Of a stretch of DNA of 64,000 nucleotides, positions 1 to 64,000 are shown one piece after another. Every line of letters begins with the position of its first letter. Position 1 is the first letter of the stretch. The stretch is taken from the NCBI RefSeq assembly GCF_018141405.1, contig NZ_CP058648.1, positions 1,937,001 through 2,001,000 on the forward strand, given 5' to 3'. Source of the DNA: Serpentinicella alkaliphila (GTDB lineage: Bacteria > Bacillota > Clostridia > Peptostreptococcales > Natronincolaceae). A program made the translations under genes and the position numbers. Under the pieces are notes generated by a model, which was given only the letters and a program-made list of their open reading frames with translations, did no database searches and was not told where the DNA came from.

Positions 1-1
1 T

Positions 2-748
2 AAAACATCTTTTAATCCACAAATTGTTGGTAGAGTAAGAAATATTGAAGTGGCTGCAAATAGAGTAAATGGAACATTATTAATGCCTATGGAAGTTTTT
101 TCATTTAATAATATTACTGGATCAAGAAGTAAAGCAGGCGGATACCATGAAGCCCCAATAATTTCAAATGGAAAATTTGTACCGGGAGTAGGTGGAGGTG
201 TTTGCCAAGTTTCTACTACTTTATATAATGCTGTAATCAGAAGTGATTTAGCTATAGTTGAAAGAAGAAATCATTCTCTACCTGTTGTCTATGTTCCTCT
301 TGGTCATGATGCAACAGTCACGGATAATTATATAGATTTCAAATTTCAAAACAATAAAACCTATCCTATATACATAGAAAGTAAAGTACAGGGGGACTCC
401 CTGTTTGTGGGGATATATGGACAGAAGAAAGGTAGTACCAATACATCAATAGATCTTCATTCACAAATAACAGAGGTAATAAGTCCAAGGATTGAAGTTA
501 AAAAGGACCCTAATATGAATATAGGGGAAAAGAAAGTTATTCAAGAGGCTAAAAATGGATATAGAGTAGATACATATAAGGTTTACTATGAGTCAGGAGT
601 ACAGGTTAGGCGAGAGCATATTTCCAGAGATTATTATAATCCAATACATGGGGAAATAATAGAAGGGGCAAGACCAGTAGATGTTAAAAATAACGAACAG
701 GATATAGAACAAGTAAATATAAATGAGTCAGAGGTCATAGATTATTAG
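2..748 (+). CDS. VanW family protein with G5-like C-terminus (5' end outside window)
   Basis: The reading frame is open from base 2, so the gene starts upstream of the window; 248 codons are present. An internal GTG at 50 lacks a ribosome site and lies inside the conserved domain, so it is not the start. The VanW domain is clear from the 'FSFNN' block and the 'VGGGVCQVSTTLYNA' block with its conserved Cys. The last 80 or so residues look like a G5 domain, which in related proteins binds cell-wall sugars. Family members are often membrane-anchored or secreted, and peptidoglycan-linked; the anchor would be in the missing N-terminus. Molecular function is unknown. It is followed by a promoter-like TATAAT before the next gene. 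Confidence 0.85.
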   Translation, partial: KTSFNPQIVGRVRNIEVAANRVNGTLLMPMEVFSFNNITGSRSKAGGYHEAPIISNGKFVPGVGGGVCQVSTTLYNAVIRSDLAIVERRNHSLPVVYVPLGHDATVTDNYIDFKFQNNKTYPIYIESKVQGDSLFVGIYGQKKGSTNTSIDLHSQITEVISPRIEVKKDPNMNIGEKKVIQEAKNGYRVDTYKVYYESGVQVRREHISRDYYNPIHGEIIEGARPVDVKNNEQDIEQVNINESEVIDY

Positions 749-827
749 ATCTATGGCCTATTTACATATAGTTAATTTTATGCATTTTTGGTATAATGTT
801 ATTAAATAATAAAAGAGGAGGAGAGCC

Positions 828-1523
828 ATGGAGCATTTTTTATATGACAAGGATGTCCAATGTCCATTGTGTAGGAATAAATTTAAAACGAAAAAAGTTA
901 GGACAAGGTTTTTGAAAGTCGTTAAAAGAGATGATGACTTTTGTGTTACATATAAGGATATTAATCCAATATACTATCATATTTTTACTTGTCCAGAGTG
1001 TGGCTATAGCTCCTCAGAGAGTGAATTTAATAATTTAAGTAAAATAGGGAAAGAAATATTGGAAAAAAGTATTAGAGGCAAGTGGAGTAAAAGGGACTTT
1101 GGTGGAATTAGAGGACATAGGGAGGCTGAAGAAGTGTACAAGCTAGCTATACTCAATGGACAGCTAATGAAAAAACCAAAGGGATATATAGGGGGGTTGT
1201 GTTTAAAGCTAGCTTGGATTTATAGAGAGCAAAATGATAAAAGAGAATTTGCATTTTTAAAATATGCCTTAGACCTTTTGGAAGATGCTTATCAAAATGA
1301 ACGATTCCCGATTGCGAGCTTAGATGAAGTTAATCTAGCCTATCTAATAGGAGAACTGAGTAGAAGGTTGGGAGACCCAAAAAAATCTGTTGTTTGGTAT
1401 TCTAAGGCTTTAGATAACCCTGATATTAGAAGACATAGACTTCTACAGATTAGGGCTAGGGAGCAATGGAGCTTAGCAAGGGAACAATATAAATCACATA
1501 AGGAAATGAAACAAAATGCCTAA
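828..1523 (+). CDS. DUF2225 family protein
   Basis: 231 residues. The N-terminus has two CxxC pairs (CPLC near residue 13 and CPEC near residue 55) that probably form a zinc site, followed by a helical, TPR-like region. This matches the DUF2225 family, common in Clostridia and Bacilli and without known function. The ATG at 828 follows a strong AGAGGAGGAG ribosome site. Its last 8 bases overlap the next gene, ogt, so the two are probably co-transcribed. Functional role cannot be stated from sequence. Confidence 0.8.
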   Translation: MEHFLYDKDVQCPLCRNKFKTKKVRTRFLKVVKRDDDFCVTYKDINPIYYHIFTCPECGYSSSESEFNNLSKIGKEILEKSIRGKWSKRDFGGIRGHREAEEVYKLAILNGQLMKKPKGYIGGLCLKLAWIYREQNDKREFAFLKYALDLLEDAYQNERFPIASLDEVNLAYLIGELSRRLGDPKKSVVWYSKALDNPDIRRHRLLQIRAREQWSLAREQYKSHKEMKQNA

Positions 1524-2040
1524 CATTTACTATAGTAATTTAAACATTTCGAATATGAACTTATGGTTAGCCTCTTGTAGTGAAGGGGTTATTTCTATAG
1601 GGTTAAATGAAAAAAAGGAAGATTTTATTAAAGATTCTAATAAGCATTTTAGGGAGTATACGCTTAAGGAAGATTCTTTAGCAAATAAAGAGGTGGCTAT
1701 ACAGCTTGAGGAATATTTTATGGGCAGAAGAAAAGAATTTTCATTCCCAGTTATACTCAAAGGCACTGATTTTCAGAAAAAAGTATGGGCTGAATTAATG
1801 AAGGTCCCATTTGGACAAATTGCTACATATAAAGATATAGCTCTTAGGATAGAAAATGAAAAGGCAACTAGAGCTGTAGGTATGGCAAATAATAAAAATA
1901 GACTGCCGATTGTAGTTCCATGTCATAGAATTATTGGTTCAAACGGTGCCCTTGTAGGGTATGCTGGAGGTATCGAGATAAAAAAACAATTATTGGCCAT
2001 TGAGGGCATAAGGTGCTTAAATGATAAAATAAAAATTTAA
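1516..2040 (+). CDS. ogt: methylated-DNA--protein-cysteine methyltransferase
   Basis: 174 residues. Repairs O6-methylguanine by irreversible transfer of the alkyl group to its own cysteine. The active-site motif VVPCHRI is present with the acceptor Cys136, and the DNA-binding helix region 'ATRAVGMANNKN' lies just before it. The N-terminal ribonuclease-like half is short and divergent, as usual for Ogt. The ATG overlaps the end of the DUF2225 gene, suggesting translational coupling. No Ada-type regulatory domain is fused. Confidence 0.93.
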   Translation: MPNIYYSNLNISNMNLWLASCSEGVISIGLNEKKEDFIKDSNKHFREYTLKEDSLANKEVAIQLEEYFMGRRKEFSFPVILKGTDFQKKVWAELMKVPFGQIATYKDIALRIENEKATRAVGMANNKNRLPIVVPCHRIIGSNGALVGYAGGIEIKKQLLAIEGIRCLNDKIKI

Positions 2041-2060
2041 ATTAATTATTTAAATTGTAT

Positions 2061-2114
2061 GCCTCCTTAAATAAACGCATAAATATTTATAAGACGTTTA
2101 TTTGAATAGGGGGT
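2061..2114 (+). promoter_or_regulatory. long 5'-UTR hairpin that can mask the ribosome site of the hydrolase gene
   Basis: AAATAAACG (2069-2077) pairs perfectly with CGTTTATTT (2095-2103), extended by T68-G104 and T67-A105. After a 3-base bulge, GCCTCC (2061-2066) can pair with GGGGGT (2109-2114), using G-U wobbles. The second block covers the GGGGG ribosome site of the TTG start at 2121. The structure is read directly; a role in translational control is inference. There is no T tract, so it is not a normal terminator for ogt. Confidence 0.4.
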
Positions 2115-2120
2115 TTTAGT

Positions 2121-3422
2121 TTGAAAACAATTGAAAGGAATCCAATAATTTTTATCCCCGGTATAATGGGATCTATGGGTGATGAAATAATACCTGGTAC
2201 GGGCAGATGGGGATTTGGAGTTGCCCAATTAATTTATAGTCCTTTTATTAAGGGGTTGCAGAAAATTGGGTATGAACTAGGTAAGGATTTGTTTATATGC
2301 TACTACGACTGGAGAAAATCTAATGTAGATTCAGCTAGAAAATATTTGATACCTCTTATAGATCAAATTAAGCAGAGGAATATTAGTAAAAAAATAGATA
2401 TTATTTGTCATAGTATGGGTGGAATAGTGGCGAGAACGTACATACAAAACTATTACTATAGAAAAGACATTGATAAATTAATAATGATTGGTACACCTAA
2501 TAAAGGAGCTATTTCAGCATATTATTTTTGGAGCAATGGAGATTTTATTGGAAGTAAAGATAAAAAAAGAGGAGTTCAACAAATATTATCTAAAGGTTAT
2601 CTTTGGTTATTACAAAAGATGATGAATTTTTCATTGGGAGTAGATAATTTAAAGAAAATACATAGAATGTTTCCTTCTGTAAAGGAATTAATACCCTCAT
2701 ATGATTATGGTCCTTGTATGTGCTTTTTTAAGGAAAATGAGCTTATTACGGTTCCAACAATGTATTCGAAATATAAAAACAACTTACTAGATAGGTTAAA
2801 CTACTGGAGTTACCTATTGAAATATGGGACGAACAATACATATTGTATTGTCGGAGATGGATTTGAAACAGAACAATATCTATTATTAAAGCAAGAAAGC
2901 TTTGTAAACTCAAAAAAAGAAGAAATTACAGATATTGTTTATACAAATGAAGGGGATGGTACTGTTACTAGCTATAGTGCACAGCTTGATGGTATAAGTT
3001 ATTATTCATTGAACAAAAATCATCACCAAATTGTTGAAGCTTCCTTAAGTCCAATAATGGGTATATATAATATTAAGGATAATATAACTAGAGATAGTTT
3101 TATAGAAGTGGATGAGTATAATCATATACATTTTCTATTAGAAGGTAATGCAAATATTCAAATAAAAAACAAAAAAAGTAATGAGGTCCTATTAAGAATT
3201 GTTAGTGATACTGTGTATACGAAATACGAACATATATATGAGAGATTTGAGCCTAAATATAGATGGCTTATTTTAAAGGGAATACCAAAAGGTGAATATA
3301 TCATTGAAATAAAAGAATTAGATTTAGAAGAAGTAAATGTCCTAGTAATTACAGATAGCCTAGAAAAAGAATATGGCACTTTAATAAGCAAAAATAAAAC
3401 ACTTGAAATACAAGTGTTCTAG
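2121..3422 (+). CDS. alpha/beta hydrolase, LCAT/PGAP1-like lipase or acyltransferase
   Basis: 433 residues with a TTG start behind AGGGGG. The N-terminus has the oxyanion-type block 'IIFIPGIMGS' typical of lecithin:cholesterol acyltransferase relatives, and the nucleophile elbow CHSMGG with Ser98. A later Asp ('NEGDGTVTSYSA') and His ('KNHHQIVEA') fit the catalytic triad. No signal peptide is visible, so a cytoplasmic location is likely unless a short internal signal was missed. The C-terminal 110 residues look like a beta-rich add-on. Substrate is unknown; phospholipid or acyl-ester hydrolysis is an inference. The 3' end overlaps the convergent Fur gene by 4 bases. Confidence 0.75.
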   Translation: MKTIERNPIIFIPGIMGSMGDEIIPGTGRWGFGVAQLIYSPFIKGLQKIGYELGKDLFICYYDWRKSNVDSARKYLIPLIDQIKQRNISKKIDIICHSMGGIVARTYIQNYYYRKDIDKLIMIGTPNKGAISAYYFWSNGDFIGSKDKKRGVQQILSKGYLWLLQKMMNFSLGVDNLKKIHRMFPSVKELIPSYDYGPCMCFFKENELITVPTMYSKYKNNLLDRLNYWSYLLKYGTNNTYCIVGDGFETEQYLLLKQESFVNSKKEEITDIVYTNEGDGTVTSYSAQLDGISYYSLNKNHHQIVEASLSPIMGIYNIKDNITRDSFIEVDEYNHIHFLLEGNANIQIKNKKSNEVLLRIVSDTVYTKYEHIYERFEPKYRWLILKGIPKGEYIIEIKELDLEEVNVLVITDSLEKEYGTLISKNKTLEIQVF

Positions 3423-3829
3423 GAAATACATTCAGGACAAATGCCGTAAAAGCACAATTGTTGTTTTGTTATAATATAATGTGTGCTTTGTTCTATGAGG
3501 CTAGTTAATTTAGGAAATAGATCTTCATTTAAATCTACGACAGTCAGGCAGCTAGTGCATACCAGATGTGGGTGACTTACTGGATTGGAGTCGTATCTAA
3601 AGCTATTTTCGCCAATATTAATTACTTGAATTAATCCTATTTCGGAGAATAACTCTAATGACTTATACACAGTAGCTAAACTAATAGATGGATAGTCTTC
3701 AATTAACATTCTATATATAGATTCTGCATTTAAATGATCCTGACTCTTTTTTATAATGTTATAAATGGCCAATCGTTGAGGAGTGATTTTACATTTTTTC
3801 GATTTTAAGGTAGTGACTACACAACTCAT
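3419..3829 (-). CDS. Fur-family transcriptional repressor (PerR-like)
   Basis: 136 residues. The winged-helix domain includes 'KITPQRLAIYNII' and 'SLATVYKSLELFSEIGLI'. The dimer domain has the metal-site pattern 'HPHLVC' and two CxxC pairs (CTSC, CPEC) for structural zinc. The spacing of Asp and His ligands resembles PerR, the peroxide sensor, more than Fur or Zur, but this cannot be settled by eye. It is transcribed away from the DUF362 gene, and an inverted repeat lies between them. Confidence 0.88.
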   Translation of the reverse strand: MSCVVTTLKSKKCKITPQRLAIYNIIKKSQDHLNAESIYRMLIEDYPSISLATVYKSLELFSEIGLIQVINIGENSFRYDSNPVSHPHLVCTSCLTVVDLNEDLFPKLTSLIEQSTHYIITKQQLCFYGICPECIS

Positions 3830-3925
3830 AATATAAACACCCTTAACAAATATTTAACAACGTTGAATAAAATTTTAACAAACTAGTTACGTCCATTATA
3901 TAAGCTTTCCATAAAAATGTAAATA

Positions 3926-3946
3926 CTATTATTAAAACAATAATGG
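3926..3946. promoter_or_regulatory. inverted repeat, possible operator between fur-like and DUF362 genes
   Basis: CTATTATT and AATAATGG (7 of 8 positions complementary) flank a 5-base AAAAC spacer. The spacing is not the classical 7-1-7 Fur/PerR box, so assignment as the autoregulatory operator is weak. Confidence 0.22.
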
Positions 3947-3976
3947 AAAAAGTTTGAATTTAGAAAGGAAGTACAT

Positions 3977-5131
3977 ATGAAAAAAGAAAGAGTTTCTCTA
4001 ATTAGATGCAATGAATATGATTATAAAATGGTTAAGAAAGCAATTTTAAATTCATTCGAAAACCTAGGTGGAATAAATAAATATATTTCATCAGGTGATA
4101 GAGTTTTACTTAAATTAAATCTTTTAATGAAAAAGAAGCCTGAAGATGCAACTACTACTCATCCGGTGTTTACAAAAGCCTTAGCTGAGGTATTAATAGA
4201 ATATGGTGCAGAAGTTATTATTGGGGATAGTCCCGGTGGCCCTTTTAATGAAAATATTTTAAGAGGGGTATATAAAGCATGCGGTATAGAAGAAATTGCA
4301 ATGGAAGTAGGTGCTACCCTAAATTATAACACTAATACAGTTGAAATTAAAAACGAGAATGGACTAATATTAAAGAAAATTACTGCCATAGAGCTTATTA
4401 ATAAGGTTGACAAAGTTATTTCAGTCTCTAAATTGAAAACCCATGGCATGATGTTGTTTACTGGGGCAGTTAAAAACATGTTTGGAATTGTTGCAGGACT
4501 AGAAAAGGCAGAATACCATGTAAGAATGCCTAACAATGTTGATTTTTCCAATGCATTAGTGGATATATGCATAGCTGCTAATCCTATATTATCCTTCATG
4601 GATGGAATAGTAGGCATGGAAGGAGCAGGACCTAGTGCCGGGAATCCTAGAGCGGTTGGAGTTGTGATAGCATCTTCAAGTCCGTATCACCTAGATGTTG
4701 TTGCTAGTTCTATTATAGGAATAAATGCATCAAAAGTTCCAACTATTCAAAGGTGTGTTGAAAGAAATCTTTGTGGAGGAACATTTGAAGATATAGAGTT
4801 GCTAGGAGATGATTATAACAGCTTTGTAATTAATAATTATATTGTCCCTGAAATAAGGAGCTTAGATCTATTAGAGGGTAAGCTACCAAAATTCATTAGA
4901 GATATAATAAATGAATTACTTCAACCTAAACCTGTATTTATACATAATAGATGTATAGGCTGTAGGGATTGTGCTGAAAGCTGCCCACCTGCAATAATAT
5001 CTATGAAGAATAACAGGCCAGAGGCAAAACTAGACGAATGTATTAGATGTTTTTGCTGTCAGGAACTATGTCCTGTTAAGGCGGTTGAAATACATCGTCC
5101 AATTCTAATGAAACTTTTGGCTAGACTATAG
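3977..5131 (+). CDS. DUF362 protein with C-terminal 2x[4Fe-4S] ferredoxin domain
   Basis: 384 residues. The N-terminal 290 residues are a DUF362 domain ('GDSPGGPF', 'SVSKLKTHGMMLFTGAVKNMFG'). The C-terminus has two ferredoxin motifs, CIGCRDCAESCP and CIRCFCCQELCP, the usual ligands for two 4Fe-4S clusters. Such proteins are common in anaerobes; the redox partner is unknown. A start at ATG 3977 is supported by GAAAGGAAG upstream. It may be controlled by the adjacent Fur-family regulator, which would suit an iron-sulfur protein, but that is inference. Its stop overlaps the convergent NRDE gene by 6 bases. Confidence 0.9.
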   Translation: MKKERVSLIRCNEYDYKMVKKAILNSFENLGGINKYISSGDRVLLKLNLLMKKKPEDATTTHPVFTKALAEVLIEYGAEVIIGDSPGGPFNENILRGVYKACGIEEIAMEVGATLNYNTNTVEIKNENGLILKKITAIELINKVDKVISVSKLKTHGMMLFTGAVKNMFGIVAGLEKAEYHVRMPNNVDFSNALVDICIAANPILSFMDGIVGMEGAGPSAGNPRAVGVVIASSSPYHLDVVASSIIGINASKVPTIQRCVERNLCGGTFEDIELLGDDYNSFVINNYIVPEIRSLDLLEGKLPKFIRDIINELLQPKPVFIHNRCIGCRDCAESCPPAIISMKNNRPEAKLDECIRCFCCQELCPVKAVEIHRPILMKLLARL

Positions 5132-5896
5132 GGCCTTTTGCACTTTAAAACAAAAGAAGGATTCATTCCATTGTTTAGTTTCAGTATCTAGGGCTTTTTC
5201 AATAAAAGTTACTTCATCATTATAGTCTACAGTTATTACTGTCATTGATCTAGTACCATACTGTGGGCTATCAATAAAAATAGGAGATAGTAAACGCTCA
5301 AGTTCGATACCAACCTTTGTGTCCGGTAAGTCTTCATCTTTAGCTATAGAATTATTTTTTAAAATGTTAAACAGCTTATGATGACTAAATTTATTTGCCA
5401 CTGCGTCTTTAAGCATAGTAGTACCTAGTATAACTTTAGGCCAAGGGGTATTTAGTGAATGATTACTTAAACCGTGTATTCCAGGTTCTATTTTGGTTAT
5501 TTCATTATTTTGTCGTGAATAATAAAATAATTCGGATTGATCACCTACTAAAAGATTAAAACCATTATATGATATATTTGAGCTTTGTATTTGCTCTAGG
5601 TAATCTCTGGGGGGGATATTACTTTCAAGATAAGTACTAACCAGATGCCCCCTAGAGTTGCCATTTTTATTCATACTAGAAGGGTCCCTATAATTAGTGA
5701 GTGTTGCGAACCTCCCTTCCTTTGTTATACCTAACCATGTACCACCTTTTTCAAGATCTCTACCTGCTAGAATATTTGGGTTGTCCTCCCAAAATTCAGC
5801 TTGCATAGTAGGGCGTTTATAAAATTCATCTCTGTTTGATGTAATAATAAGTTTATATTTTGGATGTATCTTGTATGAAAAAAGAACTATACACAT
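5126..5896 (-). CDS. NRDE family protein (TANGO2-like Ntn hydrolase fold)
   Basis: 256 residues from the ATG at 5896. An upstream in-frame TTG (5905) sits only one base from the ribosome site, whereas the ATG has a 10-base gap and places Cys at position 2. That Cys is expected to become the N-terminal nucleophile of this Ntn-type family after Met removal. The signature 'ITSNRDEFYKRPT' is present, followed by 'GRDLEKGGTWLG'. Substrate and pathway are unknown. Nearest neighbour is the convergent DUF362 gene. Confidence 0.88.
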   Translation of the reverse strand: MCIVLFSYKIHPKYKLIITSNRDEFYKRPTMQAEFWEDNPNILAGRDLEKGGTWLGITKEGRFATLTNYRDPSSMNKNGNSRGHLVSTYLESNIPPRDYLEQIQSSNISYNGFNLLVGDQSELFYYSRQNNEITKIEPGIHGLSNHSLNTPWPKVILGTTMLKDAVANKFSHHKLFNILKNNSIAKDEDLPDTKVGIELERLLSPIFIDSPQYGTRSMTVITVDYNDEVTFIEKALDTETKQWNESFFCFKVQKAL

Positions 5897-6033
5897 TTTT
5901 TTCAATCACCTTTCAATTGTATTGGAATCTTAGTTAAATATAATTATATCAAAATGTTTACTTTTTTTCATAATTTTAATATTATAATAATGTTGTAAAT
6001 TAATTTAAAAAATAAAATTAAAGGGTGTATTTA

Positions 6034-6504
6034 ATGAATAGTATTATTACTGAACTAGCTAAGCTAAAAATTTATGAATGGATAATTTTATTTTTTACTG
6101 GCTTAAGTTGTATAGTATTATACAATTATATAAATATTAGTAAGCAGGAGAAGGCTAAGAAACTAATATATGAAAAAATTGAGGGAAGCAGAGGGCATGT
6201 ATCAGATTATGAGATTGAAAAATTAATCAATAAGAAAATGCTTGAGCATATTAAGCCTGATAAACTATTTTGGGAAATAGATAATATATTTAAAATAAAT
6301 TTTAATGACAAAATATCTTTTAGTTCAAAAACCCATGGCTTTACTCAAGGTTATTTCTTAGGCTTAAAAAATGGTAACAATGACTCATATTTTCTTTTAA
6401 TAAGAGTTTCCCATAGTCATTTAAAAAATAAAAAAGGGGATATATGGTCTATACCTATAGAATTAATTGACGTAAAGACAATAAATGTTTGGAATCAATT
6501 GTAG
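6034..6504 (+). CDS. hypothetical single-pass membrane protein
   Basis: 156 residues, not recognised. The ATG at 6034 is preferred over a GTG at 6025 because AAAGGG lies 8 bases before it. Residues 14-31 form one hydrophobic segment, with the rest charged and probably cytoplasmic. No catalytic motif is visible. It has its own terminator, so it appears monocistronic. Confidence 0.6.
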   Translation: MNSIITELAKLKIYEWIILFFTGLSCIVLYNYINISKQEKAKKLIYEKIEGSRGHVSDYEIEKLINKKMLEHIKPDKLFWEIDNIFKINFNDKISFSSKTHGFTQGYFLGLKNGNNDSYFLLIRVSHSHLKNKKGDIWSIPIELIDVKTINVWNQL

Positions 6505-6525
6505 AGCCTTATTATGGCTCTTTTA
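6503..6525 (+). terminator. rho-independent terminator
   Basis: AGAGCC / GGCTCT stem with a 7-base loop and a TTTT run, directly after the stop of the preceding gene. Confidence 0.7.
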
Positions 6526-6602
6526 AAATTCAATTATTATTTTGCAATCCTGTCACAATTGTATATTTCTATGAATAAACTTTAGTGAAAGGAGAGCGCG
6601 GT

Positions 6603-6926
6603 ATGTCTGTTAAATCATTTATTACCAATTTATTGAAAAATGCTGTACCTCAATCAGATTACATTCAAGTAAAACTTGAAGACCTATATATTGAAATGAA
6701 AAGAATTACAGATCCTGGTATACCTCATGAAGTAACAGTTGTAGTTCCTAGGGCAGAAATAAGAGAAAGATATAATGAGCAAGGTGAGTTAATTGAGAAA
6801 GAAATTATATTAAATAGTATAACTGTTGTTCATGCCCCAAGACATCCTTTAGCAGGCCCTCCTTCTTCATCTATAGAACCCCCTGAAATTCCTGCGAGAG
6901 GAAATAAAAATTTTAAGCCTAAATAA
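6603..6926 (+). CDS. hypothetical small soluble protein
   Basis: 107 residues from ATG 6603, preceded by AAAGGAG with suitable spacing; an upstream in-frame start at 6585 would place the ribosome site inside the gene. The middle is predicted beta-rich ('HEVTVVVPRAEI') and the last 30 residues are Pro/Ser-rich and probably disordered. No family recognised and no signal peptide. A strong terminator follows. Confidence 0.6.
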   Translation: MSVKSFITNLLKNAVPQSDYIQVKLEDLYIEMKRITDPGIPHEVTVVVPRAEIRERYNEQGELIEKEIILNSITVVHAPRHPLAGPPSSSIEPPEIPARGNKNFKPK

Positions 6927-6973
6927 ATTAATATAGAGTATAATAAAATTTAGACAATAAGTTAAAAAAATTT

Positions 6974-6997
6974 AAGGAGTGATTAACTCCTTTTTTT
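6974..6997 (+). terminator. rho-independent terminator
   Basis: AAGGAGT / ACTCCTT perfect 7-bp stem, GATTA loop and seven T. Confidence 0.85.
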
Positions 6998-7130
6998 ACG
7001 GTTTATTATATGCCTATTCCACTTCTTTATTTCAACGGTAAAATACTGTATAATAATAGAAATATATGGGTATTAATTTTAAATATAATATTTTTTGGAC
7101 TTATATTAAAGTATGGAAGGTGCATTTTAT

Positions 7131-8030
7131 ATGAAGAAGATTATGGTTATTTATAACCCTTCTTCTGGTAAGCAGGCTTTTGATGAAAAGGTAAAAAATA
7201 TAACTAGTATATTATTAGATAATGGGTATATTTTAGGAAAGTTCATTACACAAAAGAAGAATGATGCTAGAGATAGGGTTATTCAATGCTGCCACGAAGA
7301 TTGGGATGCAATTATCGCCTGCGGCGGTGATGGTACATTAAATGAAGTAGCAAATGGAATTATGCTTGGAGGACGAAAAATCCCAGTCGCAATTCTAGGG
7401 ACAGGAACTGTTAATGATTTTGCAAAATCCTTAAACATACCCAAAACACCTAGAGATTTCTGTAATATGATTATGAATGAGTTAACTATGGATATAGATT
7501 TGGGAAGGGCAAATGATAAGTATTTTGTAAATGTATCTGCTTTTGGACTATTAAGTAGTGTGGCCCATGAAACAAAAAAAGAATATAAGGCTATCTTAGG
7601 TAGGCTAGCATACTTTATTGAAGGCATTAAAATTTTACCTAAGGAATTAATGAATCCAATTCATACGGAAGTTATTAGTGAAGAGTTAAATTTAAATGAA
7701 AATATACAATTGTTTATTTTATCAAATGGAAATTCAATAGGGGGTTTTAAAAACTTTATGCCTGAAGCTAGATTTGACGATGGTTATTTAGACTGTCTTA
7801 TTATTAGAGATACAACTCTTGAATCCATGATAACTATTTTAAAAGCCTTTTCAACGGCTCAGCATACTAGCTGTCAAAATATCGAATATTTTAAAACTAA
7901 AAAAATAAGAATTTCTTCAAATTCTTCTGCGGTTGTAGATATAGACGGTGAATATGGTGGGGCATTACCTGTTGAGTATGAGGTTGTGGAGAAGGGATTA
8001 AAAATATTTGTTTCTAAGTATCCATACTAG
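7131..8030 (+). CDS. diacylglycerol/lipid kinase family protein (YegS/DgkB type)
   Basis: 299 residues. Start taken at ATG 7131, 10 bases after GGAAGG; the ATG at 7113 overlaps that site. The DAGK catalytic region is clear: 'MVIYNPSSGK' near the start and the ATP-binding 'IACGGDGTLNEVANG'. Members phosphorylate diacylglycerol or related lipids at the inner membrane face. The C-terminal domain has the 'VDIDGEYGGALPVEYEV' end typical of the family. Exact lipid substrate cannot be told. trmL follows after 32 bases, perhaps in the same transcript. Confidence 0.88.
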   Translation: MKKIMVIYNPSSGKQAFDEKVKNITSILLDNGYILGKFITQKKNDARDRVIQCCHEDWDAIIACGGDGTLNEVANGIMLGGRKIPVAILGTGTVNDFAKSLNIPKTPRDFCNMIMNELTMDIDLGRANDKYFVNVSAFGLLSSVAHETKKEYKAILGRLAYFIEGIKILPKELMNPIHTEVISEELNLNENIQLFILSNGNSIGGFKNFMPEARFDDGYLDCLIIRDTTLESMITILKAFSTAQHTSCQNIEYFKTKKIRISSNSSAVVDIDGEYGGALPVEYEVVEKGLKIFVSKYPY

Positions 8031-8062
8031 GGAATAAGCAAATCAGGAGGTTTAACCGAAAT

Positions 8063-8533
8063 ATGAAATTAAATATCGTGCTCTTTGAGCCAGAGATTCC
8101 ACAAAATACAGGAAATATTGCTAGAACATGTGTTATAACAAATACAGCTCTACATATTATAGGTCCTATGGGCTTTTCATTGGATGAAAAACAGGTAAAA
8201 AGAGCAGGACTTGATTATTGGGACTTATTAGATTTTACATATTATGATAGTTACGAGGAATTTTTAACCAAAAATCCTAAAGCAAATATATACTATGCAG
8301 AAACAAGAGTAGAAAATAAATATACAGATGTAAGTTATAGTGATAATGATTTCATTATGTTCGGTAAGGAAACAACCGGGATACCGAAAACAATTTTAGG
8401 TGAAAATAAAGAGACTTGTATAAGAATACCTATGTTAAAAATAGAGAAGGCCCGTTCTTTGAATTTATCAAATTCTGTAGCAATAGTGGTATATGAAGTT
8501 TTAAGACAATGGGATTTTCCTGGAATGAATTAG
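8063..8533 (+). CDS. trmL: tRNA (cytidine/uridine-34-2'-O)-methyltransferase
   Basis: 156 residues, the size of the minimal SPOUT methyltransferases. The N-terminus 'EPEIPQNTGNIARTC' and the knot motifs 'FGKETTGIP' and 'RSLNLSNSVAIVVYE' match TrmL/YibK. It methylates the wobble 2'-hydroxyl of certain leucine tRNAs using S-adenosylmethionine. Follows AGGAGG. Confidence 0.93.
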   Translation: MKLNIVLFEPEIPQNTGNIARTCVITNTALHIIGPMGFSLDEKQVKRAGLDYWDLLDFTYYDSYEEFLTKNPKANIYYAETRVENKYTDVSYSDNDFIMFGKETTGIPKTILGENKETCIRIPMLKIEKARSLNLSNSVAIVVYEVLRQWDFPGMN

Positions 8534-8589
8534 TGACAATTGAATATTTTAATATAATAGATTTATGTTTTTAAAAGGGGGAAAAAACA

Positions 8590-9438
8590 ATGTCAAATAT
8601 TCAAATTATAACGGATAGTATGACAGATGTGCCTAGGGACATAATAGAGAAATATAATATTAAAGTAGCTCCATTAACAATTAATTTTGGAGGGGAAGAG
8701 TTCAGGGATAGTATAGATATATCACCTAAAGAATTTTACGAGAAAATAAGTAATTTACCGGAGCTTCCAAAGACATCTCAAGTACCACCAAGTACGTTTG
8801 CTGAAGTATTTAAAGAAGTTTTAGGACAAGGCAAAGAAATTATTTGTATTAATGGATCATCAAGGGCTAGTGGGACACATCAATCAGCAATTATAGCAAA
8901 GAATGAGTTAGAATCTGATAAAATATCTTTAGTTGATTCCCTTGGGCTTTGTTTTGGAGCTGGAATGTTAGTATATGAGGCAGCAAGGCTCGTAGAGCAA
9001 GGAATTGATAGACAAACTATAAGCAAAAGGCTTGAGGAGCTAAAGAAAAGCATTGATCATATCTTTACAGTTGATACAATGGAAAACCTTAAAAAGGGCG
9101 GAAGAATTAATCCAATGAAAGCTTCTATCGCTACTATGTTAAATATAAAGCCAATTTTAACTGTAGTTGATGGCTTAGTTGAACCATTAGATAAGGTAAG
9201 GGGAAGTAAAAAGGTTATTAGCAAAATGATAGAAATAGCAAAGGAAAGAGGAGCGGATTTTAAAGAAAATACTATTTGCATAGCTCATGCAGATAATCCA
9301 GAAAGACTTAAGGAACTAAAGCAAAGTGTAATGGATGAATTAAAACCTAGAGAAATAATTGTGGCAGAAATCGGTTGTACCATAGGAACACATTGTGGAA
9401 AAGGAACTTTAGCTCTTTTTTATAAAAACAAATTCTAA
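8590..9438 (+). CDS. DegV family fatty acid-binding protein
   Basis: 282 residues. Starts with the family signature 'IITDSMTDVP', then 'TSQVPPSTF' and 'NGSSRASGTHQSA', which line the lipid pocket. In Firmicutes, DegV (FakB-type) proteins hand fatty acids to the kinase FakA; whether this one does is unproven. Cytoplasmic. The ribosome site is AAAAGGGGG. Confidence 0.9.
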   Translation: MSNIQIITDSMTDVPRDIIEKYNIKVAPLTINFGGEEFRDSIDISPKEFYEKISNLPELPKTSQVPPSTFAEVFKEVLGQGKEIICINGSSRASGTHQSAIIAKNELESDKISLVDSLGLCFGAGMLVYEAARLVEQGIDRQTISKRLEELKKSIDHIFTVDTMENLKKGGRINPMKASIATMLNIKPILTVVDGLVEPLDKVRGSKKVISKMIEIAKERGADFKENTICIAHADNPERLKELKQSVMDELKPREIIVAEIGCTIGTHCGKGTLALFYKNKF

Positions 9439-9535
9439 AAATTGTGTTAATAGGGTCAATTTCCTTAAGATATTGTCCTGAATTTTGAAAATTCACTTAT
9501 ATATAACTAGCTTATACTATGGAGGAGGATTAATT

Positions 9536-10480
9536 ATGGATAACATGTATGATGTAATAATCATTGGTGGGGGGCCAGCAGGATTGAGCGCAGCTCTTTA
9601 TTCTGCAAGAGCTAAAATGACAACTTTAGTAATAGAAAAGGAAAAAGAAGGTGGACAAATTACTAATACTCAGGAAGTAGCCAACTATCCTGGTTCTATA
9701 GAAAATGCTACTGGAAATTCATTATCAAATAGGATGGTTGAACAATGCAAGGAGTTTGGAGTTAAAATTCAAAGAGACAATGTAGTAGAAGCTAAACTAG
9801 ATGGAGATATTAAAGAAATTGTTGGTGAACAACAAACATATAAAGCTAAAAGTGTGATTATTGCAACTGGAGCATCTCCTAGATTATTAAATTGTCCTGG
9901 GGAGAAAGATTTTACTGGTAGAGGGGTTTCCTATTGTGCTACTTGTGATGCAGACTTTTTTACTGATTTAGAAATCCTTGTTATTGGTGGTGGAGACTCT
10001 GCTGTTGAAGAGGCAATTCATCTTACTAAATTTGGAAGAAAAGTAACCATTGTACATAGAAGAGATGAATTAAGAGCAGCTAAATCTATCCAGGATAAGG
10101 CTTTCAATAACCCTAAAATTAACTTCATCTGGGATTCAGCTGTGGAAGAAATTAAAGGAGAAGGTTTTGTTCAATCAATTAAGCTTAAAAACCTTAAAAC
10201 AGGAGAAGTAACTGAGTATAAGGCGGATGAGAACGATGGTACTTTCGGAATATTTGTTTTCGTTGGGTATTTACCAGAAACCCAATTGTTTAAGGGTGTT
10301 GTAAATATGGATGAATCGAATTATATTATAACTGATGAAAATATGAAAACTAACATAGAAGGTGTTTTTGCCGCAGGGGATTGTAGAGTTAAAAGTTTAA
10401 GACAAGTAGTTACGGCTGTTGGAGATGGTGCTATAGCGGCAACTCAAGCAGAGAAATACATTGAAAATAAATTTAATTAA
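9536..10480 (+). CDS. trxB: thioredoxin-disulfide reductase
   Basis: 314 residues. An upstream in-frame TTG at 9485 is rejected because GGAGGAGGA lies directly before ATG 9536. FAD-binding 'GGGPAGLSAALYSARA', redox pair C134-x-x-C137 in CATCD, and the NADPH site 'VIGGGDSAVEEA' are all present, as is the C-terminal 'GVFAAGDCR' FAD motif. Reduces thioredoxin with NADPH. No trxA is adjacent. Confidence 0.95.
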   Translation: MDNMYDVIIIGGGPAGLSAALYSARAKMTTLVIEKEKEGGQITNTQEVANYPGSIENATGNSLSNRMVEQCKEFGVKIQRDNVVEAKLDGDIKEIVGEQQTYKAKSVIIATGASPRLLNCPGEKDFTGRGVSYCATCDADFFTDLEILVIGGGDSAVEEAIHLTKFGRKVTIVHRRDELRAAKSIQDKAFNNPKINFIWDSAVEEIKGEGFVQSIKLKNLKTGEVTEYKADENDGTFGIFVFVGYLPETQLFKGVVNMDESNYIITDENMKTNIEGVFAAGDCRVKSLRQVVTAVGDGAIAATQAEKYIENKFN

Positions 10481-10678
10481 TTCTATCTAATTTATAATAA
10501 AATATAATAGAGGACTTTTTAACAAAAAAAATTATAAGCTTACAATTTATTGAATATTATAACAATTTTGAAAACGGCGTTTATAGGTACTATTTCTAAA
10601 ATATGGCTTGAAAATTTACCTAGATTTATGTACAATAAAAATGATTTATGGGGATAAAACAAAAAGGGAGGCATTACA

Positions 10679-11713
10679 ATGTCTAAAAAAAGTTTAGCGT
10701 TAATTATTGCATTATTAATGGTAACAAGCCTATTAGCAGCATGTGGTGGTGGACAGACTAAGGATCAAGGACAAAAACCACCAGAGGAACAACCAATAAG
10801 AGTGGCTATGGTAACAGATGTAGGTGGCGTAGAGGATCAATCATTTAATCAAGCTGCATGGGAAGGTTTACAAAAAGCTAATACTGATCTTGGTATTGAA
10901 GTTGGATTTAGAGAGTCAAATCAAGAGGCAGATTATGAGCCAAATATTGACGATTTAGTAGACGCAGGCTATGAGTTTATTTGGGGAGTAGGCTTCAAAA
11001 TGGCGACAGCTATCAAAGAGGCTTCAGAAAACTATCCTGAAAACATTTTTGGTGTAATTGATTTTGCTTATGGTGACGATACCCCAGAAAATGTTGTTGG
11101 AGTTGTATTTAAAGAGCAAGAGGCTAGCTACTTAGTAGGGTTAATTGCAGGTAAAATGACTCAAACTAATAAAGTTGGTTTTATTGCAGGTATGGATATC
11201 GACGTAATACATAGATTCCAGTATGGATTTTATGCTGGTTTAAAGGATGCAAATCCAGATGTTGAAATTTTATATCAAAATGCTAATGCTTTTGATGATC
11301 AAGCAGCAGGTAAGTCTATCGCTCTACAAATGTATCAACAAGGAGCAGACATTATTTTCCACGCTGCTGGTGATACAGGAACAGGTATGATAGAAGCTGC
11401 AAGAGAGCAAAACAAATGGGCTATTGGTGTTGATAGAGATCAAAACTACCTAGCTCCAGATAATGTTATTACTTCAGCAATGAAGGGTGTAGATTTAGCT
11501 GTATATGAAATAGCACAAGAACTTAAAAACGGAACATTCAAAGGTGGAAGAACTTTAGTATATGGATTAGCTGAAGGTGGAGTAGATATCGCACCAACTT
11601 CAAACAAACATGTACCACAGGAAATTTTAGATTTCGTTGAAGAACAAAAACAAAAAATTATTAGTGGAGAAATAGTTATACCTGCTAATAAAGAAGAATA
11701 TGATGCAAGATAG
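10679..11713 (+). CDS. BMP-family ABC transporter substrate-binding lipoprotein
   Basis: 344 residues. A lipoprotein signal peptide ends at the lipobox LLAAC (Cys about residue 21) followed by a Gly-rich linker. The mature part matches the BmpA/Med family ('VTDVGGVEDQSFNQAAWEG', 'AAGDTGTGMIEAAREQ'), which binds purine nucleosides in characterised cases. It is the extracytoplasmic receptor for the ABC genes that follow. A terminator and a fresh promoter separate it from them, so receptor and transporter levels can differ. Confidence 0.93.
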   Translation: MSKKSLALIIALLMVTSLLAACGGGQTKDQGQKPPEEQPIRVAMVTDVGGVEDQSFNQAAWEGLQKANTDLGIEVGFRESNQEADYEPNIDDLVDAGYEFIWGVGFKMATAIKEASENYPENIFGVIDFAYGDDTPENVVGVVFKEQEASYLVGLIAGKMTQTNKVGFIAGMDIDVIHRFQYGFYAGLKDANPDVEILYQNANAFDDQAAGKSIALQMYQQGADIIFHAAGDTGTGMIEAAREQNKWAIGVDRDQNYLAPDNVITSAMKGVDLAVYEIAQELKNGTFKGGRTLVYGLAEGGVDIAPTSNKHVPQEILDFVEEQKQKIISGEIVIPANKEEYDAR

Positions 11714-11726
11714 AAATCTATCAAAT

Positions 11727-11755
11727 ATCCCAGTGTAAAAGCTGGGATTTTTTTT
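11727..11755 (+). terminator. rho-independent terminator after the BMP lipoprotein gene
   Basis: ATCCCAG / CTGGGAT stem, 8-base loop, then eight T. Confidence 0.88.
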
Positions 11756-11824
11756 GAACATTTCCATATCCTATTAAGAGATAATTAGATCATTTATTTT
11801 TCCTAATAAAGGTTGTAAATTCAG

Positions 11825-11853
11825 TTGTTAAATATTTACCAGTTTAGTATAAT
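11825..11853 (+). promoter_or_regulatory. sigma-A type promoter for the ABC ATPase/permease operon
   Basis: TTGTTA, 17-base spacer, TATAAT, about 40 bases upstream of the ATPase start. Confidence 0.65.
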
Positions 11854-11893
11854 TTAGTTATATGTACAAGTCTAAGCATTAGGGGGTTTTAAA

Positions 11894-13447
11894 TTGGATA
11901 ATTATAAAAACAATATTGATTTTTCTAATAAGGTTATAGAAATGAAAAACATAACAAAGATGTTTGGAAATTTTACTGCTAATGATACCATAAGTCTAAC
12001 ATTGCACCAGGGAGAAATACACGCACTTCTTGGAGAAAATGGTGCTGGAAAATCAACCTTAATGAATGTGCTCTACGGATTATACCAGCCTACTCATGGG
12101 GAAATATACATAAAAGGTGAACATATAAAAGAAAATAGCCCAGCTCTAGCTATTGCCAAAGGAGTTGGAATGGTTCATCAACACTTTATGCTAATACCAA
12201 CATTTACAGTAACGGAAAATATTATATTAGGTATGGAGCCAACTTTTGGACTAAATCAAGTTGACATAAAGAAGGCTATTAAAGAGGTAGAGGAAATTTC
12301 TGAAAAGTATGGTTTAACAGTTGACCCATTAGCTAAAATACAGGATATAAGTGTTGGGATGCAGCAGAGGGTTGAAATTTTAAAAGCCTTATATAGAGGT
12401 GCAGAGATTTTAATTTTAGATGAACCTACAGCTGTATTAACTCCACAAGAAATTAAAGAGTTAATTCAAATTATGAAAAATCTGACTTCCCAAGGAAAAT
12501 CAATAATTCTAATTACACATAAGCTAAAAGAAATTAAAGAGTCAGCGGATTTTTGTACTGTCATTAGAAGGGGTAAACAGATCGACACTGTAGATGTTCA
12601 AAAGGTAACTACAGACGATTTGGCGTCAATGATGGTAGGTCGAGAAGTTAACTTTGTAGTTGAAAAGGGAGATACAACTGTAGGAGACATAGTGTTAAAG
12701 GTTAAAGATTTAGTAGCAGCTGATAATAGAGGTCTAAGGGCATTAAATGAACTTAGTTTAGAGGTCCGAGCCGGAGAAATACTTGGGATTGCAGGGGTAG
12801 ATGGTAATGGTCAATCTGAATTAGTTGAGGTACTAACAGGTTTACGTCCTGTATTAAGTGGGGATATAGAGTTAAATAGTAAAAGTATTAGAAACAAAAC
12901 CCCAAAGGAAATTATGAGCTTGGGTATTTCTAATATACCTGAAGATAGACAAAGGCGAGGATTAGTATTAGATTTTACAATTGCAGAGAATTTAATATTA
13001 CAGAATTTTGAAAAAGAGCCATTTTCAAAAAAATATATACTTAATAAGGATTCAATAAAGAGTTTTGCTAAGAAGTTAATAAACAAATTTGATGTTAGGC
13101 CCACGAATGAAGAATTACAGGTGAAGGCTCTGTCCGGGGGAAATCAACAAAAGGTTATCATTGCTAGGGAAGTGACAAATGACCCAGATTTATTGATAGC
13201 TGCACAGCCAACAAGAGGATTGGACGTAGGGGCAATAGAATTTGTACACAAGTCATTAGTTGAACAAAGGGATAAGGGAAAAGCTGTTTTATTAGTTTCA
13301 TTAGAATTAGACGAAGTTATTAGTGTTTCGGACCGTATAGCCATAATATATGAAGGTAGGATTGTAGGTATAGTTGATGCTAAAAATGCTGACGAGAATA
13401 AATTAGGATTAATGATGGCAGGGGGAAAACTAGATGACAAAATTTAA
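11894..13447 (+). CDS. ABC transporter ATP-binding protein, nucleoside-type (NupA/YufO-like)
   Basis: 517 residues with two ABC cassettes, as in sugar/nucleoside importers. First cassette: Walker A GENGAGKS, signature 'ISVGMQQRVEI', Walker B 'ILILDEPTAVL'. Second: Walker-A-like 'GVDGNGQSE', signature 'LSGGNQQKVIIAREV', and 'LLIAAQPTRGLDVGA', where the Walker B Asp-Glu is replaced, so that site is probably degenerate. TTG start behind AGGGGG. Overlaps the next permease gene by 14 bases. Confidence 0.93.
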   Translation: MDNYKNNIDFSNKVIEMKNITKMFGNFTANDTISLTLHQGEIHALLGENGAGKSTLMNVLYGLYQPTHGEIYIKGEHIKENSPALAIAKGVGMVHQHFMLIPTFTVTENIILGMEPTFGLNQVDIKKAIKEVEEISEKYGLTVDPLAKIQDISVGMQQRVEILKALYRGAEILILDEPTAVLTPQEIKELIQIMKNLTSQGKSIILITHKLKEIKESADFCTVIRRGKQIDTVDVQKVTTDDLASMMVGREVNFVVEKGDTTVGDIVLKVKDLVAADNRGLRALNELSLEVRAGEILGIAGVDGNGQSELVEVLTGLRPVLSGDIELNSKSIRNKTPKEIMSLGISNIPEDRQRRGLVLDFTIAENLILQNFEKEPFSKKYILNKDSIKSFAKKLINKFDVRPTNEELQVKALSGGNQQKVIIAREVTNDPDLLIAAQPTRGLDVGAIEFVHKSLVEQRDKGKAVLLVSLELDEVISVSDRIAIIYEGRIVGIVDAKNADENKLGLMMAGGKLDDKI

Positions 13448-14543
13448 TGATTTTAAAGCTAGGATGATAGATTATATACTAAATGAAAACCTTAAGCTAA
13501 CCCTTTTTTCAATAATTTTAGGTTTACTCTCAGGGGCAGTTATTCTAGCAATAGCAGGATTCAATCCTATTGAGGCTTATAGGCTTATGATTGTAGGAAT
13601 GCTAGGTTCTCCTAGGGGAATTGCTTGGACGATAGTACAATCAACACCTCTTATTTTGACCGGACTATCTGTAGCGTTTGCTTTTCGAACTGGGCTTTTT
13701 AATATAGGTGTTGAGGGACAGTTTATTATAGGTGCACTAGCAACTACATTAGCTGGATATTTTTTAAGACTACCAGCAATAATTCATATACCAGTTGCAC
13801 TTTTAATTGGTATGATTGCAGCAGGATTGTGGGCATCCTTCGCAGGATACTTAAAGGCTAAATTCGGAGTACACGAAGTAATTGCAACAATAATGCTAAA
13901 TTGGATCGCTCTGTATTTAAACAATTATGCTTTAGAGTTCAATGCATTTAGACGACCATCTAGTGAATCTTCACATCGAATTCAAGAAACAGCTTCAATT
14001 GCAATTACATGGCTTAGAGATATAGTTGGGCCAGCTGTTAAGGTTAATTGGGGTATAGTTATTGCCTTAGTAATTGCAATAATTGTACACTACATCTTAT
14101 TTAATACAACACTAGGTTTTCAGCTTAGAGCTGTAGGATATAACAGAGATGCCTCAGAATATGGGGGAATTAATGTAAACAGAAATATTATTGTTTCTAT
14201 GGGGATTGCGGGAATGTTAAGTGGAGCTGCTGGAGCAGTCCATGTAATGGGTGTATCAAGGCAGGTAAGTGTTTTAGCCGCTATGGAAGGCTTTGGATTT
14301 AATGGAATAGCAGTTTCATTGATTGGAAATAATTCTCCTATAGGGGTTGTGTTTTCTGCTATATTATTTGGCGGAATAAACTATGGTGGAAGAAATATGC
14401 AAAATATAGGAGTACCGACAGAAATAATAAATATTGTAATTGGCTCAATAATATTTTACATAGCTAGCTATAAATTGCTACAAATAATTTTAAGAAAGGC
14501 TAGTAGAAAAAGTGGCAAAGGGGGTAATTTACATGTTAAATAA
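13434..14543 (+). CDS. ABC transporter permease, BMP/nucleoside type (YufP-like)
   Basis: 369 residues with eight or more hydrophobic segments. The conserved stretch 'GLSVAFAFRTGLFNIGVEGQ' marks the branched-chain/sugar/nucleoside permease family. Pairs with the downstream permease to form the membrane channel. Its start is inside the ATPase gene, implying translational coupling. Confidence 0.92.
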   Translation: MTKFNDFKARMIDYILNENLKLTLFSIILGLLSGAVILAIAGFNPIEAYRLMIVGMLGSPRGIAWTIVQSTPLILTGLSVAFAFRTGLFNIGVEGQFIIGALATTLAGYFLRLPAIIHIPVALLIGMIAAGLWASFAGYLKAKFGVHEVIATIMLNWIALYLNNYALEFNAFRRPSSESSHRIQETASIAITWLRDIVGPAVKVNWGIVIALVIAIIVHYILFNTTLGFQLRAVGYNRDASEYGGINVNRNIIVSMGIAGMLSGAAGAVHVMGVSRQVSVLAAMEGFGFNGIAVSLIGNNSPIGVVFSAILFGGINYGGRNMQNIGVPTEIINIVIGSIIFYIASYKLLQIILRKASRKSGKGGNLHVK

Positions 14544-15510
14544 TATTGCTCTTATCATTAGTATTACTTTAATGTATTCTACTCCACTTATATATGCGGC
14601 TTTAGGTGGTGTCATTTCTGAAAAATCTGGAGTTGTAAACATTGGGTTAGAAGGCATGATGACAATTGGTGCTTTTGCTGGGGCAGCAACTGGTGCTTTA
14701 ACTGGCAACCCCTGGTTGGCCTTTCTTGTAGCAGGATTATCTGGTGGTATATTCGGACTATTACATGCTATTGCCTCAGTAACTTTCCATGCAAATCAAG
14801 TGGTTTCTGGAATAGCAATAAACTTTTTAGCACCGGGTTTAGCCCTTTTTATAAGTAGAAGAATATTTAATGGAGCAACAATGACTCCTTTAATACCATT
14901 AGAAAATAAAATGCCATTACCATTTAGTAATATATTTAGATCATTACATAATCAAGGTAGATTTGGGAATGTTTTTGCTAGGAATTCTATAGTTGATTTA
15001 ATATTTAATCAATATGTAACAGTATACATAGCCTTTATACTTGTAGCAATTCTTTGGTTTTTGCTGTATAAAACAAAATTTGGTTTAAGGATAAGAGCAG
15101 TAGGAGAGCATCCAAAGGCTGCTGATACTTTAGGTGTTAATGTGTACGGTTTAAGATATTTTTGTGTTATCGCTTCTGGTGTTTTAGCAGGACTAGGCGG
15201 GGCATCCTTAAGCTTAGCCATTGTATCGACTTTTAGAGCTACTTTAGTATCGGGACAAGGTTTTATAGCATTAGCGGCAGTAATTTTTGGTAAGTGGAAG
15301 CCCCAGGGTGCATTAGCTGCATGTTTACTTTTCGGACTTGCAACTGGCTTAAGAATATATCTAGGTGGTTCCGCTGTTGGGTTAGATGTTTCTCAAAATT
15401 TATTATCCATGCTTCCATATGTAATTACATTAGTTGTTCTAGTTGGTTTTGTTGGTAAGGCCGTTGCACCTGCATCTGTTGGATTACCATATGAAAAAAG
15501 TGATAAGTAA
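14533..15510 (+). CDS. ABC transporter permease, BMP/nucleoside type (YufQ-like)
   Basis: 325 residues from ATG 14533, which follows AAAGGGGG; a GTG at 14512 is upstream of that site and is not used. Contains 'ALGGVISEKSGVVNIGLEGMM' and 'GVNVYGLRYFCVIASGVLAGLGG', the family hallmarks. Multi-pass inner membrane protein. Overlaps the first permease by 11 bases. Last gene of the transporter operon. Confidence 0.92.
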   Translation: MLNNIALIISITLMYSTPLIYAALGGVISEKSGVVNIGLEGMMTIGAFAGAATGALTGNPWLAFLVAGLSGGIFGLLHAIASVTFHANQVVSGIAINFLAPGLALFISRRIFNGATMTPLIPLENKMPLPFSNIFRSLHNQGRFGNVFARNSIVDLIFNQYVTVYIAFILVAILWFLLYKTKFGLRIRAVGEHPKAADTLGVNVYGLRYFCVIASGVLAGLGGASLSLAIVSTFRATLVSGQGFIALAAVIFGKWKPQGALAACLLFGLATGLRIYLGGSAVGLDVSQNLLSMLPYVITLVVLVGFVGKAVAPASVGLPYEKSDK

Positions 15511-15630
15511 TTATTAAAGAAGTAATTTCATGCAATTTATATGCCAGATTTACTTCTAGAGTGTTTATTAATTATGCATAAAGTGATATAATAACAAATA
15601 TAGGTAAATGTCTTTAGAAGGGTGATATAA

Positions 15631-17016
15631 ATGAAGGTTAGGTACGACTTACATCTAGAGCAATCCCAAAAACTTGTAATGACACCTCAATTAAAGCAGG
15701 CTATACAGATTCTTCAATTTACTTCTATGGAGCTGGAAAATTTTATTGAGCAAGAATTGGAAGTAAATCCAGTACTGGAAGTAGAGTCTCGAGAAGATAA
15801 TAAGTATTCTGATGCGGACAATGAGGACAAGTATAAAAATGTAGATTGGAAGGAATATGTACGAAACGAGGAAAATAACTATTCTAATACTGGGCAAAAC
15901 CATAATGAAGATAATGATTTTAGCTTTGAATGTATAACGTCTAATGAAACGACCTTGCAAGAGCATTTACTATTTCAATACCATCTTACTTTACTAGATT
16001 ATAAATATAAGGAAATTGGGGAGTATATTATCAATAGTTTAGATGAAAATGGGTATCTATCTTTATCTATTGAGGAGATTTCTAAAGACCTAAATAAAGA
16101 TATTAGTATTGTAGAAAATATTCTAAAGATCATACAAACCTTTGACCCTCCAGGAATTGCAGCAAGAAGTTTAAAAGAATGCTTACTTTTACAATTAATT
16201 GCATTAGATATTAAAGATGACAATATATATGTTATTGTTGAAAACTATTTACAAGAGGTTGGGGCAAAAAAATATCCCTATATTGCTAAGCAGTTAGGGT
16301 TAAAGGTTCAAGAGGTTCAAGAGATATGTGATTTTATAAAAACTCTAGAGCCGAAACCTGGTAGAAAATTCTCTTCAATAAATAATAATTATGTAGTCCC
16401 AGATGTAGTAGTAAAAAAAATAGGCGACGAATATATTGTACAAGTAAATGATAGTAAAGTTCCTCGTTTAATAATTAGAGAGGATTATAAAGGACTTATT
16501 TTAAATGATAGTGAGAATGAAGAGGCTGCTAAGTTTTTAAGTGATAAGCTTAACTCTGCAATGTGGTTAATTAGAAGTATTGAACAAAGGAGACAAACCA
16601 TATACAAGGTTGTAAATACAATAGTTAAAAAGCAGAGGGCGTTTTTTGAAAAAGGAAAAAAACATTTAAGACCTATGACTCTTAAGGAAGTTGCAGATGA
16701 AGTAAATGTACATGAATCTACAGTTAGTAGAGCTACTACTGGAAAATATGTTGAAACACCTATTGGTGTGTTCGAGCTTAAATATTTTTTCTCCAGTGGA
16801 GTAGAAGGATTTTCATCTGGTGAGGAATTTGCAGCAGAAAGTATTAAAAACTATATTAGAGAAATAATCGACTCTGAGGATTCGCTAAAGCCTATGAGTG
16901 ATGACAAAATTGCAAGTCAGCTTGCTATAAAAGGAATAAATATTTCTAGAAGAACTGTAGCAAAATATAGAGATGATTTAAATATCCCCCCTTCATCAAA
17001 AAGAAGGAGATATTAA
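15631..17016 (+). CDS. rpoN: RNA polymerase sigma-54 factor
   Basis: 461 residues. The Gln-rich activator-interacting region I is at the start ('QSQKLVMTPQLKQAIQILQ'), the core-binding region is in the middle, and the helix-turn-helix 'TLKEVADEVNVHESTVSRAT' and RpoN box 'SRRTVAKYRDDLNIP' are at the end. It directs transcription from -24/-12 promoters with enhancer-binding activators; none is encoded nearby. It is separated by only 32 bases from gap, so read-through into glycolysis genes is possible. Confidence 0.96.
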   Translation: MKVRYDLHLEQSQKLVMTPQLKQAIQILQFTSMELENFIEQELEVNPVLEVESREDNKYSDADNEDKYKNVDWKEYVRNEENNYSNTGQNHNEDNDFSFECITSNETTLQEHLLFQYHLTLLDYKYKEIGEYIINSLDENGYLSLSIEEISKDLNKDISIVENILKIIQTFDPPGIAARSLKECLLLQLIALDIKDDNIYVIVENYLQEVGAKKYPYIAKQLGLKVQEVQEICDFIKTLEPKPGRKFSSINNNYVVPDVVVKKIGDEYIVQVNDSKVPRLIIREDYKGLILNDSENEEAAKFLSDKLNSAMWLIRSIEQRRQTIYKVVNTIVKKQRAFFEKGKKHLRPMTLKEVADEVNVHESTVSRATTGKYVETPIGVFELKYFFSSGVEGFSSGEEFAAESIKNYIREIIDSEDSLKPMSDDKIASQLAIKGINISRRTVAKYRDDLNIPPSSKRRRY

Positions 17017-17027
17017 TAATATATTAG

Positions 17028-18059
<1,032 letters not shown>

Positions 18060-18066
18060 TAATTAG

Positions 18067-18104
18067 GTCCGATTTTATAGTTTAACTATGGGATCGGGCT
18101 TTTT
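18067..18104 (+). terminator. terminator or attenuator between gap and pgk
   Basis: A 14-base arm (18067-18080) pairs with 18086-18099 through Watson-Crick and several G-U pairs, with a TTTAA loop and five T. It lies inside the glycolysis block, so it probably lowers read-through from gap to pgk. Confidence 0.65.
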
Positions 18105-18137
18105 GATATGTATATAAGATAAGGAGGGAACATTTAA

Positions 18138-19340
18138 ATGATTAATTTAAAGAAGAAGACAATTGAGGATATAAATATACATAATAAGAAAGTTTTAGTT
18201 AGATGTGATTTTAATGTACCCATGGATAAAAAAACTAATAACATTACGGACGATAGAAGAATTCGAGCTGCGATACCAACTATCGAATATTTATTAAATA
18301 ATGGAGCTGCTATAATACTAATGTCTCATTTAGGTAGACCAAATGGAGAAGCTAACCCTAAATATTCTTTGGAACCAATAGCCGAAAGATTGTCTCAATT
18401 ACTTGATAAAACAGTTGTTTTTTCTAATGACGATGAGGTTGTAGGATCAAAAACTAAAGAATTGGCAAAGGATTTACAACCAGGACAAATTATGCTTCTT
18501 CAAAATGTTAGATATAGAAGTGAAGAAGAAAAGAATGATGAGGCTTTTTCAAAGAGTTTGGCTGAGTTAGGAGAAATTTATGTAAATGATGCTTTTGGTA
18601 CTGCTCATAGGGCACATAGTTCAACAACTGGAGTTGCAGATTATCTTCCTTCTGCTATGGGATATTTAATTGCTAAGGAAGCTAAAGTAATAGATGATTT
18701 GTTAAACAACCCTAAAAAGCCTTTTGTTTCTATTTTAGGGGGGGCCAAGGTTTCGGATAAAATCGGTGTAATTGAAAATCTCCTAAATGTTGTTGACACC
18801 ATTTTAATTGGTGGAGGCATGTCGTACACCTTCATAAAAGCCCTAGGCTTCGAAATTGGTAATTCCTTATTGGAGCAAGACAAGGTTGAACTTGCTAAAG
18901 ATTTAATGAAAAAAGCCAAGGAAAAGGGTGTAGAATTTATTTTACCTGTAGATGTTGTTGCTGCCTACGAGTTTGATGCTAATTCTGAGCATAAAACAGT
19001 AACAATTGAAGAAATACCTTCTAACATGATCGGGCTAGATATAGGTGAAAAGACTAATAAATTATTTGCAGAGAAAATTTTGTCTGCATCAACTGTAGTA
19101 TGGAATGGCCCAATGGGAGTTTTCGAAATGCCTGCCTTTGCAAAGGGAACTAAACAGGTCGCGGAAGCTATGGCAGAAAGTAATGCTACTACAGTAATTG
19201 GTGGCGGAGACAGTGCTGCAGCTGTTGAGGAATTAGGTTATGCAGATAAAATGAGCTATATTTTAACAGGTGGTGGAGCATCCTTAGAACTTTTAGAAGG
19301 TAAAACCTTACCGGGAATAAATGCAATAGAAGATAAGTAG
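18138..19340 (+). CDS. pgk: phosphoglycerate kinase
   Basis: 400 residues. Substrate-binding 'VLVRCDFNVPMD' and 'LMSHLGRP' at the N-terminal domain; nucleotide-binding 'SILGGAKVSDKI' and 'VIGGGDSAAAVEELG' in the C-terminal domain. Produces ATP from 1,3-bisphosphoglycerate. AAGGAGGG ribosome site; tpiA follows after 22 bases. Confidence 0.97.
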   Translation: MINLKKKTIEDINIHNKKVLVRCDFNVPMDKKTNNITDDRRIRAAIPTIEYLLNNGAAIILMSHLGRPNGEANPKYSLEPIAERLSQLLDKTVVFSNDDEVVGSKTKELAKDLQPGQIMLLQNVRYRSEEEKNDEAFSKSLAELGEIYVNDAFGTAHRAHSSTTGVADYLPSAMGYLIAKEAKVIDDLLNNPKKPFVSILGGAKVSDKIGVIENLLNVVDTILIGGGMSYTFIKALGFEIGNSLLEQDKVELAKDLMKKAKEKGVEFILPVDVVAAYEFDANSEHKTVTIEEIPSNMIGLDIGEKTNKLFAEKILSASTVVWNGPMGVFEMPAFAKGTKQVAEAMAESNATTVIGGGDSAAAVEELGYADKMSYILTGGGASLELLEGKTLPGINAIEDK

Positions 19341-19362
19341 ATACTAGGAGGAAATGTATATA

Positions 19363-20103
19363 ATGCGCAGACCTTTAATTGCTGGAAATTGGAAAATGAA
19401 CGGGAATAAAGAATTAGCATCAAAGCTTATTTTAGAACTAAAGGAAGAAAGCTTAAAAACTGATGTTGAAATAGTTGTTTGCTGTCCTTTTACTCTTCTG
19501 TCTCTTGGCGAAGATTTATGTAAAGAGTCTAACTTAAAGCTAGGTGCACAAAATCTACACTGGGAAGAAAAAGGAGCATTTACAGGGGAAATAAGTGCTC
19601 AAATGTTATTGGAGCATAATGTATCATATGTTATTATTGGTCACTCAGAACGAAGAGAATACTTTAATGAAACTAATGAAATAGTCAATAAGAAGGTATT
19701 AAATGCGATTGAGTCTGGACTAAAGCCTATACTCTGTGTTGGTGAGACATTAGAGGAAAAGAATGCAGGTAAAACAAATAGCAAAGTAAGTGAACAGGTA
19801 TTAAAGGCTTTAAGAGGTGTTGACAACTTAAATAACATTACTATTGCATATGAGCCAATCTGGGCTATAGGTACTGGTAAAACTCCAACTCCACAGGAAG
19901 CAAATGAGGTTATATCATATATTAGAAATACAATCTCTAAAGAGCTTGGAGAAGAGGTATCGGAAGAAATTAGAATATTATATGGTGGAAGTGTTAATGG
20001 TTCAAATGCCTCTGAGTTCCTTAATGAGGAGGATATAGATGGAGCTTTGGTTGGTGGAGCTAGCTTAAAGGTTGATGAGTTTATCGAGATTGTAAACTTT
20101 TAA
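19363..20103 (+). CDS. tpiA: triosephosphate isomerase
   Basis: 246 residues. ATG 19363 is preferred over ATG 19354, which is only 2 bases from AGGAGG. Hallmarks: 'IAGNWKMNG' with the active-site Lys, 'IIGHSERREYF' with the catalytic His, and 'AYEPIWAIGTG' with the catalytic Glu. Interconverts dihydroxyacetone phosphate and glyceraldehyde-3-phosphate. Cytoplasmic homodimer by family. Confidence 0.97.
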   Translation: MRRPLIAGNWKMNGNKELASKLILELKEESLKTDVEIVVCCPFTLLSLGEDLCKESNLKLGAQNLHWEEKGAFTGEISAQMLLEHNVSYVIIGHSERREYFNETNEIVNKKVLNAIESGLKPILCVGETLEEKNAGKTNSKVSEQVLKALRGVDNLNNITIAYEPIWAIGTGKTPTPQEANEVISYIRNTISKELGEEVSEEIRILYGGSVNGSNASEFLNEEDIDGALVGGASLKVDEFIEIVNF

Positions 20104-20125
20104 AATTAGAGAGGAAGGTTGTTGT

Positions 20126-21664
20126 ATGAAAAAACCAGTTGCCTTGATTATTTTAGATGGATTTGGACTAAGTGATGAAAATATAGGTAATGCCGTTAAA
20201 AAAGCACATTTGCCAAACTACAATAAACTAATTAATAGATATCCCCATACAAAAATTCAAGCAAGTGGTTTAGCTGTTGGATTGCCAGAGGGGCAGATGG
20301 GTAATTCTGAAGTTGGTCATCTTAATATAGGTGCTGGCAGAATTGTATATCAAGAACTAACACGCATATCTAGAGAAGTCAAAATTGGAAAATTCTTTAA
20401 AAATGAAACACTGTTACGTATTATGAAGTATGTTAATAACAATAACAAAAAACTCCATCTGATGGGATTACTATCAGATGGAGGGGTACATAGTCATATT
20501 GAGCATTTATTTGCCCTAATCGATATGGCTAAAGAGAATAACCTAAAGGATTTAGTAATTCACTGTTTTTTAGATGGAAGAGATACACCACCTAAAAGTG
20601 CTACTGAATACATAACTCAGCTTCAAGAAAAGGTTGATAATATAGGCATAGGAAGAATTTCTACAGTAAGTGGTAGGTATTATTCTATGGATAGAGATAG
20701 AAGATGGGAAAGAACTGTATTAGCATATGATGCCCTTGTGCAAGGGAAAGGTAGAAAAGCTAAAACTGCCCTGGAGGCTGTTACTAATGCATATGTATTA
20801 GGAGAAAACGATGAATTTGTTACACCTACAGTTATTACTAATGATACTAATTTTACTAATGATTGTATAAGCGAAGGAGATGGTGTAATATTCTTCAATT
20901 TTAGACCAGACAGAGCTAGACAAATAACTAAAGCCTTAGTAGAGAAAGAGTTTGATGGTTTCCAAAGGGAAACTGGATACATTCCTTTAAATTTTGTAAC
21001 TATGACACTATATGATAAAACAATAGAGGATGTTGAAATAGCTTATAAGCCTCAAAATATTAATAATACTTTAGGTGAATATTTAAGTAATTCAGGATAT
21101 AGTCAATTAAGAATAGCAGAGACAGAAAAATATGCTCATGTTACATATTTCTTTAATGGTGGAATCGAGAAGTCCTATGACAATGAGGATAGAAAGCTTA
21201 TTAAATCACCAGAGGTAGCAACATATGATTTAAAGCCTGAAATGAGTGCTATTGAAGTTACTAAAGAGGTAATTAATGCACTAGACGAAGATAAATACGA
21301 TTTTATCGTTTTAAACTATGCAAATCCAGACATGGTAGGACATACAGGAGATATAAGTGCTGTTATTAAAGCTTTAGAGGTAGTTGATAGATGCCTTGGT
21401 CAAGTAATTGATAAAATAGAGCAGAAGCATGGTAAAGCAATTGTAACTTCAGACCATGGAAATGCTGAAGAGATGATTAATTTAGAAAATGGTACGCCTA
21501 TTACTGCCCACACAACTAATTTAGTGCCATGTATAGTAATTAATGGAAATGTTAATGATCTTAGAATGGATGGAAAATTATGTGATATCGCTCCTACCTT
21601 ACTAGAATTATTAGGATTAGAACAACCAAGGGAAATGACAGGTAAAAGCTTACTAAAAATTTAA
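20126..21664 (+). CDS. gpmI: 2,3-bisphosphoglycerate-independent phosphoglycerate mutase
   Basis: 512 residues of the alkaline phosphatase superfamily. 'LIILDGFGLS' binds a metal; 'MGNSEVGHLNIGAGR' holds the phosphorylated Ser; 'NPDMVGHTG' and 'TSDHGNAEEM' supply further metal ligands. The Mn-dependent, pH-sensitive enzyme in Bacillus and Clostridium. Lies 22 bases after tpiA. Confidence 0.97.
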   Translation: MKKPVALIILDGFGLSDENIGNAVKKAHLPNYNKLINRYPHTKIQASGLAVGLPEGQMGNSEVGHLNIGAGRIVYQELTRISREVKIGKFFKNETLLRIMKYVNNNNKKLHLMGLLSDGGVHSHIEHLFALIDMAKENNLKDLVIHCFLDGRDTPPKSATEYITQLQEKVDNIGIGRISTVSGRYYSMDRDRRWERTVLAYDALVQGKGRKAKTALEAVTNAYVLGENDEFVTPTVITNDTNFTNDCISEGDGVIFFNFRPDRARQITKALVEKEFDGFQRETGYIPLNFVTMTLYDKTIEDVEIAYKPQNINNTLGEYLSNSGYSQLRIAETEKYAHVTYFFNGGIEKSYDNEDRKLIKSPEVATYDLKPEMSAIEVTKEVINALDEDKYDFIVLNYANPDMVGHTGDISAVIKALEVVDRCLGQVIDKIEQKHGKAIVTSDHGNAEEMINLENGTPITAHTTNLVPCIVINGNVNDLRMDGKLCDIAPTLLELLGLEQPREMTGKSLLKI

Positions 21665-21673
21665 TTAAACTAG

Positions 21674-22996
<1,323 letters not shown>

Positions 22997-23011
22997 ACAA
23001 AATTATTTTGG

Positions 23012-23041
23012 TTGACCTTTGAATAGTCACTATGTTAAAAT
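23012..23041 (+). promoter_or_regulatory. probable sigma-A promoter for secG
   Basis: TTGACC, 18-base spacer, TAAAAT, about 36 bases before the secG start. Confidence 0.5.
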
Positions 23042-23076
23042 ATGAATGTTAATTGCGTGCTGGGAGGTGGAAATGA

Positions 23077-23304
23077 ATGCGAACAGTATTAATGGTTGTA
23101 CAATTAATTGTGTCAATTATTTTAATAGTTACTATTTTATTACAATCAGGCAAAAGTGCTGGTTTATCTGGATCAATTGCAGGTGGATCTGAGCAAATGT
23201 ATGGAGGTAAAGCAAGGGGTTACGAAGCAATGCTAAGTAAATTAACAGCTGTTTCAGCTGCAGTATTTATAATAGTTGCTTTAGCGCTTGTTACAATACA
23301 ATAA
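23077..23304 (+). CDS. secG: preprotein translocase subunit SecG
   Basis: 75 residues with two membrane spans (about 4-22 and 54-73) and the conserved loop 'LLQSGKSAGLSGSIAGG'. Auxiliary subunit of SecYEG. In many Firmicutes secG lies between eno and rnr, as here, though hppA is inserted in between. Confidence 0.95.
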   Translation: MRTVLMVVQLIVSIILIVTILLQSGKSAGLSGSIAGGSEQMYGGKARGYEAMLSKLTAVSAAVFIIVALALVTIQ

Positions 23305-23341
23305 TAATTTAACTGAATAGTATAAGGAGGAACAAAAGATA

Positions 23342-25375
23342 ATGAGTAACTGGATGATTTTAGCACCAATCACTGGTGTTATCGCACTAATATTTGCATA
23401 TATTTTAACGAACAGAATCAATAGTGTTGACCCAGGAAATGAGAGAATGCGAGAGATTGCATCTTACATAGAAGAGGGTTCAATGGCTTTCTTAACTAGA
23501 GAATATAAAACCCTCGTAATCTTTGCAATTGTACTGTTTTTTGTTTTAGGTATAGGTTTAAAAAGTTGGCTTACGGCAATTTGTTTCTTGGTAGGGGCAC
23601 TTTTCTCAGGTTTAGCGGGATTCTTTGGAATGAGAGTTGCTACTAAGGCAAATGTTAGAACAGCAAATGGAGCTAAAGAAGGTGGAATGAACAAAGCTTT
23701 AAGTGTTGCCTTTTCTGGTGGAGCTGTTATGGGTATGTCAGTTGTAGGATTAGGATTACTAGGTGTTGGTGGACTATTTATAATATTAAATAATTTAACT
23801 GGTGATTCAGCTCAAGCGGCTGAAATTATAACAGGATTTGCTTTAGGTGCATCTTCAATAGCTTTATTTGGACGTGTTGGTGGTGGAATCTATACTAAAG
23901 CTGCGGACGTTGGTGCTGACTTAGTTGGTAAAGTTGAAGCAGGGATTCCTGAAGATGATCCAAGAAACCCAGCGGTTATAGCAGATAACGTTGGAGATAA
24001 CGTAGGTGACGTTGCTGGTATGGGTGCTGACTTATTTGAGTCATATGTTGGATCTATTATCGCTGCAATTGCTTTAGGTTTAATTGCTAATAATGGACAA
24101 TATGGATTAAATGGAGCTTTATTCCCATTATTATTATCTGCAACTGGAATTATTGCATCTATTATTGGAACGTTCTTCGTTAAAGGAGATGAAAACTCAG
24201 ATCCTTCTAGAGCACTTCATATGGGAACATATGTAAGTGGTGCAATTACAGTTGGTATTGCGTTTTTCTTAAGTACAAGGTTATTAGGAGATATTAGAGG
24301 ATTTTTAGCTATAGTAACAGGACTTATTGTAGGTTTATTAATAGCTAATATCACTGAGAGATATACATCAGGTGAGTATGCAAGTGTTAAAAAGATTGCT
24401 CAACAATCTGAGACAGGTCCCGCTACAACTATTATTAGTGGATTAGCAGTAGGAATGATGTCAACTGCTTGGCCAATTTTAATTATAGCAGTAGGTATTT
24501 TAATTGCTTTTGGTGTTGCTGGATTATACGGAATCGCCTTAGCAGCAGTTGGTATGTTAGCAACAGCTGGTATGACTATAGCAGTAGATGCTTACGGTCC
24601 TATAGCAGATAATGCTGGTGGTATTGCTGAAATGTGTGAATTACCAAAGGATGTAAGAAAAATTACAGATAAACTAGATGCAGTAGGAAACACTACAGCT
24701 GCAATTGGTAAAGGTTTTGCAATTGGTTCAGCTGCCTTAACTGCCTTAGCTTTATTTGCTACTTACACTGCGGCTGTTGGATTAAATATGATTGACTTAA
24801 CAAGCCCAGCGGTTATTGCGGGTATGTTAATTGGTGGAATGCTTCCGTTCCTATTCTCTGCTATGACGATGGAAGCAGTAGGTAAAGCTGCATTCCAAAT
24901 GATTGAAGAAGTTAGAAGACAATTTAGAGAAATTCCAGGAATTATGGAAGGTACAGGAAAACCTGAGTATGCTAAATGTGTAGATATCAGTACTGCAGCA
25001 GCTTTAAGAGAAATGATTATCCCTGGTGTATTAGCAGTTGTTGCGCCAATTGCTACTGGAGTTCTTTTAGGAGCAGATGCAGTTGGTGGTTTATTAGCAG
25101 GTTCATTAGTAGCAGGAGTTCTTTTAGCTATTATGATGGCGAATGCAGGTGGAGCATGGGATAATGCTAAAAAATATATCGAAGAAGGAAACCATGGTGG
25201 AAAAGGTAGTGAACCTCATAAAGCTGCGGTTGTAGGAGATACAGTAGGGGATCCATTCAAAGATACTTCTGGACCTTCAATTAACATCTTAATTAAGTTA
25301 ATGACAATTGTATCAGTAGTATTTGCTCCTTTATTTGCTCAATTTGGTGGATTATTATTAAGATTCTTTGAATAG
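23342..25375 (+). CDS. hppA: membrane-bound pyrophosphatase, ion-pumping, potassium-dependent type
   Basis: 677 residues, about 16 membrane spans. Pyrophosphate-binding '[20 protein letters not shown]' and '[17 protein letters not shown]', and '[16 protein letters not shown]' near the C-terminus. In '[10 protein letters not shown]' the Ala in place of Lys marks the K+-dependent subfamily, which includes Na+ pumps as well as H+ pumps. It couples pyrophosphate hydrolysis to ion export and saves energy in fermenters. Whether it moves Na+ or H+ is not decided here. Confidence 0.95.
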
Positions 25376-25387
25376 AATATACATTAA

Positions 25388-25420
25388 AAACCCTTAATAA
25401 AAAAAATTAAGGGTTTTTTT
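25388..25420 (+). terminator. rho-independent terminator after hppA
   Basis: AAACCCTTAAT / ATTAAGGGTTT stem with an A-rich loop and a long T run. Confidence 0.9.
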
Positions 25421-25456
25421 GACTCGAAAATATAAATAATAAATGGGGGATGAAAA

Positions 25457-25768
25457 ATGAATAGCTTAGTTCAGATATTATATGGCTATTCTAGAATACT
25501 TTTTATTTTTATCATATATTTAATAGCTGTAAACATTTTTTCATTTGCACTAATGTTTATTGATAAGTACAAGGCTAAAAGGGATCAGTGGAGAATTAAA
25601 GAATCAACATTTATCGTTCTTTCGTTTGTCGGAGGATCTATTGGGGTATTAATAGGTATGGTTGCATTTAGACATAAGACAAATAAGCAAAAGTTTTATA
25701 TTGGAGTACCGATATTTTATTTGATAAACATTATAGTGTTCTACATAATTATAAACAGATTTGTTTAA
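25457..25768 (+). CDS. DUF1294 family membrane protein
   Basis: 103 residues. Three hydrophobic segments (about 12-34, 48-66 and 80-100) with the family block 'MFIDKYKAKRDQWRIKE' and 'FRHKTNKQKF'. Small integral membrane protein of unknown function, widely distributed. ATG follows AAATGGGGGATG. Confidence 0.85.
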   Translation: MNSLVQILYGYSRILFIFIIYLIAVNIFSFALMFIDKYKAKRDQWRIKESTFIVLSFVGGSIGVLIGMVAFRHKTNKQKFYIGVPIFYLINIIVFYIIINRFV

Positions 25769-25882
25769 AAGAACCTATTTCCCAGGAAAAGTGTTGTAAT
25801 ATGTCAAAAAGACTAAAAATATAACTTTGGTGCATAATATATTTTATCAGAGTAAACACACCGCAGTATTAGGAGGTATAGA

Positions 25883-28015
25883 ATGTCTATAAAAGAGAAA
25901 ATAGTGGAATTTATGAGAGAGTCCGCTTATAGTCCAATGCTTGAAGAAGAACTAATAAATGCTTTAGAAATTGAAGGTAAAGAAAAAAAGGTATTTGGTA
26001 AACTTTTAAGCGAGATGGAACAAGAAGGTTTAATAATTAAAACTAGAAAGAAAAGATATGGTGTTCCTGAGAGAATGGGACTAATCGTAGGTAGGCTTGA
26101 AAGCCATTCGAGAGGTTACGGATTTGTTGTTTCTGAGTTAGAAGAAGTAAGGGATGTATTTATACCGTCAAACTTTATGAATGGTGGTATGCATAGAGAC
26201 AAGGTTATTGCTAGAATTAACAATATGGGTAGTGATTCAAAAAAATGTGAAGGCGAAATAATAAGGATTCTTGAAAGAGCCAATTCAGAAATTGTTGGTA
26301 CTTATGAGGATAGTAGAAATTTTGGATTTGTTGTTCCAGATGATAATAAACTATCGATGGATGTATTTATACCGAAAGGTGAGCGAAATGGAGCTAAAAC
26401 TGGAAGCAAGGTAGTATGTGAAATTACAAAATGGCCTGAGGCCAGAAGAAACCCGGAAGGAAGAATAATCGAGGTATTAGGCGATAAGGACGATGTTGGA
26501 ACTGATATTTTAGCAATAATGAGACAGTATAAGTTAGATCCAGATTTTCCTGAGGAAGTAATGGATGAAGTTAATTCTATTCCAGAGGAAATACCTGAGG
26601 ATGAAATTAAAAGAAGAGTTGATTTAAGACATATAAAAATGGTCACAATCGACGGGGCAGATGCAAAGGATTTAGACGATGCAGTTTCTGTTGAAAAACT
26701 AGGCAACGGAAATTATAAGTTGGGTGTTCATATTGCTGATGTAGCACATTATGTAAGAGAAAATACAGAATTAGATAAGGAAGCAGTAAAAAGGGCTACT
26801 AGTGTTTATCTAGTGGATAGAGTTATTCCAATGTTACCTAAAAAATTATCAAATGGGGTTTGTAGTTTGAATCCACATATAGATAGATTAACTCTAACAT
26901 GTTTTATGGAAATTGATAGTAAAGGTAAAGTTGTAAATCATGAAATAATGGAAAGTGTAATCAAAATAAATGAAAGAATGATTTATGAGGATGTTTCTAA
27001 TATATTAGAAAAAGATGATCCAGTTTTGAAGGAAAGATATAAAGATCTATTAGAAGATTTTAAAACTATGGAAGAGTTATATAAAATCTTAAATAAACGA
27101 AGAGACGATAGGGGAGCTATAGATTTTGATTTCCCTGAGTCGAAAGTTATCCTAGACGACAAGGGTAAACCTATTGAAATTAAAAGATACGAGAGAAGAA
27201 CTGCTAATAGAATAATCGAAGAATTCATGTTAGTGTGTAATGAAACAGTGTCTGAGCATTATCACTGGCTAAATGCTCCATTTGTTTATCGTGTTCATGA
27301 GGAACCAAGTTTAGAGAGAATTGAGGAATTCAATAAGTTTATTCATAATTTTGGATATCATTTAAAGGGTTTAACAGAAGAGATTCATCCAAAGACACTT
27401 CAAGATTTATTAAAAAAAATTGAGGGTAAAAAAGAAGAAGCAGTTATAAATACTTTAATGTTAAGATCTTTAAGAAAGGCTAGATATGCCCCAAATAATT
27501 TAGGACACTTTGGATTAGCAGCGAAGTATTATTCGCACTTTACATCACCTATTAGAAGGTATCCAGACTTAATGATTCATAGAATAATTAAGGAGCATCT
27601 GCAAGGTAAGCTAACTGGTAAACGAAGTGAAAAACTTAAGGCAACAGTGGCGTATATTTCTGATCAATCTTCAGCTAGAGAAAGAATTGCTGATGATGCT
27701 GAAAGAGATACAGTAGATTTAAAGAAAGCAGAATATATGCAAGAACGTATTGGAGAAGTATTCGAAGGAATTGTATCAGGTATAACATCCTTTGGTATGT
27801 TTGTAGAGTTAGGAAATACAATTGAAGGTATGGTAAGATTAAGCTCATTAGTTGATGATTATTATATTTATAATAGCGAACACCACTCTCTTACTGGGGA
27901 AAGAACAAAGAAAACCTATAGAATAGGTGATGAAGTAACGATCCAGGTTGCTAGAGTAGATCTAATGCAGAAAGAGATTGATTTCAATTTAATAGACACT
28001 ACTAATAACAACTAA
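25883..28015 (+). CDS. rnr: ribonuclease R
   Basis: 710 residues. An N-terminal winged helix (1-60), two cold-shock/OB regions, the RNB catalytic domain with the Asp cluster in 'TIDGADAKDLDDAVSVEKL', and an S1 domain at about 625-705 ('GEVFEGIVSGITSFGMFVEL'). A processive 3'-5' exoribonuclease that degrades structured RNA and works with tmRNA. smpB and ssrA, often its neighbours, are absent here. Confidence 0.96.
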   Translation: MSIKEKIVEFMRESAYSPMLEEELINALEIEGKEKKVFGKLLSEMEQEGLIIKTRKKRYGVPERMGLIVGRLESHSRGYGFVVSELEEVRDVFIPSNFMNGGMHRDKVIARINNMGSDSKKCEGEIIRILERANSEIVGTYEDSRNFGFVVPDDNKLSMDVFIPKGERNGAKTGSKVVCEITKWPEARRNPEGRIIEVLGDKDDVGTDILAIMRQYKLDPDFPEEVMDEVNSIPEEIPEDEIKRRVDLRHIKMVTIDGADAKDLDDAVSVEKLGNGNYKLGVHIADVAHYVRENTELDKEAVKRATSVYLVDRVIPMLPKKLSNGVCSLNPHIDRLTLTCFMEIDSKGKVVNHEIMESVIKINERMIYEDVSNILEKDDPVLKERYKDLLEDFKTMEELYKILNKRRDDRGAIDFDFPESKVILDDKGKPIEIKRYERRTANRIIEEFMLVCNETVSEHYHWLNAPFVYRVHEEPSLERIEEFNKFIHNFGYHLKGLTEEIHPKTLQDLLKKIEGKKEEAVINTLMLRSLRKARYAPNNLGHFGLAAKYYSHFTSPIRRYPDLMIHRIIKEHLQGKLTGKRSEKLKATVAYISDQSSARERIADDAERDTVDLKKAEYMQERIGEVFEGIVSGITSFGMFVELGNTIEGMVRLSSLVDDYYIYNSEHHSLTGERTKKTYRIGDEVTIQVARVDLMQKEIDFNLIDTTNNN

Positions 28016-28040
28016 ATAAATAAAACAATAGATAATAAAA

Positions 28041-28077
28041 TATAATCGGTATAGCTCTGTTAGCTATACCGATTATA
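28041..28077. terminator. hairpin between convergent genes, likely bidirectional terminator
   Basis: A perfect 16-bp stem (28041-28056 with 28062-28077) and a CTGTT loop. T tracts on either side are weak. It separates rnr from the convergent exonuclease gene. Confidence 0.6.
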
Positions 28078-28099
28078 TCATTATATGATATAAGGGTGT

Positions 28100-29116
28100 T
28101 TACAGTAAATAAAGGATAGTATCATTAATAAGCTGAGTAGCTGAGTCTATCTTTATTCTATTACCAATACTTATAATTAAGTTGTCATTTACAATTTGGT
28201 CCTTATAAATATTTATATTGTTATTTAGGAAATCCAAAGAATTTATATTAATGGCATAGAAGTGTTTCGTTTCATTTATATTAAATTTATTTAAGTAGTA
28301 GGACAGTTCAAAGAAGCCTTCCTTAGGTACCCATTTGAATCTAAAGGCCGTATGATGATGAACTTGATCAACTATGTGATTTAGAACTTTACTTCTACCT
28401 CGTAGAACCAAAGTTCTATCTTTTAGAGCAATGTCTATAACAAAATAATTTAAATCTATAGGCTCATCATTAAAGTTTTTATCTATAATTATTGTAGCAA
28501 ACTCATTTTTATGAACAGGTATATGCTTATATATATTTAGTATCTTACCTAAGTGATATATGTCCTCATAGTTATGAAGCATAATCTTGTTTAATAGTTC
28601 TTCATCATTACACTTAGTATATTCATTATACAAAAGCACACTATCTTTTCCACTAATGGTATCCTTTCTATCAATTCTTAGAAATTTCTCAATACTTTTC
28701 AATTTATAATCCTTAAGATTTAGCATATCAGAATATATCTTTAAATGCTTAAAAATATCTATATGGTCTATTAATTGAAGTGAATGACCAATTGTATGTT
28801 TATCAAATCTAGCTTGTAGAAAAGGAATATCAAAGTTTTTGCCATTAAAAGTTATCAATAGGTCAAAATCATTGATCTCTTGGTTAAAACGTTGTAAAAT
28901 ATTTAGTTCTTCATCCTGTTTCTCTGCAAATAATTGCTTTATTACAGGTTTTTTATTGTCAAAAAAGAGATAACCAATAAGTATAACTTTATCTTTATTT
29001 CTATTAAGACCCGTAGTCTCTATATCAAAAATACAAACATTTCTATTTTCAATTAATTCATGTATTATTTGAGGAAACTCATAAATTTCTTCCAGTAAGT
29101 AGCTAAATTCCTTCAT
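28100..29116 (-). CDS. RNase H-like 3'-5' exonuclease domain protein (YprB type)
   Basis: 338 residues. A DnaQ-like domain carries 'FDIETTGLNRNKDKV' (DxE of Exo I), 'LITFNGKNFDIPFLQARF' (Exo II), and 'HNYEDIYHLGKI' (Exo III Asp). This matches the YprB/RNase_H_2 family; in Bacillus it is adjacent to a helicase, but here it stands alone. The remaining C-terminal 140 residues are not recognised. Nucleic-acid substrate unknown. Confidence 0.85.
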   Translation of the reverse strand: MKEFSYLLEEIYEFPQIIHELIENRNVCIFDIETTGLNRNKDKVILIGYLFFDNKKPVIKQLFAEKQDEELNILQRFNQEINDFDLLITFNGKNFDIPFLQARFDKHTIGHSLQLIDHIDIFKHLKIYSDMLNLKDYKLKSIEKFLRIDRKDTISGKDSVLLYNEYTKCNDEELLNKIMLHNYEDIYHLGKILNIYKHIPVHKNEFATIIIDKNFNDEPIDLNYFVIDIALKDRTLVLRGRSKVLNHIVDQVHHHTAFRFKWVPKEGFFELSYYLNKFNINETKHFYAININSLDFLNNNINIYKDQIVNDNLIISIGNRIKIDSATQLINDTILYLL

Positions 29117-29155
29117 ACCTTCCTCCTGATTTTAATATACAAATATACTATCAGA

Positions 29156-29174
29156 TTTACATGCAATATGTAAA
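29156..29174. promoter_or_regulatory. inverted repeat in divergent promoter region
   Basis: TTTACAT and ATGTAAA separated by GCAAT, between the divergently read exonuclease and SLH genes. Could be an operator; no regulator is proposed. Confidence 0.3.
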
Positions 29175-29247
29175 CATTTATCGAAATTGGTGTTTGTACA
29201 CCTGAAAATTGTGGTAATAACATAATATATCGAGAGGGGGTGTAAAT

Positions 29248-30648
29248 ATGTTAAAAAAAGCAACGATTCTTTTAGTTATAATTCTGTTTTTCAGTTTATG
29301 TTTAAGTTATGCCCAGTATTTAGACATAGACAACCATTGGAGTGCTGATAGTGTTTATTGGGCTACTAATGATGTAAAAATATTTAAGGGGTATCCAGAC
29401 GGAACTTTTAGACCAGAAGAGCATATAACAAGAGCACAATATATAGCATTATTAAATAGGATTTTAGAAAGTAAAAATGGCTATACGAATAATAACGCTG
29501 ACACAATTCTAAGTTACATAGACATTGATAATACTCACTGGGCATATAAAGAAATAGAGCATTTTTCAAGTGCTATTGATTCCTTAGGATTTGCAAATAT
29601 TTCCTTAGAGGACATCTTTATTGGTAATAGACTATATCCTAATAGAAAGATATCTAGATTTGAAGCTGCTATTTTAACAAGAGCCATTACAACACCTCCT
29701 ATTTACATTCAGAGCAATAAATTCGATGATATTCCGGTTAACATTAGGTTTTTTAATGAATTAAGTGAGTTAGTAAACAATGGAATAATACTAGGCTTCA
29801 ATAATAAATTTAGACCATATGATTATGTGACTAGAGCTGAATCAGCAACAATTATAAAACGTATTTATAATGATCTAGATTATGTAAGTAATAATATATT
29901 AACAGTACTACCAATAGAAGAAAAGATTAATAAAAACTACCCTTTATTTTCAATAAATTTAAATGGTGGGCAGCTTAGTATAGAGGATAGATTATTTATT
30001 GATGCAATAACTTCCTTAGAGTATAAAGAGTTTATAGGTTTTATACCTTTTGAAGAGCAACATTTGTATGATTTAACTCCAATAAAAACCTTATGGGAAT
30101 TAAAACAGAAAAAATATAAAAATTTATTAGGTGTTAATTACTACATTTTAAAATATGACAATTCTATAAATGATGTTAATAAAGCTGATATTTTAGAAGA
30201 GACATTATCATATTATGTTAGTGTGGATGAGAGTTTTGTAGATGGTATATATAATTTACTATTATACGCTTACGAAAATATAGAATATGTTAATATAGAT
30301 TTATTAAAGAATGCAATAGAAAAGTTTTATACAGCTTCACATACACAAGAAAAAATTTATAGTGGAGTACTATTGTCCATAATCCACTATAAGCTAAATA
30401 ATATTAAGGAAGCTAAGGAAATACATACCAATTTATTAAATACTGATAATTTAGATATTAGACTTGAAACTCACTTAGCTTTAAATAAAACGTATCTTGA
30501 ATACAAAGCCTCTGGTAAAAGTAGAGCTTTAGAGTACTTAGAAGATATAATTTCAGAATTACGTGAAAATAGGCAGTTTAGTATGTATAGTGATGAGCTA
30601 GACTCTAATTATACATCATTTAAAAAACAGCTATTAATGGAACCGTAG
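29248..30648 (+). CDS. S-layer homology domain protein
   Basis: 466 residues. A signal peptide (about 1-22) is followed by three SLH repeats: residues 24-72 ('YPDGTFRPEEHITRAQYIAL'), about 90-148 ('LYPNRKISRFEAAI'), and about 158-208 ('FRPYDYVTRAESATII'). SLH domains anchor proteins to secondary cell-wall polymers. The C-terminal 250 residues are helical and repeat-like with TPR character, not assigned. Ribosome site GAGGGGG. Confidence 0.9.
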   Translation: MLKKATILLVIILFFSLCLSYAQYLDIDNHWSADSVYWATNDVKIFKGYPDGTFRPEEHITRAQYIALLNRILESKNGYTNNNADTILSYIDIDNTHWAYKEIEHFSSAIDSLGFANISLEDIFIGNRLYPNRKISRFEAAILTRAITTPPIYIQSNKFDDIPVNIRFFNELSELVNNGIILGFNNKFRPYDYVTRAESATIIKRIYNDLDYVSNNILTVLPIEEKINKNYPLFSINLNGGQLSIEDRLFIDAITSLEYKEFIGFIPFEEQHLYDLTPIKTLWELKQKKYKNLLGVNYYILKYDNSINDVNKADILEETLSYYVSVDESFVDGIYNLLLYAYENIEYVNIDLLKNAIEKFYTASHTQEKIYSGVLLSIIHYKLNNIKEAKEIHTNLLNTDNLDIRLETHLALNKTYLEYKASGKSRALEYLEDIISELRENRQFSMYSDELDSNYTSFKKQLLMEP

Positions 30649-30660
30649 GTTGCTACGGTT
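30641..30660. terminator. hairpin between convergent SLH and asparaginase genes
   Basis: AACCGTAG / CTACGGTT with GTTG loop. The 5' arm contains the TAG stop codon of the SLH gene. T tracts are poor, so strength is uncertain. Confidence 0.5.
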
Positions 30661-30681
30661 CATTTCAATTATATATAACAA

Positions 30682-31674
30682 CTATCTATATTGATAATTC
30701 TCTATTAACTCTCTAACTGTATGTAGATCCTTTGTTTTACCTAAGGCCAACATTAGTTTAATTCTAGCTTTTTGTCCTGGTAAATCCCCGCCGAAAATAA
30801 CACCCATTTTACGAAGATCATTACCCCCACCCTCATATCCATAATTGTGCATCACTCTTCCTGTAGGACATCTAGATATTAAAACAACAGCTATGCCTTT
30901 ATCTATAGCATTTTTAATACCGGATAGCATTTTAGGGGGTACATTTCCCCTTCCTAGACCTTCAATAACAAGACCGCTTACTCCAGAGTTAACACAATGG
31001 TTTATTAGATTTGAATCCATTCCTGCTACACATTTAATTAGTTCAACGTTAGTGTCTATTTTCTCAGTTATTATATGCTGCCTATTAACAACTTTTCGAT
31101 GGAAAATCACATCATCACCGTCTACTATACCTAAGGCACCAAACTCTAAGGATTTGAATGTATCTAGACTAAGTGTATTTGTTTTAGTGACCTCACTGGC
31201 AGCATTAACATCGTTATTCATAACAACTAGAGTACCTTTATTATGACTTTGAGGGGATATAGCAGTACATACTGCTGCAGCTAAATTACTAGGCCCGTCA
31301 TATCCTAGCTCAGAACTATTTCTCATGGCACCTACCATAACTATAGGTTTAGTAGAATCAATAGATAAATCAAGTAGGTATGCTGTTTCTTCTAAAGTAT
31401 CTGTACCATGGGTTATAATAACCCCACAAATATCAGCTCTATCCAGATTTTGAATTACTAGTTCTCTTAGTTTCATCATCATATCTGGGTCCATATGTGG
31501 TCCAGGAATATTTGAAAAATCTATAGTTTCAATTTCAGCATATCTATCTATATTTGTAACTAATGCTAGAATTTGTTCATTCGATAAAGATGGGATTGCA
31601 GCACCAATTCTCGGATCAACAGACATAGATATGGTGCCACCCGTAAATATTATAGCAACCTTAGGTTTATTCAT
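30682..31674 (-). CDS. L-asparaginase, cytoplasmic
   Basis: 330 residues. Nucleophile motif 'TGGTIS' with Thr14 and the second motif 'THGTDTLEET' with Thr91-Asp92, plus a Lys in 'VTKTNTLS' completing the catalytic set. No signal peptide, so probably cytoplasmic. Hydrolyses asparagine to aspartate and ammonia. AGGAGG site before ATG. It has its own extended -10 promoter (TGTTATAAT) located downstream of a separate small-RNA transcription unit. Confidence 0.92.
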   Translation of the reverse strand: MNKPKVAIIFTGGTISMSVDPRIGAAIPSLSNEQILALVTNIDRYAEIETIDFSNIPGPHMDPDMMMKLRELVIQNLDRADICGVIITHGTDTLEETAYLLDLSIDSTKPIVMVGAMRNSSELGYDGPSNLAAAVCTAISPQSHNKGTLVVMNNDVNAASEVTKTNTLSLDTFKSLEFGALGIVDGDDVIFHRKVVNRQHIITEKIDTNVELIKCVAGMDSNLINHCVNSGVSGLVIEGLGRGNVPPKMLSGIKNAIDKGIAVVLISRCPTGRVMHNYGYEGGGNDLRKMGVIFGGDLPGQKARIKLMLALGKTKDLHTVRELIENYQYR

Positions 31675-31698
31675 ATAAAAACCTCCTATTTAAGATAT

Positions 31699-31707
31699 AT
31701 TATAACA
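31699..31707 (-). promoter_or_regulatory. extended -10 promoter element for the asparaginase gene
   Basis: On the minus strand TGTTATAAT (TGnTATAAT), about 25 bases before the gene start. The -35 is weak, as is common for extended -10 promoters. Confidence 0.45.
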
Positions 31708-31750
31708 CTAAATAATTTAATTATAAGGGAAAAAATAGCAGAATAAAAGA

Positions 31751-31776
31751 TAAAAAAAATACCGGGCAAGGCCCGG
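31751..31776 (-). terminator. terminator of the candidate small RNA
   Basis: CCGGGC / GCCCGG with a 3-base CTT loop, then TA and eight T on the minus strand. The only GC-rich stem in this AT-rich spacer. Confidence 0.85.
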
Positions 31777-31856
31777 CCACATTGGATAATGTGGTTTGTT
31801 TAAAAGGGGTATTGGGAATAGAGATTATATTTCTAGGTTATCAGGGGGATAACCAT
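31751..31856 (-). ncRNA. candidate small RNA, about 105 nt, C-rich, with terminator
   Basis: On the minus strand the predicted RNA begins just after a good promoter. It has hairpin 1 (GGTTATC, loop CCCCT, GATAACC; 31854-31836), an unpaired linker carrying CCC and CCCC, hairpin 2 (CCACATT, loop ATCC, AATGTGG; 31794-31777), and hairpin 3 (CCGGGC, CTT, GCCCGG; 31776-31762) followed by eight T. No ORF with a ribosome site is visible. The C-rich loop and linker are complementary to AGGGGG/GGGGA ribosome sites, as in RsaE/RoxS-type sRNAs, but the sequence is not one I recognise. Alternative: a leader/attenuator for the asparaginase gene, less likely because that gene has its own promoter. Confidence 0.6.
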
Positions 31857-31862
31857 AAAAAT

Positions 31863-31891
31863 ATTATAACAAAATTCGACAAAATACGCAA
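31863..31891 (-). promoter_or_regulatory. promoter of the candidate small RNA
   Basis: Minus strand: TTGCGT (31891-31886), exactly 17 bases, TATAAT (31868-31863) preceded by TG at the extended -10 position. The expected start is near 31856. Confidence 0.7.
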
Positions 31892-31936
31892 CAATTTGAC
31901 AAATTTTTTTATTATTTATTTAAGTTATTTAAAATT

Positions 31937-31965
31937 TTGTAAATAGGTTAATTATGTTATATAAT
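31937..31965 (+). promoter_or_regulatory. sigma-A promoter for the LUD-domain gene
   Basis: TTGTAA, 17-base spacer, TATAAT, about 35 bases before the ATG; divergent from the small-RNA promoter. Confidence 0.6.
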
Positions 31966-31998
31966 TATTCCCAGGAAATATATTAGGGGGGAAGTCAT

Positions 31999-32613
31999 AT
32001 GGACGAAAAAGTAAGAGAATTAATTTCTAAACTTGAGGAAAGAGGAATAAAGACAAAATATTTTAGAACAAAAGAAGAAGTTAAAAAAGAGATAACAACA
32101 GAAATTAATCCAGATATGGTTGTTGGTATAGGGGGCTCTATGACTATTAAAGAACTTGAAATATATAGGGATTTACAGTCAAAACAAGCTAAAGTTTATT
32201 GGCATTGGATGGTTAGGCCAGAGGAAAGAGATGAAGTTAGAAGAAAGGCCTCATTTACTTCAGACATATTTTTAACAAGTACAAATGCTATAACTGAGCA
32301 AGGTGAATTAGTAAATATAGATGGAGTGGGAAATAGAATAAGTGCAATGTATTATGGGCCTAAGAAGGTGATTATTGTTTGCGGTAAAAATAAAATTTGC
32401 AAGAATCAATCATCAGCAATTTCTAGAATTAAAAATATTTCCTGTCCACAAAATGCTAAAAGACTTGGACTAGAAACACCATGTGCCATAGAAGGAATAT
32501 GTAAAGACTGTGATTCTGAAGAGAGAATGTGTAATGTGACTACAATAATTAATAGAAAGCCAAAGAACATTGACCTTAATATTTATTTTGTAGACCAGGA
32601 ATTAGGTTTTTAA
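31999..32613 (+). CDS. LUD-domain protein (LutC-like, DUF162)
   Basis: 204 residues with the LUD fold pattern 'VVGIGGSMTIKELEI' and 'FLTSTNAITEQGELVNIDG'. A Cys-rich C-terminal segment ('CAIEGICKDC', 'RMC') may bind metal. Related LutC/LldG proteins work in lactate oxidation, but here there are no lutA/lutB neighbours, so that role is not supported. Ribosome site AGGGGGG. The next gene, a cysteine desulfurase, follows after 61 bases. Confidence 0.85.
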   Translation: MDEKVRELISKLEERGIKTKYFRTKEEVKKEITTEINPDMVVGIGGSMTIKELEIYRDLQSKQAKVYWHWMVRPEERDEVRRKASFTSDIFLTSTNAITEQGELVNIDGVGNRISAMYYGPKKVIIVCGKNKICKNQSSAISRIKNISCPQNAKRLGLETPCAIEGICKDCDSEERMCNVTTIINRKPKNIDLNIYFVDQELGF

Positions 32614-32674
32614 AATTTTTTTAAGGAAATAATAATAATATAGAGGCAGTATTTGAAAATTTGGAGGAAGAATA

Positions 32675-33823
32675 ATGGAAGTTTATTTAGACAATGCGGC
32701 TACCACAAGACCTAAGGATGAGGTTATAGAGGCTATTTCTTGGGCTCTTAAAAATTTATATGCAAACCCATCTTCTCTACATAGAAAGGGCTTGGAGGTT
32801 GAAAAGGAAATAAAAGAATGTAGAAAAGTAGTAGCTAGAGCACTAGGCTGTAGTGATAAGGAAGTGGTTTTTACCTCTGGTGGAACTGAGTCAAATAGCT
32901 TAGCAATTAATGGTTTGATTATGGCTAATAGAAGATCAGGAAATCATATTATTACAACCAAAACAGAGCATAAATCTGTTCTAAATACTTTTGAACATCT
33001 AAGTAGTAATGGCTTTGAAGTAACCTATTTAGACGTTGATAGAGAGGGCTTTATATCTTTAGAGAGGTTAAAAGAGTCTATGAGACCGGATACGCTTTTA
33101 GTAAGTATAATGCATGCAAATAACGAAACCGGGACTATACAACCAATTATGGAAATTGGAGAAATTATAAAAAAGATAAATAGAAATACTTTATTCCATG
33201 TAGATGGAATTCAAGGTTTTGGAAAAATAAAGTTTAACGTAAAACAGGCTAATGTGGATACATATGCACTAAGTGGCCATAAAATTCATGGGCCAAAAGG
33301 TATAGGTGCCCTATATATTAAATCTGGAGTTAAAATTCAACCAAATTTATTAGGTGGCAGCCAAGAAAATAATTTAAGAGCAGGGACAGAAAATGTGCCA
33401 GGTATTGTTGGTCTGGCTAAAGCAGCTAGTTTAATTAGTGAAGAAAATATTGAATATATGAGGGGCTTAAAAGCATATTTAGTTAAGAGCTTACATGAGT
33501 GTATTGATGATATACATTTTAATAATGGGATAAATGATAATTTTACTCCCCATATTATAAATGTCTCATTTAAAGGCATTAGAAGCGAAATAATGCTTCA
33601 TAGCTTGGAGCAGGATGGGGTATATGTATCATCAGGTTCTGCCTGCACCTCTAGGAAAAAGGATTTTAGTCATGTCTTAAAGGCTATGGGGTTAAAAGAA
33701 GATATAATTGATAGTGCTATAAGAATAAGTATAAGTTATACTAATACAAGAGAAGAGATTGACTATGCAGTTGATAAAATTAATAAGCATTTAAATGATT
33801 TAAGAAAAATAATTAAGAGGTGA
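32675..33823 (+). CDS. cysteine desulfurase (NifS/IscS class)
   Basis: 382 residues. PLP-binding Lys in 'LSGHKIHGPKGIGALYI', aminotransferase class V block 'FTSGGTESNSLAINGL', and the catalytic Cys loop 'SSGSACTSRKKD'. Transfers sulfur from cysteine. Only 5 bases before thiI, which suggests that it feeds sulfur to ThiI for 4-thiouridine in tRNA, as NifZ does in Bacillus. No iscU adjacent. Confidence 0.93.
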   Translation: MEVYLDNAATTRPKDEVIEAISWALKNLYANPSSLHRKGLEVEKEIKECRKVVARALGCSDKEVVFTSGGTESNSLAINGLIMANRRSGNHIITTKTEHKSVLNTFEHLSSNGFEVTYLDVDREGFISLERLKESMRPDTLLVSIMHANNETGTIQPIMEIGEIIKKINRNTLFHVDGIQGFGKIKFNVKQANVDTYALSGHKIHGPKGIGALYIKSGVKIQPNLLGGSQENNLRAGTENVPGIVGLAKAASLISEENIEYMRGLKAYLVKSLHECIDDIHFNNGINDNFTPHIINVSFKGIRSEIMLHSLEQDGVYVSSGSACTSRKKDFSHVLKAMGLKEDIIDSAIRISISYTNTREEIDYAVDKINKHLNDLRKIIKR

Positions 33824-33828
33824 CATAA

Positions 33829-35007
33829 TTGGGTAAAGTAGTTATTGTAAGGTATGGAGAAATTAGTTTAAAAGGATTAAATCGCAGATTTTTTGAGGAT
33901 AAGCTTTTAAAGCATGTTCGAATTGCAGTTAGTGACTTAGGTAAACCTAGAGTATACAAAGAGCATAGTAGAATATATGTAGAAGCACAAAATGGTAATG
34001 AGGTTGAAATTGTTGAACGAATTAGAAAGATCTTTGGAATTGTATCTATAAGTATAGCTAATAGGTTTGAAGTTAATATGGACACAATAAAGGAATATGT
34101 AAAAAATGAAATTGAAGTGGCAATAGAAAAAAGAAATACTAAGACCTTTAAAATTGAAACAAAAAGAGCGGATAAAAATTTCCCTATGGATTCCCTTGAG
34201 ATAAACAGAGAGTTAGGGGCATACATTTTAGACGAGTTTGAAGATATACAGGTTGATGTACATAATCCAGATATTTTAGTTACTGTAGAAATAAGAAATA
34301 GCGCATTTGTATATAGTGAAAAAATATATGGATTCGGTGGACTACCATTAGGAACAAATGGAAAAGCAATGCTGTTACTTTCTGGTGGTATAGACAGTCC
34401 TGTGGCTGGCTGGCTAGTTGGAAAAAGAGGGGTACAAATTGAAGCCATTCATTTTCATAGCTATCCTTTTACAAGCGATAGAGCAAAGGAAAAAGTTGTT
34501 GAGCTAGCTAAAATACTTTCAAGGTATTTTGGTAAATTTAGATTACACTCTATAAATCTTCTACCTATACAAAAAGAAATAAATGAAAAATGTCCTGAGG
34601 AGGAAATGACAATATTAGCTAGAAGGTTTATGATGAAAATCGCTGAAAGAGTTGCTATAAATAGAGGCTGTGAAGCACTAGTAACTGGGGAAAATATTGG
34701 ACAGGTAGCAAGTCAGACTATACAAAGCTTAAATGTAACTAATAGCGCTGTACAAATTCCAGTATTTAGGCCTTTGATTACCATGGATAAAATGGAGATA
34801 GTAGACCTTGCTAAAAAACTAGATACATATGAAACTTCAATTTTACCTTTTGAGGACTGTTGTACAGTATTTTTACCAAAGAGACCTGTAACAAAACCTA
34901 GACTAGATAAGATTTTAGCTTCTGAACAATTGCTTGATGAAGAAAGGTTAATAAATGAAGCTATGGACAACATTGTGGTTGAGGATATTTACTTAGATGA
35001 AATATAG
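33829..35007 (+). CDS. thiI: tRNA 4-thiouridine(8) synthase / sulfurtransferase
   Basis: 392 residues, TTG start after AAGAGGTGA. N-terminal ferredoxin-like and THUMP domains (about 1-165), then a PP-loop ATPase domain with SGGIDS at about residue 185. A C-terminal rhodanese extension is absent, as is typical of Firmicutes. Adenylates and thiolates U8 of tRNA and can supply sulfur for thiamine thiazole. Confidence 0.95.
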   Translation: MGKVVIVRYGEISLKGLNRRFFEDKLLKHVRIAVSDLGKPRVYKEHSRIYVEAQNGNEVEIVERIRKIFGIVSISIANRFEVNMDTIKEYVKNEIEVAIEKRNTKTFKIETKRADKNFPMDSLEINRELGAYILDEFEDIQVDVHNPDILVTVEIRNSAFVYSEKIYGFGGLPLGTNGKAMLLLSGGIDSPVAGWLVGKRGVQIEAIHFHSYPFTSDRAKEKVVELAKILSRYFGKFRLHSINLLPIQKEINEKCPEEEMTILARRFMMKIAERVAINRGCEALVTGENIGQVASQTIQSLNVTNSAVQIPVFRPLITMDKMEIVDLAKKLDTYETSILPFEDCCTVFLPKRPVTKPRLDKILASEQLLDEERLINEAMDNIVVEDIYLDEI

Positions 35008-35025
35008 CTGAAAGGGGATTAACTA

Positions 35026-35505
35026 ATGAGCTATTCAACTCGATTTAATAATGAGGGTAGAGCAATAATGGTTGATGTTAGTAATAAGCTGAATACGAAA
35101 AGAGAGGCTATTGCTAAAGGTAGTGTATATATGAATAACGAAACTTTACAAAAAATTAAGGACGGAGACGTAAAAAAAGGAGATGTATTATCTGTTTCTC
35201 AAGTTGCAGGAATAATGGCAGCAAAGAGAACAGGCCAATTAGTTCCGATGTGTCATAATGTTAATATAAATGCCGCTAACATTGAATTTTATTTAGATGA
35301 TAAAAACAATAAGATTGATATAACAGCGATAATAAGTACAACTGGGAAAACCGGTGCAGGAATGGAAGCTTTAACAGCGGTTTCTGTTACAGCTTTAACA
35401 ATATATGATATGTGTAAATCCTTAGATAAAACAATGAAGATTTCTGATATAAGAATGATTAAAAAGACCGGAGGAAAATCTGGAGATTACTTATATGAAG
35501 GCTAG
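35026..35505 (+). CDS. moaC: cyclic pyranopterin monophosphate synthase
   Basis: 159 residues. 'GRAIMVDVSNK' at the N-terminus, 'PMCHNVNI' and 'KTGAGMEALTAVSVTALTIYDMCK' at the active site. Second step of molybdopterin biosynthesis. No other moa or mog gene is nearby; it appears to ride with thiI. Confidence 0.95.
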   Translation: MSYSTRFNNEGRAIMVDVSNKLNTKREAIAKGSVYMNNETLQKIKDGDVKKGDVLSVSQVAGIMAAKRTGQLVPMCHNVNINAANIEFYLDDKNNKIDITAIISTTGKTGAGMEALTAVSVTALTIYDMCKSLDKTMKISDIRMIKKTGGKSGDYLYEG

Positions 35506-35525
35506 TTTAATGAGGGGGAAATTGA

Positions 35526-35699
35526 GTGGCTGAAATATTTTTAGCATTACTTGTAGCTGTGTATATATTTTATATAGTAGCTTTCCAAATACCAAATCAA
35601 ATAAAGAGTATAGAAGAAAAAATCGATATATTAAAGTTAAACATTCATGAAGTACAAATTAGAATAAATGAAATCAGTAGAAAACTAGATGATAAATAA
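35526..35699 (+). CDS. small membrane protein with C-terminal coiled coil
   Basis: 57 residues, GTG start behind GAGGGGGA, 20 bases after moaC. Residues 3-21 form one membrane span; residues 25-57 are a charged amphipathic helix with heptad-like Ile/Leu ('IKSIEEKIDILKLNIHEVQI'). No family recognised. Ends just before a terminator, so it is the last gene of the LUD-nifS-thiI-moaC run. Confidence 0.65.
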   Translation: MAEIFLALLVAVYIFYIVAFQIPNQIKSIEEKIDILKLNIHEVQIRINEISRKLDDK

Positions 35700-35724
35700 C
35701 CTAAAATAAATAGATATGAAATAA

Positions 35725-35760
35725 AAATAAGTACAAAATAATGTACTTATTTTTATTTTT
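35725..35760 (+). terminator. rho-independent terminator
   Basis: AAATAAGTAC / GTACTTATTT, loop AAAATAAT, then a T-rich tail. Confidence 0.8.
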
Positions 35761-35803
35761 GACATTAAAACAGAAAAATGGACAAAAGTAGTGTTTTTTC
35801 ACT

Positions 35804-35832
35804 GAAGGACTTATTTATTTACTATAGAAATA
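35804..35832 (+). promoter_or_regulatory. sigma-H type promoter for spoIIA
   Basis: GAAGGACTT (35804-35812), 11-base spacer, ATAGAAATA (35824-35832), close to the sigma-H consensus AGGA-WW / GAAT. The known spoIIA operons are sigma-H and Spo0A dependent. The leader to spoIIAA is about 110 bases. Confidence 0.55.
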
Positions 35833-35950
35833 ATAGAGTATCAGAAAAGACAGTCAAATTCTTTTAATAAAGTAAAAGAGCAAACTGAAAATCTGAAATA
35901 CTCAAGTAGATAATATATCTAATAAACAATATGGATAGGAGGTAAATTCT

Positions 35951-36286
35951 GTGAACTTAGATTATGAAATAGTTGGTAATACACTAATAGTAAAACTTAA
36001 AGGGGAGTTAGATCATCATGTTGCAGAACGAATAAGAGCGGATTTGGATGATAGCATAATTAAAAATAGATGCAAAAATCTAATTTTTAATTTAAGCGAT
36101 ATGAGGTTTATGGATAGTTCCGGTATAGGTGTAATCATTGGGAGATATAAAAAAATCTCTCAATTTGGTGGAAAGGTTGCAGTAGTGCAAGTGTCAGATA
36201 AAGTAGACAAAATATTTAACTTAGCTGGTCTTTACCGAATTATAAATAAGTACAAAACTCAAAATGATGCATTGAATAGTTTATAA
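35951..36286 (+). CDS. spoIIAA: anti-sigma F factor antagonist
   Basis: 111 residues, GTG start after AGGAGG. STAS domain with the phosphorylation site 'MDSSGIGVIIGRYK' (Ser57 equivalent). When unphosphorylated it releases sigma-F from SpoIIAB in the forespore. First gene of the spoIIA operon. Confidence 0.96.
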   Translation: MNLDYEIVGNTLIVKLKGELDHHVAERIRADLDDSIIKNRCKNLIFNLSDMRFMDSSGIGVIIGRYKKISQFGGKVAVVQVSDKVDKIFNLAGLYRIINKYKTQNDALNSL

Positions 36287-36301
36287 AGGAGTGTTAGAGT
36301 G

Positions 36302-36739
36302 ATGGCATATAAAAATCATATGAAATTACAGTTTGACAGTAAGTCTCAAAATGAAGCATTTGCCAGAGTTGTTGCCGCAGCTTTTGCAGCTCAATTAGAT
36401 CCAACAATTGAAGAAATAGCTGATATTAAAACTGCGGTATCTGAGGCAGTTACAAATGCTATTATTCATGGGTATGAGGATCATATGGGAAGTGTTTTAT
36501 TAGAATGTAGTATAAATGATGATATTTTAGAAATAATTATAGAAGATAATGGGAAAGGTATAGAGGATATCCAACAAGCTAGAGAACCTTTGTTTACTTC
36601 TAAACCTGAGTTAGAACGTTCTGGCATGGGATTTACTGTTATGGAGACTTTTATGGATGAAGTAGAAGTTATCTCTGAAATAGGAAAAGGTACTAGGGTA
36701 AGGATGATAAAGAAATTTAATAGCCTTAAAGAAGAGTAA
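36302..36739 (+). CDS. spoIIAB: anti-sigma F factor / serine kinase
   Basis: 145 residues from ATG 36302 (an adjacent GTG at 36299 is also possible). GHKL ATPase fold: '[16 protein letters not shown]' (N box), '[10 protein letters not shown]' (G1), '[15 protein letters not shown]' (G2). It binds sigma-F and phosphorylates SpoIIAA. Confidence 0.96.
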
Positions 36740-36751
36740 GGGGTAGATATA

Positions 36752-37522
36752 ATGAATATTCCAGCCTTATCAGGGGAGAGTAACGAAATTTTAGAACATA
36801 AAGATACGATGGACCTTATAATAAGGGCACAAAAGGGAGATGTCAGAGCTCAGGAAATATTGGTTAGTAATAATTTAGGTCTAGTTCGAAGTATAATAAA
36901 TAGGTTTGGAAATAGGGGATATGAAAAGGAGGATTTATTCCAATTAGGCTGCATTGGACTAATTAAAGCAATTAAAAAATTTGATATAAGCTATGATGTT
37001 AGATTCTCTACTTATGCGGTTCCTATGATAATTGGAGAAATTAAAAGGTTTTTAAGGGATGACGGTATAATAAAAGTGTCAAGGTCTTTAAAGCAAGTAG
37101 CTAATAAAGTGAGAATTTCGAAAGAAAAACTATTTCAAGAGTTAGGTCGAGAACCAACCTTAAATGAAATTGCTAATGATCTAGAACTAACAAAAGAGGA
37201 AATTGTTATGGCTTTAGAATCAAATGTACAACCAGAATACTTGTATGATGTTATTCACCATGATGATGGATCACCAATACATTTGATTGATAAAGTAAGT
37301 GAAAGTAAGGTAGAGGAAGATACGGAATTAATTGATAGGCTTGTTCTTCAGGATATACTAGCAAAGCTAGATCAAAGGGAAAGGCAAATAATAATAATGA
37401 GATATTTTAAAGATAAGACACAGACTCAAATAGCTGAAATACTAGGTATTTCACAAGTACAAGTATCGAGAATTGAAAAGAAAGTATTAAATGTAATGAA
37501 AGATTTAATGAGGAAGACTTAA
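36752..37522 (+). CDS. sigF: RNA polymerase sporulation sigma factor F
   Basis: 256 residues of the sigma-70 family. Region 2 'DLFQLGCIGLIKAIKKFD', region 3 'SLKQVANKVRISKEKL', and region 4 'TQTQIAEILGISQVQVSRIEKK'. Forespore-specific early sigma factor. Follows spoIIAB after 12 bases. Confidence 0.97.
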   Translation: MNIPALSGESNEILEHKDTMDLIIRAQKGDVRAQEILVSNNLGLVRSIINRFGNRGYEKEDLFQLGCIGLIKAIKKFDISYDVRFSTYAVPMIIGEIKRFLRDDGIIKVSRSLKQVANKVRISKEKLFQELGREPTLNEIANDLELTKEEIVMALESNVQPEYLYDVIHHDDGSPIHLIDKVSESKVEEDTELIDRLVLQDILAKLDQRERQIIIMRYFKDKTQTQIAEILGISQVQVSRIEKKVLNVMKDLMRKT

Positions 37523-37552
37523 GTGGATTTTAAATCCAATTAAGTCTTTTTT
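37514..37552 (+). terminator. rho-independent terminator after sigF
   Basis: AAGACTTAA / TTAAGTCTT plus an inner TGGATTT / AAATCCA, then six T. The 5' arm includes the sigF stop codon. Confidence 0.88.
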
Positions 37553-37628
37553 ACTAAAGGCATTTAAAAATACGTAACGAATTAAATTTATTTTTAAGTA
37601 AATAATAGACTTAAAGGAGGCTGACAAA

Positions 37629-37778
37629 ATGGAATATTTAGTAAGTAACATACGAAAAATATTAGTTATATGCTTCGTAATGATTATTGGAATTGGTACA
37701 TGGTACTATTATACAAACAAGTCACCAAGTAAAGAGCCAGAAAGAGCTGACTTAGTCTATATAGATATTCAGAGGTGA
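37629..37778 (+). CDS. small single-span membrane protein upstream of spoVAA
   Basis: 49 residues, ATG behind AAGGAGG. One membrane span at about residues 10-27, a short basic tail and an acidic end. Stop codon lies 4 bases before spoVAA, so it is almost certainly co-translated with it. It has no equivalent in the standard spoVA operon. Not recognised. Confidence 0.65.
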   Translation: MEYLVSNIRKILVICFVMIIGIGTWYYYTNKSPSKEPERADLVYIDIQR

Positions 37779-37782
37779 AGAG

Positions 37783-38400
37783 ATGCAGGATTATAAAGAA
37801 GTATATGTACAATCTAAGGGTAAAGCTATTATAGCACCAAAAAATAGAATACAACTTAAAGAAATAGTTGATATATATGCTAAGAACAATTTAAAGGAAG
37901 AGATAGAGAACATAGTATATATAATAGAAGACTTAAATATGAATAATACCTATATTATAAGTCTAATTACTATAGTAAATTTAATAAAAAGTAAATTTCA
38001 AGATACTACAATAATAGTAATTGGCGATTCAGAAGTTGTTCTAAATTTTAAAGATAAGCATTTACAGAATCATACGAAATATGTTGGGTTAAGAGTTGCG
38101 TTGATTTCATTTATACTCTTTATCGGAGCTATAACAGCTATTATTAATTTTCACTCTGATGTGAATATGAGCGAAGCACATAAAACTATATATAAAGTAG
38201 TTACAGGGGTGGAAAGTGATACACCATATTTGTTGCAGATACCTTACTCTATTGGAATAGGCGTTGGTATGTCAGTATTTTTCAATCATGTGTTTAAGAA
38301 AAGAATTAATAATGAACCTAGTCCATTAGAAGTTGAAATGTATTTATACCAACAGAATATGGATGAGTATATTAAAGATAATAGTAAAAATAATAAGTAA
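37783..38400 (+). CDS. spoVAA: stage V sporulation protein AA
   Basis: 205 residues: an N-terminal soluble domain (1-100), two membrane spans (about 105-121 and 148-167), and the family 'HVFKKRINNEPSPLEVEMYLYQ' end. SpoVA proteins form the dipicolinic acid channel of the inner spore membrane. Forespore expression by sigma-G is expected from the family; no clear promoter was found in the leader. Confidence 0.87.
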   Translation: MQDYKEVYVQSKGKAIIAPKNRIQLKEIVDIYAKNNLKEEIENIVYIIEDLNMNNTYIISLITIVNLIKSKFQDTTIIVIGDSEVVLNFKDKHLQNHTKYVGLRVALISFILFIGAITAIINFHSDVNMSEAHKTIYKVVTGVESDTPYLLQIPYSIGIGVGMSVFFNHVFKKRINNEPSPLEVEMYLYQQNMDEYIKDNSKNNK

Positions 38401-38413
38401 TGAAGGGATTAGT

Positions 38414-38833
38414 ATGCAATATATTTTAGTACCTATAATTGGTTTAGCAAATGGAATAATTGTTGGAAGTGGAATAGTTGCTTTAATAACTTTATTAGAT
38501 ATAGTACCCAGATTAGCTCAATTAACAAAGACCTATAGATATATTAGAGAATATGAGTATATTTTAATAATTGGGAGTACTATAGCTGCCTTTTTATCCT
38601 TAACTAGACTTTCTCTACATTTAGGGTTTGTTTTAGTTGTAATTATCGGTTTCTTTAATGGTTTCTTTATTGGAATGTTAGCTTCTGCCCTTGCAGAGGT
38701 TATGAATGTAATACCAGTTATAGTTAGAAGATTTAAAATAGATGGCTATGTTATATATATTTTATATTCATTAGTATTAGGAAAAGTAATTGGATCATTA
38801 ATTCACTGGATATTTTTACCAAAAATTAGGTAG
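38414..38833 (+). CDS. spoVAB: stage V sporulation protein AB
   Basis: 139 residues from ATG 38414, 10 bases after GAAGGG. About four membrane spans, with 'GLANGIIVGSGIVALITLLDIVPRL' and 'VMNVIPVIVRR' blocks matching SpoVAB. Overlaps no neighbour but is 13 bases from spoVAA. Confidence 0.88.
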   Translation: MQYILVPIIGLANGIIVGSGIVALITLLDIVPRLAQLTKTYRYIREYEYILIIGSTIAAFLSLTRLSLHLGFVLVVIIGFFNGFFIGMLASALAEVMNVIPVIVRRFKIDGYVIYILYSLVLGKVIGSLIHWIFLPKIR

Positions 38834-38842
38834 GTGATAACT

Positions 38843-39004
38843 ATGAGTGAAAATGAAAGTAGCTACTATGAGTGTCAAGAGATTAGTCCTTTATTATTTG
38901 AAACAATAAATGAAAAGAATAAAATACATGAATATGAAAAAAAGACCTTAGACATTAATATAGATAGACTGAGCTATAATAAATTGTTAAATAGCATAAG
39001 ATAA
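38843..39004 (+). CDS. small acidic/charged protein in the spoVA operon
   Basis: 53 residues, ATG after TAGGTGATAA, starting 9 bases after spoVAB. Charged, probably helical, with no membrane span or signal. It takes the place occupied in Bacillus by spoVAC, spoVAD and spoVAEB. Not recognised; coding status rests on the ribosome site and tight spacing. Confidence 0.55.
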   Translation: MSENESSYYECQEISPLLFETINEKNKIHEYEKKTLDINIDRLSYNKLLNSIR

Positions 39005-39101
39005 GAAATTTTAACGTAAATTAGGATAAGAAAAAACATTATACATGAGTGTATATAATAATCCTATAAAAAACAGACAGTCACGCATAAAGGAGATTAT
39101 T

Positions 39102-39683
39102 ATGGACGAAAAAAGAGAAATAATACTAGTAACTGATGGGGATGTATGTGCTAAAAAAGCAATTGAAAAGGCAGTGCAACAAATTGGTGGTAGATGTATT
39201 TCTAAATCAGGTGGAAATCCAACGCCTATTAATTCATCTCAAATGATTAAACTAATAAAAAGCGCAAAGTATGACCCTGTAGTAGTTATGGTAGACGACG
39301 AGGGAAATCAAAACTATGGAATTGGTGAAAAGATAATATACGATTTGTATAGTCATCCAGACATTGATATTATAGGGGTACTAGTAGTCGCATCAAATAC
39401 ACCGTATGTAAAGGGTGTACATGTTGATTTCTCAGTTGATGCATCTGGTAATATAGTTAGAAATGCAGTAGATAAAGAAGGGGACCCAATTAAAGGGAAA
39501 ATACTTTTTGGTGATACGGTTGATATAGTAGATGAATGCAAGTTTCCACTAGTTGTAGGAATCGGCGATATTGGGAAAATGAAGGGTAAAGATGATATTT
39601 GTAAAGGTGCACCTATAGTAACAAAAGCTCTAAAAGAAATTATAAATAGACATAAGGAAAAAGACTCTAAACTTTTGCATTAA
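39102..39683 (+). CDS. spoVAEA: stage V sporulation protein AE-A (SpoVAEA)
   Basis: 193 residues from ATG 39102, which follows AAAGGAG; upstream in-frame ATG 39045 lacks a site. Soluble protein with 'ILVTDGDVCAKKAIEKA' and 'GGRCISKSGGNPTP', matching the SpoVAEA family. Its Bacillus homologue is found inside the spoVA operon. Ends before a strong bidirectional terminator. Confidence 0.85.
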   Translation: MDEKREIILVTDGDVCAKKAIEKAVQQIGGRCISKSGGNPTPINSSQMIKLIKSAKYDPVVVMVDDEGNQNYGIGEKIIYDLYSHPDIDIIGVLVVASNTPYVKGVHVDFSVDASGNIVRNAVDKEGDPIKGKILFGDTVDIVDECKFPLVVGIGDIGKMKGKDDICKGAPIVTKALKEIINRHKEKDSKLLH

Positions 39684-39689
39684 TAAAGA

Positions 39690-39713
39690 AAAGGTAGCGA
39701 TTTCGCTACCTTT
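39690..39713. terminator. bidirectional terminator between spoVAEA and PBP
   Basis: AAAGGTAGCGA / TCGCTACCTTT, perfect 11-bp stem; serves the two convergent genes. Confidence 0.8.
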
Positions 39714-39715
39714 AG

Positions 39716-42307
39716 TTAGTTATTCAGTGAATCAATTATATAACCATCATCTTCATTATTTCCTCGGCCATTACCATTTCCATTTCCATTTCCGTTACCA
39801 TGGCCATTGCCTATGCCATTACCATTTTCTTGGTTGTTATTATTATCAGAATCGTACACACCATTATTACCGTTCCAGATGGAATCAAAAGGATCATAGT
39901 AAGATTTTGGTAGTTCATATTTAGCGTCGTCTGGAGCATAGCCTTCAAACTCTGCAGGGTTAAAAGGTACTGGCCTTTTAATAAATACTCTTTGCTCAAT
40001 CTCCCAAGGTGGAGTAAACTCAGTAGCCAGTTTTCCAGAAGGAACATGAATATCTGCTAATACATGAACATCACAATATTCTGTAGGTTCAGCTCCTTTT
40101 ACGAAGGCTTCTGTAATTATTGTACTACCGCCTGGTGCCCTAGAGCATAGCTCTGTTGGTAATTTACCGGATCTACTACATACGTCTACATGAATAATTC
40201 CATCAGGAACAGGGAAATTCTTTTGTGGTAGGCCCTGATGAACTCTTGCCATAACCTGTTGCCATAGTCTAGCTGCATTACTGCTGTTTCCAGTAAGGGT
40301 TGCATTATTATCACTACCTATCCAAAGTGCTGCTGAATAATGTGGCGTATATCCAGCAAACCAAACATCAAATTTATCATTAGTTGTACCAGTTTTACCA
40401 GCGACCTGGAAGCCTGGTATTTTTCCAGGTCCACCAGTTCCATTTGTTACAACACTTTGTAACATACTAGTTAATAAATACGATGTTTGTGGTGTTATCA
40501 CTCTATTTCTATTTGGTTTGTTCTCATAAATAATATTACCGTATTTATCAGTAATTTGAGTAAAAGTAACTGGTTTAATATAAACCCCTTCGTTTGCAAT
40601 TGTTCCATAGGCAGCAGTAAGCTCCAGTGGAGAAATACCTCTTGTCATACCTCCTAAAGCCAAAGAAAGATTCTCATCATTATATTTTTGGCCGCCTATA
40701 ATAACAGGGTTAGTAGCAGAAACTAGGGATGTTACACCAAATTTCTCAATATATTCATGCATAGTTAATATAGAAGCTCTGTTGTTATGACTTAGCATAC
40801 TACCAAGTCTTACAGCAACAACGTTACTTGACCAATTTAGAGAGGTTCTTAAAGGTACAAGTCCTCTATATCTTCTATCAAAGTTATGTGGTCGATAACC
40901 ATTAACATCAACTCTAACGTCGTCCACAACCGAAGCAGCTGTAAAGCCTCTTTCTATTGCAGGGGCATAAATTGCAATTGGTTTAATTGAAGAACCAGGT
41001 TGTCTCGCATCTGTTGCTCTGTTAAAAATCTTTTTTCCAGTAACTTCTCTACCACCTATAAGTCCTTTAATTTCTCCGTTATTATAATCGATAATTACCA
41101 TTGCTGATTGTGGTTGGATAACATCCTTAAGGTCTCTAATTATTCCATCTTCACCTTTAACTAAGTTTCGATTTGAAGCGACAGCTTGAGCTGTAATAGT
41201 AGGAAAATTCTCTGGTTTAGAATATTCTTCTTCTAAAATCATTTGTATTCTTTTATCAACTGTACTAGAGATCCTTAATCCCCCTGAAAATAGCATATTA
41301 GTTGCATCTTCATTAGAGTAACCAAGGGTTTTTAAAACTTCTATAACATCACTTTTAACTAAATCGCCAAAATATGATGATACCTCTGATGAAATCATTC
41401 TATTAGGTTTTAATGAGGCTTTAATATCTTGAGCCAAGGCTTCTTGATACTCTGCTTCATTAATGTTATTTAACTTTCTCATCTGTTTAAGAACAAGTTT
41501 TTGACGATTAAGTGCACTTTCTCTAAAAACAATTGTATATGTTGGATCACTGTCATCTAAAATATAATGATCTTCTTTAACTTTATCTTTAGTCAAGGTT
41601 AAGAATGGAGGATAGCTGGCCGGATTACGGGTAATACCAGCAAGCATTGCTGACTCCGCTAATGTTAGTTCCTCAACATCTTTTGAAAAATAGATTTGCG
41701 CAGCAGCTTGAACACCGTAGGCACCGCTACCTAGATTTATGGTATTTAAATAGGCTTCAAGTATTTGAGGTTTTGACAACTGACGGTCTAATAAAACTCC
41801 ATAATACATATCCTTAATTTTTCTTTCATAGGTTTGATCAAATTCTAAAAATAGGTTTTTAGCTAACTGCTGATTAATTGTACTTGCCCCTTGCTTAGAG
41901 CCAGTACGTAAATTTGTCCATAATGCACCAAAAATACGCTTAAAATCAAGGCCATTATGAGACCAAAAACGTTCGTCCTCAATAGCTACAAAGGCCTCTC
42001 TTAAATGCTCAGGCATACGTGAGTAATTAACAATATCTCTATAGCCTTCTCGTTGAATTCTTTCTAGAACTTGACCGCTAGAATCAAGTACTAAGGAACT
42101 CTCATCCAATAATTCATAGATGTTAGCGGCGTCTATAGGGTCCGCAGTCTTAATTATTTTAATAACTAATGCTCCCGCTATAGTAGAAGTAATGACTCCT
42201 AGAATTACTGTAAAGAGAATAATTGTTCTTAATATTTTAAACTTATTTTTTTTTCTTTTTTTATTTGTAGTGTCGTTTGATTTCTCTGGTTGATTTTTCT
42301 GAGTCAT
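39716..42307 (-). CDS. class A penicillin-binding protein (PBP1A)
   Basis: 863 residues. Membrane anchor at about 27-49. Glycosyltransferase domain with Glu110 in 'AIEDERFWSH' and 'STINQQLAKNLFLEFDQ'. Transpeptidase domain with Ser in 'QPGSSIKP', 'SSN' box and 'KTGTTNDKFDVWF'. Polymerises and cross-links peptidoglycan. The last 40 residues are an Asn/Gly tract (GNGNGNG) encoded by a 6-base repeat, a low-complexity tail common in secreted Firmicute PBPs. Oriented away from yunB; its upstream promoter region lies before the IS insertion. Confidence 0.95.
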   Translation of the reverse strand: MTQKNQPEKSNDTTNKKRKKNKFKILRTIILFTVILGVITSTIAGALVIKIIKTADPIDAANIYELLDESSLVLDSSGQVLERIQREGYRDIVNYSRMPEHLREAFVAIEDERFWSHNGLDFKRIFGALWTNLRTGSKQGASTINQQLAKNLFLEFDQTYERKIKDMYYGVLLDRQLSKPQILEAYLNTINLGSGAYGVQAAAQIYFSKDVEELTLAESAMLAGITRNPASYPPFLTLTKDKVKEDHYILDDSDPTYTIVFRESALNRQKLVLKQMRKLNNINEAEYQEALAQDIKASLKPNRMISSEVSSYFGDLVKSDVIEVLKTLGYSNEDATNMLFSGGLRISSTVDKRIQMILEEEYSKPENFPTITAQAVASNRNLVKGEDGIIRDLKDVIQPQSAMVIIDYNNGEIKGLIGGREVTGKKIFNRATDARQPGSSIKPIAIYAPAIERGFTAASVVDDVRVDVNGYRPHNFDRRYRGLVPLRTSLNWSSNVVAVRLGSMLSHNNRASILTMHEYIEKFGVTSLVSATNPVIIGGQKYNDENLSLALGGMTRGISPLELTAAYGTIANEGVYIKPVTFTQITDKYGNIIYENKPNRNRVITPQTSYLLTSMLQSVVTNGTGGPGKIPGFQVAGKTGTTNDKFDVWFAGYTPHYSAALWIGSDNNATLTGNSSNAARLWQQVMARVHQGLPQKNFPVPDGIIHVDVCSRSGKLPTELCSRAPGGSTIITEAFVKGAEPTEYCDVHVLADIHVPSGKLATEFTPPWEIEQRVFIKRPVPFNPAEFEGYAPDDAKYELPKSYYDPFDSIWNGNNGVYDSDNNNNQENGNGIGNGHGNGNGNGNGNGRGNNEDDGYIIDSLNN

Positions 42308-42423
42308 CGTTTATTCCTCCATCTAAATGAAAATGTAAATATATAGTGATAGTTTTAATATAATCTAACTTAACATATAGATTATATCATAAAAAGTATA
42401 TATAGTTAAACAGCATGTAATAT

Positions 42424-42452
42424 ATCGACAGATTTACCACTTTTATGTCGAT
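42424..42452. promoter_or_regulatory. inverted repeat upstream of PBP gene
   Basis: ATCGACA and TGTCGAT separated by 15 bases in the divergent region between the PBP gene and the yunB remnant. Possible operator; no partner proposed. Confidence 0.25.
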
Positions 42453-42535
42453 TTGTATACAATGTAATATTTAATCATTATATACTAAACCTTATTAATA
42501 ATATAGAGATAGTGTTAAATACGTAAGATTCATAT

Positions 42536-42657
42536 TTATATCTATTTAATATTAGTTAAATTATCACAGATTATAATAAACTTCATATAATAATTAGAAG
42601 GGGGTGCTTTCCTTGTACAATAATTATAAAAGAAGAAAGTATCTAAAGTATAAAATT
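42536..42657. repeat. left copy of 122-bp direct repeat (target duplication)
   Basis: Identical over 122 bases to 44555-44676. It contains the promoter and the first 15 codons of yunB. It abuts the left end of the insertion element, so it is the target-site duplication made at insertion. Confidence 0.95.
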
Positions 42658-42720
42658 CCTGAGTTTATAGGTTGCAAGAACAAAAAATCAGCTAAACACC
42701 TTAAAAATACTAGGTCATAG
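42613..42720 (+). pseudogene. 5' fragment of yunB fused to IS sequence
   Basis: The original yunB TTG start and first 15 codons, cut by the insertion, run into the left IS end and stop at a TAG after 35 codons. Its promoter and ribosome site are intact in the left repeat, so it could still be transcribed and translated as a short peptide. No function is expected. Confidence 0.8.
42658..42673 (+). repeat. left terminal inverted repeat of the IS
   Basis: CCTGAGTTTATAGGTT, first bases of the element. Confidence 0.9.
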
Positions 42721-42734
42721 CTGATTTGTTTTTA
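42682..42734. terminator. hairpin with T tracts near left IS end
   Basis: AAATCAGCTA (42685-42694) pairs with TAGCTGATTT (42718-42727). T runs lie on both strands, so it may end transposase transcription and block incoming transcription from the yunB promoter copy. Confidence 0.6.
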
Positions 42735-44423
42735 TTTTTTTATGTTGTGAACTATTTCTTTCCTATAAGAACGAATTTGCTCGATTCTTATATTTCTGTA
42801 ATTTAGAGAAACACCAAATAATTTTTCGATATCTCTATAAATTTCATCTTGTTTATTAAGTGAGTAGATTCCATTGGTAATAAATCTACACGTTGCATTT
42901 CTAAGAGACTCTTGTATTCGTTTAATAGAGTATTTGTTTTTGAGTTTATTCTCTAAAATTCTCGAAATTAATAATGCTACGAAACAAATAATAAAAATGT
43001 CCTTCTATTCTATCCTCTCTTCGAACATAGACAGGACGACCTTCTAAATCTGACTTTAAAACTTTAAAAGATTCTTCTATCTTCCAAAGACCTCTATACC
43101 TTTCAATTATTTCTTCATCAGGCATTTCAAGCTCACTGGTAACAAGAGCATAATACCCATCTAAGGCCACATCTCTTTCGTACTTAGCAGCTTCAAACTC
43201 TAAGAGCGTTTTTTTATCTTCCACTTCACCTGTAAAAGTATCTATCTCTATTTCTTTTAAATACTTTTTTACACCATAACGATTAGAAGCTTTATATTTC
43301 GAAGGATTTTCAAGATACTCTTGAATTTTTTCTTCTAATTTTTCTCTTTTGTGTTTTTCTCTAGCATCATAATCAGCAGCCCAGAAAGATACAACTTTTT
43401 CTTTGAGTGTAATTTCCTCACCATTTTCGTTATTAGTTTTTCTTTCCCTGAAGAAAGATTTAATCTTAAAAGTTTTAGTAGAGTTATAAACGTAGCCTTC
43501 ATCTTTAAGAATTTCTTTTATAAATGTCTTAGCAAGACCTCTTACCTTTTGTGAAACTATGTAACCATCATTGTTTTCTACAAGAAAAGCTAGGTTTTTA
43601 CCACTATTTAGAGCTTTGTCTGCTGTTAGAATTACTCTCTCAAGAGCATATCTATTTTTCATATTCTTTAAGGCAGGAATAAGCATTGTACTATCATGGG
43701 TATTACCAGAAAAAAGATCATACCCAACAGGTAGGCCTGCTCTATCAATTGCTAGACTCATTTGTACGATTGGCGTTGTTCTTTTTTGTTTAGAGATACC
43801 AACTTTTTAAGATTATTTTCTAAGTCTGATTCAAAGTAATAGTTAGTTACATCAAAGAAAACAAGTGAAGTATCTCTACCGTGGATCTGTGAAACTTGTT
43901 GATGAAGATGTTGTTGTAGGTCTTCTTTAATATCCTTCATTAGAGAGAGAGACTCGTAAATAGAATTTATAGTTACTTTAAAAGATTCGAAATACTCATC
44001 TTTATTTTCAAATGTTGATTTTTTACTAGCAGGTTTCAGAATTCTTCCATATAGAAGCAATTGAAAAACTTCATTCAAGTCAAAAACATGCTTTCTTTTA
44101 CGCATTTGTGATTTAAAAAACTGAGGTAAACTAAGCTCATTATAGAGTCTTTCAAGAAAAAAGTAGCCATAGTTCTTATCAATTTCCATATCATCGTTAC
44201 TATCACTAAGGTTCAATGTTAGATTTACTTGGTTTTTAGTTATCAATTTAGCAGAATCTTTTAGCTTTTGTAGAATATCCGGATCATTAGCCTCTAATTC
44301 TTCAAGATTGCCATAGCATTTAATAATTCTTTGTTTAGATTTACCATTTTCGTCACGGTAGCCTTCAACAAGATATACTTTTTTATACTTAGCTGTAGGA
44401 CTCTTAGTCACTCTAATAAACAT
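42732..44423 (-). pseudogene. IS1634-family transposase, disrupted by two frameshifts
   Basis: Starts at ATG 44423 after AGAGGGTGA. Conceptual length about 563 residues, normal for the family. First catalytic Asp in 'FFDVTNYYFES', second Asp in 'ILTADKALNSGKN', Glu in 'YRGLWKIEESFKVLK'. Frame break 1 is at the five-T run 43804-43808 (minus-strand codons CTT AAA AAG, needs -1 shift to read 'GISKQKR'). Frame break 2 is at 42994-42998, a one-base excess in a T5/A5 run; the restored frame reads 'ICFVALLISRILE'. Break 1 might be a programmed -1 site (AAAAAG), break 2 is not. Confidence 0.85.
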
Positions 44424-44491
44424 AAAATCACCCTCTTTTATTATATCACAGTACATCGAAGTACACAACAATTATTTCCAAAATTTCCAAT

Positions 44492-44522
44492 AAAAAAACA
44501 CCTGAAATTCAAGTGTTTTTTT
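44492..44522. terminator. bidirectional hairpin near right IS end
   Basis: AAAACAC / GTGTTTT with inner TGAA / TTCA, T tracts on both sides. Likely insulates the transposase from outside transcription. Confidence 0.55.
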
Positions 44523-44538
44523 ATCTTTTTAGTTTTTG

Positions 44539-44554
44539 AACCTATAAACTCAGG
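44539..44554 (-). repeat. right terminal inverted repeat of the IS
   Basis: Reverse complement of the left end over 16 bases. Confidence 0.9.
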
Positions 44555-44676
44555 TTATATCTATTTAATATTAGTTAAATTATCACAGATTATAATAAAC
44601 TTCATATAATAATTAGAAGGGGGTGCTTTCCTTGTACAATAATTATAAAAGAAGAAAGTATCTAAAGTATAAAATT
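44555..44676. repeat. right copy of 122-bp direct repeat
   Basis: Identical to 42536-42657. It restores the promoter, ribosome site and 5' end of yunB downstream of the IS. Confidence 0.95.
44584..44611 (+). promoter_or_regulatory. possible sigma-E/sigma-K type promoter of yunB
   Basis: CACA, 15 bases, CATATAATA, resembling late mother-cell promoters (CATAnnnTA -10). It lies inside the repeat, so the same element exists at 42565-42592. YunB is sigma-E dependent in Bacillus, which is consistent. Confidence 0.4.
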
Positions 44677-45306
44677 GTTTCAATAGTGATGCTGTTAACC
44701 ATAACTTTTTTTGGTTTATTTATATATATAGATAAAAACATAGCCCCCACAGTACAAGCATTGGGAGAACTAAAGGCACAAGAAATTATAACGATCATAG
44801 TTAGTAATGAAGTGACGAAGGTATTAGAATCTGGTTATAAATACGACGATATGATTATAATAAAAGAGGATAAAGAAGGAAATATTACTCTAATGCAGGC
44901 GAATACGATACTTTTAAATAGAATCCAGTCGGATATAGCAGTAGGTATACAGGAAAGTCTGAATCAATTAAAGTCATCAGATAATTATATACCCTTAGGG
45001 GGAGCCTTAGGCAGTCAACTACTAGCACAATATGGGCCTAAACTAAAGCTTGGAATAATGCCAGTTGGGGTAGTTGATGTAAACTTTGCATCAGAGTTTG
45101 ATCAGTCTGGTATTAACCAAACAAGACATAGAATACTTCTAACAGTAAAAACTGAAGTTCAAGTAATTGTTCCATTCAGCTCAGGCAAAGTTAGTGTACC
45201 GTCATATGTACCTTTAGTAGAGTCTGTTATAGTTGGAAAAATACCACAAAGCTATTTTAACATCCCACAGGACAATTTATTACTAACTCCTTTATATAGT
45301 AATTGA
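44632..45306 (+). CDS. yunB: sporulation protein YunB
   Basis: 224 residues from TTG 44632, the start supported by AGAAGGGGGTG. A basic N-terminus and one membrane span (about 16-34), then the YunB domain with 'YIPLGGALGSQLLAQYGPKLKL' and 'INQTRHRILLTV'. Mother-cell expressed in Bacillus; role in spore coat or cortex is not well defined. The gene is intact because the IS insertion duplicated its 5' end. Confidence 0.88.
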   Translation: MYNNYKRRKYLKYKIVSIVMLLTITFFGLFIYIDKNIAPTVQALGELKAQEIITIIVSNEVTKVLESGYKYDDMIIIKEDKEGNITLMQANTILLNRIQSDIAVGIQESLNQLKSSDNYIPLGGALGSQLLAQYGPKLKLGIMPVGVVDVNFASEFDQSGINQTRHRILLTVKTEVQVIVPFSSGKVSVPSYVPLVESVIVGKIPQSYFNIPQDNLLLTPLYSN

Positions 45307-45360
45307 TAAAAAGCATATAATATGTTATAAAAAAAACATAAACATTAAGAGGTGAAAATT

Positions 45361-46650
45361 ATGGAAACAAATGAAATAATGGAAAAAGAAGTACAAAGGG
45401 CTGTTTTAGTGGGATTTAATAATACAAGTAAAATAGAAAACATAGAAATAGAGTCATCAATGGACGAACTAGAGGAATTAGCTAAAACAGCTGGTGCTGA
45501 AGTATTGGCAAGAATTATTCAAAATAAAGCTTCTATTGACGCTAAATATTATATTGGAAAAGGTAAGGTTGAAGAGATAAAACAGTTTTCCTTAGATAAC
45601 GACGCCAATGTGGTTATATTTAATGATGAATTATCAGGCTCCCAAATACGTAATTTAGAAGAAGCTATAGGTATAGATGTTATAGATAGAACAGCACTAA
45701 TACTAGATATTTTTGCTCAACGAGCGCAATCTAAGGAAGGGAAGCTTCAGGTTGAACTTGCTCAGCTAAAGTATAGATTGCCTAGGTTAACGGGTCTAGG
45801 TAACCAATTATCTAGATTAGGTAGCGGTATTGGTACTAGAGGGCCTGGTGAAAAGAAGCTTGAAACAGACAGAAGACATATATTAAGAAGAATTGATGAC
45901 ATTAAAGAGCAACTAGATGATGTGAAAAAAAATAGGGAAACTCAAAGATCTCAAAGGATAAAATCTGAGTTGCCTATTGTCGCTTTAGTAGGGTATACTA
46001 ACGCAGGAAAATCAACTCTAATGAATTCCTTGCTTAATATGAGCGTTAGTAATGATGAAAAAAAATATGTTTACGCAGAGGACAAGCTATTTGCAACACT
46101 TGATGTATCCTTAAGAAAAATTTCCTTAGAGGATAAGTTTGAATTTTTACTAACAGATACCGTAGGCTTTGTTAGTAAACTACCTCATGGATTAGTTAAT
46201 GCTTTTAAAGCTACTTTAGAGGAAGTTAAGTATGCGGATTTATTACTACATATTATAGATGCATCAAACAGTGATTATAAGCTGCAAAAAGAAACTACGA
46301 AGACTGTTTTAAAAGAATTAGGAATAAATGATAAAAAAATTGTTGACGTTTACAATAAAATTGATAAAATGGAGGATATTATAAGCTTAAATTTAGATGA
46401 AAAGTCATTATGTGTATCAGCTAAAAATGGCACAAATTTAGACAAGTTATTAGAATTAGTTCGAACTGAGTTAGGTGTCGAAACCATAAAAACTAATTTA
46501 ACAATTCCATATGATAAAGGGAATGTATTGTCACAACTACATAAGGATGCAATAGTTATATCTACTGAGTATGCTGAACAAGGTATTGTTTGTGAAGTAC
46601 AGATAGATAAGGACATCCATTATAAGTATAAGGAATTCGAAAAAAAATAG
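45361..46650 (+). CDS. hflX: ribosome-associated GTPase HflX
   Basis: 429 residues from ATG 45361 after AAGAGGTG. N-terminal HflX domain, linker 'GPGEKKLETDRRHI', then the G domain: P-loop 'GYTNAGKS', 'DTVGFVSKLPHGLV', and 'NKID'. Splits stalled ribosomes during stress. Follows yunB by about 50 bases. Confidence 0.95.
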   Translation: METNEIMEKEVQRAVLVGFNNTSKIENIEIESSMDELEELAKTAGAEVLARIIQNKASIDAKYYIGKGKVEEIKQFSLDNDANVVIFNDELSGSQIRNLEEAIGIDVIDRTALILDIFAQRAQSKEGKLQVELAQLKYRLPRLTGLGNQLSRLGSGIGTRGPGEKKLETDRRHILRRIDDIKEQLDDVKKNRETQRSQRIKSELPIVALVGYTNAGKSTLMNSLLNMSVSNDEKKYVYAEDKLFATLDVSLRKISLEDKFEFLLTDTVGFVSKLPHGLVNAFKATLEEVKYADLLLHIIDASNSDYKLQKETTKTVLKELGINDKKIVDVYNKIDKMEDIISLNLDEKSLCVSAKNGTNLDKLLELVRTELGVETIKTNLTIPYDKGNVLSQLHKDAIVISTEYAEQGIVCEVQIDKDIHYKYKEFEKK

Positions 46651-46676
46651 ACAAACATTTGGAAGGAGAAGGATAA

Positions 46677-47591
46677 ATGCCAATAAAAATTCCTGATAAT
46701 TTACCAGCAACGGAAGTTCTAAATAACGAGAATATCTTTGTAATGACTGAAAATCGAGCATTTCATCAGGATATAAGACCACTTAAAATTGTAATTATGA
46801 ATCTTATGCCGACAAAGGTTGTAACAGAGACGCAACTACTAAGACTACTAGGAAATACTCCATTACAGGTAGATATAGTATTTATCCACCCAAGAAATCA
46901 TGAATCTAAAAATACACCTAAGGAACATCTTTTAGAGTTTTATCATACCTTTGATGAAATAAAAAATCAAAAATTTGATGGAATGATTATTACTGGTGCA
47001 CCTATTGAGCAATTAGATTTTGAGCAAGTAACATACTGGGATGAGCTCAAAGAGATTATGGAATGGAGCAAGAAAAATGTATTCTCTAGACTATATATTT
47101 GCTGGGGAGCTCAGGCAGGTTTATACTACAATTACGGTATTCCAAAATATACTCTACCAGAAAAAATGTTTGGAGTATTTCCTCATAGTATTAAGAAGAA
47201 AAATGTTAAATTATTAAGAGGATTCGATGATATGTTCTATGTTCCTCACTCTAGACATACGACAGTGAAAAGAGAGGATGTTGAAAACCATCCTGACTTA
47301 GAAATTCTGTGTGAATCAAAGGAAGCTGGAGTGTATATGGTAATATCAAAAGACCAACGTAATATTTTTGTGACTGGTCATCCTGAGTATGATCCCTTAA
47401 CACTTAAAGCCGAATACGATAGGGATTTAGATAAGGGCTTGGATATTTCTATGCCGAAAAACTATTTTGAACAAGATGATCCAACAAAAGTGCCTCTTGT
47501 TAGATGGAGAGGCCACGCTAATATATTCTATTCTAACTGGTTAAACTACTACGTTTATCAGGAAACTCCATATAACTTAAATGACTTATAG
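46677..47591 (+). CDS. metA: homoserine O-acyltransferase, predicted acetyl-CoA type
   Basis: 304 residues. Catalytic Cys142 in '[10 protein letters not shown]', and His/Glu of the triad in the C-terminal half ('VTGHPEYD'). In MetA proteins residue 111 decides the donor: Gly favours succinyl-CoA and Glu favours acetyl-CoA. Here residue 111 is Glu ('GAPIEQLDF'), so acetyl-CoA is expected. First step from homoserine to methionine. There is no SAM riboswitch in the 26-base gap from hflX. Confidence 0.93.
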
Positions 47592-47623
47592 AATTTATGT
47601 ATATAATTTCTAAATCTGTATAT

Positions 47624-47667
47624 AATAGTCTTGACATAAAAAACTGAAATAGTATGTCAAGACTATT
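47624..47667 (+). terminator. strong hairpin terminator after metA
   Basis: A 15-bp perfect stem (47624-47638 with 47653-47667), then TTTTA. Confidence 0.8.
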
Positions 47668-47750
47668 TTAGTTAATATTCCGGAAAATTATTGTAAATTT
47701 AGTTAAATTAGTGTATTATTATGTTAAGACAATGGAAGGAGGTTTTTCCA

Positions 47751-48182
47751 ATGATATTAAGAAATTGTGCTGGTGGAGTTGTTTTTTACGCAAATCAGGT
47801 GTTTCTTTTGAAAAATGAGAAAAATGAATGGGTTTTACCTAAAGGAAAAATTCGTAATGAAGAGCTTTCCAGTGATACTGCGTTAAATCGCACTAAATTA
47901 GAGTGTGGAATTAATGCTGAAATAATATCAACTGCTGGTGGCACTTGTTACGAATTTTTTTCACTTTCAAGAAGACAGCCGGTGTGCAATTCAATAACGT
48001 GGTATATAATGAAATCAACCTCAAAGGAATTTCAGGTTAACAAAGAGATGGGCTTTAAAGATGGAGGATTTTTCTCTATTGATGATGCTTTAGAATTAAT
48101 TACCTATAGTCAGGATAAATCCTTAGTGAAATTGTCGTATAAGAAGTATAAGCAGTACATGAAAGAAAAAGTTGCAGTGTAA
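47751..48182 (+). CDS. Nudix-fold protein with degenerate Nudix box
   Basis: 143 residues from ATG 47751; an earlier start is upstream of the AGGAGG site. The fold and the G32 start of the Nudix box are clear ('GKIRNEE'), but the core REUxEE reads N46-R47-T48-K49-L50-E51, so the metal-binding Glu pair is largely lost. Hydrolase activity is doubtful. Could bind nucleotide without cleaving. No partner identified. Confidence 0.75.
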   Translation: MILRNCAGGVVFYANQVFLLKNEKNEWVLPKGKIRNEELSSDTALNRTKLECGINAEIISTAGGTCYEFFSLSRRQPVCNSITWYIMKSTSKEFQVNKEMGFKDGGFFSIDDALELITYSQDKSLVKLSYKKYKQYMKEKVAV

Positions 48183-48199
48183 TACTATAATAAAATATG

Positions 48200-48228
48200 G
48201 AAGAAGCAGCCAAGCTGCTTCTTTCTTC
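48200..48228 (+). terminator. rho-independent terminator
   Basis: AGAAGCAGC / GCTGCTTCT with CAA loop and T-rich tail. Confidence 0.85.
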
Positions 48229-48271
48229 TGTTATAATATAAAATAAAAGTGCTGTAAAAGAAGGTGTACTT

Positions 48272-48919
48272 ATGATATATGAATATAAAACATTACATAA
48301 CTATGGAGAAAATGAAATTATTATTGAAAAATCTAAATTTATCTCTTACTCTATGCCAATAAATACAGAGGAAGAGGCTATACAATTTGTTGAGAAAATA
48401 AAAGCTAAACATAAGGATGCAACACATAATGTGCCTGCATACGTTGTGGGGTTAAATAACGAGATACAGAGATATAGTGATGATGGAGAACCTTCAGGCA
48501 CTGCTGGAATACCAGTGCTAGAAGTAATAAAGAAAGAGGATTTACGAAATGTAGCCATTGTAGTAACCAGATATTTTGGTGGTGTAAAGCTAGGTACTGG
48601 TGGATTAGTTAGGGCTTATACTACTGGCGCTAAAATAGGGATTGAGGCTGGAAAAATAATTGTTAAAAAGTATTATCAAACTATAAAAATAAAAATTGAC
48701 TATAATCTTTTGGGTAAAATACAAAATGACATTATACAAAGTGGGTATTTAATTAAGGAAATACTTTATACAGAAACTGTAGATATATTTATTTATATAC
48801 CATATAAAGAAAAAGATATATTTAAAGCTAAAGCAATAGAATGGACTAATGCTAGATGTAATATAATTGATTGTGAAGAAGAATATTTATCTGAACTTGA
48901 TGGCAAAATAATTCCTTAA
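48272..48919 (+). CDS. YigZ/IMPACT family protein
   Basis: 215 residues. N-terminal IMPACT domain signature 'RYSDDGEPSGTAGIPVLEV' followed by 'VVTRYFGGVKLGTGGLVRAY'. The C-terminal domain is ferredoxin-like. The eukaryotic relative binds ribosome regulator GCN1; the bacterial role is unclear. Cytoplasmic. Confidence 0.9.
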   Translation: MIYEYKTLHNYGENEIIIEKSKFISYSMPINTEEEAIQFVEKIKAKHKDATHNVPAYVVGLNNEIQRYSDDGEPSGTAGIPVLEVIKKEDLRNVAIVVTRYFGGVKLGTGGLVRAYTTGAKIGIEAGKIIVKKYYQTIKIKIDYNLLGKIQNDIIQSGYLIKEILYTETVDIFIYIPYKEKDIFKAKAIEWTNARCNIIDCEEEYLSELDGKIIP

Positions 48920-48953
48920 AGAGATAAAAATAAATGATAAGAGGTGATTATGT

Positions 48954-49340
48954 ATGGATTTAAAGAAAACTATGCTAGATAAAAAGGTTTGGGCTGTAAT
49001 TGGTGCCACACCTGATACTTCAAAGTTCGGATATAAGATTTATAAAAGACTTAAAAATCATGGGTATACTGTATATGGAGTAAATCCAAATTATACTGAG
49101 GTAGAAGGGGAAAAAATCTATAGGAGTATAGCTGAATTACCTGAAAAACCAGAGTGTATAGATATGGTTGTAAGTCCTAGAATATCTGAAAAATTCTTAG
49201 ATGAAATTAAGGAAAATGGAATTGAGTACGTTTGGTTTCAGCCAGGAACTTTTGATACTGCAGTAATAGAAAAAGCAGAATCACTTAATCTAAAAATAGT
49301 TTATAAAAACTATGCTTGTGTATTAGTAGAATTAGGATAA
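48954..49340 (+). CDS. CoA-binding domain protein (YccU-like)
   Basis: 128 residues forming one Rossmann domain: 'WAVIGATPDTSKFGYKI', 'VYGVNPNY', and 'FQPGTFDTAVIEKAE'. Related to the CoA-binding half of succinyl-CoA synthetase alpha. Function unproven. Terminator begins over its stop codon. Confidence 0.88.
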   Translation: MDLKKTMLDKKVWAVIGATPDTSKFGYKIYKRLKNHGYTVYGVNPNYTEVEGEKIYRSIAELPEKPECIDMVVSPRISEKFLDEIKENGIEYVWFQPGTFDTAVIEKAESLNLKIVYKNYACVLVELG

Positions 49341-49365
49341 GGAAACCCTTATCCTATTTTTTTTT
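49334..49365. terminator. terminator between convergent genes
   Basis: AGGATAAGG / CCTTATCCT with AAAC loop and nine T on the plus strand. Confidence 0.85.
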
Positions 49366-49719
49366 GCTTAGTTTTTTTCTTCCGAATATTTCGTAAAAAC
49401 CAATAAGTAAAATAAAAATTCCAAACATTTTTTGTAGAGTTTCCGAAGGGATATTTGCTGCAATTTTTGAGCCTAAATAGGCTCCAAATAGGCCGAAAAC
49501 AATTATTGGGACGCTTAGCTTTAATAATACATTTTTGTTCTTTATATGTATGAATAAAGCAATTAACGATAAGGGGATAAAGGATAAAAGATTAATACTT
49601 TGAATAGTCTGCTGCTTAAGTGCAGTAAAAAAAATTAGACCAGGAATTAAAATTATTCCCCCACCTATTCCCATACCCCCGATAATGCCTGCAAAGAGGC
49701 CAAGAAAAAAAAGTACCAT
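49354..49719 (-). CDS. TauE/SafE family half-size transporter (second half)
   Basis: 121 residues, about four membrane spans, with the 'GGMGIGGGIILIPGLIFF' motif. Starts immediately after the stop of the upstream half (TAA then ATG). TauE/SafE transporters usually have two such halves in one chain of about 250 residues; here they are encoded as two genes. Probably forms a heterodimer exporting sulfur- or organic-anions; substrate unknown. Confidence 0.8.
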   Translation of the reverse strand: MVLFFLGLFAGIIGGMGIGGGIILIPGLIFFTALKQQTIQSINLLSFIPLSLIALFIHIKNKNVLLKLSVPIIVFGLFGAYLGSKIAANIPSETLQKMFGIFILLIGFYEIFGRKKLSKKK

Positions 49720-50082
49720 TTATACCAACATCCTTATAGCTGCTAAGATTATAAAAACACCAAATATTTTTCTTAAGGCAGTATCAGAAAAGCGAGTTAA
49801 GGCTTTAGATCCTATATAGCTTCCTATAATGCCTCCAATAGCTACTTGAAAAGTAGTACCTATATCAACAAAACCCTTAATATAATATACATAACTGCTA
49901 ATAATAGCAAAAGGGAGTATTATTGAAATAGCAGTAGCTTGAGCCTTGTGCTGTTCTACATTAAAGAAACAGGTAAGGGCAGGAACAACAATCATACCAC
50001 CACCTGCACCAAAAATACCATTTATTAGGCCAGCACTGAAACCTATGATTAATATTTTAATCCAATAATGTATATTTTTCAT
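49720..50082 (-). CDS. TauE/SafE family half-size transporter (first half)
   Basis: 120 residues, about four spans, 'GLINGIFGAGGGMIVVPAL' motif. First gene of the two-gene exporter. The shared motif at the same position in both shows internal duplication. Confidence 0.8.
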   Translation of the reverse strand: MKNIHYWIKILIIGFSAGLINGIFGAGGGMIVVPALTCFFNVEQHKAQATAISIILPFAIISSYVYYIKGFVDIGTTFQVAIGGIIGSYIGSKALTRFSDTALRKIFGVFIILAAIRMLV

Positions 50083-50161
50083 AATTACTATCTCCAGTGG
50101 ATATTAATAGGACTTTAATTAATTTAACCATTTATGTGTTTCTTATTCACAAGTGTACTTG

Positions 50162-50190
50162 TTGACGGATTGTCTATTTGGAGTTATAAT
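50162..50190 (+). promoter_or_regulatory. sigma-A promoter of nadE
   Basis: TTGACG, 17-base spacer, TATAAT; near-consensus. Confidence 0.85.
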
Positions 50191-50234
50191 ACACACATCA
50201 AAATATTCAGAAAATTTTAGAAGGAGGTTTTAAA

Positions 50235-50984
50235 ATGGGAAGTGAAATTAAGCTTAAAATTGAAAAAGTAGTAGAATGGTTAAGGGAGCAAGTGAAAAAC
50301 TCAAATACTGAGGGGCTAGTAGTAGGTATTTCAGGTGGAATTGATTCCGCGGTTGTTGCTAACCTAATAAAAAAGGCTTTTCCTAATAATTCATTAGGAG
50401 TAATATTGCCAATTAAAAGCGCTGCAAAAGATATAGAGGATGCAAAAGCTTTAATTAATGCATGTGGAATTCAGCATATACAAATAGATTTAAGCGATGA
50501 ACACACTAGAATTTTTGATAAAGCAATGAAAGAATTAAAGAATACTGAATTATATAAAGAAAAAAATGTAAAATTAACAGACGCTAACTTAAGAGCTAGA
50601 CTAAGAATGAGTTCACTATATACAGTAGCAAATAATTTAAATTATATGGTTGTAGGTACAGATAACGCAGCAGAGGTATTAACAGGCTACTTTACTAAGT
50701 ATGGTGATGGCGGGGTTGATTTGCTTCCAATTTCTTCATTGAAAAAGAGTGAAGTATATGAATGGGCTAGAGAATTAGGTGTACCACAACAAATTTTAGA
50801 TAGAGCGCCATCAGCGGGACTTTGGGAGGGTCAAACTGATGAAACTGAAATGGGCACTACGTATAAATATATAGATGATTATTTATCAGGAATTGAAATA
50901 CCAGATAAAGATAAAGAAATAATTGAGAGAATGCATAGACAATCAGAACATAAGAGACAAATGCCGCCGTCTCCAAATTTATAG
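50235..50984 (+). CDS. nadE: NAD synthetase, ammonia-dependent
   Basis: 249 residues, the short form without a glutaminase domain. PP-loop 'GISGGIDSAVVANL', 'VVGTDNAAEVLTGYFTKYGDGG'. Converts deamido-NAD to NAD with ATP and NH3. Has its own near-consensus promoter. Confidence 0.95.
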   Translation: MGSEIKLKIEKVVEWLREQVKNSNTEGLVVGISGGIDSAVVANLIKKAFPNNSLGVILPIKSAAKDIEDAKALINACGIQHIQIDLSDEHTRIFDKAMKELKNTELYKEKNVKLTDANLRARLRMSSLYTVANNLNYMVVGTDNAAEVLTGYFTKYGDGGVDLLPISSLKKSEVYEWARELGVPQQILDRAPSAGLWEGQTDETEMGTTYKYIDDYLSGIEIPDKDKEIIERMHRQSEHKRQMPPSPNL

Positions 50985-51078
50985 AATTGATTAGGGCTAT
51001 TAAATATGCTAAAATCTATATGCTAATAAATTAAATTTCGTTGAATAGAATATACATAATTGTTGAGGAGATGTGAGC

Positions 51079-51798
51079 ATGGGAAGAATAGGTAACATTA
51101 TTGATAGAAAGGCTAAGCAAGATTCTAAAAGAGCTAAAATTTATACTAAGCTTGCAAGATTAATTACAGTAGCAGCTAAAGAAGGCGGAATTGATCCTGA
51201 GTATAACGCAAATTTAAAAAATGCCATTGATAAAGCAAAAGCACAAAATATGCCAAACGATAATATTGCTAGAGCGGTTAAAAAGGCTGCTGGTGATTTA
51301 TCAGGAAACAGTTTTGAAAATATAACTTATGAAGGTTATGGTCCAAATGGTGTAGCTGTAATTGTAGAGGTTTTAACTGATAATAGAAATAGAACAGCTG
51401 GAGATGTTAGACACGCATTTGATAAAAATGGTGGAAACTTAGGAACATCAGGCTGTGTTTCTTTTATGTTTGATAAAAAGGGTCAAATAATTGTTGAAAA
51501 GAAAGATAGTATAGATGAAGAAACATTAATGATGCAAGCATTAGATGCAGGGGCTGAGGACTTTGTTTCTGAGGAAGATGCATATGAAATAATTACATCA
51601 CAAGAAGATTTTATTGCAGTAAAAGATGCTTTAGCTAACGGAGGCTATGAATTTGTAAACGCAGATATTTTATTTATACCTCAAACTCAAGCTGAACTAC
51701 ATGGGGAAGATATAAAGAAGATGAATAAGCTAATTGATATGCTTGAGGATAATGATGATATTCAAGCTGTGCACCACAACTGGAATCAAGTTGAATAG
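51079..51798 (+). CDS. yebC: YebC/PmpR family protein
   Basis: 239 residues from ATG 51079, 8 bases after GAGGAG; a GTG at 51073 is inside that spacing. '[28 protein letters not shown]' as two blocks and '[19 protein letters not shown]' are family hallmarks. Members were described as transcription regulators and more recently as translation factors for proline-rich stretches. Role here not defined. Confidence 0.93.
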
Positions 51799-51849
51799 TG
51801 TTTCAGGCTATTAGACTGTTACATAAAAATCTTAATAAACTATAATTAG

Positions 51850-51904
51850 AACACCTTTTATTTGAATGTTTATCGAAAAATATTCAATAAATAGGTGTTT
51901 TTTG
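51850..51904 (+). terminator. long hairpin after yebC, related to 53908-53966
   Basis: AACACCT pairs with AGGTGTT, with inner TTTGAAT and ATTCAA, then TTTTTT. It shares the apex TGAATGTTTAT and A-rich ATATTCA with the hairpin at 53.9 kb. Confidence 0.7.
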
Positions 51905-52239
51905 TAATCATATTTGGTTTTTATATTGCTCACTATACTTTTCACCTCAATTTAGGCGAAGATTGTCTGTTAGTATGAATAATTTGAATGTTGATAGCTA
52001 TAGAAAATGTGTAGAGATTGTATATAAAGCAACTAGTTAGTCGAGAGGGTAACTTTAGTATTTCCATAAAAATATTTAATTGTTAAAAAGTAAAAATGAA
52101 ATAGGAGTGCAACTAAGGATTATAAGACTATATTCAAAGAATTAATAAACGCATGTATTTATAACAAATAAATTGTGAGAAAATTTAACAAAATTATGAT
52201 AAAATTTAGGACATCAACTAAAGAGAAAAGAGGTAGACT
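51905..52239. other. non-coding spacer, no gene seen
   Basis: Only a short ORF of about 21 codons without a ribosome site. A promoter-like TTGTGA-N16-TATGAT lies just upstream of the chemotaxis pseudogene. Confidence 0.5.
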
Positions 52240-53571
52240 ATGTTTAAATTTATCCAGAAAAGTAGTGAAAAAAATATAATAATTATGAAAAAGAATCAGA
52301 GGATTAAAGAGTTATTGGATCAAATGACACAAATTATAGTATAAATTAATCAAATAGTAAGTTCTACAAATGAGTCTACAGGAGAGATGGAATTGACTGC
52401 TAGAAGTCAGTCTTTGGCTATAGCAGAATTAGTCACATCAATAAAGGAGTTTTCAAAAGGCACTGAAGAAATTACAAGCAGCATTATGAAACTTTCAAAT
52501 ATAATAGCTAGCATTTCACAAAAAAGTGAAGATGTTGGTAGTAAAACAAATCATATGGTAAACATATCACAGCAAGGAAAAAAATCTATGAAAAAAACGG
52601 ATGATAATGTTGGTACTGTAATGGAATCAATATCTCAATTATCAGACACAATGATAGAAGTAGGTAATTCTACTTCAGAGATTAGAAGTATAATACAGGT
52701 AATAGAAAGTATTGCAAATAAAACAAATTTACTTGCTTTAAACGCGTCTATTGAAGCGGCAAGAGCAGGGGAACATGGAAAAGGTTTTGCAGTAGTGGCA
52801 CAAGAAATAAGAAACTTAGCTGAAGATGTTACAAATTCAACTCAAAATATCGAAAGGTTAATATTTAATGTAGAAACTATAACACAAAAAGCAATAGATG
52901 ATACGAAATCCAATAAACAAAGCATGGGTAATGTTGAAGTTTCAGTTAAAGAAACAGATAAAGTATTCGAAGAGTTGATAGCATCAATAAATCAGGCTCA
53001 AGAGCAAATCAATTTAATTGTAAATGAAATAAAATCTGCTAACGAATTTACACATGATATTGCTAGTATTACAGAAGAATAATTAGCAGGAACACAAGAA
53101 ATATTGGCGTCTTCTGAAAGTATTGATGAAATGTCATTAAAAACCTTGGATAATAGTAAGGCAGTTTCAAATAATGCTGTTCGCTTGTTTAGACAATCTA
53201 ACGAAGCAGCAAAACATATAGTAAGTCAAATGAGAAACATAGCTAGTTCCAGCGGAGAATAGGGCTATATTTCCTATAAACATAATACTGAAGGCGTTTT
53301 TGAATATGTAACTGAATCTGTAAAAGATGTACTAGGTTATACTGTTGAAGAATTCATGGCAAATTTCGAAAACTTCCTTACTGATAATCCTATAAATAAG
53401 CAAGGAATAGAACATACTGAATTTTCAATAAAGGGAATCCAACAACCGAAATATAAACTAGAGCTACTTAAGAAAGATAATTCAAAATGCATGGCTGAAA
53501 TAACAGAGTTCCCTATTTTTAATAAAAATGCAGAAGTGATAGCTATAGAAGGAACTAGTACAAGTAAATAA
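52240..53571 (+). pseudogene. methyl-accepting chemotaxis protein with C-terminal PAS domain, three in-frame stops
   Basis: One frame of 444 codons with no frameshift but stops at codons 35 (TAA), 281 (TAA) and 341 (TAG). The MCP signalling core is intact in the middle ('[32 protein letters not shown]'-type region). The tail reads as a PAS-like region ('GVFEYVTESVKDVLGY'). No membrane span or HAMP at the N-terminus, so a cytoplasmic receptor. The stop at codon 281 replaces a position usually Gln (CAA to TAA). Ribosome site AAGAGG is preserved. Confidence 0.85.
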
Positions 53572-53673
53572 TAATGCAGTTTAATTAAAAGGGTCAATAA
53601 AACGGATTTTTATCTTAAGCAAAACTCATATTTATTTAGATAGTTATTATCTAATTTAGAAAGTGTTCTACTT

Positions 53674-53859
53674 ATGTTTTTGATAGAGTTTAAAATTCTA
53701 GGCCCAATAAAAAACTTCCCGCTTATGGTGGTTTTATTTGCAATAGGGTACCTAGGACATAAGAGCAAAGTCACGTTTTATTATCATTTCAAGAATAAAC
53801 TAGAAATATATATGTATTTGATAAAAAAAGAAAGAATATCATTTAGATGCAGTACCTAA
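53674..53859 (+). pseudogene. TetR-family regulator remnant
   Basis: 61 codons with the end of a TetR DNA-binding domain, 'TFYYHFKNKLEIY', preceded by 'LFAIGYLG' which fits the start of the same domain with about 30 bases lost. No ligand domain remains. Probably a decayed regulator of the adjacent SDR gene. Confidence 0.45.
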
Positions 53860-53907
53860 AATATATAACATATATAAAATTCGGTTAAGTTAAGAATACG
53901 AATTGAC

Positions 53908-53966
53908 CACCTTCTTATATGAATGTTTATGGATGATAAATATTCATTTAAGAGGGTGTTTTTTAT
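53908..53966 (+). terminator. long hairpin related to 51850-51904
   Basis: CACCTTCTTATATGAATG pairs with a matching arm ending GGGTG, about 23 bp with wobbles, then TTTTTT. Confidence 0.65.
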
Positions 53967-54239
53967 TTAATAAAGTTTTAGTCTATACAGGAGATAGTAT
54001 ATAAAACTAGAAGTGTAAAAACGTTTTTTAACTTAACCAATAAACTTATTTTTGTAATGAATGATAAACGAAAGTTTAATTATATTCGATATTACATCTA
54101 TTAATTTATGTCTATATACTTGATCAATTAAAAAAAAGCATTTTAAAAAAATTTATTTATTATAATTTTTTAGATTATTTTTGAATTGCTATGGGTATCC
54201 AACAAATAATTATAAAAAATAAAGGGAGGAGTTAATATT
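53967..54239. other. non-coding spacer, no gene seen
   Basis: AT-rich, no ORF with a ribosome site before the SDR start. Confidence 0.5.
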
Positions 54240-55010
54240 ATGGAGTTTCAAGGAAAGGTAGTTTTAATTACAGGTGCGTCTGGTGGTATTGGCAAAGCTA
54301 CTACAAAGCTTTTTGCTCAGGAAGGTGCTAAACTGGTTTTGACAGGGACAAGTAAAGAAAAGTTGGAAACGGTCGCAAAAGAATTAAATTTAGAACCAGA
54401 TAATTATATGATAATTTCAACTAATGTAGCAAAGGAAGTAGAGATAGCAAAGCTTGTAGAAGAAACTGTAAATAGATTTGGTACTATAGATGTTTTCTTT
54501 AATAATGCAGGTATTGAGGGGAAATTTCAAATGATTAGTGATACCACTGCTGACAACTTAGATGAAGTATTAGATGTTAACTTAAAAGGTGTATATTATG
54601 GACTAAAGTATGTTATGCCTATCATGATGAAGCAAAAAAGTGGTAGTATTATAAATACCGCTTCTGTAGCTGGCTTTATTGGCTCACCAGGTATGGCTCC
54701 TTACGTAGCTTCTAAACATGCAGTTTTGGGAATTACGAAGACTGCAGCACTAGAGTGTGCAGAAAGAGGTGTACGTGTTAATGCAATATGTCCAGCACCA
54801 GTTAATACAAGAATGATGCGTTCTATTGAAGCCACAATAAATCCTGATAATCCAGAAGATGCTAAAAAACTATTTGCGCAAATGGTTCCAATGAATAGAT
54901 ACGCTGAGCCTGAAGAAATTGCACAGGTGGTGCTATTTCTAGCCTCTGACAAATCTTCATACATAACAGGAGCTTCTTACCGTATAGATGGTGGAATGTC
55001 AGGGAAATAG
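54240..55010 (+). CDS. SDR family oxidoreductase
   Basis: 256 residues. NAD(P)-binding 'ITGASGGIGKATTKLF', 'NNAG', and the catalytic Tyr-Lys pair in 'YVASKHAVLG'. Classical short-chain dehydrogenase fold; closest in style to FabG-like/glucose dehydrogenases. Substrate not known. Behind GGGAGGAG. Confidence 0.9.
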   Translation: MEFQGKVVLITGASGGIGKATTKLFAQEGAKLVLTGTSKEKLETVAKELNLEPDNYMIISTNVAKEVEIAKLVEETVNRFGTIDVFFNNAGIEGKFQMISDTTADNLDEVLDVNLKGVYYGLKYVMPIMMKQKSGSIINTASVAGFIGSPGMAPYVASKHAVLGITKTAALECAERGVRVNAICPAPVNTRMMRSIEATINPDNPEDAKKLFAQMVPMNRYAEPEEIAQVVLFLASDKSSYITGASYRIDGGMSGK

Positions 55011-55517
55011 TTTTTTAATCGTTCTAGCTAAAGCTTAATTTTTAGGTGGGGTACTAATCTGAATAACTAAGGAAAAAAGCGGATAACTTTTATTTGATTG
55101 AAAGTAATTTATAAAAAGTGTGATAAATTTTAAGTGACAATATATTGCTTACACGAAATTAAACATGATTGAAAAATTATTATGAATAAGCATTTCTATA
55201 AAAAAGTAGCTCATAAGCTACTTTTTTATCGGAAGTGATAGCTACCTGATTTTTAACTAAATTTTCTAAAAATTTTGTAGTTCTAAATAAGTGAGTATAA
55301 TGAATAATATATTTAAGTCCGGATATATAGTAAATTAAGGAATTTAGACTTAGATAAGTGCTTAAACTAGGTTATAGTTTAGTCTGCGATCAAAAATTTA
55401 TTAAGATAATACCTAAAACCTTGATGAATGGGCAGGAATAATGAATAAAATACTTGAATAGATTAAGATGTAAATAATGAGATTTATAGTAGCGAGTAAA
55501 TTTATTGGGGGAAAAGT
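55011..55517. other. non-coding stretch with a terminator and decayed sequence
   Basis: Holds the terminator at 55200-55227. Beyond it only a weak reading frame at about 55420-55460 ('LDEWAGIMNKILE') without start or site, perhaps a remnant. Confidence 0.4.
55200..55227 (+). terminator. rho-independent terminator
   Basis: AAAAAGTAGCT / AGCTACTTTTT, CATA loop and T tail. Confidence 0.85.
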
Positions 55518-56369
55518 ATGTATAGAATAAAATTTGTTTTAACTATTATTGTGGTACTTGTGGTTATATTTATAGCTGCTTCAACCATAGCAAGTGTTAT
55601 ATTTAAACGCAATGTAGGACAGGAAGTTCAAATACTTTTTAGTAAGGTAGAAAACAAAGGTGAAATTGTTACTGAGGATGATATAGAAGGCTTGCCCGGA
55701 AATGTTCAAAGGTGGCTTAAATATAGCGGGGTTATTGGAAGGGAAAAAATAGTGTCAGTTCGTTTGAAACAAAGGGCATCTATGAGATTGGGAGAAGATA
55801 ATTCATGGATGCCAGTCGAAGCAGAACAATATTTTACCTCAGAAGAGCCTGGATTCATTTGGAGGGCAAATATTAAAGTCGCTCCACTAATTAACATTGC
55901 AGGAAGAGACAAATATCATGCTGGTGAAGGTAACATGCTTATTAAACCCCTTTCATTACTCACCGTTGCTGATGCAAAGGGAAAAGAAATCGATCAAGCA
56001 ACTTTGTTAAGGTATCTCGCCGAGACCATGTGGTTTCCATCTGCAGTTTTAGAGGAATATATAACATGGGAAGAAATAGATGAAGATCATTCTAAGGCAA
56101 CTATGACTTATGGAGATATAACTGCATCAGGAATATTCACATTTAATGAAGAGGGCGAGGCTATTAAATTCGAAGCTGAACGATATGGGGAATTTAATGG
56201 AGTGTTTAGTCTAGAGACATGGTCGATTCCAGTGAGTAATTATAAAGAGTTTGAAGGAATAAGGATTCCGACAAAAGGGGAAGTTACTTGGAAATTAGCT
56301 GATGGAGACTTTAATTGGTTCAATTTTGAGGTTGTTGAAATCGAATATAATAGAGCTATACCGTATTAG
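55518..56369 (+). CDS. membrane-anchored protein, DUF6544-like
   Basis: 283 residues. One N-terminal span (about 7-27), then a beta-rich domain ('EGLPGNVQRWLKYSGVIG', 'FPSAVLEEYITWEEID', 'GEFNGVFSLETWSIPVSNY'). Matches the DUF6544 type by those blocks. Function unknown; extracytoplasmic domain expected. Ribosome site GGGGG. Confidence 0.7.
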   Translation: MYRIKFVLTIIVVLVVIFIAASTIASVIFKRNVGQEVQILFSKVENKGEIVTEDDIEGLPGNVQRWLKYSGVIGREKIVSVRLKQRASMRLGEDNSWMPVEAEQYFTSEEPGFIWRANIKVAPLINIAGRDKYHAGEGNMLIKPLSLLTVADAKGKEIDQATLLRYLAETMWFPSAVLEEYITWEEIDEDHSKATMTYGDITASGIFTFNEEGEAIKFEAERYGEFNGVFSLETWSIPVSNYKEFEGIRIPTKGEVTWKLADGDFNWFNFEVVEIEYNRAIPY

Positions 56370-56383
56370 TGAATAAATTCATT

Positions 56384-56420
56384 AGGCCATAATAAGTCAC
56401 CTGATTTGTATGGTCTTTTT
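56384..56420 (+). terminator. terminator after DUF6544 gene
   Basis: AGGCCATA / TATGGTCT stem with T run. Confidence 0.6.
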
Positions 56421-56645
56421 AATTCATCATATACTTTACGCTATTTAAACCTTTAAATTTTATATCTATATAGGAAAGGAATTCTTATATTTATGTAGAA
56501 TTAATTAATGGTAAAGACTTAGTATTAATTGTGTTTGAAGGAGAGTATTATACTAGTTCTAAAGAGTAAAGTGCGCAATATATTTAAAAAAGTGAATAAA
56601 GGTTATCCATAAATACAAAATATTGAAACTTTGAGGGGGATTTAT

Positions 56646-56921
56646 ATGAATTTATCCAATAGAAACAAAGAGGAGATTTTAGATTCGTTTATGGAGCTTG
56701 AAAAATGCAAGGTATGTAAGGATAGGTGGAATTACAGATATAAAGGAAAAATATTAGTTTTGCAGCTCAGTAGGACTACTGGTAATGGATACATTAATGG
56801 AATATATTTGGAAGGAACAGAAAAGCATAAGGGCTGGATTAAGATTAAGGATATGGAAGAAAATGAGTTTAAGCTTGTATTAAAAAATGCAATAGACTCC
56901 TTTAATAATCTTCTACATTAG
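56646..56921 (+). CDS. hypothetical protein
   Basis: 91 residues from ATG 56646, behind GAGGGGGA. Single CxxC pair ('CKVCKDRW'), charged, no membrane segment. Not recognised. Upstream 56490-56570 holds a short coding-looking remnant without start. Confidence 0.55.
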   Translation: MNLSNRNKEEILDSFMELEKCKVCKDRWNYRYKGKILVLQLSRTTGNGYINGIYLEGTEKHKGWIKIKDMEENEFKLVLKNAIDSFNNLLH

Positions 56922-56949
56922 CAAATGAAATTTAGTGATTTAAATGATA

Positions 56950-56987
56950 GACACCCTCCTGGTCTAGTACTAGAAGGGTGTTTCTTT
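56950..56987 (+). terminator. hairpin terminator
   Basis: ACACCCT / AGGGTGT with inner paired CTAG, then T-rich tail. Confidence 0.75.
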
Positions 56988-57089
56988 GTTCTTAAGTATA
57001 GTTCGATTTTTATAGTTTATATAAAAGGTTCAGTATGTTAGTATATAATTAATATTTAATATGGCGTTGAAATAGAGAGGATAATTTTA

Positions 57090-57410
57090 GTGAAAGTATA
57101 TAATAAATTAGTTAGGGATAAGATACCTGATATAATTAAAGAGAGTGGTAAACATTTTAATATTAGTATATTAAATGATGATGATTATATTAAATCTATC
57201 AATTTGAAGCTGCAAGAGGAATTGGATGAATACTACAATAGTGATAGTGTTGAGGAGCTTGCGGATCTAGTAGAAGTTGTTTATGCTATACTAGAACATA
57301 AAGGTATCAGTATTGAGGAATTTGAAAAAATTCGAAATGGTAAGAAGCATGAAAGAGGCGGTTTCAGTAAGAAAATATTACTTATTAATGTAGATGATAG
57401 GGATGAATGA
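57090..57410 (+). CDS. nucleoside triphosphate pyrophosphohydrolase-like (MazG-type, HisE-like)
   Basis: 106 residues, GTG start after AGAGAGG. All-alpha fold with 'NKLVRDKIPDII' and 'LQEELDEYYNSDSVEELADLVEVVYA', giving the EExxE/ExxD metal ligands of the house-cleaning NTP pyrophosphatases. Overlaps the next gene by 4 bases. Confidence 0.85.
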   Translation: MKVYNKLVRDKIPDIIKESGKHFNISILNDDDYIKSINLKLQEELDEYYNSDSVEELADLVEVVYAILEHKGISIEEFEKIRNGKKHERGGFSKKILLINVDDRDE

Positions 57411-58111
57411 AACTAATGAATAAAATTACTAGGGTTAATAGAAAAAATATATTGTTTTCAGGTATTATTATTCTGTTCTCAACTTTTTTATTAGTTATAG
57501 CTTCGGTTTTGATTATTAATAGCTATGTTAAGCTATCCACAGAAAGTAAGATATATACATTAGAAGAAGCTATAGCTTTAGATGTAGATTGTATACTAGT
57601 ACTTGGGGCTGGGGTTTGGGAAGGCGGTAGGCCAAGCTATATGCTGGAGGATAGGCTCCTAATGGGGATAGAACTATATAAAAGTGGGGCTTCGGAAAGA
57701 CTACTAATGAGTGGAGATAATGGTAGAATAGATTATGATGAGGTTAATGTGATGAAGCAATTTGCTATTAATCATGGTATAGACTCAGAACATATTTTTA
57801 TGGATCATGCAGGTTTTTCTACTTATGAAAGTATGTATCGTGCTAGAGATATATTTGAAGCGAAACGAATAATAATTGTTACTCAGGAATATCATTTATA
57901 TCGTGCTATATACATTGCAGAAAAATTGGGGTTAGAGGCCTATGGTGTTGCATCTAATAGAAGGTCCTATATGGGACAGGAAGTTAGAGATTTTAGAGAA
58001 ATTTTAGCAAGAACTAAGGATTTCTTAAAAGTAGTTATCAAACCTAAACCAACTTATTTAGGTGAATCTATTCCAGTCTCAGGTAATGGAAATTTGACAA
58101 ACGACAAATAA
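57407..58111 (+). CDS. YdcF/SanA-type DUF218 membrane protein
   Basis: 234 residues. One N-terminal span (about 15-38), then the DUF218 fold: 'CILVLGAGVWEGGRPSYMLEDRL', 'SGDNGRIDYDEVNVM', 'IIIVTQEYHLYRA'. Related to SanA, which affects envelope permeability. ATG 57407 overlaps the previous stop (ATGA); ATG 57416 is an alternative start. Confidence 0.85.
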   Translation: MKLMNKITRVNRKNILFSGIIILFSTFLLVIASVLIINSYVKLSTESKIYTLEEAIALDVDCILVLGAGVWEGGRPSYMLEDRLLMGIELYKSGASERLLMSGDNGRIDYDEVNVMKQFAINHGIDSEHIFMDHAGFSTYESMYRARDIFEAKRIIIVTQEYHLYRAIYIAEKLGLEAYGVASNRRSYMGQEVRDFREILARTKDFLKVVIKPKPTYLGESIPVSGNGNLTNDK

Positions 58112-58226
58112 AAAAATACTAATTTAAGAATTATTTTTTAAAATAGATAGAATTGATAAATATTGGGATATATAATATATAAGATTTATATTTCATAAAA
58201 ACTAAAAAGAGAGAGGTTGGGGGATT

Positions 58227-58706
58227 ATGGATTTATTTGCTAGAGACATCATGACAAAAAAGGTTATAACTGTTACAAAGGATAACAGTGTTTATGAGGC
58301 TATTGAAAAGCTATTAACCTATAAAATAAATTGTTTGCCAGTTGTAGATGAGGAAGGGCATCTAATTGGAATGGTAACAGAAACTGATTTAGTTTATGTG
58401 GATAGAAAGTTAAATCCATCCAATCATTATGCATATTCAGAACTTAATGTACCCGTAAATAAAAGAATATTGGAGAGAGACATAAGTCATATGAAGGATA
58501 TTAAAATTGGGGATGTAATGTCTAAAACGCTTACAACTCTTCGAGAGGATTCAACACTAGAAAGTGCCATTGATATAATGATAAATAAAAAAATCAAAAC
58601 AATTCCAGTACTTAATAATTCAAAGGTATGTGGAATTATTACTAGGAGAGATATTTTAAAATTCTATATAAAAAACGGATTAGAGCTAGCAAATACAAAA
58701 TGCTAA
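58227..58706 (+). CDS. CBS-domain protein
   Basis: 159 residues with two CBS repeats: about 1-60 ('DIMTKKVITVTKDNSVYEAIEKL', 'GMVTETDLVY') and about 90-152 ('IGDVMSKTLTTLRED', 'GIITRRDILKFY'). CBS pairs bind adenosine nucleotides and sense energy state. Partner unknown. Confidence 0.9.
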   Translation: MDLFARDIMTKKVITVTKDNSVYEAIEKLLTYKINCLPVVDEEGHLIGMVTETDLVYVDRKLNPSNHYAYSELNVPVNKRILERDISHMKDIKIGDVMSKTLTTLREDSTLESAIDIMINKKIKTIPVLNNSKVCGIITRRDILKFYIKNGLELANTKC

Positions 58707-58768
58707 AACATAAGTTTTCATCTGTTTTGGTAATATATAAACTAGAGTTTCCTTAAGGAGGTTATATT

Positions 58769-59218
58769 TTGAAAGTTGTTGTAGAGAGTTTCACTATGGA
58801 CCATACAAAGGTTACTGCACCATTTGTAAGAAAGTGTGGCCATATAACTACACCTAAAGGTGATGTAATAACGAAATTTGATTTGAGGTTCACACAGCCG
58901 AATGCTGAAAGCATGCCAACTGGCGTTATACACGCTATTGAACATCTATTAGCTGGGTATTTAAGAGAAGAGTTAGAGGATGTTGTTGATATTTCTCCAA
59001 TGGGTTGTAGAACTGGATTTTATTTAATAAAGCTAGGAGAGTCAACGGAAGAAGAAATTGCTAAAGCTTTAATAAATTCCTTACAAAAAGTAATTGATTG
59101 TAGCGATGTTCCTGCCGCCAATCCAATACAATGTGGTAATTATAGAGATATGTCATTGTTTGGGGCAAAAGAATATGCAAAGGATATAGTTGAAAAATTA
59201 ATTAAAGTATACAAATAA
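58769..59218 (+). CDS. luxS: S-ribosylhomocysteine lyase
   Basis: 149 residues, TTG start after AAGGAGG. Metal ligands His55, His59 (HAIEH) and Cys122 (CGNYRDMS). Cleaves S-ribosylhomocysteine to homocysteine and the AI-2 precursor. Serves the activated methyl cycle; pfs is not adjacent. Confidence 0.97.
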   Translation: MKVVVESFTMDHTKVTAPFVRKCGHITTPKGDVITKFDLRFTQPNAESMPTGVIHAIEHLLAGYLREELEDVVDISPMGCRTGFYLIKLGESTEEEIAKALINSLQKVIDCSDVPAANPIQCGNYRDMSLFGAKEYAKDIVEKLIKVYK

Positions 59219-59228
59219 TAATTAACGC

Positions 59229-59262
59229 ATATCATGTAGTGAAAACTACATGATATTTTTTT
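59229..59262 (+). terminator. strong terminator after luxS
   Basis: ATATCATGTAGT / ACTACATGATAT, GAAA tetraloop, seven T. Confidence 0.93.
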
Positions 59263-59352
59263 GACAAAAATTATATAATTATGCAGGAATTAAAAATTAA
59301 ATATAGAATTATATAGTGTGAAGTAACAAGTCCAAAACAAGGCGGTGCATAT

Positions 59353-60462
59353 ATGAAAAAAAACAAGAGTTATTTTGTAGCATTATTCATAGCTTTGACT
59401 TTATTTAGTAGCACTACAATTGTATATGGCAAAAATGGTACAAACATTGCTAAAGAAGGACTAGTTAGGCAAGAACCAAACTTCGAAAGTGAAATAAAGA
59501 AGGTTATTACATTAGGTGAACAACTATTTATTACTGAAGTAAAAGATAATTGGTATAAAATAGATTTTATAGATGATTTACAAAATTCAACTGGATGGAT
59601 CTATAGAGATTCAGTTGTTAGTGATTATAACAAAGAAATTGTAAAGATTGGGAAAATCACGACAAATGTCTTAAATGTAAGAAGTGGCCCTTCAACAGAT
59701 ACTAATACAATTTCTAGTCTTAGTATAGGTGAAGAAGTAACTATTATTGGAATAAATGATATTTGGTATCAAGTGTTTTTAAAGAATGGCGTAAAGGGTT
59801 GGATTCATGGGGATTTTGTAGAAATCAGTGAGACTAACAGCTATCCATCAGGTAAAGTGGTTTCTAAGGCAGAGGTTAAAACTAGTCTAGATGCACAAAG
59901 TAAAACTCTTGTAAGTGCTGAAGAAGGTACTAAGGTATATATAAAGGACTATAATGGGGGCTGGTTTAATATACTTTTTAATGATGTAGAAGGATGGGTT
60001 GATGCCAGTTCTGTTGAAATAGAAGGAATTACAATAAATTCTGTTAATCGTTCAGGTAAACGTAGTCTAGATTTGAGTAATATAGGTACTGTAGCATCTA
60101 AATACATTGGTACACCCTATAGATATGGTAGTACAGGGCCTAATTCCTTTGATTGCTCAGGTTTTGTAACATATATTTTTAACCAATACTACAGTGATTA
60201 TCTTAAAGAAAAGCAAGTAAGACTCCCGAGAAGCTCTAGGGACATGGCTACTATAGGTATGTTTGTTTCTAAATCAGATTTAGGGACAGGTGACTTAGTT
60301 TTCTTTAATAATGGTAGTTCTAGAACAATAAGTCATGTGGGCATATATATTGGTGATGGAAAGTTTATTCATTCTGCCACTAGTGGTAGGCGAGGAATAG
60401 TAATTTCATCTTTAAATGAAGCAGTGTATACGAGAACATATGCAAAGGCAGTAAGAATATAG
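59353..60462 (+). CDS. SH3b-NlpC/P60 peptidoglycan hydrolase
   Basis: 369 residues. Signal peptide (1-26), three SH3b repeats (about 35-92, 97-155, 160-220), and a C-terminal NlpC/P60 domain with Cys in 'NSFDCSGFVTYIF' and His in 'ISHVGIYIGDGKFIHSA'. Cleaves cell-wall stem peptides outside the cell. Confidence 0.93.
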   Translation: MKKNKSYFVALFIALTLFSSTTIVYGKNGTNIAKEGLVRQEPNFESEIKKVITLGEQLFITEVKDNWYKIDFIDDLQNSTGWIYRDSVVSDYNKEIVKIGKITTNVLNVRSGPSTDTNTISSLSIGEEVTIIGINDIWYQVFLKNGVKGWIHGDFVEISETNSYPSGKVVSKAEVKTSLDAQSKTLVSAEEGTKVYIKDYNGGWFNILFNDVEGWVDASSVEIEGITINSVNRSGKRSLDLSNIGTVASKYIGTPYRYGSTGPNSFDCSGFVTYIFNQYYSDYLKEKQVRLPRSSRDMATIGMFVSKSDLGTGDLVFFNNGSSRTISHVGIYIGDGKFIHSATSGRRGIVISSLNEAVYTRTYAKAVRI

Positions 60463-60493
60463 AGAAGCTTGAGAAAATCGGGCTTCTTTTTTG
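60463..60493 (+). terminator. rho-independent terminator
   Basis: AGAAGCTTGA / TCGGGCTTCT with two G-U pairs, GAAAA loop and T run. Confidence 0.82.
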
Positions 60494-60589
60494 TTTTCAT
60501 TTAGTGGAATAATTTGACCTTATTCTATTATATATATAATAGGATAGGCATGTTTAATGATTAATAATTCTATTAAATGGGGTGTTAAA

Positions 60590-61438
60590 ATGAGAAGAAG
60601 AAAGTTTAGACAGAGAACACAGCATAGTGGTTTAAGGAAGGGAATAATTTTCGGAATTATTTTTTGTATATTGCTTCCAGTAGGAGCCATATATATTGGC
60701 CTTAAGATTACTGAGAATTGGATAGTTCCCGTATTTGACTCAAGTGAATTATTAGGTGATAATACGCAGGAAATTTTATTGCCTGGGCAAGAAGAAAAGC
60801 AGGAAGAGAAAGAGGTAGAAAGCAACCTAACTGAGGTTGGAGAAATCAAGCCGTTGGCTGTTTACGCTATACAGATAGCAAGTATTGCTGACCGAAGCAA
60901 TATTGACAAGTTGATTGGTGAGCTAAATAATAAGGGCCTACCACATTTGATTTATAGTGTTGATAACAAATTTAAAATATTTACACATGGGTCTACAAAG
61001 CGAGCTGACGTAGAGGGTAAAATAGATGAAGTTAAGGGACATTATCCTGATGCATTTATTAGTGAAATGTTTCTTCCGAAAAAGGTTGTTAAATATGATG
61101 AAAAAGATAGTATAGTTGCAGAGATTATAGGGGATATCAATAATATTATAGAATTAATAGATAAACAATCTGAAGAATGGTATAATTATGGTGGATCGAG
61201 CACATACGTAGAGCTTCTTAATAAGCACGAGGAATTACTAGATAATTTAAATATTAAAATTACTGACGATAAATTTTCGGGAAGATATTTTAATAAAAGT
61301 GCTTTTGAAAAAGCAGTAATATATCAGAAGAATAATATTAATTCATCTAAAGAGCTTTTAGAAAGTAAGGAAAATAATCATAGGATACATAGTCTATATC
61401 TTGATAGCTTGTTTAGAGTTGTTGAATTTACTAAATAA
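60590..61438 (+). CDS. SPOR-domain membrane protein
   Basis: 282 residues from ATG 60590 after TGGGGTG (60557 is upstream and unsupported). A basic N-terminus, one span (about 16-38), an acidic Gln/Glu linker, then a SPOR-like region ('YAIQIASIADRSNIDKLIGEL', 'FKIFTHGSTKRADVEGKIDEV') and a helical tail. SPOR binds denuded glycan at division or sporulation septa. Role not proven. Confidence 0.78.
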   Translation: MRRRKFRQRTQHSGLRKGIIFGIIFCILLPVGAIYIGLKITENWIVPVFDSSELLGDNTQEILLPGQEEKQEEKEVESNLTEVGEIKPLAVYAIQIASIADRSNIDKLIGELNNKGLPHLIYSVDNKFKIFTHGSTKRADVEGKIDEVKGHYPDAFISEMFLPKKVVKYDEKDSIVAEIIGDINNIIELIDKQSEEWYNYGGSSTYVELLNKHEELLDNLNIKITDDKFSGRYFNKSAFEKAVIYQKNNINSSKELLESKENNHRIHSLYLDSLFRVVEFTK

Positions 61439-61458
61439 AGGATAGCAGGGGGATTGTT

Positions 61459-61815
61459 ATGAACTTAAGAGAAATTAAGGACCTACTTGATGCTGAGATA
61501 ATATGTGGATCTGAGTTTTTAGATAGGGAGGTTAATTCTGCATTTGCTTGTGATTTAATGAGCGATGTACTGGCTTTTGTAAAAGATAAGGCGATTTTAC
61601 TTACAGGTCTTGTAAATACACACACAGTTAGAACAGCAGAAATGATGGATATAGGAGCAATTGTTTTTGTTCGTGGCAAATACCCCGATGATGATGCTAT
61701 CACCCTTGCTAAGGATAATGAGATAGTTATAATGTCCACCAAAAATATTTTATATACAAGTTGTGGAATTTTATATAATAATGGACTAAAAGGTTCAAAT
61801 ATTACACAAAGATAA
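61459..61815 (+). CDS. DRTGG-domain protein (first copy)
   Basis: 118 residues. DRTGG fold 'AFVKDKAILLTGLVNTHTVRTAEMMDIGAIVFVRG'. The motif itself reads LLTGL rather than DRTGG, as in many members. Small regulatory domain of unknown ligand, found alone or with CBS domains. First gene of a tight operon. Confidence 0.8.
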   Translation: MNLREIKDLLDAEIICGSEFLDREVNSAFACDLMSDVLAFVKDKAILLTGLVNTHTVRTAEMMDIGAIVFVRGKYPDDDAITLAKDNEIVIMSTKNILYTSCGILYNNGLKGSNITQR

Positions 61816-61829
61816 ACTATAGGAAGGAA

Positions 61830-62249
61830 GTGACTGTAATAAAGCTTGTATATGAAGTAGAAAAACAAGATTTTGTAAAAGCAGGACAAGCCTCTAGTGA
61901 TATAAAGAAAAAATTAAAACAACTTGGAGTACCGTCGGAAACAACTAGGAAAGTGGCTATTTCAACATATGAGGCAGAGATGAATATAGTAATCCACTCA
62001 CAGGGAGGATATATTGAAGTTAATATAGAGGAGCAAGCAATAAGTATTAAAGCAAAGGATCGAGGACCAGGTATAAAAAATATAGAATTAGCTATGCAGG
62101 AGGGTTATACAACAGCAACTGATAAAGTAAGAGAATTAGGTTTTGGTGCTGGGATGGGTCTGCCAAATATAAAAAGCTGTTCTGATGAATTTAAAATTAA
62201 GTCAGTGCTAGGAAAATATACGGAGTTAGATGTTCAAATATATTTCTAA
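61830..62249 (+). CDS. anti-sigma factor-like ATPase (RsbW/SpoIIAB type GHKL)
   Basis: 139 residues, GTG start with a close AGGAAGG site. N box 'YEAEMNIVIHS', G1 'DRGPGI', G2 'GFGAGMGLPNIK'. Kinase and anti-sigma activity is known in the family; the target here is not encoded nearby and is unknown. Confidence 0.88.
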   Translation: MTVIKLVYEVEKQDFVKAGQASSDIKKKLKQLGVPSETTRKVAISTYEAEMNIVIHSQGGYIEVNIEEQAISIKAKDRGPGIKNIELAMQEGYTTATDKVRELGFGAGMGLPNIKSCSDEFKIKSVLGKYTELDVQIYF

Positions 62250-62273
62250 TTCACTTGGAAGAAGGGTTATGCT

Positions 62274-62618
62274 ATGTATAAAATCGAAAAGCTCATTGAA
62301 AATTTGCAACTAGAAATCGTGAGTAAAAACATTGATATAACTGATATGAATATGTCTGGCGTATATATCGGTGATTTATTAAGTTGGGTAATGGGAAATA
62401 TAAAACCTGGAGATGCGTGGATAACTATTCAAACTCATGTTAATATTGTAGCAGTTGCTGCTTTAGGGGATGCGTCTTGCATAATTATTCCAGAGAATGC
62501 TGAGATTGATGAAAGTACAATACAAAAATCCGAAGAGCAAGATATCCCTATTTTCAGAAGTAACCTAACGGCCTATGAATTAGCATGTAAAATTAGTAGG
62601 CTTGTTGATAAAAAATGA
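62274..62618 (+). CDS. DRTGG-domain protein (second copy)
   Basis: 114 residues of the same type as the gene two places upstream ('GDAWITIQTHVNIVAVAALGDASCIIIPENA'). Its end overlaps the PHP gene by 4 bases (ATGA). Confidence 0.78.
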   Translation: MYKIEKLIENLQLEIVSKNIDITDMNMSGVYIGDLLSWVMGNIKPGDAWITIQTHVNIVAVAALGDASCIIIPENAEIDESTIQKSEEQDIPIFRSNLTAYELACKISRLVDKK

Positions 62619-63334
62619 AGCTAGCCGTTGATTTACACATACATAGTGGACTATCTCCTTGTGCTGAATTTACAATGACTCCAAACAATATTATTAATAT
62701 GGCAAAACTTAAGGGACTAGATGCTATTGCTATTACTGACCATAATTCATTAAAGAATATAGAAGTATTTCTAAAGGTAGCTAATAAAAATGATATTATT
62801 TGTATACCTGGTGTGGAAATAACAACTAAAGAGGAAGTGCATGTGCTCGGATACTTTGAAACTATAGAATCCGTTAGAGAATTTCAAAGGATAATAGACA
62901 TGCATCTACCGCGAGATAAAAATAATAAAGAGATGTTTGGAAATCAGCTAATTTATGATGAAAACGATAATATCATAGGGGAAGAGCAAATGCTATTATC
63001 TAGATCTATAGGGTTATCATTAGAAGAAATAATAGATGAAATTAGAAAATTAAATGGCATACCTATCCCGGCTCATATTAATAGAAATAGATTTAGTATA
63101 ATATCAAATTTAGGATTTATTAATCCTGAACTTAAAATTAATGCAATTGAAATATGTGGTTATGGTGATTTGAAATCAGTTGAAAAACTTTGCCCGAACT
63201 TTGAAAGTTATAATAAAATATATAGTTCGGATGCTCATAGTCTTGGACAAATTTTAGAAAGAGAATTTTTTGTTGAAGTGGAAAGACAATCAATAAAGTG
63301 CATAATTAATGCATTGGAAAAGTCAAATAAATGA
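62615..63334 (+). CDS. PHP-domain phosphoesterase
   Basis: 239 residues. Metal ligands in 'DLHIHSGLSPCAE', 'AITDHNSL', 'PGVEITT', 'PAHINRN' and the final 'SDAHS'. Resembles RNase AM/TrpH-type PHP proteins. Substrate unknown. Starts inside the DRTGG gene's stop. Confidence 0.9.
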   Translation: MKLAVDLHIHSGLSPCAEFTMTPNNIINMAKLKGLDAIAITDHNSLKNIEVFLKVANKNDIICIPGVEITTKEEVHVLGYFETIESVREFQRIIDMHLPRDKNNKEMFGNQLIYDENDNIIGEEQMLLSRSIGLSLEEIIDEIRKLNGIPIPAHINRNRFSIISNLGFINPELKINAIEICGYGDLKSVEKLCPNFESYNKIYSSDAHSLGQILEREFFVEVERQSIKCIINALEKSNK

Positions 63335-63348
63335 TAAGGAAGAGTACA

Positions 63349-63894
63349 ATGAAGGAACTGTCTCTGCATATATTAGATATAATTCAAAATTCGATTACTG
63401 CTAAATCCTCTTTTATTAAAATAAAAATAATTGAGGATTTAGTTAATGATACCTACTGTATTGAAATTGAGGACGATGGAATTGGGATGGATGAAGAACT
63501 TCTAAAAAAAGTGTTAGATCCATTCGTAACTACTCGAACAACAAGAAAGGTAGGCCTAGGCCTACCTTTATTTCAAGCCAGTGCAATACAATGTGATGGT
63601 AGCTTTGAAATTAGGTCAAAGCTAGGAACTGGTACTTTTGTGAGAGCGATGTTTAGGCACTCACATATAGACAGACCACCCCTAGGAAATATGGCTGATA
63701 CAATAATTACGTGTATTATGGCAAATAGCAGTATAGATTATTTTTACGAACATTATTTCAAAAATAATAAATTTATTTTTAATACTAGGGAAGTTAAGGA
63801 AAAGATTGAAGAATTGCCAATTACAGACTTATCGGTTATTAATTGGTTAAAGGAATATATTAAAGAAAGTTTATGTGTACTTGTTAAAACTTAA
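63349..63894 (+). CDS. HATPase-domain protein without HisKA (histidine-kinase-like ATPase)
   Basis: 181 residues from ATG 63349 after AAGGAAGAG; ATG 63331 is less suitable. GHKL features: 'HILDIIQNSITAKSSFIKI', 'EDDGIGMDEELLKKV', 'KVGLGLPLFQASAIQC'. No phosphoacceptor His domain. Fifth gene of the signalling operon. The same gene set is found upstream of NADH-dependent [FeFe] hydrogenase genes (hydA/nuoE/nuoF) in some clostridia. Confidence 0.88.
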   Translation: MKELSLHILDIIQNSITAKSSFIKIKIIEDLVNDTYCIEIEDDGIGMDEELLKKVLDPFVTTRTTRKVGLGLPLFQASAIQCDGSFEIRSKLGTGTFVRAMFRHSHIDRPPLGNMADTIITCIMANSSIDYFYEHYFKNNKFIFNTREVKEKIEELPITDLSVINWLKEYIKESLCVLVKT

Positions 63895-63960
63895 ATAATG
63901 TATTATTATATTATTATGTGTATATCGATACATTGCAGAATGCTACAAAATTAACAAAGC

Positions 63961-63987
63961 CTTTTTCTACCTAACACATAGAAAAAG
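63961..63987. promoter_or_regulatory. inverted repeat at the end of the window
   Basis: CTTTTTCTA and TAGAAAAAG flank 9 bases, downstream of the signalling operon. Likely leader or operator of the next gene, which is not in the window. Confidence 0.4.
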
Positions 63988-64000
63988 TGATGGTATATAT

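Follow-up and report, generated by a model that had tools for sequence, protein, structure and literature searches.

The intergenic spacer between an ansA-like asparaginase gene and the LUD-domain gene in Serpentinicella alkaliphila almost certainly contains the gene of a small C-rich RNA (sRNA), a member of an sRNA family that is new to Rfam and spans one order of spore-forming clostridia, with 130 species or more carrying it. The kind of RNA, C-rich and directed at ribosome sites, is already known. Spo0A is the master switch of spore formation, and the core of its binding box lies in the promoter of this gene. The window, that is, the whole stretch of DNA analysed, comprises 64,000 nucleotides; an original prediction made on it had described the RNA and its structure, but neither the Spo0A box nor how widespread the family is, and it did not name spo0A among possible targets.

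The reading favoured here, and regarded as reasonably probable, is that of a trans-acting, growth-phase sRNA that masks G-rich ribosome sites and that Spo0A~P switches off. The RNA of about 105 nt would be produced during growth from a housekeeping (sigma-A type) promoter, and binding of Spo0A~P to the TGTCGAA box between the -35 and -10 elements would turn it off at the start of sporulation. The C-rich seeds (CCCCCUG in the loop, CCC and CCCC in the linker) would pair with G-rich Shine-Dalgarno (SD) sites and block ribosome loading. With spo0A as a target, through its AUCAGGGGGG site, the sRNA and Spo0A would be mutual repressors in a double-negative switch. If so, growing cells would keep the spo0A site covered by the RNA, whose gene Spo0A~P would silence, giving an all-or-none sporulation decision in bacteria without the Bacillus phosphorelay. 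The wider proposal, in which an sRNA that is ancient in the order and also has divergent relatives in another, Clostridiaceae-like family forms a double-negative switch with Spo0A, is more doubtful. Since Rfam holds no such order-wide family, many genomes could be annotated with one model, and the joint presence of the Spo0A core in the promoter and of C-rich seeds fitting the G-run of spo0A makes post-transcriptional feedback on Spo0A testable in many species.

Architecture and independence of the sRNA gene

The promoter, hairpins, C-rich segments and terminator predicted on the minus strand were all recovered by sequence reading and folding (Table 1). The three hairpins were returned with a z-score of -4.6, none of 200 shuffled sequences folded as well, and the spacer holds one terminator where 0.1 would be expected by chance. 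Taken alone, the promoter does not rise above chance: TTGCGT matches at three of six positions, and the element is absent from the promoter scan list. Its two hexamers are 17 nt apart, and it becomes convincing because it is conserved across relatives. A sequence resembling the second, imperfect Spo0A-like box, TTTGTCAAAC, is present in several promoters of the same family in the promoter alignment.

Table 1. Features of the sRNA gene and its surroundings (window positions).
Feature	Position	Strand	Basis or remark
Spacer	31675-31998		between ansA-like asparaginase gene (-) and LUD-domain gene (+)
Whole sRNA unit, promoter through terminator	31752-31891	-	sequence reading
Second Spo0A-like box TTTGTCAAA, imperfect, upstream of -35	31895-31903	-	sequence
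-35 hexamer TTGCGT	31886-31891	-	TTG invariant here in 59/59 aligned promoters
Spo0A box TGTCGAA, within the -35/-10 spacer	31875-31881	-	TGTCG equidistant from -10 in 58/59 promoters; core per PMC3485338
-10 hexamer TATAAT, extended TG (TGT-TATAAT)	31863-31868	-	sequence and promoter alignment
Predicted sRNA, about 105 nt, +1 near 31856	31752-31856	-	sequence, folding, conservation
5' hairpin GGTTATC-CCCCT-GATAACC, C-rich loop	31836-31854	-	folding, alignment, covariation
Single-stranded linker AATCTCTATTCCCAATACCCCTTTTAAAC, CCC and CCCC seeds	31798-31826	-	nearly invariant, 54 sequences
3' hairpin CCACATT-ATCC-AATGTGG	31777-31794	-	folding; sequence differs between species
Intrinsic terminator CCGGGC-CTT-GCCCGG and U8 (T8 in DNA)	31752-31776	-	terminator scan
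ansA-like asparaginase gene	30682-31674	-	downstream neighbour; conserved context, outside the RNA
LUD-domain gene, nifS, thiI	31999-35007	+	divergent; conserved context, outside the RNA

In most families the sRNA gene occupies the same spacer, between ansA and LUD-nifS-thiI, and ansA follows downstream on the same strand. This arrangement would suit an RNA that works in cis, as leader or attenuator of the gene that follows it (ansA in this genome), in place of a trans-acting RNA. Such a role is very improbable, because the downstream gene differs between clades: it is often yprB-like in family f10, and in Clostridioides-like genomes it is a convergent ABC-transporter gene, the copy standing alone between this gene and nifS-thiI. 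Moreover, ansA has its own GGAGG ribosome site, the terminator is complete and no Rfam leader matched; with a genomic context that is not constant, the assignment as an ansA leader was rejected. Still less credible is that the 5' hairpin is a tiny leaderless peptide gene (MVIPLIT and variants). The hairpin is indeed opened by ATG or GTG in many members, but several clades have no start codon, neither frame nor length is conserved, the length differences of the linker are not multiples of three, and there is no ribosome site; this candidate was likewise discarded. What is found is a non-coding gene with its own promoter and terminator, a conserved structure and independence of the flanking gene, as expected of a trans-acting sRNA. 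The claim of a stand-alone sRNA is strongly supported by conservation across the order, covariation, the terminators of other members, and a downstream gene that changes or is convergent.

Distribution of the family and comparison with known sRNAs

A nucleotide search with the sRNA DNA gave matches in 132 of 198 related genomes, representing 78 of 103 genera and most sampled families of the order; a few of the weakest, such as L107, are probably due to chance. An exact-pattern scan of named genomes matched Alkaliphilus, Anaerovirgula, Anaerosolibacter, Geosporobacter, Thermotalea, Maledivibacter, Marinisporobacter, Tissierella and one Peptostreptococcaceae genome. Genus g47 is taken as Clostridioides because the spo0A promoter of its genome G109 agrees with the published C. 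difficile 630 spo0A promoter at 38 of 39 bases.

Among 54 aligned sequences, hardly any variation is seen in the loop CCCCCTG or in the linker ATCTCTATTCCCAATACCCCTTTT. In the 5' hairpin, six of the seven stem pairs have changed on both sides, compared with 0.5 in shuffled alignments, and 96% of cells pair in this helix versus 18-54% when it is slid. A terminator follows the RNA in 58 of 64 members. Conservation and covariation, which the original prediction had proposed to look for in related genomes, are therefore both present.

With a covariance model of the family, strong matches came from the order itself and from a single genome (G333) of another family of the class, and a second model had no match outside the order in a 299-genome sample of the phylum. 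In the Clostridiaceae-like family f51, where matches are weak, a divergent relative that is itself highly conserved occurs in 79 of 116 genomes, a count obtained with a model that included f51 sequences; this relative keeps CTCAATACCCTTTT and lacks the C5 loop. Since the first model matched f51 only at E values of 1e-4 to 1e-3, homology is probable, not proven; the f51 RNA is probably a distant relative. It appears as a nearly invariant sRNA of 65 nt (L156, L157, L159, L161, L162, L316-L325), lies near genes resembling yabG and a SPOCS-domain gene, and has TGTCG at the -10 element in most cases.

Two further variations on the gene were observed. At loci L033-L038 it is duplicated in tandem, the copies lying about 180-250 bases apart, each with promoter and box, and the second copy has a C-loop terminator. 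The Peptostreptococcaceae-like family f3 has a second type of sRNA (L091, L092, L093, L094, L100, L101, L102, L165) whose promoter has the Spo0A box as well; besides a TTCCCC loop it contains four more C-rich stretches (ACTCCCC, TTCCCT and twice ACCCCTT).

The absence of a recognisable family, as originally predicted, was borne out by an Rfam scan of the window and eight relatives, which gave no match at the gathering score, so that membership of an Rfam family was rejected. The best sub-threshold match in the spacer was SorX (E = 0.016), resting mainly on the terminator. RsaE/RoxS of Staphylococcus and Bacillus is an sRNA of about 100 nt that targets ribosome sites through unpaired C-rich seeds and is controlled by ResD/SrrA. 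The resemblance to it noted in the original prediction holds for the layout, namely the size of about 100 nt and the unpaired C-rich seeds fit for ribosome sites, but does not extend to sequence or clade, nor probably to promoter control, the promoter here showing a conserved Spo0A core; no Rfam covariance match to RsaE/RoxS was obtained in the window and eight relatives, nor any at E values up to 10 in the spacer. The sRNA is not an RsaE/RoxS member. LhrC of Listeria and the cia-dependent csRNAs of Streptococcus answer to LisR and CiaR. Like them, which are multicopy and whose loops and linkers have C-rich motifs that can pair with ribosome sites, the present family is found in tandem in some genera; it differs in carrying a Spo0A box instead, and neither sequence nor Rfam links it to them (no Rfam sequence-family match to LhrC or csRNA in the window and eight relatives). 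SR1 of Bacillus subtilis, which represses kinA (PMC8501984), likewise feeds into Spo0A activity, but encodes a peptide, is assisted by CsrA and shows no sequence relation.

The Spo0A box in the promoter

The Spo0A box is defined as TGTCGAA (TGNCGAA) (PMC3485338, PMC7643835), with specific Spo0A contacts at G2, C4 and G5 of the core TGTCGAA (PMC3485338). For comparison, 59 promoters from families f1, f3, f5, f6, f11, f12 and f57, including the Clostridioides lineage, were aligned on the -10 element; two g87 members, which did not fit the frame and have no box, were left out. In this alignment TGTCG occupies positions -13 to -9 from the -10 element, each base being present in 58 or 59 of the 59 promoters, and these positions hold 1.9-2.0 bits versus about 0.6 bits in the spacer just before them. 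The contacted bases G2, C4 and G5 are invariant, and the last two A of TGTCGAA vary. A box at the promoter, the sequence mark of the Spo0A regulon, is hence present.

In families f8 and f10 the same positions contain almost no information; in f8 and some f10 genomes with canonical Spo0A, the box lies just upstream of the -35 element instead. Outside the seven aligned families it is shifted or missing, chiefly where Spo0A has diverged or is lacking, and most f51 relatives have TGTCG at or beside the -10 element. Across 72 genomes the presence of the spacer box is associated with canonical Spo0A (48 yes and 10 no versus 3 yes and 11 no), with a Fisher P of 2.6e-5, a value that ignores the relatedness of the genomes. 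Among the exceptions is the complete genome G030, in which no Spo0A was detected and the box is perfect. Because the core of the box is conserved and goes with canonical Spo0A, the operator is well supported, and binding of Spo0A to it, as read from sequence, is probable. No earlier report linking this sRNA to Spo0A was found in the literature searched.

Repression by Spo0A is rather more likely than activation and is inferred from the location of the box between the -35 and -10 elements; in C. difficile, Spo0A directly represses the sin locus through such boxes (PMC7643835). Were the same conserved sRNA activated by Spo0A~P, its synthesis would start when sporulation begins, and it would then repress growth-phase mRNAs. 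The fixed position of the box relative to the core promoter, the second imperfect box upstream of -35 in the family of this genome, and the f8 and some f10 boxes just upstream of -35, a typical place for activation, speak for this possibility. It is nevertheless unlikely, as in most families a protein bound between the -35 and -10 elements would compete with RNA polymerase, and extended -10 elements so close to consensus point to a promoter that works unaided.

Candidate targets and mode of action

The loop CCCCCUG and the linker CCC and CCCC are unpaired and conserved according to folding and alignment, and pairing of these C-rich segments with G-rich SD sites, in an anti-Shine-Dalgarno mode, is fairly likely. 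The G-run ribosome sites that many genes of the window were said to use do exist, but are a minority: GGGG falls within the SD window of 15 of 65 window genes. The ribosome site of spo0A has a run of five to six G in all 32 leaders from the order, and is AUCAGGGGGG in the S. alkaliphila genome; the loop sequence CCCCCUGAU complements it over nine bases, the nine-base complement at spo0A being AUCAGGGGG. About half of the spo0A leaders outside the order have a run of G5 or more; G263, a genome of f51, the family in which the RNA is without the C5 loop, has GGAG at this site.

The pairing-energy check for targets gave a divided result. Set among 5-9 local leaders, spo0A came out on top by duplex energy in 17 of 28 genomes, but in S. 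alkaliphila, among window genes, it ranked 6th of 66 by duplex energy and 11th of 66 by co-fold. Neither energy singles out spo0A among the 66 leaders, and mutation of the C-loop left the co-fold energy with spo0A unchanged because the linker was chosen for pairing instead; the thermodynamic ranking of window targets, not being specific, was discarded. For the same lack of discrimination by energy, targets remain inferred. A single conserved target fully complementary to the linker was also rejected, since GGGGTATTGGG sites outside the RNA lie in unrelated places. Searches for seed-plus-ATG patterns gave few sites per genome and no shared gene; the search in relative G006 led to spo0A. Pairing with spo0A is plausible, and spo0A may be a target, though not the sole one: f10 genomes without Spo0A still carry the RNA, so others must exist. 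Direct targeting of spo0A, as suggested by the complementarity, is put forward tentatively.

The LUD gene beside the sRNA has a ribosome site, TTAGGGGGG (31985-31998), much like that of spo0A, and is among the top six of 66 pairing partners by duplex energy.

Short seeds would not require a conserved stretch as long as that of the linker, which could indicate that the linker is a protein site and that the RNA works through CsrA or some other RNA-binding protein. Of 64 members, 26 have CGGA, similar to a CsrA site, in the 3' region, and no Hfq was detected in S. alkaliphila; however, the S. alkaliphila sRNA lacks CGGA, and the shared part is the C-rich motifs, which 23 of the 64 have again in the 3' region, making a protein-binding role improbable next to base pairing at ribosome sites. 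Where CGGA occurs in the 3' hairpin region (e.g. L031, L033, L071), it is often in the loop as ACGGA, resembling the CsrA motif ANGGA. An Hfq gene was undetectable in the S. alkaliphila genome (G000, complete, 3.26 Mb), in f6 and in the listed f10 genomes, so Hfq is not needed family-wide and dependence on it as a family trait was rejected; it is present in other searched members of the family of S. alkaliphila.

In C. difficile, translation of spo0A is reduced by the sRNA SpoY (nc020), which base-pairs with the G-rich ribosome site of this mRNA and has a proposed role in the growth phase (PMC10267692). SpoY is Hfq-assisted and derived from a 5'UTR, sharing the start site of CDIF630_00827 (PMC10267692), whereas the Clostridioides copy of the present family is a stand-alone gene and is no 5'UTR there, as the convergent ABC-transporter gene comes next. 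Identity with SpoY is unlikely, the locus seeming different in a comparison by locus description. Eight further sRNAs were found ligated to spo0A in C. difficile besides SpoY (PMC10267692); the Clostridioides member could be among them, and the C. difficile copy may thus already be catalogued, unnamed.
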